From Salinicola peritrichatus (GTDB lineage Bacteria; Pseudomonadota; Gammaproteobacteria; Pseudomonadales; Halomonadaceae), in assembly GCF_003206715.1 (NCBI RefSeq), contig NZ_PZJU01000029.1, forward strand, positions 4,894-45,445: a stretch of DNA of 40,552 nt, in the 5' to 3' direction. The notes under the pieces were generated by a model that worked only from the letters and a program-made list of their open reading frames with translations, ran no database searches and was not told the origin of the DNA. This document shows, piece by piece, positions 1 to 40,552 of the stretch. Position 1 is the first letter of the stretch. Every line of letters starts with the position of its first letter. Both the position numbers and the translations under genes were made by a program.

Positions 1-7
1 GGTATAG

Positions 8-89
8 GTGAGGATTCGACCGGGCTGGCGCTCCAGCACCGCGTAACGCAGCGATTCGCCTGCGCAGACATTTATGCAGCGTTTCCCCA
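8..89. repeat. Left copy of ~80-bp terminal inverted repeat
   Basis: This segment matches the reverse complement of 40471-40552 at nearly every position, with one single-base indel and a few substitutions near the inner end. The shared core includes GGCGCTCCAGCACCGCG and GCAGACATTTATGCAG. It contains a small internal dyad (GCTGG-CGCT-CCAGC). Its inner end (CATTTATGCAG...TTTCCCC) lies just before the ribosome binding site of the first gene. The outer end runs up to the window edge, so the element probably continues outside. It resembles one arm of a dispersed palindromic intergenic element; the family is not identified. Confidence 0.8.
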
Positions 90-103
90 AGGGAGGATGA
101 ATG

Positions 104-1264
104 ATGGAATTGCGGGTCGAGAACATCGGCAGTCTCGCCGCCGTTACCCCCGAGACCTGGAACCGGGTCGTCGGCGATCGCTATCCGTTCTTGCGCCATG
201 AGTTTCTCTTCGCGCTCGAGACGTGTGGCTGCGCGACGACCGAAACCGGTTGGGAGCCCGATCATCTGATCGTCTACCGCGACGACCAGCCGGTGACGGT
301 GCTGCCGCGTTACGCCAAGTATCATTCGCGTGGCGAATACGTTTTCGACTGGTCGTGGGCGGACGCCTGGGAACGTGCCGGCGGGGACTACTATCCCAAA
401 TCGCTGTCGTCGATCCCCTTCACACCGGCCGCCGGGCCGCGTCTGGCAGTGGTCGACTCAGTGGATCGCCGCGAGGCGATCGCGGTGCTGTCGCCGGTGC
501 TACGCGACAGCGGCCTGCAAAGCTGGCACCTGCTGTTTGCCGAAGCCGGGGAGGTCGCTGACTGGAAGGCGGCTTTCGGGGCGCCGTTGATGGAGCGCCA
601 GGCCGTCCAGTTCGCCTGGCGGGACGAGGGATACGTCGACTTCGAGGGTTTTCTGGCGCGGATGAGTTCACGCAAGCGCAAGGAGATCCGGCGCGAGCGG
701 CGCAAGCTCGCCGAGCAGGGATTCGTCTTCGAGCGGCTGAGCGGTGAGGCGATCGACGACGAGGCACTGGCGCAATTCTATCGCTGCTACTGCATGACGT
801 ATCTCGAACGTGGTCAGCGACCCTATCTCAATCTCGAATTCTTCACTCGGCTGCGCGATACGCTAGCGGACGCCATGCTGCTGGTCAGAGCCAGTATCGA
901 AGGGCGGGCGGTGGCGGCGGCCTTATGCTTTGAAGGGCGCGAAACGCTCTATGGCCGCTACTGGGGCAGCGAGGTGGCGGCCGACTTTCTGCACTTCGAG
1001 ACTTGCTACTACCAGGGTATCGAGCACTGTCTCGCGCGAGGGCTTGCGTACTTCGATCCCGGAACCCAGGGCGAGCACAAGCTGACGCGGGGTTTTGCAC
1101 CGGTCATCAGCCGCTCGCTGCACTATCTCGAGCATGCCGGGTTTCGTGACGCCGTCGGGGATTTCTGTCGTGAGGAACGGGCTTACGTTCAAGCCTACTT
1201 CGCACAGTGCCGGTCGCGCCTGCCGTTCAAGGATGTCACGCCGCAACCGGGCGATCCCCGGTAA
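104..1264 (+). CDS. COG3146/DUF482-type N-acyltransferase (GNAT/FemAB-like)
   Basis: The protein of about 386 residues resembles the COG3146 family of predicted acyltransferases, which have a double GNAT (FemAB-like) fold. The family-typical segment SSRKRKEIRRERRKL lies near residues 187-201, followed by a C-terminal acyl-CoA-binding-like half (YGRYWGS, FDPGTQGEHKLTRGF). It has no signal peptide and is probably cytoplasmic. Members are loosely linked to peptidoglycan or amino-acid acyl transfer, but the substrate is unknown. Two ATGs stand side by side (101 and 104); the Shine-Dalgarno AAGGGAGG at 89-96 is better spaced from 104. The ribosome binding site abuts the left terminal repeat, so the promoter probably lies in or beyond that repeat. 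Confidence 0.85.
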   Translation: MELRVENIGSLAAVTPETWNRVVGDRYPFLRHEFLFALETCGCATTETGWEPDHLIVYRDDQPVTVLPRYAKYHSRGEYVFDWSWADAWERAGGDYYPKSLSSIPFTPAAGPRLAVVDSVDRREAIAVLSPVLRDSGLQSWHLLFAEAGEVADWKAAFGAPLMERQAVQFAWRDEGYVDFEGFLARMSSRKRKEIRRERRKLAEQGFVFERLSGEAIDDEALAQFYRCYCMTYLERGQRPYLNLEFFTRLRDTLADAMLLVRASIEGRAVAAALCFEGRETLYGRYWGSEVAADFLHFETCYYQGIEHCLARGLAYFDPGTQGEHKLTRGFAPVISRSLHYLEHAGFRDAVGDFCREERAYVQAYFAQCRSRLPFKDVTPQPGDPR

Positions 1265-1356
1265 CGCCATACGTGCCCGGCGTCGCGGTGCGGATGGTAT
1301 GCTGAGACCAAGCCACACCAGGTGGCGAGGTTTGCCGCAACAAGGACAGGAACTCG

Positions 1357-3216
1357 ATGGATTTTCTCACTGAAACCGCCGTCTTGTTGGGCGCGGCGAT
1401 CATCGCGGTACCGCTGTTTCAACGTCTGGGGCTGGGCTCGATACTGGGCTATCTGTGCATCGGCCTGCTGGCGGGGCCGTCGGTCAGCGGCTTCATCTCC
1501 GAACCCGAGTCGGTGCTCCATTTCTCCGAGTTCGGCGTGGTCATGCTGCTGTTCATCATCGGGCTCGAGCTCGAACCGAAGCGGCTGTGGTCGATGCGCA
1601 AGCGTCTGTTCGGCCTCGGTTCCCTGCAGATGGCAGGCTGCGCGGCGCTGTTGATGCCGGTTGGCCTGCTGCTGGACCTGCCCATCAGCATCACCATCTT
1701 CCTGGGCCTGACCCTGGCGCTATCTTCGACCGCCTTCGCCCTGCAGGTACTCAACGAACGCCGTCAACTGGCGACGCCGCACGGTCAGAGCGCGTTCTCC
1801 ATTCTGCTGTTTCAGGATCTGGCGGTGATACCGCTGCTGGCGCTGCTGCCGTTTCTGGCTGGGCGTGCCGACGCCGCGCCCGGCGACGGTTGGCTCATCG
1901 CCCGCAGCATTGGCGTGGTGATCGCTGCCATCGTCTTCGGTCGCCTGGTATTCCCTCGCGTGCTGGCGCTGATCGCACGTAGCGACGTGCACGAGATATT
2001 CACCGCCGCGGCGCTGTTCCTGGTATTGGGCATGGCGCTGGTGATGGACTGGGCCGGGCTGTCGATGGCACTCGGGGCCTTCCTCGGCGGCGTGATGCTG
2101 GCGGATACGCCCTACCGGCACGAACTGGAAGCCAACATCGAGCCGTTCAAGGGGCTGCTGCTGGGGCTGTTCTTCATTGCCGTCGGCATGTCGGTGAACC
2201 TCTCCCTGGTATTCGACAACCTATTGCTGGTGGTGGCGCTGGCGGTGGCGATGGTTCTGGCCAAGACCCTGGTGCTGGCGGGTATCGGGTGGCTGATCCG
2301 GCTGCCGCACACCGAGATTCCGCGGCTGGCGACGATCATCTCACAGGGCGGGGAGTTCGACTTCGTACTGTTGACCGCCGCCGTGGCCGCCGGCGTGATC
2401 GACCAACGCATCGCCAGTCTGTGTATCGCCGCGGTGACCCTCAGCATGGCGGCGACGCCGTTTCTCTATCAACTGGGAGAGAAGCTCGGTACCCGCATGA
2501 AGGAGACGCAGCCGTTCGACACCGACTTCGGCGACGAGACGCCGCCGGTGATCATTGCCGGTCTCGGGCGTTTCGGGCAGATGGTCGGGCGTGTCCTGAA
2601 GATGCAGGGCATCAGTTTTACCGCACTCGATCCCAATATCGCCCAGGTCGAGTTCATCCGCCGCTTCGGTTCGCGCATTTTCTATGCCGATGCCGCCCGC
2701 CTCGATCTGCTGCGCTCCGCCGGCATCGATAAGGCGCAACTGCTGGTGATCGCGGTCGACGGCGAGAACGCCGCGCTGACCATTGCGCGTCTGGCCAAGA
2801 CGCATTTCCCGCATCTCAAGGTCTACGTGCGGGCGCGCAATCGCCATCACGCCTGGAAACTGATGGAGATCGGCGTCGACGCGGTGGTGCGGGAGACCTT
2901 CGCGTCGAGCATGGAGATGAGCGTCGAGGTGCTCAAGGGCATGGGTTATCCGAGCTCGAACGCCATCAACGCGGTGCGTACCTTTCGCGACTTCGACAAC
3001 CAATTGCTTAAAGATTCCTATACGCATCGCAACGACAGCGAGCGGTTGATGGCGACCGAAAAAGCCGCCATGCAGGAGTTCAAGTCGCTGTTTCAGCAAG
3101 AGCTCGATCGCGGCCGGCCGAAGGCAGCCGATCCCGATGGCGCCGCGGCCAACGATGACGACAGCGAGGAGACGCGCGATGACACGGATGCTGCAGCAAC
3201 GACTCGCCAGACTTGA
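1357..3216 (+). CDS. KefB/KefC-like CPA2 monovalent cation:proton antiporter
   Basis: This 619-residue protein matches the length of E. coli KefB/KefC (601-620). Residues about 5-380 form the multi-spanning Na+/H+ exchanger domain. The loop HELEANIEPFKGLLLGLFFI corresponds to the regulatory HALE(S)DIEPFKG loop of KefC and HELE of KefB. A cytosolic RCK/TrkA-N domain follows, with the NAD-binding glycine motif GLGRFGQ at residues 402-408. The C-terminus ends in an acidic, low-complexity tail (DDDSEETRDDTDAAA). It likely exports K+ in exchange for H+ or Na+ at the inner membrane, gated by a ligand such as glutathione adducts in Kef proteins. No KefF/KefG partner is adjacent. Its last 38 bases overlap the next gene. 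Confidence 0.9.
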   Translation: MDFLTETAVLLGAAIIAVPLFQRLGLGSILGYLCIGLLAGPSVSGFISEPESVLHFSEFGVVMLLFIIGLELEPKRLWSMRKRLFGLGSLQMAGCAALLMPVGLLLDLPISITIFLGLTLALSSTAFALQVLNERRQLATPHGQSAFSILLFQDLAVIPLLALLPFLAGRADAAPGDGWLIARSIGVVIAAIVFGRLVFPRVLALIARSDVHEIFTAAALFLVLGMALVMDWAGLSMALGAFLGGVMLADTPYRHELEANIEPFKGLLLGLFFIAVGMSVNLSLVFDNLLLVVALAVAMVLAKTLVLAGIGWLIRLPHTEIPRLATIISQGGEFDFVLLTAAVAAGVIDQRIASLCIAAVTLSMAATPFLYQLGEKLGTRMKETQPFDTDFGDETPPVIIAGLGRFGQMVGRVLKMQGISFTALDPNIAQVEFIRRFGSRIFYADAARLDLLRSAGIDKAQLLVIAVDGENAALTIARLAKTHFPHLKVYVRARNRHHAWKLMEIGVDAVVRETFASSMEMSVEVLKGMGYPSSNAINAVRTFRDFDNQLLKDSYTHRNDSERLMATEKAAMQEFKSLFQQELDRGRPKAADPDGAAANDDDSEETRDDTDAAATTRQT

Positions 3217-4021
3217 TCTTCGTTGCGAGGGAGGAATGGCGCGCTTATCGGGCGGTGACAGCGGCGCAGGCGTGTGGCGTGTCGATGGCGCCGAGCCGAT
3301 GATCGTGAAGCAGGATACGCCCGAGCGAATCCGCGGCGAGGCAGAGGGGCTCCAGGCACTCGCCGATGCCGCCAATGGCCTGATCGTGCCGCGTGTAGTG
3401 GCGGTGGATGACGATCTGTTGGTGATGCAGGCGCTCGACAGCGGCGGGCGACGCGACGGCGCGAGTCTGGGCGAGGGACTGCGTCGGTTGCATCAGCACA
3501 CACGGGATCCGCAGGCGCAGCACGGCTGGCCACGCGACAACGCCTGCGGACTGACCCCGCAGCCCAACGCACCGCTGGCAGGCGGCCGGGCATTCCAGCG
3601 CGAGCGGCGTCTGTTGCCGCTGACCAGGCGTTGCCGCGAGCGTGGCCTGCTGGATGCGACCCTGGCCGAGCGCGTCGAACGCATTGCCGATGGGCTGGAG
3701 AGCTGGCTGGACGATGCCGCGCCGAGTCTGGTCCACGGCGATCTGTGGTCGGGCAATGTGCTGTTTACCCCGCGTGGCCCGGCGCTGATCGATCCGGCGG
3801 TCTATCGCCACTATGCGGATGTCGACGTCGCCATGCTGACGCTGTTCGGCGGTCCGGACGACGCCTTCTTCGAGGCCTACTGGGACGGCCAGTGCCCCAA
3901 GGATTGGGAGCGGCGCGAAGCGCTGTTCCAGCTCTATCCGCTGCTCAATCATCTCTATCTGTTCGGCGCTGCCTACCGCAGCGGCGTGGCCCGGGCCGTG
4001 GATCGCGTCATGGCCGGCTGA
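3179..4021 (+). CDS. Fructosamine kinase family protein
   Basis: This is a ketosamine/fructosamine-3-kinase homologue (APH/choline kinase fold) of 280 residues, close to the family's ~290. The catalytic loop HGDLWSGNV starts at residue 186, and the Mg2+-binding part is ALIDPAVYRHYADVDVAML. The family phosphorylates ketoamines on glycated proteins or amino acids, which leads to deglycation. The preferred start is ATG 3179, with AGGAG about 7 nt upstream; the frame also opens at 3137 without a good ribosome binding site. The start lies inside the antiporter gene, so the two are probably translationally coupled. The 3' end is 16 bp from the convergent SMP-30-like gene. Confidence 0.9.
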   Translation: MTRMLQQRLARLDLRCEGGMARLSGGDSGAGVWRVDGAEPMIVKQDTPERIRGEAEGLQALADAANGLIVPRVVAVDDDLLVMQALDSGGRRDGASLGEGLRRLHQHTRDPQAQHGWPRDNACGLTPQPNAPLAGGRAFQRERRLLPLTRRCRERGLLDATLAERVERIADGLESWLDDAAPSLVHGDLWSGNVLFTPRGPALIDPAVYRHYADVDVAMLTLFGGPDDAFFEAYWDGQCPKDWERREALFQLYPLLNHLYLFGAAYRSGVARAVDRVMAG

Positions 4022-4037
4022 GGCGGAACTGCCGCAT

Positions 4038-4994
4038 TCAGCGTGTCGTCGGCGTACGCACGGCGGACGGCGACACCGCCTCGCCCAGAACATGATGGCC
4101 ACGCGTATCGAGGAAGATCGCGTAGAGTGACGTCGAGGCGCAAATGAACAGCCGATTGCGCGCCGGTCCGCCGAAACAGACGTTGGCGACCGTTTCGGGA
4201 ACCGCGATGCGTCCGAGGCGCGTGCCGTCCGGGGCGTAGCAGTGGACGCCATCGCCGGCGCTGGTCCACAGATTGCCCGCGATATCGAAGCGAAAGCCGT
4301 CGAACAGCCCGCAGTCCGAGATCGCGAAAACCTCGCCGCCGCTGAGGCGATGATCCTCCTCGACCCGAAAGCGACGAATGTGCCGGGGGCCGCCGTCCCG
4401 GTGTGTCGCGCCGGTATCCGAGACATAGAGCCAGGACTCGTCGGGAGAGAAGGCCAGGCTGTTGGGCTTCTCGAAATCATCGGCGACGCGAATCAGCCGG
4501 CCATCGGGGCGCAAGCAGTAGACGTGGCAACCCATTTCCGAATCGCGCAGTCCGCCCTCGTAGTCGCTGTCGATACCGTAGCTGGGATCGGTAAACCAGA
4601 TCGAGCCGTCGGATTTGACCGTGACGTCATTGGGCGAATTGAATCGGCAACCGTCGAAAGCCTCGGCTAGCGTGGTGATGCGTCCGTTGTGTTCGGTACG
4701 CGTGACGCTGCGCGTGCCATGTTCGCAGCTGATCAGACGACCTTCGCGGTCGACGCTGTGGCCGTTGCTGAAGCCGGCGGGTTGACGGAAAACCGATACG
4801 TGGTCGTCGTTGTCGTCGAAGCGCAAGATGCGGTCATTGGGGATATCGGACCACAACAGGTAACGCCCGGCGGCGAAATAGGCCGGCCCTTCGCACCAGC
4901 GTCCTTCGCTCCAGAGTCGTTCGAGTCGGGCGTTGGGCAGAATCAGTGACCTGAAACGGGAATCGTCGACGATGAACCAGTCGGGGTGATGCAT
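4038..4994 (-). CDS. SMP-30/gluconolactonase/LRE family protein
   Basis: This is a six-bladed beta-propeller hydrolase of about 318 residues. The family's metal ligands are recognisable: the Glu in WCEGPAYF, the Asn in NSPNDVTV and the Asp in LYVSDTG, plus the strand WFTDPSYGI. The family opens sugar lactones (glucono-1,5-lactone, xylonolactone and others). ATG 4994 is chosen because GAAGGTGG precedes it on the minus strand; the frame is open ten codons further. It has no signal peptide. A lactonase could follow the glucose dehydrogenase at 27.1-27.9 kb, but that link is inference and the genes are far apart. It lies downstream of the TetR gene on the same strand with a 124-bp gap, so co-transcription is possible but not shown. 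Confidence 0.85.
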   Translation of the reverse strand: MHHPDWFIVDDSRFRSLILPNARLERLWSEGRWCEGPAYFAAGRYLLWSDIPNDRILRFDDNDDHVSVFRQPAGFSNGHSVDREGRLISCEHGTRSVTRTEHNGRITTLAEAFDGCRFNSPNDVTVKSDGSIWFTDPSYGIDSDYEGGLRDSEMGCHVYCLRPDGRLIRVADDFEKPNSLAFSPDESWLYVSDTGATHRDGGPRHIRRFRVEEDHRLSGGEVFAISDCGLFDGFRFDIAGNLWTSAGDGVHCYAPDGTRLGRIAVPETVANVCFGGPARNRLFICASTSLYAIFLDTRGHHVLGEAVSPSAVRTPTTR

Positions 4995-5118
4995 GCGGCC
5001 ACCTTCAGAACTAGAGACTGCCACAGTCTTGTCTCTGCGGAGACGGCTGTCATTGCGACGAACGGCGAGGCCGCCTCCGTTGGAGGGGAGGCGACGGAAT
5101 GCGGTGAGGAAGGAGGCT

Positions 5119-5733
5119 TCAAACGTGAACGAGGCGTCCGAAAAAGGTGTTGATCATGCGCGGCCCCACGTCCCCGATATCGTAACTTTCTGGATTGCGT
5201 AGCCAGTCGTACATCAGGCCGACCAACATTGACATCAGCATCCGCGTGGCAATCTCCGGCTCGACACTCTCCGTCAAGGTGCCCCGTTCCCGGGCCTGTT
5301 CGAAGCGTTCGACCATGGTGTCATAGCACTCGTTGGCCAGTTTCTCGTGCAGGTTGAGTACATCGACGTCACTGGCCACCTCGCAGCGATGAAATAAAAT
5401 GGTGTGAACCCGGCGGGAACGGGGGCGCTGCAGTCTTTCGACCACATGGAGAGTGGCCCGGCGCAGGCTTTCTAGAGGTTCATTGGGACGTTCGGGATCT
5501 TCGACATCGTCCAGTAGCTGCCGCAGTGGCATCTTGACCCGTTCCAGCATGGCGTGGAACAAGTCGGATTTGTTCTTGAAATGCCAGTAAACGGCGCCTC
5601 GTGTCATCCCAGCCTGGCGCGCGATCTGCTCGAGCGAAGTGCGCGATACACCGCGCTCGAGGAAGATGACCTCGGCAGCGTCGAGCAGCGCTTCGCGGGT
5701 AGCCTCGGCTTCGGCTTTGGTACGTTTGGGCAT
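5119..5733 (-). CDS. TetR/AcrR-family repressor of the adjacent RND pump
   Basis: A 204-residue TetR regulator. It starts with MPKRTKAEAEATREALLDAA, very like AcrR/TtgR/MtrR, and has the helix-turn-helix LEQIARQAGMTRGAVYWHFK at about residues 32-51. The C-terminal ligand-binding domain is the expected length. The start is placed at ATG 5733, where AcrR-type proteins begin; the frame opens further to 5781 without support. It is divergent from the efflux genes and separated by 176 bp that contain an AcrR-like palindrome. By family precedent it represses the pump, and often itself, until a toxic ligand binds. Confidence 0.92.
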   Translation of the reverse strand: MPKRTKAEAEATREALLDAAEVIFLERGVSRTSLEQIARQAGMTRGAVYWHFKNKSDLFHAMLERVKMPLRQLLDDVEDPERPNEPLESLRRATLHVVERLQRPRSRRVHTILFHRCEVASDVDVLNLHEKLANECYDTMVERFEQARERGTLTESVEPEIATRMLMSMLVGLMYDWLRNPESYDIGDVGPRMINTFFGRLVHV

Positions 5734-5838
5734 GATGTTGTCGTCGACAGATGAGTGGAGTGCGAGACGTTGGGCCGGCATTTCTTATGATGTGGTTCAA
5801 GCTGCCGTTGGCGAAGCATACCAATTTCCCTGCAAGTT

Positions 5839-5854
5839 TACATTCATGTATGTA
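5839..5854. promoter_or_regulatory. AcrR/TtgR-type operator between tetR and the efflux operon
   Basis: TACATTCATGTATGTA is a 16-bp imperfect palindrome with 7 of 8 half-site bases matching, centred on CATG. It closely resembles the E. coli AcrR operator, which also has TACATACA/TGTATGTA half-sites. A wider TTTACA...TGTAAG pairing surrounds it. It lies 55 bp before the adaptor ATG and about 105 bp from the repressor ATG, so a bound dimer could cover the pump promoter. Assigning it to this TetR protein is inference from position and similarity. Confidence 0.65.
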
Positions 5855-5909
5855 TGCCTGTAAGCTCGCTGGATTACCCTAGGCATTCTTTCTTCCAGGA
5901 CGGAGACTC

Positions 5910-7196
5910 ATGCGCCCTAATCTCATGAATTACACCCTCGGCTTCGGTGGGGCGTTGTTGCTGTCATTGGCACTGGCCGGCTGTGGCGGGGACGATCAGC
6001 AAAGTGCTCAACAAGGCGGAGGGCAACAACAAAAGCCACCTACCAAGGCCGAGGTAATGACGGTCGAGGCGCACGATGTCGCGCTCTCCAAAACCTATCC
6101 CGGCCAAGTCCGCAGCGATCGCGAAGTGACCGTGATGGGGCGTGTCGAGGGCATTCTCGAAGCGCGTCATTACCGCGAGGGCAGCATGGTCGAGAAGGGC
6201 GACAAGCTCTTCACCATCGAGCAGGCGCCTTATGAAGCGACCGTCAAGCAGCGCCAGGCGGACGTGCAGAGCGCCAAGGCGGAAGTCTATCGTGCCCAGC
6301 GTGATGCCAGCCGCTATGAGCGTCTCTACAAAAATAACTCCGTGAGCCAGCAGCAGCGCGATCAGGCCCAGGCCGATTATCGTGCCGCCCAGGCATCGCT
6401 GGCGCAGGCCAAGGCCGCGCTGGATAGCGCCAAGATCGATCTCGGCTACACCGAGGTCAAGGCGCCGGTCAGCGGCATGATCAGTCTCAGCGAGGTCAAC
6501 GTCGGCAATCTGGTACAACCGCCCCAGGAGCTGGCGACCATCACGCCGCTGAATCCGATCGAGGTGCGCTTCTCTCTGCCAGCCGATGACGCCTTCTCGC
6601 TGCGTCGCCAGCGTCAGCAGGGCGATGACGAAGCCGACGTGGCCGTGCTCACCGCGCCGGGTACCGAGAGTGCCTCCCGCGAGGCGCTCAAGCTGACCGG
6701 CAAGCTCGACTTCCTCGGCTCGCGGGTCGATGAGGCGACCAGTACGGTGCAGGCCGAGGCGGTTTTCGACAACGACGATCAGCTCTTCCTGCCGGGCCAG
6801 TTCGTACGCGTCACGCTGCCCAACGTAAAACGTTACGACGTCTATGCCGTGCCGACGATCGCGGTGACCGAAGGCCTCAAGGGGCCGCAGGTCTATGTCG
6901 TGGATGGCGACGGCAAGGCCGAGGCGCGTTTCGTTTCCCTCGGCGAGATCGCCGGTGACTGGCAGATCATCACCGAGGGGCTGAACCCCGGAGACCGAGT
7001 CGTCGTGTCGGGAATCGGCAGTATTTCCCCCGGCGATCAGATCGATGCGCAGCCGTTCACTGGCAAGGTGCCCAAGCCGCAGAACAACGCTGGTGAAAAC
7101 CCCTCCCAGGAGCCCGACGCACAAGGTGGCGAAGGCGTCGCGGGCGCCCAGCGTGATGCGCAAAAGGCGAACGGCGGACAGAACGGAGCCAACTGA
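5910..7196 (+). CDS. RND efflux periplasmic adaptor lipoprotein (AcrA/MexA/TtgA-like)
   Basis: A membrane-fusion protein of 428 residues. The N-terminal signal sequence ends in the lipobox LAGC, with Cys25 as the lipidated residue. Then come the barrel-sandwich (lipoyl) halves, an alpha-helical hairpin (about residues 110-165, rich in Q and A), the beta-barrel and the membrane-proximal domain. Typical AcrA phrases are EVTVMGRVEGILEARHY and GYTEVKAPVSGMISLSEVNVG. The C-terminus is a Gly/Asn/Gln-rich low-complexity tail, slightly longer than AcrA. It bridges the inner-membrane pump to an outer-membrane channel. The ribosome binding site is GGACGGAG before ATG 5910. Its stop TGA overlaps the next ATG by one base. 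No TolC/OprM-type gene is present in the window. Confidence 0.93.
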   Translation: MRPNLMNYTLGFGGALLLSLALAGCGGDDQQSAQQGGGQQQKPPTKAEVMTVEAHDVALSKTYPGQVRSDREVTVMGRVEGILEARHYREGSMVEKGDKLFTIEQAPYEATVKQRQADVQSAKAEVYRAQRDASRYERLYKNNSVSQQQRDQAQADYRAAQASLAQAKAALDSAKIDLGYTEVKAPVSGMISLSEVNVGNLVQPPQELATITPLNPIEVRFSLPADDAFSLRRQRQQGDDEADVAVLTAPGTESASREALKLTGKLDFLGSRVDEATSTVQAEAVFDNDDQLFLPGQFVRVTLPNVKRYDVYAVPTIAVTEGLKGPQVYVVDGDGKAEARFVSLGEIAGDWQIITEGLNPGDRVVVSGIGSISPGDQIDAQPFTGKVPKPQNNAGENPSQEPDAQGGEGVAGAQRDAQKANGGQNGAN

Positions 7197-10100
7197 TGAA
7201 TTTTTCCAGCGTTTTCATCAGGCGGCCTATATTCGCGACCGTCGTCTCGGTCATCATTACACTGATCGGCTTGATGGCGATGCGTACGCTGCCCATCGAG
7301 CAGTATCCTTCGGTCGTGCCGCCGACGATCAGCGTTTCCGCGACCTATCCGGGAGCCAGTGCGCAGACGGTTTCCGATACGGTCGCCGCCGTGCTGGCGC
7401 AGGAGATCAACGGCACCGAGGACATGATCTATCTGACCTCGAGCAGTTCCGATAGCGGTCAGATGTCGATGAGCGTCTATTTCAACATCGGCACCGATCC
7501 TCAGACGGCACAGATCAACGTCAACAACCGCGTGCAACAGGCGCTGTCGCAGTTGCCGAGCGAAGTGCAGTCCCAGGGGGTCACGGTCGAGCAACGCTCG
7601 TCGAGCGTGCTGCTGTTCGTCGCGGTGACTGCGGAAGGGGGCAGCGATGCCTACGATTCGCTCTACCTGACCAACTACGCCAACATCAACATCACCGATA
7701 CGCTCAAGCAATTGCCGGGTGTCGGGCAGGCGGAAGTGCTGGGCAGCCAGGAATTCGCCATGCGCGTCTGGCTCAACCCGGACAAGCTGGCGCAGTACGA
7801 CCTGACACCGGCAGAGGTATCGTCGGCGATTCAGGCCCAGAACTCGGTAGTTGCCGCAGGCAAGCTGGGTGCCGAACCACAGAGCAACCCCACGCCCTAC
7901 ACCTACACCATCACGACCGAGGGTCGTTACGAGAACGTCGATCAGTTCCGGGATATCGTGCTGCGCACCAACCCGGACGGCTCCTCGTTGCGCTTGAGCG
8001 ATGTCGCGCGGATCGAACTGGGCAAGAACAGCTACGGCATTCAGGGGTACGTCAACAACAGCCCGATCGCGCCGATCGCCATCTATCTGCAGCCAGGCGC
8101 CAACGCGCTCGACGTGGCGGCCGAGGTGAAGGCGTCGATGGCGGATCTCAAGACGCGCTTCCCGCCGGGCCTGAGTTACGAGATTCCCTATGACACCACG
8201 CTGTTCATCGATGCTTCCATCGAATCGGTGGAACAAACCTTCATCGAGGCGCTGCTGCTCGTCGCGGTGATCGTGTTCGTGTTCCTGCAGAGCTGGCGCT
8301 CGACGCTGGTGGCGATGTCGGTAGTGCCGATCTCGGTAGTAGGTACCTTTGCCGGCATGTACCTGCTCGATTTCTCGATCAACCTGCTTTCGCTTTTCGG
8401 CATGATCCTGGCGATCGGTATCGTCGTGGACGACGCGATCGTGGTCATAGAGAACGTCGAGCGCATCATGGAGGAAGACGAGGAGGCGACACCATTCAGC
8501 GCCAGTCTCGAGGCGATGAAGGAAGTTTCCGGCGCGGTCATCGCCACCGCCTTCATCATGTCGGCGGTGTTCGTGCCGGTTGGCTTCATGAGCGGCCTGA
8601 CGGGGCAGATGTACCAGCAGTTCGCGATCACCATCGCGATCTCGGTGGCCATCTCCGCGATCGTGGCGCTGTCGTTCACGCCGGCGATCAGTGCGATCTT
8701 CCTGAAGCATCAGGATCGCATGAAGCAGTCCGGGTTCGTGCGTGTCATTCGCAAGCCGTTCGACTGGTTCAACAAGCTCTTCGACAAGATTACCGACCTG
8801 TTCATGGCGATCACCAACTTCATCATTCATCAGCTGTGGCTGGTGCTGGTCGGGTTGGTTGCCGCCGGGGTCTTCTCCTGGATGATCTTCGCCCAGTTGC
8901 CGGCGGCGCTCCTGCCTTCCGAAGACCAGGGGGTGGCTCTGGCCTCCGTCAGCCTGCCGGCAGGATCCTCGGTGGCACGGACCGACGCCTATGTGCAGGA
9001 GTTGAGTCAGCGGCTTCGAGATGCCGTCCCGGGGATCAATTACGTGGTCGGGATACCCGGTTTCGACATCCTGTCTAGCTCGCCCAATACCTCCAAGGGC
9101 ACGGTCTTCGTCACCATGAAACCATGGGAAGATCGCGATATCACGGTGGATCAGCTGACGCAGAAGATCATGCAGATCGGTGGTCAGATCCAGGGCGGGC
9201 AGACGGTTGCCTTCAACCTGCCGCCGATACAGGGCCTGTCTCCCACCGGTGGCTTCACCGGTTACCTGCAGGCTTTCGGCGGCGACACGTCGCAGCAGCT
9301 CGCGGATGCCGCCGGCAAGGTGATGCAGGCCGCGGCGGAGCGGCCGGAGCTCTCCGGGGTGTTCTCGTCGCTCGATGTCAATGTGCCGGTCTACCGGGCC
9401 AAAGTGGATATCGAGAAGGCGCGTAGTCTCGGCGTGGATATCAGCGACCTGAATACGACCATGGCGAGCACGTTCGGTAGTTCTTTCGTCAACTACTTCA
9501 CTCGCTCGAGCCGCAACTTCCAGGTCTATCTCCAGTCCGAAGACGATTTTCGTCGTAATCCCGAAGATCTGAGCAAGGTCTATGTACGCGGCGGTGACGG
9601 GCAGCGCGTTCCGCTCTCCGAGCTGGTCACGTTGACGCGAGGCAAGGCGCCGACGGTGCTGCAACGCTACAACACCTATCCGGCGGCGCAGTTCTCAGGT
9701 GGTCCGGCGCCCGGCTACAGTTCGGGTCAGGCCGTGGCGGCGATGCAGGAAGTGGTTGCCGATACCCTGGGTGTCAACTACTCGATGGGCTGGAGCGGTG
9801 AAGCCTACCAGCAGGTCAATGTGGGCACGGCGGCGACGCTGGCACTGTCGTTCGGCGTCATCATGATGTTCCTGATTCTGGCTGCGCAGTACGAAAGCTG
9901 GACCTTGCCGCTGGCGGTGGTTTCCGCCGTGCCGTTCGCCTTCGTCGGCGCTATCCTGGCGGTCTACCTGGCTGGCTTGAGCACCAGTGTCTACTTGCAG
10001 GTGGGCTTGCTGGTGGTGGTCGGCCTGGCGGCGAAGAACGCCATCCTGATCGTCGAGTTCGCCGAACAGCAGCGCAAGCATGCGGGACTGTCGGTGGTCG

Positions 10101-10381
10101 ATGCGGCGAAGATCGCCGCTCGCCAGCGTTTCCGTCCTATCGTCATGACCTCGCTGGCCTTCGTCGGCGGTACGCTGCCGTTGGCGCTTGCCACCGGGGC
10201 CAGTGCGGCCAGCCGCAATCAGATCGGTACCCCGGTGGTGGGGGGGATGATCTCGATCACGTTGCTGGCGACGGTGTTCGTGCCGGCAACCTACGTATTG
10301 ATCATGCGCATCACCCTGTGGCTGCAGTCGAAGTTCCGTCGTGCCTCGCATCACACGGAGGAGAACGCCGAATCCCACTGA
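7196..10381 (+). CDS. RND efflux permease, HAE1 family (AcrB/MexB/TtgB-like)
   Basis: This 1061-residue inner-membrane proton/drug antiporter is the usual length for HAE1 pumps. It opens with the conserved MNFSSVFIRRPIFATVVSVI. The proton-relay residues are present: the Asp pair D412-D413 in GIVVDDAIVVIENVER, the Lys in GLAAKNAILIVEFAEQ, and the Arg in RQRFRPIVMTSLAF. Twelve hydrophobic segments and two large periplasmic loops are apparent. It is translationally coupled to the adaptor (TGATG). It should expel hydrophobic or amphiphilic toxicants with a TolC-like channel encoded elsewhere. The gene is followed within 40 bp by a strong terminator, so the operon has two genes. Confidence 0.95.
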   Translation: MNFSSVFIRRPIFATVVSVIITLIGLMAMRTLPIEQYPSVVPPTISVSATYPGASAQTVSDTVAAVLAQEINGTEDMIYLTSSSSDSGQMSMSVYFNIGTDPQTAQINVNNRVQQALSQLPSEVQSQGVTVEQRSSSVLLFVAVTAEGGSDAYDSLYLTNYANINITDTLKQLPGVGQAEVLGSQEFAMRVWLNPDKLAQYDLTPAEVSSAIQAQNSVVAAGKLGAEPQSNPTPYTYTITTEGRYENVDQFRDIVLRTNPDGSSLRLSDVARIELGKNSYGIQGYVNNSPIAPIAIYLQPGANALDVAAEVKASMADLKTRFPPGLSYEIPYDTTLFIDASIESVEQTFIEALLLVAVIVFVFLQSWRSTLVAMSVVPISVVGTFAGMYLLDFSINLLSLFGMILAIGIVVDDAIVVIENVERIMEEDEEATPFSASLEAMKEVSGAVIATAFIMSAVFVPVGFMSGLTGQMYQQFAITIAISVAISAIVALSFTPAISAIFLKHQDRMKQSGFVRVIRKPFDWFNKLFDKITDLFMAITNFIIHQLWLVLVGLVAAGVFSWMIFAQLPAALLPSEDQGVALASVSLPAGSSVARTDAYVQELSQRLRDAVPGINYVVGIPGFDILSSSPNTSKGTVFVTMKPWEDRDITVDQLTQKIMQIGGQIQGGQTVAFNLPPIQGLSPTGGFTGYLQAFGGDTSQQLADAAGKVMQAAAERPELSGVFSSLDVNVPVYRAKVDIEKARSLGVDISDLNTTMASTFGSSFVNYFTRSSRNFQVYLQSEDDFRRNPEDLSKVYVRGGDGQRVPLSELVTLTRGKAPTVLQRYNTYPAAQFSGGPAPGYSSGQAVAAMQEVVADTLGVNYSMGWSGEAYQQVNVGTAATLALSFGVIMMFLILAAQYESWTLPLAVVSAVPFAFVGAILAVYLAGLSTSVYLQVGLLVVVGLAAKNAILIVEFAEQQRKHAGLSVVDAAKIAARQRFRPIVMTSLAFVGGTLPLALATGASAASRNQIGTPVVGGMISITLLATVFVPATYVLIMRITLWLQSKFRRASHHTEENAESH

Positions 10382-10418
10382 TGGTGCGACAATCTGACCA
10401 CTTTCGTGGTGATCTTGA

Positions 10419-10447
10419 GGCAACCCCGGGTCGGGGTTGCCTTTTTT
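10419..10447 (+). terminator. Rho-independent terminator of the RND operon
   Basis: A perfect 10-bp stem GGCAACCCCG / CGGGGTTGCC with a 3-nt loop (GGT) is followed directly by six T residues at 10442-10447. It starts 38 bp after the permease stop codon. It separates the efflux operon from the glycogen/trehalose operon. Confidence 0.93.
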
Positions 10448-10629
10448 CGTTGTGGCCCCTACGCGCCCCGGGCTGGCATGAAAAAGGCGCTTTGACGATC
10501 CGGTGACCATGCATATATCTTCTAGAAAAGTGTTTCTGCGGGTGACTCGCTGTGCGTGGAGCATATCCCACCCCGAATTGCCTTTCAGGATTTCGACAGC
10601 ACGTTCGTAGCCGGTGTCAATCGTCTTGA

Positions 10630-10672
10630 TTAACATCAGTTATGGCGGCTGTATCCTGTCCGAGCACAGGAT
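10630..10672 (+). promoter_or_regulatory. Candidate promoter and overlapping dyad for the glg/tre operon
   Basis: A sigma70-like pair, TTAACA (10630-10635) and TATCCT (10652-10657), is separated by 16 bp. A 7-bp dyad ATCCTGT-CCGAGC-ACAGGAT (10653-10659/10666-10672) overlaps the -10 box and the expected start site, as an operator would. This is the only candidate I see in the 279 bp between the terminator and glgA. The matches to consensus are moderate, so the assignment is tentative. Confidence 0.35.
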
Positions 10673-10677
10673 CATGA

Positions 10678-10709
10678 TTCGGTACCGGCCAATCAAGATC
10701 GATACCGAA
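10678..10709 (+). promoter_or_regulatory. Leader hairpin just upstream of glgA ribosome binding site
   Basis: The arms TTCGGTA (10678-10684) and TACCGAA (10703-10709) are perfect complements around an 18-nt loop. The right arm ends 5 nt before the AGGGGG Shine-Dalgarno at 10715-10720. If transcribed from the candidate promoter, it would sit in the 5' leader close to the ribosome binding site. A regulatory role is conjecture. Confidence 0.3.
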
Positions 10710-10726
10710 CGTTCAGGGGGCTGAAC

Positions 10727-12328
10727 ATGACGTATGCCGCGGTCCAGGGAAGACAGGTTCATACCACCGAGAAACGCGGTGGACGTGATCATTTCGTTGC
10801 CGCGCCGGGTTTGTCGCGGCGAGATGCGGATAGCGTGCTGCCCCGCCTGAGGCCCGCCGCACCGTCGATTCGGCGGCGGGTGCTGTTCGTGACCACTGAA
10901 ATTGCCGACTTCATCAAGGCCGGTGGGCTGGGAGACGTCTCCGCTGCACTGCCGCGCGCCCTCAAACCCAATTACGACGTTCGGGTGCTGATGCCCGGTT
11001 ATCGCCAATTACTGACGGCGGGACGTCCCATCGTCAGTGTGGCCAAGTTGCCGGCGCGGTATGATCTGCCCGCCTGCGAGATTGGGCGTCTTCTCTGCGA
11101 GGATGGCCTGATTGTCTACGTCGTGCTCTGTCCGGAGCTCTACGACCGGGATGGTAACGCCTACGGTGACGAACTGGGGGTGGGCTGGCCCGACAACGAT
11201 ATCCGCTTTGCGCGTCTGGCGATGGCGGCCGCCGAGATCGTCAATGACGCGACCCTGCTCGACTGGCAGGTCGATCTGCTGCATCTCAACGACTGGGCGA
11301 CCGGGCTGGCAGCCGGTTATATGCGCTGGTTGGGGCGGCGCTACGTGCCGTCGGTCTATACCATCCATAACCTGGCTTATCAGGGGGTGTTCCCCGCCGA
11401 GCGAATGACGGCCCTCGGCATTCCTCCGTCGGCATTCCAAATTGACGGTGTCGAATTTCACGGCCAGCTCTCCTTCATGAAAGCCGGTCTCTCCTATGCC
11501 TCCCATATCACTACGGTAAGCAACAATTACGCCGACGAGATCACCACGCCGGCTTTCGGTTGCGGCCTCGAGGGGCTGCTCAAGAGGCGTGCTCTCGAGG
11601 GGCGTCTGAGTGGCTTGCTCAACGGCATCGATGACCGCTGGGACCCGCGCAACGATCCCCATCTGGCGCCGAATTTCGGTATCAACGATTGGCATGGCAA
11701 GCGCGCCAACACGCAACGGGTGCGGCGAATGTTCGGCCTCGATCCCAGCAGCGGTCCGCTGTTTGCCGTGGTGTCGCGGCTGGTCGCCCAAAAGGGGCTC
11801 GATCTCACCGCCGAGGTTGCCGAAACCATCGTTCACGCCGGTGGGCAGCTGGTGGTCATCGGCCGGGGCGAATATGCGATCGAGCAATCCCTGGTCGAGA
11901 TGGCGGCTCGCTATCCGGGGCATGTGGGGGTGAATATCGGCTTCGACGAGGGGGAAGCGCGCCAGATCTATGCCGGCAGCGATTTCCTGCTGATGCCTTC
12001 GCGCTTCGAGCCGTGCGGGCTCAGCCAGCTTTACGCCCAGCGCTTCGGCTCGCTGCCGGTGGCGCATCGTACCGGTGGCCTGGCGGATACCATTCAGGAC
12101 GGCATCAACGGCTTGCTATTCGACGACATGAGTCTCGATAGCTATCGCGCCACCGTGCTGAGAGCCTTCGATCTCTTTCATGCCACGGACCTGTTTTACG
12201 CCATGCGACGGGCGGCCATGGCGGGACGTTTGCACTGGCGTCAGGCGGTCATACCCTATCGCCGGCTTTATGCGGACCTACTAACGGAGACGACGATCCG
12301 GGCTGGCGATGTCGTCGAATCACGATGA
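10727..12328 (+). CDS. glgA: Glycogen (starch) synthase, GT5
   Basis: GlgA transfers glucose from ADP-glucose to the growing alpha-1,4-glucan. The ADP-glucose-binding motif KAGGLGDV is at residues 64-71, and the C-terminal nucleotide-binding segment FEPCGLSQLYAQRFGSLPVA with HRTGGLADTI is intact. At 533 residues it exceeds the usual ~480 because of a ~50-residue N-terminal extension rich in Arg and Gly before RRRVLFVTTEIADF. ATG 10727 has a good ribosome binding site (AGGGGG, spacing 6), so the extension appears real. It is the first gene of the operon and overlaps the next gene by 4 bp (ATGA). No glgC is present in the window, so ADP-glucose must be made by a gene elsewhere. Confidence 0.95.
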   Translation: MTYAAVQGRQVHTTEKRGGRDHFVAAPGLSRRDADSVLPRLRPAAPSIRRRVLFVTTEIADFIKAGGLGDVSAALPRALKPNYDVRVLMPGYRQLLTAGRPIVSVAKLPARYDLPACEIGRLLCEDGLIVYVVLCPELYDRDGNAYGDELGVGWPDNDIRFARLAMAAAEIVNDATLLDWQVDLLHLNDWATGLAAGYMRWLGRRYVPSVYTIHNLAYQGVFPAERMTALGIPPSAFQIDGVEFHGQLSFMKAGLSYASHITTVSNNYADEITTPAFGCGLEGLLKRRALEGRLSGLLNGIDDRWDPRNDPHLAPNFGINDWHGKRANTQRVRRMFGLDPSSGPLFAVVSRLVAQKGLDLTAEVAETIVHAGGQLVVIGRGEYAIEQSLVEMAARYPGHVGVNIGFDEGEARQIYAGSDFLLMPSRFEPCGLSQLYAQRFGSLPVAHRTGGLADTIQDGINGLLFDDMSLDSYRATVLRAFDLFHATDLFYAMRRAAMAGRLHWRQAVIPYRRLYADLLTETTIRAGDVVESR

Positions 12329-13671
12329 ACGCGCCGCAGGCCGCTGCCAACCGTCCGCTGTCCAAGGCATGGCAACCGCCGGGTCGGGTAAGCCTGGACG
12401 GCCTCCGGCGGATGTTCTCCATGGAGGCCGCGGCGATGTCGAGCGCGATGCCGGGAGACAGTGACGCGGATGGCGGACGCACCTGGTCATGGGATGACGG
12501 TGACTGGATGCGGGCGCGCGACGCACGCCATACCGGGGAAATGCCGCTGTCGCTCTACCGGCTCGATGCCGCCGACTGGTTTCACTCCCGGTTCACCCAG
12601 CCATTGGACTGGAACCAGCTGGCCCAGGAACTCGTGCCCTATGTCGCCGATCTGGGCTTCACCCATATCGCGCTCGATGACGCGTTGCTCGCGCAGCCCT
12701 TCGCCGTTATCTGTCGGTTCGTCGAGACCTGCCATGTCGCGGGTGTCGGCGTCGTGGTCGCGGCCCATGCACGGCGGGCCGCCACCGATCCGTCGCTGAT
12801 CGACTGCTGCGGTCGTTGCCATATCGATGGTATCGAAGAGCACAATGATAGCGGTACTCCGGTCCGGTGCCGGCTGTTCGTCAATGGTGACCTCGACACA
12901 GCGGTGGTGCTCTCCTGCCGTCCGCGCTGGAATGAGATGTATCCGCGCTATCTCGCCTCGTCACCGGCGGAGCGCTCCCTGATCCATGCGGACTGGGTTC
13001 ATGCATTGACACCGGTCGAGACGGACCGGGGCGTGCTCGATCTCATGCCTCGCGGGCTGGCGGCGATCGGGCAGTGGCGGTTGCCGGTTGACGGCGATGG
13101 CTGGCAGCGATTCGCGGCGCTGCGGGCCTTGCTCGCCCTCATGTGGGCACTGCCGGGCGACAAATGGCTGGCGATGGGGATCGAACTCGGCCAGGTTCTG
13201 GCCGAGCCGTTCGAGGAGTCGATGCGCTGGCCGCTGCTGTTCGAGAGCCAGCACGCCGGCCTGTTGCGGCAGGTCGCCGATCTCAACCGACTCTACGTCA
13301 ACGAGCCGGCGCTGCAAGTTCGCGACGATGAACGTCACGGCTTCCAGTGGCTGGTCGCAGACGACAGCGACAATAGCGTGGTGGTCTTCATACGCCTCGC
13401 CGAAAGCGGTCACGCCAGTCTCATCTGTATCAGCAACTTCCAGGCCCGGGTCCACCACGGGTATCGCCTGGGCGTTCCGGCAGCGGGACGTTGGCGCGAA
13501 ATCTTCAACAGCGACAGCGTCTTCTACGCGGGCAGCAACGTCGGCAACGGGCATAGCGTGATGACCGCGCCGGTGCCCAGTCATGCCTGGCCTCAGTCGC
13601 TGACGCTGACGGTGCCGCCCATGGCCACGCTCTTTCTGCGCCACGAAGTCTGGTACGGGGATTCACCATGA
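12325..13671 (+). CDS. Catalytically dead GlgB-like protein (degenerate branching-enzyme paralogue)
   Basis: A 448-residue protein that aligns by eye with the GlgB at 23263-25524 but is about 300 residues shorter. Matching blocks in order (this protein / GlgB) are: WDDGDWMRARDARHTG / [31 protein letters not shown] / [35 protein letters not shown] / [38 protein letters not shown] / [24 protein letters not shown] / SANSVF; and the C-terminal beta domain YRLGVPAAGRWREIFNSDS / [19 protein letters not shown]. The N-terminal CBM48-like region is missing. The catalytic motifs of GH13 (DGLRVDA nucleophile, AEES acid/base, SHDE) have no counterpart, so it should not be an active branching enzyme. The frame is intact with 4-bp overlaps on both sides, suggesting a maintained gene. 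A scaffold or glucan-binding role is inference. Confidence 0.8.
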   Translation: MNAPQAAANRPLSKAWQPPGRVSLDGLRRMFSMEAAAMSSAMPGDSDADGGRTWSWDDGDWMRARDARHTGEMPLSLYRLDAADWFHSRFTQPLDWNQLAQELVPYVADLGFTHIALDDALLAQPFAVICRFVETCHVAGVGVVVAAHARRAATDPSLIDCCGRCHIDGIEEHNDSGTPVRCRLFVNGDLDTAVVLSCRPRWNEMYPRYLASSPAERSLIHADWVHALTPVETDRGVLDLMPRGLAAIGQWRLPVDGDGWQRFAALRALLALMWALPGDKWLAMGIELGQVLAEPFEESMRWPLLFESQHAGLLRQVADLNRLYVNEPALQVRDDERHGFQWLVADDSDNSVVVFIRLAESGHASLICISNFQARVHHGYRLGVPAAGRWREIFNSDSVFYAGSNVGNGHSVMTAPVPSHAWPQSLTLTVPPMATLFLRHEVWYGDSP

Positions 13672-15572
13672 GCGCTTCCCGGACGCCGCCCGAGAACCGC
13701 CCCGGCGAGCCCGGCTGCGTGCCGAGCCATGCTCCTCGGTATGGCGCCTCACTCGGGGCGGATGGGCGTACCCGCTTCCGTTTGTGGGCGCCGAGTGCCG
13801 AGCGTGTCGATCTGGAGTGCGAGGGCATGCCCGCGCAGGCCATGATGCGCGCCGACGATGGGGATTTCGTCGCTGAGATCGCCTGTCCCGGTGGTACCGC
13901 GTACCGCTACCGGGTTTTCGTCGCGGGCGACGAGCAGGGGCTGGCGGTGCCGGATCCCGCATCGAAGGCGTTGCAGGGCGGCGTCGACGGCAATTCCCTG
14001 GTGGTCGATCCCCAACGCTACGTCTGGCGCCATGAAGCGTGGCGCGGGCGGCCCTGGATCGAGACGGTCGTCTACGAAGTCCACCTGGGTGCCTGCGGCG
14101 GCATCGGGGGGCTGATCCGGCGACTGCCGGCGCTCGTCGAATTGGGTATCACCGCCATCGAACTGATGCCGATCGCCGAATGTCCCGGTCGTCGCAACTG
14201 GGGCTACGACGGCGTTCAGCCCTATGCCGTTGCGTCCTATTACGGCGCGCCGGACGAGCTCAAGGCACTCATCGACACGGTGCACGGCCACGGCCTGATG
14301 ATCTTCCTCGACGTGGTCTACAACCACTTCGGCCCCGACGGCAATTTCCTGCCCCGCTATGCCGAGGCTTTCTTTCGCGACGACATCGAGACGCCATGGG
14401 GCGGGGCAATCGATTTCCGCCGGCCGCAGGTGCGTCGCTTCTTCATCGACAATGCCCTGATGTGGCTGCTCGAATACCGTTTCGATGGGCTGCGCTTCGA
14501 TGCCGTACACGCGATCAGCGAGCGCGACTTCCTGGTCGAGCTGGGGCAGACCCTGCGCGAGCGGGTGGGAAGCTGGCGCCATTGCCACCTGATTCTGGAG
14601 AACGAACACAATCAAGCCAGCCTGCTGGGTCCGGCTGGCTTCGATGCGCAGTGGGCGGACGATTGGCACAACGTGATGCACGTGCTGCTGACCGGCGAGC
14701 GCGACGGCTACTACGGCGACTTCGTCGAACGGGCGACCGACAAGCTGGCCACGGTGTTGGCCGAAGGATTCATTTTCCAGGGCCAGCCGTCGCGCAAGGG
14801 CGAGGCGCGCGGCGAGCCGAGCGGCCATCTGCCACCGACCGCCTTCGTCAATTTCCTGCAGAACCACGACCAGATCGGCAATCGCGCGCTGGGCGAGCGG
14901 CTGAGTCGACTCGCCGATCCCGAGGCGCTGGATGCCGCCACGCTGCTGCTGCTGCTGTCGCCCAACATTCCGCTGCTGTTCATGGGCGAGGAGTGGGGAT
15001 CGAAGCGGCCATTCCTGTTCTTCACCGATCATCGCGACGAGCTTGCCGACGCCGTACGCGAAGGGCGCCGGCGCGAATTCGCCGAGTTCGGTGCGTTCAA
15101 GGATCCGGCCCAGCGCGAACGGATTCCCGATCCCAACGCGCCGGCGACCTTCGAGGCCTCGGTCCTCGACGACGCGGAAGCCGCCGCGCCACGGCATCGG
15201 ACGCACCGCGAGCGTTTTCGCCAGTGGCTGACGCTCCGGCACGAGCAGATCGTGCCCCGGTTGGCCGGTGCGCGTGCCTTGCGGGCCGTGGTGCTGGCCG
15301 ACAGCGCCGTCGAGGCCCGCTGGTCCCTGGGCGACGGCGCGACCTTGAACATCGCGATCAACCTCTCCGACGACGCGGTGCCCCTGACGGTATCCGAGCG
15401 GACCACGTTTCAGACCGAACTTAGGGTCGGTTCCCGCGACGGCGTGCTCGAGGCACTGGCGGCCGGCGAGTTGCCGCCCCGCAGCGCCGCCGTCTGGATC
15501 ACGCCCCTATCCATGTCTCCGTCTCCGACCGTGACCTCCACCACAGCCACAGCGGGAGCGACGCCACGATGA
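13668..15572 (+). CDS. treZ: Malto-oligosyltrehalose trehalohydrolase
   Basis: TreZ (GH13) releases trehalose from maltooligosyl-trehalose made by TreY. The 634-residue protein has an N-terminal CBM48-like domain (GASLGADGRTRFRLWAPSAE). The catalytic barrel follows, with GLRFDAVHAI (nucleophile Asp278), ILENEHNQ (acid/base Glu311) and NFLQNHDQIGNRALGERL carrying the transition-state His-Asp. MFMGEE-type substrate-site residues appear as LLFMGEEWGS. It is cytoplasmic, with no signal peptide. It overlaps its upstream and downstream neighbours by 4 bp each. The C-terminal ~20 residues (SPTVTSTTATAGA) are a Ser/Thr-rich tail unlike the rest. Confidence 0.95.
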   Translation: MSASRTPPENRPGEPGCVPSHAPRYGASLGADGRTRFRLWAPSAERVDLECEGMPAQAMMRADDGDFVAEIACPGGTAYRYRVFVAGDEQGLAVPDPASKALQGGVDGNSLVVDPQRYVWRHEAWRGRPWIETVVYEVHLGACGGIGGLIRRLPALVELGITAIELMPIAECPGRRNWGYDGVQPYAVASYYGAPDELKALIDTVHGHGLMIFLDVVYNHFGPDGNFLPRYAEAFFRDDIETPWGGAIDFRRPQVRRFFIDNALMWLLEYRFDGLRFDAVHAISERDFLVELGQTLRERVGSWRHCHLILENEHNQASLLGPAGFDAQWADDWHNVMHVLLTGERDGYYGDFVERATDKLATVLAEGFIFQGQPSRKGEARGEPSGHLPPTAFVNFLQNHDQIGNRALGERLSRLADPEALDAATLLLLLSPNIPLLFMGEEWGSKRPFLFFTDHRDELADAVREGRRREFAEFGAFKDPAQRERIPDPNAPATFEASVLDDAEAAAPRHRTHRERFRQWLTLRHEQIVPRLAGARALRAVVLADSAVEARWSLGDGATLNIAINLSDDAVPLTVSERTTFQTELRVGSRDGVLEALAAGELPPRSAAVWITPLSMSPSPTVTSTTATAGATPR

Positions 15573-17728
15573 GCGGCTCTGCCATGACCGAAGAAGGGAT
15601 TGCCGTGCTGCAGGAGCTGGCCGAAGCCGTCGGCCTGCTGTTGGAATGGACGGGGAGCGACGGCCAGCCAAAGACACTGCCCGTCGAGCGTCAGCGTGCC
15701 ATGCTCGAACGGCTCGGCTGGCCGGCCGCCGATGAGGCCCAGGCCGCGGAAAGCCTGGCGCGATGGCGTGAGCGTGCCGGACCCTATACATGCCAGCAGT
15801 TGCCGCCGCTGCTGATCGCCGACCGGGACATCGCCTACTCGATACCGGCCGAGGGGGCGGCTGGCATGAGTTTCACGCTGCACCTCGAAAATGGCGAGAC
15901 GCTGGATGGCCATCTCGATGACTGGGGTTGCCTGCCGCCGCTCGAGACCTGCGGTTACCATAGCCTGACGCTGCTGAGCGAGCGCGGCGACGAGTGCGCC
16001 ACCCGCACGCTCGCCGTCGCGCCCGAGCGCTGCTTTTCGCCGTCCGACCTCGGCGGCGACGGGCCGCCAGCCACCAGAGCACAATCCACCCGCCTGTGGG
16101 GCGTCTCGGCGCAGCTATACGGGCTGCGGCGCGAGGGCGACGCCGGCATCGGCGATCTCCAGGCACTCGACGAGCTGTGCCTGACGCTGGCCGAGGCGGG
16201 GGCCGATGCCGTCGCCATCAGTCCCATGCATGCCCTGTTCGGTGCCAGTCCTAAGCATTTCAGTCCCTATTCGCCATCGAGCCGCCTGTTCTACAACGTC
16301 TGGCATGCCGCGCCGGAGTGCCTGTTCGACGCCGAAACCCTCGCGCGCGCGCGGGAGCCGTTTGTGGATGCGATGGCGCTTCAGGGGCAGCAGACGCTGA
16401 TCGACTGGCCGGCCAGCGTGCGTCTCAAGCTGTCGATGCTGGAGCGTCTGTTCCTGCACGTGCAGCGAGACGACAGCGCACTGGCCTGGCGCTCCCGCTT
16501 CGTCGCCTTTCGCCGCGATGGCGGCGAAGCACTGGAGCGCCACTGCCGTTTCGAAGTGTTGCAGGCGCATGCCGACGAGATCGACTGGCGGCAATGGCCG
16601 GAGGCGTGGCGCGATCCGCATAGCGCCGAGGTCGAGGCGTTCGCCGAACAGCACCGGGAAGCGGTCACCTTCGCCGCCTTTCTGCAGTGGCTGATGGCGG
16701 CGGGGCTCGGCAACGTGCAGACCCACGCGCGGGAGGCCGGCATGAGGATCGGCCTGATCGCCGACCTTGCCGTGGGCGTCGATCCCCGCGGCAGCCAGGC
16801 CTGGAGTTTCCCGCAGGAACTATTGACGCAGTTCAGCGTCGGTGCGCCGCCCGATGCGTTCAATGCCAAAGGCCAGAACTGGGGCGTCGCCGCCTTTTCG
16901 CCGTTGGGCCTGGTGGAGTCGGGATATCGCGGTTTCCTGGCGATGCTGCGTGCCGGTTTCGCCCACGCCGGCGGCTTGCGCATCGATCATATCCTGGGAT
17001 TCTCGAGGCTGTGGCTGGTGCCGCAGGGGAAATCCGCCGAGGAAGGCGCCTATCTGCGTTATCCCCTCGACGACATGCTGCGCTTGGTCGCGCTCGAATC
17101 CTGGCGTCATCGCGCCATCGTGATCGGCGAGGATCTCGGCACCGTCGAGGACGGCCTGCGCGAGCAACTGGCCAGTCGTGGCGTGCTCGGCATGAGCGTG
17201 ATGTGGTTCGAGCGCGACGGCGAAGCGTTTCTGCCCGCCGCGCGCTGGCGGCGCGCCACGCTGGCGACCACCAGCACTCACGATCTGCCCACGGTCGCCG
17301 GCTGGTGGCGGGGAAACGACCTGCGCTGGCGTCAGCGACTCGATCTGCTGACGGCGGATGAAACGCCGGCCGGGCTCAATGAGTCGCGGCGCCGGGATCG
17401 TCGGCGCCTGGCCGAGGTCTGCGGACTGGATGTCGTTGCCGATGACGATGGCATCAGCGGCGATGCGCTCGACGTCGAGGACGTCGTCGATGCCGTGCTC
17501 GCCTTCGTCGCTTCGACGCCGACGCCGTTGGCGCTACTGCCGCTGGAGGACATTCTGGGGCTCGAGGAGCAGCCCAATCTGCCCGGTACGCTCGACGAGC
17601 ATCCCAACTGGCGCCAGCGGTTACCGATACCGGTGTCGCAACTGCTGGCGCAATCGGCCGTACGCCGGCGGCTCGAGCGAATTGCGGCCACTCGACGGGC
17701 AGCCTCGAGCTGGGGTGGCAAGTCATGA
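15569..17728 (+). CDS. malQ: 4-alpha-glucanotransferase (amylomaltase, GH77)
   Basis: MalQ transfers maltosyl/dextrinyl groups between glucans, recycling the short chains that TreY/TreZ and debranching leave behind. The protein has 719 residues, like E. coli MalQ (694). Signatures: SPMHALFGASPKHFSPYSPSS in the acceptor region, the nucleophile Asp473 in GLRIDHILGFSRLWLVP, acid/base Glu521 in VIGEDLGTV, and STHDLPTVAGWW with the third Asp. The N-terminal ~150 residues form the bacterial MalQ extension. It is coupled by ATGA to treZ. Two seven-codon open frames lie between its stop and treY. It sits between treZ and treY, the order I also recall from Pseudomonas clusters. Confidence 0.95.
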   Translation: MSGSAMTEEGIAVLQELAEAVGLLLEWTGSDGQPKTLPVERQRAMLERLGWPAADEAQAAESLARWRERAGPYTCQQLPPLLIADRDIAYSIPAEGAAGMSFTLHLENGETLDGHLDDWGCLPPLETCGYHSLTLLSERGDECATRTLAVAPERCFSPSDLGGDGPPATRAQSTRLWGVSAQLYGLRREGDAGIGDLQALDELCLTLAEAGADAVAISPMHALFGASPKHFSPYSPSSRLFYNVWHAAPECLFDAETLARAREPFVDAMALQGQQTLIDWPASVRLKLSMLERLFLHVQRDDSALAWRSRFVAFRRDGGEALERHCRFEVLQAHADEIDWRQWPEAWRDPHSAEVEAFAEQHREAVTFAAFLQWLMAAGLGNVQTHAREAGMRIGLIADLAVGVDPRGSQAWSFPQELLTQFSVGAPPDAFNAKGQNWGVAAFSPLGLVESGYRGFLAMLRAGFAHAGGLRIDHILGFSRLWLVPQGKSAEEGAYLRYPLDDMLRLVALESWRHRAIVIGEDLGTVEDGLREQLASRGVLGMSVMWFERDGEAFLPAARWRRATLATTSTHDLPTVAGWWRGNDLRWRQRLDLLTADETPAGLNESRRRDRRRLAEVCGLDVVADDDGISGDALDVEDVVDAVLAFVASTPTPLALLPLEDILGLEEQPNLPGTLDEHPNWRQRLPIPVSQLLAQSAVRRRLERIAATRRAASSWGGKS

Positions 17729-17768
17729 GTCAGGACGCACAGCCATGAGCGGAGGTGAAAGGTTGTGA
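17725..17768 (+). other. Pair of 7-codon mini-ORFs linking malQ and treY
   Basis: Three start codons fall exactly 20 bp apart: ATG 17725, ATG 17745 and GTG 17765 (treY). The first overlaps the malQ stop (ATGA). Its own frame (MSQDAQP) stops at 17746-17748, overlapping the second ATG. That frame (MSGGERL) stops at 17766-17768, overlapping the treY GTG. The sequence is certain, but function as a translational relay is conjecture. The treY Shine-Dalgarno GGAGGTG (17751-17757) lies inside the second frame. Confidence 0.3.
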
Positions 17769-20410
17769 AAGAAATCCGAGCCACCGTTCGCCTGCAATTG
17801 CACGCCGGCTTCACCTTCGACGACGCTCGCCGCCAGGTCGATTATTACGCCGCCTTGGGTGTCAGCCACTTCTACCTGTCGCCGATCCTCGCCTCGCGTC
17901 GCGGCTCCAGCCACGGCTATGACGGCGTCGATCCCACGCGCATCGATCCGGAACTCGGCGAGGAAGCGGGGCTGGAAGCGTTGGTCCAGGCCCTTCACGC
18001 CCGCGGAATGGGAATCATCGCCGATATCGTGCCCAATCACCTGGCCGTCGGTGCCGAGAATCCCTGGTGGCAGGATCTCCTCGCACGCGGCCGGGCGAGC
18101 GAATATGCCCATTGCTTCGACATCGACTGGGAGCAGCCCGGCGCCGACGGCAAGCTGTTGCTGCCGTTCCTCGGCGATCGTTACGTCCGTGTGCTCGAAA
18201 ACGGCGAGCTGAGGCTGACCTGGGAAGCCGGTGCTGGGCATTTCACGGTCGCCTACCACGAGCACCGTTTTCCCATCGATCCGGCACACAACGTGGAGAG
18301 TCTTTCGACACCGGTCTCCGCGCTGGCGCCGGCTGCCGATAGCGAAAACCCGGTCATCGCCGCGGCGATCGCACACCACGATCCCGCCACCGGCGCCGGG
18401 CGGGAGCGGCTGCACGCACTGCTCGAACGCCAGGCCTACCGGCTCGCGTATTGGCGCACCGCCAACGATGTGCTCAACTGGCGACGCTTCTTCGACATTA
18501 CCGAACTCGCCGGCGTACGGGTCGAAGACGAGAGCGTGTTCGATCTCTGCCATGCCTGCATCCTGGGGCTGGTCGAGCGCGGCTGGATCGACGGCCTGCG
18601 GATCGATCACGTCGACGGCCTGGCCGACCCCCGTGGCTACTGCCTGCGCCTGCGCTCGCGTCTGGACGCCATCGCACGGCGGTTCGACGAGCCGGTTCAC
18701 TTGCCGATCTACGTCGAGAAGATTCTCGGCGGCAACGAGGCGTTGCACGACGATTGGGGCGTCGATGGCACCACCGGCTACGAATTCCTCGACCGGGTCT
18801 CCGGCATTCAGCACGACCCCAGCGGGCGGGAGCCGCTGGCGCGGCTATGGCGGGAAGTCAGCGGTAGGACGACGGACTTCGCGACCGAGGTGCGTACCGC
18901 GCGCCGCGACATGCTGCATGGCCCGCTGACCGCCGAGTTCGAACGCTGCGTCAGCGCGCTCGAGGCCCTGGCGATGCGCGATCCGGCGACGCGGGAGTTT
19001 CGCGCGCCGGCCATTCGCCGGGTGCTAGGGGCGCTGGCGGTCGCCTATCCGGTCTATCGCAGTTACGCCGATCGCGATGGCCGCCCGCCTGCCGATGGCA
19101 AGAATTTCGCCCACGCGCTGTCGACGGCCCGGCGCGAACTCTCGGCGGCGGACGCCGACTGGCTGACCACACTGGCTGACTGGCTCGGCGATCGGGCGCC
19201 GGCCAGGTTCGACGACGCCGAATGTGCGTTGCGCTTGCGCGCCATCGCGCGGTTCCAGCAACTGACCTCGCCACTGGCGGCCAAGGCGGTGGAGGATACC
19301 GCCGGCTATCGCTCGGCCGTGCTGCTCTCGCGCAACGACGTCGGTTGCGAAGGGGCGCACTTCGCTTACCCGCCCGAACGCCTGCACGACGACAACCGCG
19401 AACGCCGGGCGCATTTCCCTCTCGGCATGCTGACCACCGCGACCCACGATCACAAGCGGGGCGAGGACGTGCGTACGCGGCTCGCGGCGATCAGCGAGCT
19501 GACGGCCGCGCTGACGCCGCAGCTGCGTGGCTGGGCGAACGACGAGCGCCTCTACGACGGTGACCGCCAACCCAGCGGCGGCGATCGACTGATGCTGCTG
19601 CAACTGATGCTGGCGGCCTGGCCCCTGGATCTCGACATCGAAAGCCGCCAGCAGCTGGATGCCTTTGCCGACCGCCTCGTCGCGTGGCAGCAAAAGGCGA
19701 TGCGCGAGGCCAAGCTGGAGAGTCACTGGCTGGCCCCGGATAGCGCCTACGAGCAGGCCGGCGAGGATGCCATCCGGCGCGCGCTGTCCGGTGACGAGAT
19801 CACCCGCGAGCTGGCGGGGGCGGCGGCGCTGCTCGATGTTCCCGGCGCGATCAACGGCCTTGCACAGACGACACTGCGCCTGTGTTCGCCCGGCATACCG
19901 GACCTCTATCAGGGAGCCGAGCTCTGGGATCAGTCGCTGGTCGACCCGGACAATCGCCGCCCCGTGGACATGGCCGTGCGTCGCGACACGCTGGCGTGCG
20001 GCGAGTCGCCCACGCTGGCGTGGCGACATTGGCGCGATGGGGCCGTCAAACAGGCGCTCATCCAGCGCTTGCTGCGGTTGCGGTACGAGCATCCACGGCT
20101 GTTCGACGAGGGGGACTACCGACCGTTGAAGGCTGTCGGCGCACGGTCGGAACATGTCCTGGCCTTCGCCCGAAGAACGCCGCAGGCCAAACTGGTGGTG
20201 GCCGTCCCGCGACTTTCACGGGCACTGTTCGCTTCGAAGACAGGGTTGCCATTGCAGTGGGGCAACACCTCGCTGGAGCTCGGGGCACTCGCGCTGCAGG
20301 GTGTCGGTGCAGCCTGGCTGACCGACCTGCCGGCGGATGAGAAAGGTGAGCTGGTTTTAGCGCGACATTTGTCGGATTTTCCTTGCGGTGTATGGGTATG
20401 GACCGCATGA
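17765..20410 (+). CDS. treY: Malto-oligosyltrehalose synthase
   Basis: TreY (GH13) isomerises the reducing-end alpha-1,4 bond of maltodextrins to alpha,alpha-1,1, giving the substrate of TreZ. It has 881 residues, within the family range. Conserved parts: RATVRLQLHAGFTFDDA at the N-terminus, HFYLSPILASRRGSSHGYD, IIADIVPNHLAV, the nucleophile Asp281 in GLRIDHVDGLADP, acid/base Glu318 in IYVEKIL, and the C-terminal SPGIPDLYQGAELWD with LVDPDNRRPVD. The start is GTG 17765, preceded by GGAGGTG at 8 nt; no ATG offers the canonical N-terminus. A 113-bp gap follows before the DUF2934 gene, the largest inside the operon. Confidence 0.95.
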   Translation: MKEIRATVRLQLHAGFTFDDARRQVDYYAALGVSHFYLSPILASRRGSSHGYDGVDPTRIDPELGEEAGLEALVQALHARGMGIIADIVPNHLAVGAENPWWQDLLARGRASEYAHCFDIDWEQPGADGKLLLPFLGDRYVRVLENGELRLTWEAGAGHFTVAYHEHRFPIDPAHNVESLSTPVSALAPAADSENPVIAAAIAHHDPATGAGRERLHALLERQAYRLAYWRTANDVLNWRRFFDITELAGVRVEDESVFDLCHACILGLVERGWIDGLRIDHVDGLADPRGYCLRLRSRLDAIARRFDEPVHLPIYVEKILGGNEALHDDWGVDGTTGYEFLDRVSGIQHDPSGREPLARLWREVSGRTTDFATEVRTARRDMLHGPLTAEFERCVSALEALAMRDPATREFRAPAIRRVLGALAVAYPVYRSYADRDGRPPADGKNFAHALSTARRELSAADADWLTTLADWLGDRAPARFDDAECALRLRAIARFQQLTSPLAAKAVEDTAGYRSAVLLSRNDVGCEGAHFAYPPERLHDDNRERRAHFPLGMLTTATHDHKRGEDVRTRLAAISELTAALTPQLRGWANDERLYDGDRQPSGGDRLMLLQLMLAAWPLDLDIESRQQLDAFADRLVAWQQKAMREAKLESHWLAPDSAYEQAGEDAIRRALSGDEITRELAGAAALLDVPGAINGLAQTTLRLCSPGIPDLYQGAELWDQSLVDPDNRRPVDMAVRRDTLACGESPTLAWRHWRDGAVKQALIQRLLRLRYEHPRLFDEGDYRPLKAVGARSEHVLAFARRTPQAKLVVAVPRLSRALFASKTGLPLQWGNTSLELGALALQGVGAAWLTDLPADEKGELVLARHLSDFPCGVWVWTA

Positions 20411-20523
20411 AGGCGCTACTTTGGAAGGTATGCGTCGATGATATCGGATCGGTGTCAGTCATACATCGAGCCGGGGGCCAGGGATGACCTCGCCACGCAA
20501 CGAAAGAGTGAAAGGAGGATGTC

Positions 20524-20979
20524 ATGATGACCAGTCGTGAACAACGCGTGCGGATGCTGGCCTATCGCATTTGGGAATCGGAAGGTTACCCCGATGGACA
20601 GGAAGGGCGTCACTGGACGATGGCGGAACGGATCGTCGAGGCCGAGAACGCTCGTGAGGAGGAACAGGAGTGGCGCGAGGCCGCCGATGAGCCGTCCCCA
20701 CTGGCGGGCGAGGAGCCAACCGCGGAACCTGACGAATTGGGCATCGACGAGCCGCGTCTGCCGCTGGACGATCCCGAGGTCGAGGCGCTGAAGGAGGAGG
20801 ACACCGGGGTCGAGGTGCATCCCAGTCCGAAGGGCGGCAAGCCGCGCCCACGCAAAAAGGCTGCCGCTGCCACGCCTCGAGCCGCGAAAGGCAGCTCGGC
20901 TACGGGTTCGGCAGCACCGAAAAAGAAGCCGACGGCCAAGGCGCGCAAGTCCGACAGTGGCGGCAAGAAATCCGAGTAG
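20524..20979 (+). CDS. DUF2934 protein with Lys/Ala-rich histone-H1-like tail
   Basis: A 151-residue protein of unknown function. Residues 3-40 are a DUF2934 domain (EQRVRMLAYRIWESEGYPDG, then HWTMAERIVEAE). An acidic, Pro/Glu-rich middle section follows (about residues 40-95). The C-terminal ~50 residues are basic and low-complexity (KGGKPRPRKKAAAATPRAAK), like the tails of histone-H1-like bacterial proteins, so it may bind nucleic acid or another polyanion. The ribosome binding site AAAGGAGG is strong. ATG 20524 and ATG 20527 are both usable. DUF2934 genes recur in glycogen/trehalose clusters between treY and glgX, as I recall from Pseudomonas, which suggests a role tied to glucan metabolism; what that is remains unknown. 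Confidence 0.85.
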   Translation: MMTSREQRVRMLAYRIWESEGYPDGQEGRHWTMAERIVEAENAREEEQEWREAADEPSPLAGEEPTAEPDELGIDEPRLPLDDPEVEALKEEDTGVEVHPSPKGGKPRPRKKAAAATPRAAKGSSATGSAAPKKKPTAKARKSDSGGKKSE

Positions 20980-21036
20980 CTGCCCTTGCGAACACGATGT
21001 CGAACCGGATGCACCCGATCTCCGAGGACAGGAAAT

Positions 21037-23229
<2,193 letters not shown>

Positions 23230-23262
23230 GTGGCCAGAATCGAAGTTCCGGGAGGAAACGGC

Positions 23263-25524
23263 ATGACCCGGGCCGATTCCCGCTCGCGGACAGCGCAGCG
23301 CCATCTCGAGACTGGCCTTGGTGCCGGCGATCTCGAGGCGCTGGCCCAAGCGACCCACGCCAATCCCTTCGCCGTGCTCGGACCGCATCGGCGCGCCGAC
23401 GGCGTCCACGAGGTCAGGGTCTTCGTGCCCGGTGCCAGCGCGGTTTCCCTGGTCGCGGCCGACAGTGACCACTTACTGGGGGAGTGTCGGGCCCAGGCGA
23501 TCGACGGCCTGTTCGTCGGCGAACTTCCCGAATCCACCGGATACCGTTTACGTATTCGCTGGCCTCGATCCCGGCAGAGTGACTCACCAAGCGAGCAGGT
23601 GGAGCAGCTCGTCGCCGATCCGTACGCCTTTCCGCTGCTGCTGGGGGAGACCGATCTCTACCTGATCGGAGAGGGCAGCCATCGGCGCCTCGGCGAGTGT
23701 CTGGGCGCGCAGGTGATGACGATCGACGGCGTCGAGGGCGTGCGCTTCGCGGTATGGGCGCCCAACGCGCAACGGGTGGCCGTGGTGGGGGATTTCAATG
23801 GCTGGGATACCCGCCGCCACGGCATGCGCTGCCGCTATCCCTCCGGCGTCTGGGAGATCTTCATTCCCGGCATCGGCGCCGGCGAGCGCTACAAGTTCGC
23901 CTTGATCGATGTCAATGGTGAGCGCTTACTCAAGGCCGACCCGGTGGCGCTATCCACCGAGCCGCCGCCACTGACCGCCTCGGTGGTCGCGGACGCGACA
24001 CCGTTCGCGTGGCACGACGAGGCGTGGATGGCACAGCGTGGCGAGCGTCATGCGGGCACGGCGCCGATCTCGATTTACGAAGTTCACGTCAGTTCCTGGC
24101 GCAAGCATGGCGGGGACGATGGTGCTCTCTATCAGTGGCGCGATCTGATCGATTCGTTGATCCCCTACGTGGTCGAGATGGGCTTCACCCATGTCGAGCT
24201 GATGCCGATCATGGAGTATCCCTTCGGCGGTTCCTGGGGCTATCAGCCGCTATCGCTGTTCGCGCCCAGCGGCCGTTTCGGCTCGCCGGCGGATTTCGCC
24301 GCCTTCGTCGACGCCTGCCACTGTGCCGGGATCGGCGTCATCCTCGACTGGGTGCCGGGCCACTTCCCATCCGACCCGCACGGCCTGGCCCGCTTCGATG
24401 GCACCGCGCTGTATGAGTACGCGCATCCCTTCGAGGGCTATCACCAGGATTGGAACACCTATATTTACAACCTGGGCCGGCGCGAGGTGCACGGCTTCAT
24501 GCTCGCCTCGGCACTGCACTGGTTGCGCGATTTCCACATCGACGGACTGCGCGTCGACGCCGTTGCCTCGATGCTCTATCGCAACTACTCGCGGCGCGAA
24601 GGGGAGTGGATTCCCAACCGGTTCGGCGGCACGGAAAACCTCGAGGCGGTCGCTTTCCTCCAGCATCTCAACCGGGTGGTGGCCGAAGAGGCCCCCGGCA
24701 GCGTGGTGATCGCCGAGGAATCGACTGCCTGGCCCGGGGTGACGGCGGCGGTCGAGCATCAGGGGCTCGGCTTCAGTTACAAGTGGAACATGGGCTGGAT
24801 GCACGACAGCTTGAGCTACATCAGCCACGATCCGCTATACCGACGTTTCCATCACGACCAGCTGACCTTCGGCCTGGTCTACGCCTTCGACGAGCGCTTC
24901 ATATTGCCGATCTCCCACGACGAGGTGGTGCATGGCAAGGGGTCGCTGCTCGACAAGATGCCCGGCGACGACCGGCAGCGATTCGCCAACCTGCGGGCCT
25001 ATCTGAGTTTCATGTGGCTGCACCCCGGCAAGAAACTGCTGTTCATGGGCTGCGAGTTCGCCCAGGGGCGCGAATGGAACCATGATCGCGAGCTCGACTG
25101 GTATCTGCTGCAATACGCGCCGCATGCCGGTATCCAGCGGTTGGTGGGCGATCTGAACGCGCTCTATCGCGAACGCCCCGAACTGCACGCGCTGGATTGC
25201 GAAGGGGCGGGATTCCGCTGGGTCATCGGCGATGACAGCGCCAATAGCGTCTTCGCCTGGTGGCGCCTGGATGCCGCCGGTCGGCGCGTGCTGGCGATCG
25301 CCAACATGACGCCTCAGCGCTTGTCCGGCTACCGCGTTGGCGTGCCGCTGGCGGGATACTGGACGGAGCGCTTCAACTCGGATTCCGAACGCTATGACGG
25401 CGACAACGTGGGCAATGGCGGTGGCCTGCCAAGCGAGCCGGTGGCCGCGCATGGCGAGCGCCAATCGCTGGTGCTGACGCTACCGCCGCTGGGGGTGCTG
25501 CTGTTGATGCCGCCCGACGCCTAG
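23263..25524 (+). CDS. glgB: 1,4-alpha-glucan branching enzyme
   Basis: GlgB cuts alpha-1,4 chains and reattaches them as alpha-1,6 branches. It has 753 residues, slightly longer than E. coli GlgB (728), with both N-terminal beta domains ([10 protein letters not shown] and [20 protein letters not shown]). Catalytic motifs are complete: [13 protein letters not shown] (nucleophile Asp432), [11 protein letters not shown] (acid/base Glu485) and [12 protein letters not shown]. The C-terminal beta domain ends in [11 protein letters not shown]. The start is ATG 23263 with GGAGGAAA in front; an upstream GTG at 23230 is in frame but directly follows the glgX stop. It is the last gene of the operon. 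Its TAG shares the palindrome CTAG with the stop of the convergent trehalase gene. A degenerate relative lies at 12325-13671. Confidence 0.96.
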
Positions 25525-27083
25525 CCGACGATCATTCCCTGGCGCTGGGCGAGCAGGGCGCGGGTCACGCCGTTGGTCCAGGCGAAGCCGTCCTGCAGCG
25601 GATATTCGCCGCCGCAGGCGAACTCGGCCCCCGGATAGAGCACGTATTTTTCGACCAGCTTGTGTTCGCGCCGGTAGAGATCGTCGACCAGCGCCAGCCA
25701 GCGCTCGGCCAGGATTTCCGCCAGATCGGTGAAGCCATAATGGCGGAAGCCCTCGATCGCCATCCATTGCAGCGGGGCCCAGCCGTTGGGATGGTCCCAC
25801 TGCTGGTTGCTGTCGTTGATCTCGGTGGTGACCAGCCCACCGGGCGCCAGCAGTCGCTGCGAGACGGTGTTGGCGACACGCTCGGCCTGGCCGGGGGAGG
25901 CCAGCTGCAGATAGAGTGGCGCCACGCAGGCGGCGGTCAGGTGAATGCTGCGATGGCCGCGCTGCCAGTCGTAGTCGTAGTAGGCGCCGCGCTCCTCGCA
26001 CCAGAGATAGCGATCGATCGCCTTGCGGCGACGCTCGGCGCGGCTCCGATAATGCCCGGCTTCGCTCGTTTCACCGACATCGGCGCAGAGCCTGGCGAGC
26101 AGAAACTCCAGGTGGTAGAGCAGGGCGTTGACTTCGATGGGGATGAAGGCGGTGGTGCGAATCGTGGTCAGATCGCGGGTGTCATCCAGCCAGCGGCCGC
26201 TGAAGTCCCAGCCGCTTTCCGCGCCGGCGCGAAGATCGCGATAGAGCTGCTCCGCCGGGCGATCCGAGCGCTGGGCCATCTCGTAGTCCTCGCGATAGGA
26301 CTCCTCGCGCGGCGTGGCGCGGTCGTCCCAATGGCGATTGAGCCAGCACTCGTCGTCGAGCCGCACGCAGCGACGGTGGGCTTCCCCCGGCGCGAGCCGC
26401 TCTTCGCCATCCATCCAGAACGCATACTCCTGCTTGAGTTGCGGAAGATAGTCGATTGCCCGGCGTTGCCCGCGCTGTTCGACCAGCGTCACCATCATCG
26501 AAAACAGCGGCGGCTGCGAGCGGCTCAGGTAGTAGCTGCGGTTGCCGTTGGGCATGTGGCCGTAGCGCGAGATCAGGTCGGCGCAGTTGTCGAGCTGCGC
26601 GCACAGCAGCCGGTCTTCGCCGCTGGCGGCCAGGCCCAGCATGGTGAAATAGGAATCCCAGTAATAGAACTCGCGGAAGCGACCGCCGGGCACGATGTAG
26701 TCGTGGGAAAGCGACAGCAGCGAGGACCATAAATGATGCTCGCGCGAGTTACGCGTCAGCACCGGCCATAGCCGATCGATATGCGTCGCCATGTCGACCC
26801 TGGGATCGGCCTCGTAGCCGCTGCAGTGGAGCGGATCTTCCGCGAAGTGGGTGTCGACGAAGGCGCGCAGGTCGAAGTCCGGCGCGTGGCGGGCCGCGTG
26901 ATAGGCCTGCACGATCTGCGCGGGCGGATACTTGGGCACGCTGTCGGCGAACGTCTTGGAATCGGCGAACAGATGCGCCAGTTCAACGGCTTCGAACAGC
27001 TCCCCAAAGCGGTCGTAAGGGGTCACGGCCGCATCGTTCAAATGAGCGTCGTCTGGTAGGACGGCCTGAGGGCTATGCGGCAT
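25521..27083 (-). CDS. treF: Cytoplasmic alpha,alpha-trehalase (GH37)
   Basis: Hydrolyses trehalose to two glucose. The 520-residue protein carries both trehalase signatures, [14 protein letters not shown] and [10 protein letters not shown]. The catalytic Asp is in [10 protein letters not shown] and the catalytic Glu in [15 protein letters not shown]. The N-terminus ([19 protein letters not shown]...[10 protein letters not shown]) resembles E. coli TreF. There is no signal peptide, so it acts on internal trehalose. It lies 26 bp downstream of the glucose dehydrogenase-like gene on the same strand and is probably co-transcribed with it. It runs convergently into glgB with no terminator between, so antisense or transcriptional interference is possible. 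Confidence 0.95.
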
Positions 27084-27109
27084 TTTCGATTCCCGGTGTG
27101 GAGGAACTC

Positions 27110-27874
27110 TTACTCTTCATACTGCCAAAGCAGACCGCCGTCCACCGGCAACGATGCGCCGGTCATGTAGTCGGCATCGCTCGAGGCGAGAAAGGCAACC
27201 ACCCCGGCGACGTCTTCCGGGCGCCCGAGGCGATTGAGAGGAATGTTGCCGAGCAGATGGCGGAGTTTCTCGGGGTTGTCATCGAGCGTGGCATTGATCG
27301 GCGTCTTGATTGCCCCCGGCGCGACACTGTTGACCGTGATGCCGAGCGGCGCCAGCTCGACGGCCAGATTACGCGTCAGCATACGCATGCCGCCCTTGCT
27401 CAGGCAATAGCTGCTGAAGCCGGGAAAGGGCAGGTCCTCGTGAACCGAACTCAGGTTGATCACCCGGCCGCCGCGGCCGCCGTCGCGCAGATAGCGCGCG
27501 AACGCCTGGGTAGTGAAAAACACGCCCTTGAGGTTGGTGTCGAGCACCTTGTCATAGTCCGCTTCGGTGACGTCCCAGAACGGCGCGTCGATTTCGATTC
27601 CGGCATTATTGACTAGGATGTCGAGTTGGCCCATCGCCTCGACGCTTTCGGCGATCAGGCGACGGTTGGTGTCGATGCGGGAGATATCGCCGGTGACGAT
27701 CGTCGCACGCCGGCCATGCCGGCGCACACGCTCGGCGGTTTCCTCGGCGCGCTCCGAAGGCTGGCTGCCGCTGACCACCACATCGGCGCCTTCCTCGGCC
27801 AGGCGCTCGGCAACCGCCCGGCCGATACCCTGAGTGCTGCCGGTTACCAGCGCGACCTTGCCTGCTAGACGCAT
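27110..27874 (-). CDS. Glucose 1-dehydrogenase-like short-chain dehydrogenase
   Basis: A classical SDR of 254 residues. The NAD(P)-binding motif TGSTQGIG is near residues 11-18, NNAG follows, and the active site is Ser (NLSSVHEDLPFP) with YxxxK (YCLSK). The stretches SSVHE..P.P, SKGG, PGAIKTPINA and YMTGASLPVDGG match the glucose 1-dehydrogenases of Bacillus better than generic SDRs, supporting beta-D-glucose to gluconolactone oxidation. The start ATG 27874 follows AAAGGAGAG; the open frame extends much further upstream without support. It is the first gene of an operon with treF, so its substrate is plausibly trehalase-derived glucose. The exact sugar and cofactor cannot be read with certainty. 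Confidence 0.85.
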   Translation of the reverse strand: MRLAGKVALVTGSTQGIGRAVAERLAEEGADVVVSGSQPSERAEETAERVRRHGRRATIVTGDISRIDTNRRLIAESVEAMGQLDILVNNAGIEIDAPFWDVTEADYDKVLDTNLKGVFFTTQAFARYLRDGGRGGRVINLSSVHEDLPFPGFSSYCLSKGGMRMLTRNLAVELAPLGITVNSVAPGAIKTPINATLDDNPEKLRHLLGNIPLNRLGRPEDVAGVVAFLASSDADYMTGASLPVDGGLLWQYEE

Positions 27875-28131
27875 ACGCTCTCCTTTGGGTTCATCCGTTC
27901 GTTGTCGGGCGACGCGAACATGCTGAACGAGGCCCGGTATGACGCCGAGCCTCTTTGAAGATAGAGCAGTGAGCCGATGGCAGCCAACGCGGGCTGGAGT
28001 TTGTCCGGGGACTGCCTGCGCTTGGCCATTCGGCGTTAAAAACAGCTCGCTGTCCTTCGGTACTCTCAAGCTGACCGTCCGACGGCCGATAACGTTCCTG
28101 CTGAACAACAATAAAACCCAGGAGCGGCACA

Positions 28132-31494
<3,363 letters not shown>

Positions 31495-31995
31495 ACGATG
31501 GCAAGCACGTCAATATCATGGGGTCTCTTGTCTGACCCCTGGGCGGGATTCCTGACGGCGTACCAAATGTCCTGACGATGCTGGATGAAAGTTTTCAGGT
31601 TTTGCCTACCGCTTCGATGTCGCAGACTCAAATCGGATCGCGCGGCGAAGGCATGCCGCGCCTGCGCAAGCCATGGACGTAGCCATTGGTATGAGCCACT
31701 AACGCCCAATGGAGGGTTCGAGTAAACTCCCCTATTCTTTGTAGTATTAGGTAATCAAAAGGTACGAATTGATTTTCTAGGCGACAGAAGGTAAACATCT
31801 ACCTCCATTCCGCTACGTTGCGTCAGGTGTAAAGTTATTTCGTATCCTGACGATAACAAGTTGGCGGCTCGGGACTTCGGCCGTATTCCAGCCAAAGGCT
31901 GAATCAACCGAGTCGAACCGGGCCACCGACATAAAACGAACTTCAACGTTGCGGTTCAGCCCGATAGACAACGCATTCGATACGTGGGGTACGCA
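31495..31995. other. ~500-bp stretch with no supported gene
   Basis: Between the Amt fusion and a small membrane-protein ORF I find no convincing coding frame. A GGGGTC/GACCCC hairpin at 31520-31539 lies soon after the Amt stop but has no T-run. The part around 31720-31850 is clearly more AT-rich than the surroundings, as promoters or foreign remnants often are. The only longer open frame (31755-31946, minus strand) has no family resemblance and no good ribosome binding site. Confidence 0.6.
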
Positions 31996-32157
31996 ATGGG
32001 TCTTTTCACTATCATTGGCATCATCATAGGTTTTGTCGCTTTCGGCCTGTTCGTGGCCCTGCGTTTATGCAGTAGCGACAAGGCTCCGCCCGTCGCGCGG
32101 GAGCGTGCTGAAGAACCCGATCAGTCGCCGAAGGCCAACTTGGGTCATCGGGCCTGA
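31996..32157 (+). CDS. Small single-span membrane protein, hypothetical
   Basis: A 53-codon frame starting MGLFTIIGIIIGFVAF. Residues 4-24 are a clean hydrophobic helix ending in LRLC; the rest is a charged tail (SSDKAPPVARERAEEPDQ). The composition is that of a real small inner-membrane protein, and a weak ribosome binding site (GTGGGG) precedes it. No family is recognised. It lies 29 bp from the 3' end of the convergent methyltransferase gene. The AT-rich stretch upstream could hold its promoter. Confidence 0.45.
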   Translation: MGLFTIIGIIIGFVAFGLFVALRLCSSDKAPPVARERAEEPDQSPKANLGHRA

Positions 32158-32186
32158 TCGTTGACCGGTTCGCCCGCCTGATGCCA

Positions 32187-32897
32187 TCAGCCGCAGCAGC
32201 GAATTGCTGACGGCTCGACTCGACTCGCGGGCTCACCGGCCGCAAACTTCGCCACACAGCCTTCGACTTCCAGTTCGACACGACCAAAGCGACTCGTCAA
32301 AGCCAGTTCGAGGCTTTCGAGGCTTTCGAGGGTGTCTCGCGTATTATCGAAAATGCCCTTCGCGTTGTAGAACGCCATCAGCCGCGTTGCCAGTGGCGAG
32401 CGTGTGACGCCACCGGCAAGTATCGTCGAGCCGAAAATCACCGCTCCGGGTGCCATCAACGGTCGCAGGTGGTCGAAAACCCGCGCCTTGTGCGCCATCG
32501 GGCCCGGAAGGCAGTGCAGTAGGTAATTGATGGCGATCGACGCGAAGGGCGGCAGGTCCATGGCGAGCGGTTGCAGAACGTCTGTTTGCTGGATTTGCGG
32601 CCGATAGCGCCGAACCCGGCGAGCGGTATGGGCCAGGGAGTTGGTGTTGAGATCGAACAGCATCAGGCGAGGCCGGTCCGTCGGAAAATGGCAGTGGTCG
32701 AGGAAATAGCCGGTGCCGACCCCGACATCGAGATGATTGGCGCTGACATGGCGATCATAGTGCTCGACCAGTCGAGGCGTCGGGCAGCGCCAGATGAAGC
32801 GGTTGGAAACGCCCAGCACGATCAGATCGTAGAGTGCCAGATTGCGGCGGGTATAGGTCGCCTGGCCGGCCCCGGTCGTGCCGGTCTCGTCCTGCAT
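32187..32897 (-). CDS. Class I SAM-dependent methyltransferase, substrate unknown
   Basis: A 236-residue methyltransferase with SAM-binding motif I LDVGVGTGYFLDHC at about residues 56-69 and an acidic motif II (LMLFDLNTNSL). The N-terminal TRRNLALYDLIVLGVSNRFIWRCP is typical of a small-molecule methyltransferase group often labelled as methyltransferase type 12. Its substrate cannot be told. It has a good ribosome binding site (AGGAGTG before ATG 32897). It lies 75 bp downstream of the LysR gene on the same strand. The coding sequence contains a short tandem repeat (ttcgaggct, 2.8 copies, 32307-32331) giving ESLESLEL. Confidence 0.8.
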   Translation of the reverse strand: MQDETGTTGAGQATYTRRNLALYDLIVLGVSNRFIWRCPTPRLVEHYDRHVSANHLDVGVGTGYFLDHCHFPTDRPRLMLFDLNTNSLAHTARRVRRYRPQIQQTDVLQPLAMDLPPFASIAINYLLHCLPGPMAHKARVFDHLRPLMAPGAVIFGSTILAGGVTRSPLATRLMAFYNAKGIFDNTRDTLESLESLELALTSRFGRVELEVEGCVAKFAAGEPASRVEPSAIRCCG

Positions 32898-32972
32898 GCG
32901 TTCACTCCTGTCCAGAGGGGCGCGATCGAGCGTTCTCGCTCGCCTCGAACCGCTCGATGGATCATTGCCGGT

Positions 32973-33890
32973 TCATCCTTTGCCGCTAGCCAGCACCCAA
33001 TCCCGAAATGCCCGCATCGGTTCGGTGAGATGACGGTGCCGCGGTGTGAACAGCGACAGTCGTCCCCGGCTCGGCAGCGCGTGGGGCAGCGCCCATACCA
33101 GATTGCCCTGGTCGAGTTCGGCGGCCAGCAGCCGCACCCAGCCCAGGGTCACGCCCTGGCCGGCCAGGGTCGCGTGCATCAGCAGCTGGAAACTGTTGGC
33201 GCGCAGCGTGTGGGTCGGTGGTTGCCAGTCGAAACCGAGTTCGCGATACCAGATCTCCCATGTCAGCCAGTCGTGATAGTGGTCCTCGACCACCATCAGG
33301 GTGTGGCGCGCGAGCAGTTCCCGGGAATCGAGGATAGCGCCGTGACGCTCCAGATAGACCGGGCTGCAGACCGCGGCCACTTCCTCGTGGTCGAAGATGG
33401 CGTCGGCGGCGAGGCCGGGTGGGTCGACTTCGTTGGGAACATGGTAGTAGATGCCGAGATCGAACTCCGCCAGGTCGAGACGATGGGGATCCTCGACGGT
33501 CAGGATGCGGATCTCGATGCCCGGGTGGGCGCGCTGGAAATCGGGAAGCTGGCGTGCCAGCCAGATCGAGGCGATGGTTGGACTGGAAGCCAAGGTCAGT
33601 TGGCGATCGTCGCCGCGCCGGCGCAGGCGGGCGGTCTCGTCGCGCAGTTCCCGCAGCAGGCGCTGGACGATGCGAAAATAGTGCTCGCCGGCAGGTGTCA
33701 GACGCAGGCCGTCGTAATGACGCTCGAACAGCGGGCGGCCGAGATCGTCTTCGAGACGTTTGATCTGGCGGCTCACCGCGCTCTGGGTCAGACTCAGTTC
33801 GCTGCCCGCCTGGGTGAAACTGCAGTGACGCGCCGCGGCCTCGAAGGCACGCAGGCAGACCAGCGGGGGCAGGGCATCGCGACTCGACAT
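32973..33890 (-). CDS. LysR-family transcriptional regulator (GcvA-like)
   Basis: A 305-residue LysR regulator. The N-terminal winged helix-turn-helix is complete (LVCLRAFEAAARHCSFTQAG, LTQSAVSRQIKRLEDDLGRP), and the substrate-binding domain is full length. The N-terminus and the QAGSELSLTQSAVSRQIK segment resemble the GcvA/AmpR branch. The start is placed at ATG 33890, where LysR proteins begin; the frame extends to 34004 and would then overlap the hydrolase gene. It follows the BCCT/hydrolase pair by 80 bp on the same strand. It may regulate them or be carried on their transcript, but LysR genes more often stand divergent to their targets. Confidence 0.88.
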   Translation of the reverse strand: MSSRDALPPLVCLRAFEAAARHCSFTQAGSELSLTQSAVSRQIKRLEDDLGRPLFERHYDGLRLTPAGEHYFRIVQRLLRELRDETARLRRRGDDRQLTLASSPTIASIWLARQLPDFQRAHPGIEIRILTVEDPHRLDLAEFDLGIYYHVPNEVDPPGLAADAIFDHEEVAAVCSPVYLERHGAILDSRELLARHTLMVVEDHYHDWLTWEIWYRELGFDWQPPTHTLRANSFQLLMHATLAGQGVTLGWVRLLAAELDQGNLVWALPHALPSRGRLSLFTPRHRHLTEPMRAFRDWVLASGKG

Positions 33891-33970
33891 GTAGGCATCC
33901 GCAACCGAACCAACTCGGTGCCGGAGCATAACATGCGAGGCGACGGTTGCCGCCTCGCCATACGGAACTG

Positions 33971-36031
33971 CTACACCGCCGTGCGTGGAATCTCGCGCCG
34001 CCACGACTTTTCGCTAACCAGCGTTTCGCCCTCGAACGCCAGTTGCTCGGCGCTCAGGTAAAAGGTGGTCTCGTCGCAGTGCAAGTGATAGCGACTGATC
34101 ACTTCCACCGCGAACTGTCCTGTGCCTTCATGGCGACCAGCACGATAGACCCATTCGATATCGGCACGCGTGCGCGTGGCATCAAGCGGGTGGCTGGTAT
34201 AAACCTCCTTCGCCCGCTGCTCGACGCGCAGGCCGTGGTCCTCGAAACGAACGTCGCCCATGTCGTCCTCGACGGTGACGGTCACTTCGCCGCTGCCGAC
34301 GTCCTCGCTGATGGTGCGCTTCGGCTCGCCCTTGCGCAGCGTCTCGACCCGGCAGGGGGTTGCGCTTTCCGGCGGCTCGAACGGCATCGGAATGTAGGGC
34401 GCCTTCGACAGCGGCAGTTCGAGCGTCGGCGTGCCGGCCTTGAGCGTCAGGTCGGCGCGCTTGCGGGGCGACCACACCAGCGGGAAGCTGGCACTGGAAA
34501 GCGCAAGGCGCAGGCGGTGCCCTTGCGGCAGACGATAGCCGATCAGATCCATCGCCACGCGCACGGCCATCGGTTCGCCCGGCACCGGCGGGGCGATGGT
34601 GCCCGGGTCGTCGCGCAGGTTGAGATTGAGCGTGCCGTAGGTGATCAATGCGCTCTCGCCACTGGGCGCCACGTCGCACAGACGCACGTGTAACTGGCCG
34701 CAATCTTGTGTACTGGCGACTTCGACCGCAATCGTCGGCTGACCGAGAATATCGAGCCCGCCGACGTAGGGCTCGGAGTCGAACGTCAGCGACAGGCCGT
34801 CGTCGCGACGCTGATCCGGCGGAAAGTCGGCGCCGAACCACAGCGGGATGTACTCGCCCTGCAGCGAGCCGGCGGTCAGCGGCGAGGCGATCAGGCGGTC
34901 GCTGCTCAGCTGGCCGTCGGATTCCAGCCCCCGATCGCCGAGATTGAGCGTGAGCGTCTCGACCTCGTCGGCCGGCGCGGGCCAGCCATGAGTGCGCACC
35001 CACTGCCCCGGACGCTCGAGATATTTCGGGGCCGGCGGCACGCCGTCCTGCAGGTAGAAGGTGCATGGCGGCTCGTCCATGATCCCGGTGTCGACATCCT
35101 TGAGCCAATAGTCCCACCAGCGCAGCGCCTCCTGCAGGAAGCCGATGGCCGGATCGGGGATCGCGAAGTGGGGATACTTGTGCATCCACGGCCCGAGCAG
35201 CGCCTTCCTGGGGCAGGAGAGATTCTCCATCATGCGCGGGATCGTGTTGATGTACGAATCCCCCCAGCCGCTGATCATGTAAACCGCGGCTTCGATGTCC
35301 GCTGGCTCTTTGTGATAGCCCTCGCAGATCGAGCCATGACGCCAATAGTCGTCGCGATGCTGGTGGCGCAGCCAGGGATCCAGCAGCAGCGGCATGTTGT
35401 CGAGTCGGTGCTTCCATATCTCCCACCAGCGTTCGCCCACCAGCGCCGGGTCGGGCACGGCGGCGGAAAAGCTCAGCATGGTCGCCGCCCAGCCGAGGTT
35501 TTCCAGCAGCACGTTGCCGCCCTTGTAGTGGATATCGTCGGCGTAGCGGTCGTCGGTCGAACACAGCGTGATGATCGCCTTGAGCGGCTCCGGCCTGAGC
35601 GCCGCCACCTGCAAACTGTTGAAGCCGCCCCAGGAGATGCCCATCATGCCGAGCTTGCCGTCGCACCACGGCTGGCCGGCAATCCAGTCGATCACTTCCA
35701 GCGCATCGGCTTGCTCCTGCGGTGCATACTCATCGAGCATCAGCCCGTCCGATTCGCCGTTGCCGCGCATGTCGACGCGCACGCAGGCGTAGCCGTGACC
35801 GGCGAAGTAGGGATGGGTCAGCTCGTCGCGAACCGCCGTGCCGTCCCGCTTGCGGTAGGGCAGATACTCGAGGATCGCCGGGACCGGTTTCGATTCGGCG
35901 TCTTCCTCCGGTGTGCCAATGGCTCCTTCCGGCAGCCAGATTCGCGCCGCCAGGCGGGTGCCGTCGGTCAGCACGATCCACTGGTTCTCGATTTCACGCA
36001 CGCGGTACGGAAAGTCCTGTTTGATCTTCAT
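33971..36031 (-). CDS. CocE/NonD family hydrolase (X-Pro dipeptidyl-peptidase S15 type)
   Basis: A 686-residue serine hydrolase. The alpha/beta-hydrolase core contains the nucleophile Ser133 in GISWGGFNSL, the Asp in SGWGDSYINT and the His in LGPWMHKYPH, the CocE triad arrangement. The C-terminal ~230 residues form the jelly-roll domain of S15/CocE proteins (EVASTQDCGQLHVRLCDVAP, GHRLRLALSSASFP). It has no signal peptide. The family includes cocaine esterase, glutaryl-7-ACA acylase and X-Pro peptidases, so ester or amide substrates are possible. Its ATG overlaps the stop of the BCCT gene (ATGA), implying coupled expression and that its substrate may enter through that transporter. Confidence 0.92.
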   Translation of the reverse strand: MKIKQDFPYRVREIENQWIVLTDGTRLAARIWLPEGAIGTPEEDAESKPVPAILEYLPYRKRDGTAVRDELTHPYFAGHGYACVRVDMRGNGESDGLMLDEYAPQEQADALEVIDWIAGQPWCDGKLGMMGISWGGFNSLQVAALRPEPLKAIITLCSTDDRYADDIHYKGGNVLLENLGWAATMLSFSAAVPDPALVGERWWEIWKHRLDNMPLLLDPWLRHQHRDDYWRHGSICEGYHKEPADIEAAVYMISGWGDSYINTIPRMMENLSCPRKALLGPWMHKYPHFAIPDPAIGFLQEALRWWDYWLKDVDTGIMDEPPCTFYLQDGVPPAPKYLERPGQWVRTHGWPAPADEVETLTLNLGDRGLESDGQLSSDRLIASPLTAGSLQGEYIPLWFGADFPPDQRRDDGLSLTFDSEPYVGGLDILGQPTIAVEVASTQDCGQLHVRLCDVAPSGESALITYGTLNLNLRDDPGTIAPPVPGEPMAVRVAMDLIGYRLPQGHRLRLALSSASFPLVWSPRKRADLTLKAGTPTLELPLSKAPYIPMPFEPPESATPCRVETLRKGEPKRTISEDVGSGEVTVTVEDDMGDVRFEDHGLRVEQRAKEVYTSHPLDATRTRADIEWVYRAGRHEGTGQFAVEVISRYHLHCDETTFYLSAEQLAFEGETLVSEKSWRREIPRTAV

Positions 36032-37587
36032 GCGTCATCCTTGGCTGCGCGTGAGGGAGTTTTGCGTGTCGGCACGGCATCGAGCCGTTCTGGGTGCCTG
36101 AGCCAGATCCACAGCGAACCGCTGGCCAGCAGCACGATCAGCATCGCCGGCAGGCCGCCGAGGTTGGAGAGCATCTTGACGCCGTCGATGCCGACGAAGC
36201 TGACCATCACCCAGGAGACCACGCCGACGATCACGCCCCAGATCACCTTCATCGGCACGCCGGCGTTCAGATCGGAGTCCGCCGTCAGGCCGCGGGTACA
36301 CAGGTTACCGATGGCGTCGGTCTGCGAATCCGCCGCGGTGACGTAGGAGACATAGGCGATGAACAGCAGCAGCGGAATCCACACGCCGGAGAGCGGCAGC
36401 TGGCGGAACAGCTCGTAGAGCACATTCTCGACGCCGCGATCGTTGAGAGTGGCGTAGAGGTCCGTCCCCGTATGAGCCTGAAAATAGAGCGCGGTGCCGG
36501 AGAAGATCAGTATCCATACGCTGGCGAACAGTGCCGGGTAGAGCAGATTGACGCGCAGGAATTCACGTACCGTATAGCCTCGCGAGATCTTGCCCAGAAA
36601 CAGCGCCGCCACCGGCGCCCAGGCGAACCATACCGCCCAGTAGAAGATCGACCACCACTGCGGCCATTGATCGTTGCCCGCTGCGCCGGTGAACAGGCTC
36701 TTGGTAAAGAAGTTGTCGAGATAGACCCCGAAGGACTCGACGCCCAGCGCCAGGCAGAAAACGCTCGGGCCGACAATGAACATGAACACGCCGAGGATCA
36801 GTAGCAGCACGGCGTTCAGCGACGACAGCCGGGCGATCCCCTTCTGCAGTCCGCTGGCCGCGGAGACGACGAAGGTGACGACGATGATGGCGATGATCAC
36901 GCCCAGGCGCAGCGGGCTGGTTTCGCCGCCGAGGTACTGACCCGCGCCGCCGGCCAGCGTCAGTGCGCCGGTGCCGAGCGAAGAGGCCATGCCCGCCACC
37001 AGGGCATAGAGCGAGACGGCATCGATCAGACCGCCGAAACGCTTCACCTTCGGTCCGAAGATCGGCTCCAGCATGCTGGAGATCGAGAAGCGCAGGCGCA
37101 GGTTATAGAAGGCCAGCGCGAAGATCAGCGCCGGCACGGCGTAGATGGCGTAAGGCGTGAACGACCAGTGCAGGAACATGGTCGACATCGCGAACAGCAT
37201 GGCGTCGCCGGAACCGGCTTCCAGCCCGCTGGACGCGGGCGGGCTCATGAAGTGGTAGAGCGGCTCGGCGGTGGTCCAGAACAGCACGCCCACGGCCAGC
37301 GTGGTGCACAGGGTGATCGAGAACCAGCGCAGGCGGGAGAGTAGCGGCGTGGCATCATGGCCGCCGATACGAATGCGCCCGAGCGGCGAAAAGTAGACGA
37401 TCACCGCCATTGCCAGCAGATAGAGACTGCCCAGACTGAACAGCCATGAGAAGTTGTCGAGAATGGCACTGTTGAGCGTGCTGGCAGCCGCCAGGAACGC
37501 ATCGAGATCGACGTAGCTGGCAATCACCGCCGCCAGCAGTATCAGAAAGGTTGGCCAGAATACGAGTGGCCGAAGCGAGGTTTGCAT
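36028..37587 (-). CDS. BCCT-family betaine/carnitine/choline-type transporter
   Basis: A 519-residue inner-membrane protein with about 12 hydrophobic segments. The family box of TM8 is visible as FYWAVWFAWAPVAALFLG followed by KISRGYTVREFL, close to the canonical WWxxWxPFxGxFIARISRGRT. The segment FWTTAEPLYHFMSPP is also typical of BCCT members. Its terminal extensions are short, unlike the long osmosensing tails of BetP, suggesting a nutrient role rather than a stress-gated one. Substrates of the family are quaternary ammonium or sulfonium compounds; this one is not identifiable. It is first in an operon with the CocE-like hydrolase, with a GGGAG ribosome binding site. TTATCG hexamers repeat just upstream (37602-37615). 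Confidence 0.92.
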   Translation of the reverse strand: MQTSLRPLVFWPTFLILLAAVIASYVDLDAFLAAASTLNSAILDNFSWLFSLGSLYLLAMAVIVYFSPLGRIRIGGHDATPLLSRLRWFSITLCTTLAVGVLFWTTAEPLYHFMSPPASSGLEAGSGDAMLFAMSTMFLHWSFTPYAIYAVPALIFALAFYNLRLRFSISSMLEPIFGPKVKRFGGLIDAVSLYALVAGMASSLGTGALTLAGGAGQYLGGETSPLRLGVIIAIIVVTFVVSAASGLQKGIARLSSLNAVLLLILGVFMFIVGPSVFCLALGVESFGVYLDNFFTKSLFTGAAGNDQWPQWWSIFYWAVWFAWAPVAALFLGKISRGYTVREFLRVNLLYPALFASVWILIFSGTALYFQAHTGTDLYATLNDRGVENVLYELFRQLPLSGVWIPLLLFIAYVSYVTAADSQTDAIGNLCTRGLTADSDLNAGVPMKVIWGVIVGVVSWVMVSFVGIDGVKMLSNLGGLPAMLIVLLASGSLWIWLRHPERLDAVPTRKTPSRAAKDDA

Positions 37588-37763
37588 ACCTGAGCTCCCG
37601 ATTATCGTTATCGTTAGGCGTCATGCGCCGATATCATGGCGCTATACACTAACGCCTTCGATACCGCCTGGTTCAAACGGCGACTGGGAATGAGGGTATG
37701 CACCGGGCGTATGGCCGGCCCGTGTCGGCCGCGACATGTAGCCATAGCGAACGGAACAGCGTT

Positions 37764-37907
37764 AGGAAGCCCTGATTAACTATTCCGCTGGGCAATACGG
37801 CGTTAAAAATCAACTCAACATGCTCATTTACACCCTGTAAACTCCGCTGTTTCGTTGATTTTTTGTCTTGTCTTGCCTGCGCTCATGACGTTAATCAGAG
37901 GCTCCCT
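37764..37907. repeat. MITE-like concentric palindromic element
   Basis: Three nested inverted repeats share one centre near 37834: CTGATTAAC/GTTAATCAG (37772-37780/37890-37898), AAAAATCAAC/GTTGATTTTT (37805-37814/37854-37863) and TTTACA-CCC-TGTAAA (37827-37841). The outer arms extend to AGGAAGCC-CTGATTAAC and GTTAATCAGAGGCTCCCT with a 1-nt bulge, giving an element of about 144 bp. It encodes no protein. Such an architecture is typical of miniature inverted-repeat elements derived from insertion sequence ends, and similar end sequences occur in gammaproteobacteria as far as I recall. I see no clear target duplication. Its right end lies 12 bp before the DUF3820 start codon. Confidence 0.7.
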
Positions 37908-37919
37908 GGAGAGCGAACG

Positions 37920-38132
37920 ATGGAACCCGAAGATCTCAAAAAATTGGTCACCCGCCAGATGCCGTTCGGCAAGTACGAAGGGCGCGTGATCGCCGATCTA
38001 CCCGGACCCTATCTCGCCTGGTTCGCCCGCGAGGGCTTTCCCCATGGCGAGATCGGGCGGTTGTTGGCATTGATGCACGAAATCGACCACAACGGGTTGG
38101 GGCCGCTGCTAGACCCGTTGCGGTCGTCCTGA
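37920..38132 (+). CDS. DUF3820 family protein
   Basis: A 70-residue protein with the DUF3820 pattern (QMPFGKYEGRVIADLPGPYLAWFAREGFP, shown here in parts: MPFGKYEG, DLPGPYLAWF, GFPHGEIG). The family is sometimes labelled putative quorum-sensing-regulated virulence factor, but no biochemical role is established. ATG 37920 is chosen because GGAGAG lies 6 nt upstream and family members start near it; the longer frame from 37863 would translate the palindromic element. The gene's leader is therefore formed by the MITE-like repeat. It converges with the DJ-1/PfpI gene with only 6 bp between stop codons. Confidence 0.88.
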   Translation: MEPEDLKKLVTRQMPFGKYEGRVIADLPGPYLAWFAREGFPHGEIGRLLALMHEIDHNGLGPLLDPLRSS

Positions 38133-38138
38133 GAGGGG

Positions 38139-38822
38139 TCAGTTTCCGAGGCGTTGCAGCAGCGCCTTGGCGGTGATCTCGCTGGAAGCGGGGTTCTGGC
38201 CGGTGATCAACAAACCATCCTCGACGTGGAAAGCGGCAAAATCGTCGTCGCTGCGTTGGTAGTCGGCGCCCAGGCGCTTGAGTTCGTCTTCCAGTAGGTG
38301 CGGGACCACATCGGTCAGGCCGACGGCCGCTTCTTCGCTGTTGCTGAACCCGGTCACCCGCTTGCCCTTGACCAGCGGCTCGCCATTGGCCGCTTTTGCC
38401 TTGAGCAGTACCGTGGGGGCGTGACATACCGCCGCCACCGGCTTGTCGGCGGCAAGGAAGCTTTCGATCAGCCGAACCGAATCGGGGTCGCTGGTCAGAT
38501 CCCAAAGCGGGCCATGACCACCGGGATAGAAAATGGCGTCGAAGTTCTCGGTCAGCACTTCGGAGAGCTTGCGTGTCGTGGCGAGTTGCCGCTTGGCCGT
38601 TTCATCGGCCTCGAAGCGGCGGGTGGCGTCGGTTTGGGCATCTTCCTGGGTGGAGTTGGGATCGACCGGCGGTTGGCCGCCCGCCGGCGAGGCCAGGGTG
38701 ATGTCGGCGCCGGCATCCTTGAACACGTAGTAGGGCGCGGCGAACTCCTCGAGCCAGAACCCTGTCCGGTGACCGCTGTCGCCCATCGCATCATGCGAAG
38801 TCAATACCATCAGAATTTTCAT
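38139..38822 (-). CDS. DJ-1/PfpI family type 1 glutamine amidotransferase-like protein
   Basis: A 227-residue protein of the DJ-1/PfpI superfamily, Hsp31/glyoxalase III-like branch. The nucleophile elbow is AVCHAP with Cys133 and His134, and the cap segment GHRTGFWLEEFAAPYYVF with GADITLASPAGG is characteristic. Members detoxify methylglyoxal, act as holding chaperones or have peptidase activity. ATG 38822 has GGAG 8 nt upstream; the frame opens to 38906 without support. It lies 102 bp downstream of the J-like gene on the same strand. The window thus holds two carbonyl/glycation-repair candidates (this one and the fructosamine kinase), though unlinked. Confidence 0.9.
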   Translation of the reverse strand: MKILMVLTSHDAMGDSGHRTGFWLEEFAAPYYVFKDAGADITLASPAGGQPPVDPNSTQEDAQTDATRRFEADETAKRQLATTRKLSEVLTENFDAIFYPGGHGPLWDLTSDPDSVRLIESFLAADKPVAAVCHAPTVLLKAKAANGEPLVKGKRVTGFSNSEEAAVGLTDVVPHLLEDELKRLGADYQRSDDDFAAFHVEDGLLITGQNPASSEITAKALLQRLGN

Positions 38823-38924
38823 CGGTTTCTCCGGCTTCTCCGTAACGCGCGGTTGCGCCTTGTATGGGATGTTCCTGATAAGTGAGGGCATTGGGTCGCG
38901 CTTCAAGCGCGAAACGCACGCCGA

Positions 38925-39332
38925 TCAGATGAGCCAGCGTCCGGCGGCATAGGCGGCGGCCAGGCCGATGGCGATCGCCAGCGTAAGCCACGCACCGCGT
39001 CGCCAGCGGGTCTGGTGACGGCGAAGAGCGATTTCCAGCTTGTTCGTCAGCAGTTCCTGGCGTGCCACGATTCGTTCCGGCGCTGGCGAAAAATCGTTGG
39101 CGGCATCGCCCTGCCAATGCGGCGCGTGGGTCATGCCAAGGCCGGCGCGCAGGCGCCCGAGGTCGCTGAGCAGGGCATGCAGGTCGTCATAGTCGCGGCG
39201 ACGCGCGGGATCGCCGAGCGCACACATGGCGTCGGCCTTCAGCGAATGGTTATCGCAGCGTTCGGCGGCGCGGAAGATGGTCTTCGGCGTCGCATGCCTG
39301 GCGATGCCCAGGCGGCGGTAGAGATCGCGCAT
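38925..39332 (-). CDS. J-like (HPD-less) domain protein with C-terminal membrane anchor
   Basis: A 135-residue protein. The N-terminal part reads like a J domain: DLYRRLGIARHATPKTIFRA for helices I-II and ALGDPARRRDYDDLH for helix IV. The HPD loop is missing, with CDNHSL in its place, and helix II-III is shortened. Residues about 114-134 (WLTLAIAIGLAAAYAAGRW) form a single C-terminal transmembrane helix, so the J-like part would face the cytoplasm as a tail-anchored protein. It starts 5 bp after the stop of the J-domain gene, so the two are co-expressed. Without HPD it should not stimulate DnaK by itself. The J-like reading is from pattern inspection, not a profile search. Confidence 0.65.
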   Translation of the reverse strand: MRDLYRRLGIARHATPKTIFRAAERCDNHSLKADAMCALGDPARRRDYDDLHALLSDLGRLRAGLGMTHAPHWQGDAANDFSPAPERIVARQELLTNKLEIALRRHQTRWRRGAWLTLAIAIGLAAAYAAGRWLI

Positions 39333-39337
39333 AGGTG

Positions 39338-40384
39338 TCAGACCGTCGTCATCAGGTAGTCGTAGGCGTTCTTGATCCGCTGGAAGCGTTGCGAGGCCAG
39401 TGCCACGCGCAGATCGCCCTGGCCATGGAAGCGGTCGGGATGGTGACGCTGTGCCAGGCGGCGGTAGGCCCGCTTGATCTCGATCCTTGATGCACTTTCG
39501 TCGAGTTCGAGCACCTGCAACGCCAGGCGTACCCGGTAGTGCGGTGGTCGCTCTCCCGCGGTTTGCTGGCGGGTTCGCTCCCGCTGGTGGGTCCGTTCCT
39601 GGTGGGCTCGTTGCCGGCGATGGGCTTCTTCCTGGCGTTGACTGTCTTCCCGGCGCGCCTGCTCCTGGCGGCGCGCTTCTTCCCGGCGCTGGGCTTGTTC
39701 CCGGCGTGCCTCATCCCGACGGCGGGTTTCCTCCCGTTGCCGGGCCTGGCGCAGCATCTCCTCCCGCTGTTGGCGCGCCTGCTGGCGCAACTGTTCCCGC
39801 TCCCGGCGCTGCCGCCGGCGCCGCGAGCGGGCGGATAGCACACGCCTTCGCCAACGCTGCCAGGCCGGTTGCTTCCTGGGCGTGGCGTCGCCGGCAGCGG
39901 CATCGGGTGCTTCCGTCGCCTTATCCTGCCAGTAGACGTGGCGACTGGGGTCGCCCGGCGCCATGAGCGCTCGCCCGGTCACTTCACGAAACAGCCGGGC
40001 GAACTCGTCGGGTGTCACGCCCGAAAGATCGGCGAGAAAGCGCAGGATATAGTGATTGCGCAGGCTGGGGGCGCCGTCGCTGGTGGCCAGGCCGATCGCC
40101 CGACGCAGGAAAGGGTGGGATTGGGCATCGACACGTTCGCGCAGCAAGACCTCGGCGGCCAGTTGAATCGCGCTTAGGTCGGCGCTGGCGACCGCCAGCA
40201 GGGTGTCGAGATCCGGGGAGTGGCGATAGCCATTGGCCAGCACTTCGAGATAGCGCCTGTCCTCGGCGAGCGCGACGCGCTTGTTGACGAATACCCACGC
40301 CAACAGCAGCAAGGATGCGGTATCCGGCTGGTAACGACTTTTCAGCAGCAACAGCTCGAAAGCGGAAAAGCACGCTGGGGCCAT
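39338..40384 (-). CDS. Protein with C-terminal J domain and long charged helix
   Basis: About 348 residues. Residues 1-150 are an alpha-helical domain, vaguely like the TerB/DjlA N-terminus. From about 175 to 285 there is an extremely charged Arg/Glu/Gln stretch (repeats such as RREEARRQEQARRE), likely a single long helix or coiled coil. The last ~65 residues are a J domain with helix II and HPD intact (AYRRLAQRHHPDRFHGQG) and the helix III-IV end RFQRIKNAYDYLM. It should recruit a DnaK-type Hsp70 to a specific client or site. ATG 40384 has GGAG 8 nt upstream; a TTG at 40396 is also in frame. The downstream partner is the HPD-less J-like protein. Confidence 0.82.
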   Translation of the reverse strand: MAPACFSAFELLLLKSRYQPDTASLLLLAWVFVNKRVALAEDRRYLEVLANGYRHSPDLDTLLAVASADLSAIQLAAEVLLRERVDAQSHPFLRRAIGLATSDGAPSLRNHYILRFLADLSGVTPDEFARLFREVTGRALMAPGDPSRHVYWQDKATEAPDAAAGDATPRKQPAWQRWRRRVLSARSRRRRQRREREQLRQQARQQREEMLRQARQREETRRRDEARREQAQRREEARRQEQARREDSQRQEEAHRRQRAHQERTHQRERTRQQTAGERPPHYRVRLALQVLELDESASRIEIKRAYRRLAQRHHPDRFHGQGDLRVALASQRFQRIKNAYDYLMTTV

Positions 40385-40470
40385 CGGCGACTCCAAGCGG
40401 AGAAGAGGGGAATCGTTGTCGTTGATTGTTGGGGTTCGAGTATACCCAAACTTGATGGCAAGTCGTTACC

Positions 40471-40552
40471 TGGGAACCACTGCATAAATGTCTGCGCGGG
40501 CGAATCGCTGCGTTACGCGGTGCTGGAGCGCCAGCCCGGTCGGAATCCTCAC
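40471..40552. repeat. Right copy of ~80-bp terminal inverted repeat
   Basis: This is the reverse complement of positions 8-89 with few differences: one extra base (GGTCGGAATCC versus GGTCGAATCC) and substitutions near the inner edge. It begins TGGGAACCACTGCATAAATG and reaches the window edge. It lies 86 bp upstream of the J-domain gene's start, probably behind its promoter. As with the left copy, the element likely continues beyond the window. Confidence 0.8.

Follow-up and report, generated by a model that had tools for sequence, protein, structure and literature searches.

A GlgB2-derived putative pseudoenzyme in the glgA-treZ slot of Salinicola

Plant ISA2 is described as a dead GH13 glucan enzyme that is retained in a glucan-synthesis system and reported to bind ISA1 (PMC12510319). 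In the GlgA-GlgB fusion of Waddliaceae and Criblamydiaceae a non-functional branching domain is tied to GlgA, and the authors attribute the loss of activity to the GlgA extension and regard the pathway as defective (PMC7935935). The heavy chains 4F2hc and rBAT, according to PMC8537225, are alpha-amylase-family proteins serving as partner subunits. The protein described here resembles these systems, but ISA2 is a plant isoamylase, the second case is a gene fusion, the heavy chains belong to animal membrane transporters, and the Salinicola protein is linked to its candidate partners by gene coupling. With GlgB (GH13_9; E. coli 1m7x/4lq1) it appears to share common ancestry, the barrel core, a complete C domain and some aromatic residues of glucan sites, while it lacks CBM48, the catalytic triad, the histidines of the CSRs, loops and two helices of the barrel. 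The literature searched yielded no description of a comparable GlgB pseudoenzyme from bacteria.

The gene occupies the slot between glgA and treZ (Table 1) in a window of 40,552 nucleotides, which is the whole stretch of Salinicola peritrichatus DNA analyzed; no structured RNA scored over the gathering score in this window. Both borders of the slot gene are ATGA overlaps, the first joining the glgA stop to its own start and the second its own stop to the treZ start. A first-pass annotation of the sequence had described this open, coupled frame, the disappearance of CBM48 and of the GH13 catalytic motifs, and the sharing of a GFTH strand, an RFAALRA...MWALPG helix, a DLNRLY segment and the C domain with GlgB, and all of these features were recovered here. 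Alpha-amylase_C is the only Pfam domain over its cut-off (E 2.4e-22, profile positions 1-95 of 95). CBM_48 and the Alpha-amylase catalytic domain are absent at E up to 10, a range in which the sole other Pfam row is a sub-threshold match to DUF3806 (18.6 bits, cut-off 21). GlgB1, the complete branching enzyme of the operon, contains GlgB_N, CBM_48, Alpha-amylase and Alpha-amylase_C. The profile search which that annotation had suggested returned GlgB models as the best NCBIfam matches, all far under cut-off (258.3/1270, 223.9/741 and 205.2/463.95 bits), and each of the 17 PDB sequence matches with E of 1e-20 or lower carries the name branching enzyme (best 2.1e-47).

Table 1. Features of the operon, its upstream region and the slot gene, in window coordinates
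Feature	Coordinates	Strand	Evidence
Terminator-like hairpin upstream of operon	10417..10443	+	2 such sites found vs 2.0 expected by chance
Promoter-like hexamers upstream of glgA, 9/12	10630..10657	+	2 such sites found vs 0.9 expected by chance
glgA, glycogen synthase	10727..12328	+	NCBIfam NF001901, 769.8 bits, over cut-off; Pfam
Slot gene, putative GlgB2-derived pseudoenzyme, 448 aa	12325..13671	+	ATG start, Pfam, NCBIfam, residue check
N-terminal tail, residues 1-52, in place of GlgB_N and CBM48	12325..12480	+	Mostly low-confidence, fast-evolving
Stripped GH13 barrel, residues 53-340	12481..13344	+	AlphaFold2, Foldseek to GlgB, omega 0.05-0.21 by segment
Complete C-terminal beta domain Alpha-amylase_C, residues 342-441	13348..13647	+	Pfam PF02806
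treZ, maltooligosyltrehalose trehalohydrolase	13668..15572	+	TIGR02402, 652.6 bits, over cut-off
malQ, 4-alpha-glucanotransferase	15569..17728	+	TIGR00217, 329.1 bits, over cut-off
treY, maltooligosyltrehalose synthase	17765..20410	+	TIGR02401, 896.5 bits, over cut-off
DUF2934 protein	20524..20979	+	Pfam PF11154, E 2.7e-13
glgX, debranching enzyme	20986..23229	+	TIGR02100, 1087 bits, over cut-off; coordinates are those of the longest ORF, and translation may start farther downstream
glgB (GlgB1), complete branching enzyme of the operon	23230..25524	+	TIGR01515, 880 bits, over cut-off; catalytic residues present
Trehalase, convergent with glgB	25521..27083	-	Pfam PF01204, E 2.1e-142

The AlphaFold2 model of the slot protein is a confident GlgB-like prediction consisting of a stripped barrel and the C domain (pTM 0.84; pLDDT below 50 over residues 1-25 and 37-50), and the active GlgBs contained in the input alignment may pull it towards the GlgB fold. 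Eight strands were modelled (residues 76-80, 114-117, 142-148, 169-173, 179-185, 193-198, 236-240 and 279-283), which we read and number as the barrel strands; helices are missing between strands 4 and 5 and between strands 5 and 6. Branching enzymes make up all of the best 50 Foldseek matches listed for this model, with TM-scores by query length of 0.66-0.72 against the bacterial ones among them, and a modelled dead intermediate of the same family gave a pTM of 0.84 and TM-scores of 0.75-0.80.

Catalytic residues were compared between 28 dead forms (16 from Salinicola, 11 family intermediates and G618, from outside the family) and a reference of 40 active GlgBs, which includes the GlgB of genome G005 and three slot enzymes truncated where their locus sequence stops. 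Positions were located from motifs of the window's GlgB, and the CSR names and the nucleophile and acid/base roles are those which we take these residues to have. All eight checked catalytic or CSR residues are present in 40/40 active GlgBs, whereas a complete catalytic triad occurs in 0/28 dead forms. None of the 28 keeps the histidine of CSR-I or that of CSR-IV; one aligns the nucleophile Asp and three the acid/base Glu, while the CSR-IV Asp is found in ten and the CSR-II Arg in seven. At the level of sequence, these results support the slot protein being a pseudoenzyme of GlgB descent which has lost its catalytic residues.

Salinicola forms and intermediates grouped as one clade with 100/100 support in an LG+G4 tree of 70 rows (18 of 88 removed beforehand), and the dead-form clade was again recovered at 100/100 under a C20 mixture with 43 rows, a further 27 of the 70 having been removed. 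Long-branch attraction is disfavoured as the source of this clade by the support under C20 and by the losses common to the dead forms, namely CBM48, the SWGYQ loop and the end of CSR-I. The nearest active lineage in the trees is GlgB2, a paralogue in the same glgA-treZ slot, and both trees reject GlgB1 as the parent. The descent from GlgB proposed in the first-pass annotation holds by profiles, trees and fold, but its choice of the operon's own GlgB as nearest active relative gives way to GlgB2. Full-length GlgB2 is found in the order glgA-glgB2-treZ in Kushneria, Phytohalomonas and two other genera of this family and, unlike the slot protein, measures 734-759 aa where read whole and has all eight checked residues. 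Among 78 glgA-bearing genomes of the family, the slot holds full-length GlgB2 in 16, a dead intermediate in 12 and the Salinicola form in 17, is empty in 32 and has another layout in one. Eleven of the 12 intermediates were read whole, with lengths of 457-505 aa that depend on setting starts nearest the glgA stop; the twelfth (G145), divided between two contigs, was excluded from the LG+G4 tree, the residue check and the comparison of invariant residues. The results support a course in which an ancestral GlgB2 between glgA and treZ was stripped of CBM48 and of the GH13 active site, in the simplest case in a single event, and its descendant was then retained by purifying selection and shrank further in Salinicola. 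At this one slot, genomes of a single family have the active parent, the dead intermediate, the minimal form or no gene at all, so that the step from enzyme to pseudoenzyme could be replayed by natural allele swaps. Beyond this sample, 390 genomes from the order and 369 from the class (the latter at E up to 1e-80) were searched, some family members included and with at most four candidates scored per genome. At least one dead form, G618, was recognized in another family, by score and frame length, and weaker ones in the order may have escaped. Short frames in G363 and G296 were rejected as dead forms, the former being a GlgB truncated at the end of its contig and the latter a GlgB in two frames.

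Glucan-binding sites of the E. coli branching enzyme (PMC10254366, Table 1) were mapped by hand through the PDB-match alignment, with an inferred offset of 116 that puts Trp or His at the checked positions. The Trp residues of site I (W586, our W302) and site VI (W628, our W342) are kept in 28/28 dead forms; these may be structural, given their presence in 40/40 and 39/40 active GlgBs, respectively. At site V (W544, our W260) Trp is found in 25/28 dead forms versus 6/17 slot-type active enzymes, and in 28/40 active GlgBs overall. Position 251 is Trp in 27/28 dead forms and in 0/40 active GlgBs. These Trp residues count in favour of glucan binding by the slot protein, and the loss of CBM48 counts against it. 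By the residue check the dead forms have also not preserved what E. coli has at sites II, IX and XI, and the region of sites I, II and VII is said to be conserved only in enterobacteria (PMC10254366).

The first-pass annotation had named a glucan-binding scaffold, a subunit of GlgA and an allosteric partner of GlgB as candidate roles. Since the active site is lost yet selection protects the gene, the slot protein of these salt-loving bacteria is probably a non-catalytic helper of glucan or trehalose synthesis. We give an even chance to its being a glucan-binding partner or accessory in the GlgA-(MalQ)-TreY/TreZ trehalose route. Somewhat more tentatively, we suggest that the dead GlgB2 is a dedicated subunit which, at GlgA, binds linear alpha-glucan and directs it to trehalose through TreY/TreZ and not to branched glycogen. 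It is presumably co-translated with GlgA and would, probably next to GlgA, use the surface sites retained on its barrel and C domain to bind linear alpha-1,4-glucan as it grows, and would hold unbranched chains for, or hand them to, GlgA and TreY. Catalysis may have been lost because branching at the slot would oppose a route that consumes linear glucan, storage branching being left to GlgB1. The glgA operon of P. aeruginosa makes linear glucan for trehalose, and the proposed role bears on a question open in Pseudomonas, namely how linear, trehalose-bound glucan derived from GlgA is separated from glucan to be branched (PMC8084333). If the dedicated-subunit reading is true, no earlier case of a branching-enzyme pseudoenzyme so retained in bacteria is known as far as the literature was searched. 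Since treZ directly follows glgA in the 32 genomes with an empty slot, the gene is dispensable in the long run and the protein is not required for the trehalose route.

Alternatively, the slot protein could be a regulatory partner of GlgB1, forming a heterodimer with it or competing with it for glucan chains and thereby setting the level of branching. Wherever enough sequence downstream of a dead form was read, its operon or cluster also encodes GlgB1, and ISA2, which has no catalytic activity of its own and binds its active paralogue ISA1 (PMC12510319), offers an analogy. However, the coupling of the gene is with glgA and treZ, some 10 kb away from glgB1, and its parent in the trees is a different paralogue; we consider this possibility unlikely.

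It is more doubtful still that the gene is a slowly decaying relic, an inactive GlgB2 heading to a deletion already completed in other genera. Its absence from the 32 empty slots fits such a course, and in a midpoint-rooted TreZ+MalQ tree (57 rows given, 56 used) the 20 of these 32 genomes that were sampled fall among the dead-form lineages, implying two to three separate losses. The slot gene also has the highest mean dN of seven genes tested, and the copy in S. tamaricis is frameshifted. In that genome, however, a frameshift also affects treZ, and malQ does not read through in a single normal frame; an error of sequencing or a local decay of the operon is therefore equally likely. In the 16 other glgA-bearing Salinicola genomes of 17 the gene is open and syntenic, and these orthologues, which the earlier annotation's suggested survey of glgA neighbours was meant to find and which are thus neither missing from the genus nor broken throughout it, persist at a mean pS of 0.586; 15/16 allow an overlap of the ATGA type with glgA when starts are set nearest the glgA stop. 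Omega is 0.136 over five close pairs (bootstrap 0.116-0.166), well below 1 and, like the open frames, unlike a pseudogene. By residues it is 0.449 for 1-52, 0.052 for 53-118, 0.208 for 119-210 (the shrunken barrel), 0.061 for 251-340 and 0.073 for 341-448, so that each segment of residues 53-448 lies within 0.05-0.21 and constraint is strongest in the two barrel segments 53-118 and 251-340 and in the C-terminal domain. Median omega over pairs with dS<1.5 is 0.266 for the slot gene (98/120 pairs), 0.217 for TreZ, 0.268 for MalQ and 0.215 for TreY; the GlgB value in this comparison rests on 10 pairs. Conservation and omega reject recent decay or an annotation artefact, in line with the first-pass argument against decay, and support maintenance by purifying selection.

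A new catalytic function on the old scaffold is very improbable. The stem branch is long (1.32 changes per site to Salinicola in the C20 tree) and 23 residues are invariant in Salinicola forms only, some of them polar (D57, D118, E134, H363, H440, E441). However, the seven residues fixed in the dead group and rare in active GlgBs (L110, L196, L210, W251, L314, F372 and V406) are all hydrophobic or aromatic, and the segment of the former pocket is the fastest within the folded part. With no new invariant polar residue, an active site common to the dead group is rejected, and a GH13 site rebuilt from other residues was not seen in the sequences. It is scarcely credible that the gene is a mere translational spacer coupling glgA to treZ, as its ATGA overlaps at both ends might suggest, since a spacer would need no particular amino-acid sequence yet omega is far below 1, and treZ stands directly after glgA in other genera.

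A role in the GlgE pathway was also rejected. Among 20 chosen genomes, GlgE is absent in six gene-bearing Salinicola, including the genome studied here and the frameshifted S. tamaricis, and present in four, so the slot gene does not track GlgE. In favour of the trehalose route, the genome studied here has no match over cut-off to GlgC, TreS or the TIGR02093 phosphorylase and no GlgE match, while treZ, treY and a trehalase are present; against it, a weak phosphorylase match (73 bits) in a frame of 841 aa makes another exit for the glucan possible.

The first-pass annotation had described the protein encoded between glgA and treZ (the slot) as a GlgB-derived pseudoenzyme; this finding proved to be real and its main reading right. 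Alpha-amylase_C (C-terminal) is the sole Pfam domain over cut-off in the pseudoenzyme, NCBIfam GlgB models match it with scores far under their cut-offs, and all 17 of its PDB sequence matches at E <= 1e-20 are branching enzymes by name. Catalytic residues were compared in an alignment of 40 active proteins (17 slot-type enzymes and 23 copies of GlgB1, the operon's complete branching enzyme) and 28 dead forms, namely 16 Salinicola forms, 11 longer dead slot proteins of the family Halomonadaceae (intermediates) and the protein of genome G618. All eight catalytic or conserved-region (CSR) residues checked are present in 40/40 active proteins, whereas the GH13 catalytic triad is intact in 0/28 dead forms, in line with the loss first proposed. 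The nucleophile Asp aligned in one dead form and the acid/base Glu in three; the CSR-IV Asp is kept in 10, and no dead form has the CSR-I or the CSR-IV His.

The AlphaFold2 model of the pseudoenzyme, built on an alignment of 36 rows including active GlgBs, has a mean pLDDT of 82.6 and a pTM of 0.84, with a complete C domain and a disordered tail. We read its eight modelled strands as probable barrel strands; there is no helix between the fourth and fifth or the fifth and sixth. Among the 50 Foldseek matches listed for this model only branching enzymes appear, with TM by query length of 0.66-0.72 to the bacterial ones. The model of an intermediate of 484 aa (G155; pTM 0.84) has helices at both of these places and reaches TM 0.75-0.80 to bacterial branching enzymes.

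The operon runs glgA - pseudoenzyme gene - treZ - malQ - treY - DUF2934 - glgX - glgB, and a trehalase gene is convergent with glgB at its end. As first noted from the window sequence, the frame is open, its ATG overlaps the glgA stop as ATGA and its TGA likewise overlaps the treZ start as ATGA. Such coupling points to the pseudoenzyme, GlgA and TreZ being made together.

Coordinates of features in the window
Feature	Window position	Strand	Description
Pseudoenzyme gene	12325-13671	+	open frame, 448 codons
glgB1	23230-25524		complete branching enzyme of the operon
Multidomain protein	28132-31494	+	1120 aa; ammonium transporter + PAS + GGDEF + EAL

A search of 275 family genomes gave glgA in 78 (E <= 1e-40). 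The slot is empty in 32 of these; 17 have the Salinicola form there, frameshifted in one and open in the other 16; 16 have a full-length second paralogue, GlgB2 (Kushneria, Phytohalomonas and two more genera); and 12 have a dead intermediate, 11 of them read whole (457-505 aa) and one divided between two contigs. The divided one is that of G145, where glgA is matched twice, each time on a different contig (L202 = G145:C13, L141 = G145:C36). In the one remaining glgA-bearing genome, G005, a single glgB comes after glgA, and the stretch read contains no treZ. One of the 18 Salinicola genomes (G176) is without both this kind of glgA and the pseudoenzyme gene. G618, a genome of the same order but a different family, carries a dead form of 543 aa in identical synteny. 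The pseudoenzyme occurs in five genera of Halomonadaceae and, beyond that family, in one genome.

Descent from the operon's own GlgB was not borne out, since trees set the dead forms beside GlgB2 and apart from GlgB1, which is ruled out as the parent. Salinicola forms and intermediates make up one clade with 100/100 support under LG+G4 (70 rows, 403 columns) and again 100/100 under the C20 mixture (43 rows, 403 columns; rooted on the remaining rows). In a TreZ+MalQ tree of 56 rows with a midpoint root, the GlgB2 carriers sampled (9 rows) split off with 100/99, and the other group contains all dead forms and 20/20 sampled no-slot genomes, with the slot gene lost two to three times inside the dead-form group. 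The simplest history is an active GlgB2 that died once and became smaller in Salinicola, with several losses elsewhere.

Recent decay had been doubted from the start, and the data agree: 16/17 Salinicola copies are open, and omega pooled over five close pairs is 0.136 (bootstrap 0.116-0.166). By residues, pooled omega is 0.052 (53-118), 0.061 (251-340) and 0.073 (C domain), with 0.208 in the shrunken barrel segment 119-210, 0.191 in 211-250 and 0.449 in the tail. In Salinicola, purifying selection acts on the folded pseudoenzyme. Median pairwise Nei-Gojobori omega within Salinicola (pairs with dS<1.5) is 0.266 for the pseudoenzyme gene (98/120 pairs), 0.217, 0.268 and 0.215 for TreZ, MalQ and TreY, and 0.113, 0.102 and 0.145 for GlgA, GlgX and GlgB (10 pairs for GlgB). 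However, the mean dN of the pseudoenzyme over all pairs, 0.301, is the highest of seven genes tested, and other genera can do without the gene. The only broken Salinicola copy is that of S. tamaricis (G189; L117, L045). Compared with a sister genome, treZ is frameshifted there too and malQ lacks a single normal frame, but each of glgA, treY, glgX and glgB aligns in one frame; either sequencing error or local decay could account for these frameshifts.

At sugar sites of the E. coli branching enzyme (taken from Table 1 of PMC10254366), the Trp of sites I and VI is kept in 28/28 dead forms and that of site V in 25/28; residues of sites II, IX and XI are not kept in these 28. Active GlgBs carry the same Trp in 40/40, 39/40 and 28/40 for sites I, VI and V, so that sites I and VI are no proof of binding by the dead forms. 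W251 occurs in 27/28 dead forms and 0/40 active proteins. Taken as sequence evidence, the kept Trp residues would favour retained glucan contact.

The window operon resembles the glgA operon of P. aeruginosa PAO1, for which PMC8084333 describes conversion of linear glucan from GlgA to trehalose via TreY/TreZ; its glgA (PA2165) and treZ (PA2164) are consecutive, leaving no gene number between them. Since an active branching enzyme in the slot would branch the linear glucan used by TreY, it is plausible that the pseudoenzyme gave up catalysis and kept contact with glucan. Our best inference, with about an even chance of being correct, is that it serves the GlgA/TreY/TreZ route as a glucan-binding partner. 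Noncatalytic GH13 proteins are known in plant ISA2 (PMC12510319) and the 4F2hc/rBAT heavy chains (PMC8537225). In the Waddlia GlgA-GlgB fusion the synthase is active and the branching domain silent, and its authors judged the pathway defective (PMC7935935). In the portions available of a review on glucan enzymes of prokaryotes (PMC11046441), the chlamydial fusion is the sole inactive branching enzyme met, and one archaeal table legend flags unspecified inactive isoforms. Among the matches listed, including those for Salinicola branching enzyme and for Halomonas glgA/glgB, titles and abstract openings gave no report of a bacterial branching enzyme (GlgB) that is inactive or a pseudoenzyme, with subscription journals and preprints outside scope.

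Profile searches of the own genome gave nothing over cut-off for GlgC, TreS or the TIGR02093 phosphorylase and no match at all for GlgE; a phosphorylase-like match is weak (73 bits). Elsewhere a TreS-sized frame (888-1167 aa) precedes GlgB1 at L113, L119, L123-L131, L134-L137, L140 and L142, with TreS profile-confirmed in G122, G150 and G190. In the window glgB1 comes straight after glgX and, with TreS and GlgE not found in this genome, the GlgE pathway seems to have been lost in part of Salinicola. At L125-L128 (G149, G152, G147, G153) malQ and treY form one frame of 1675-1682 aa, likely a MalQ-TreY fusion. The multidomain protein of the window matches Pfam ammonium transporter (E = 3.2e-111), PAS (1e-22), GGDEF (5.8e-39) and EAL (3.2e-63) models.
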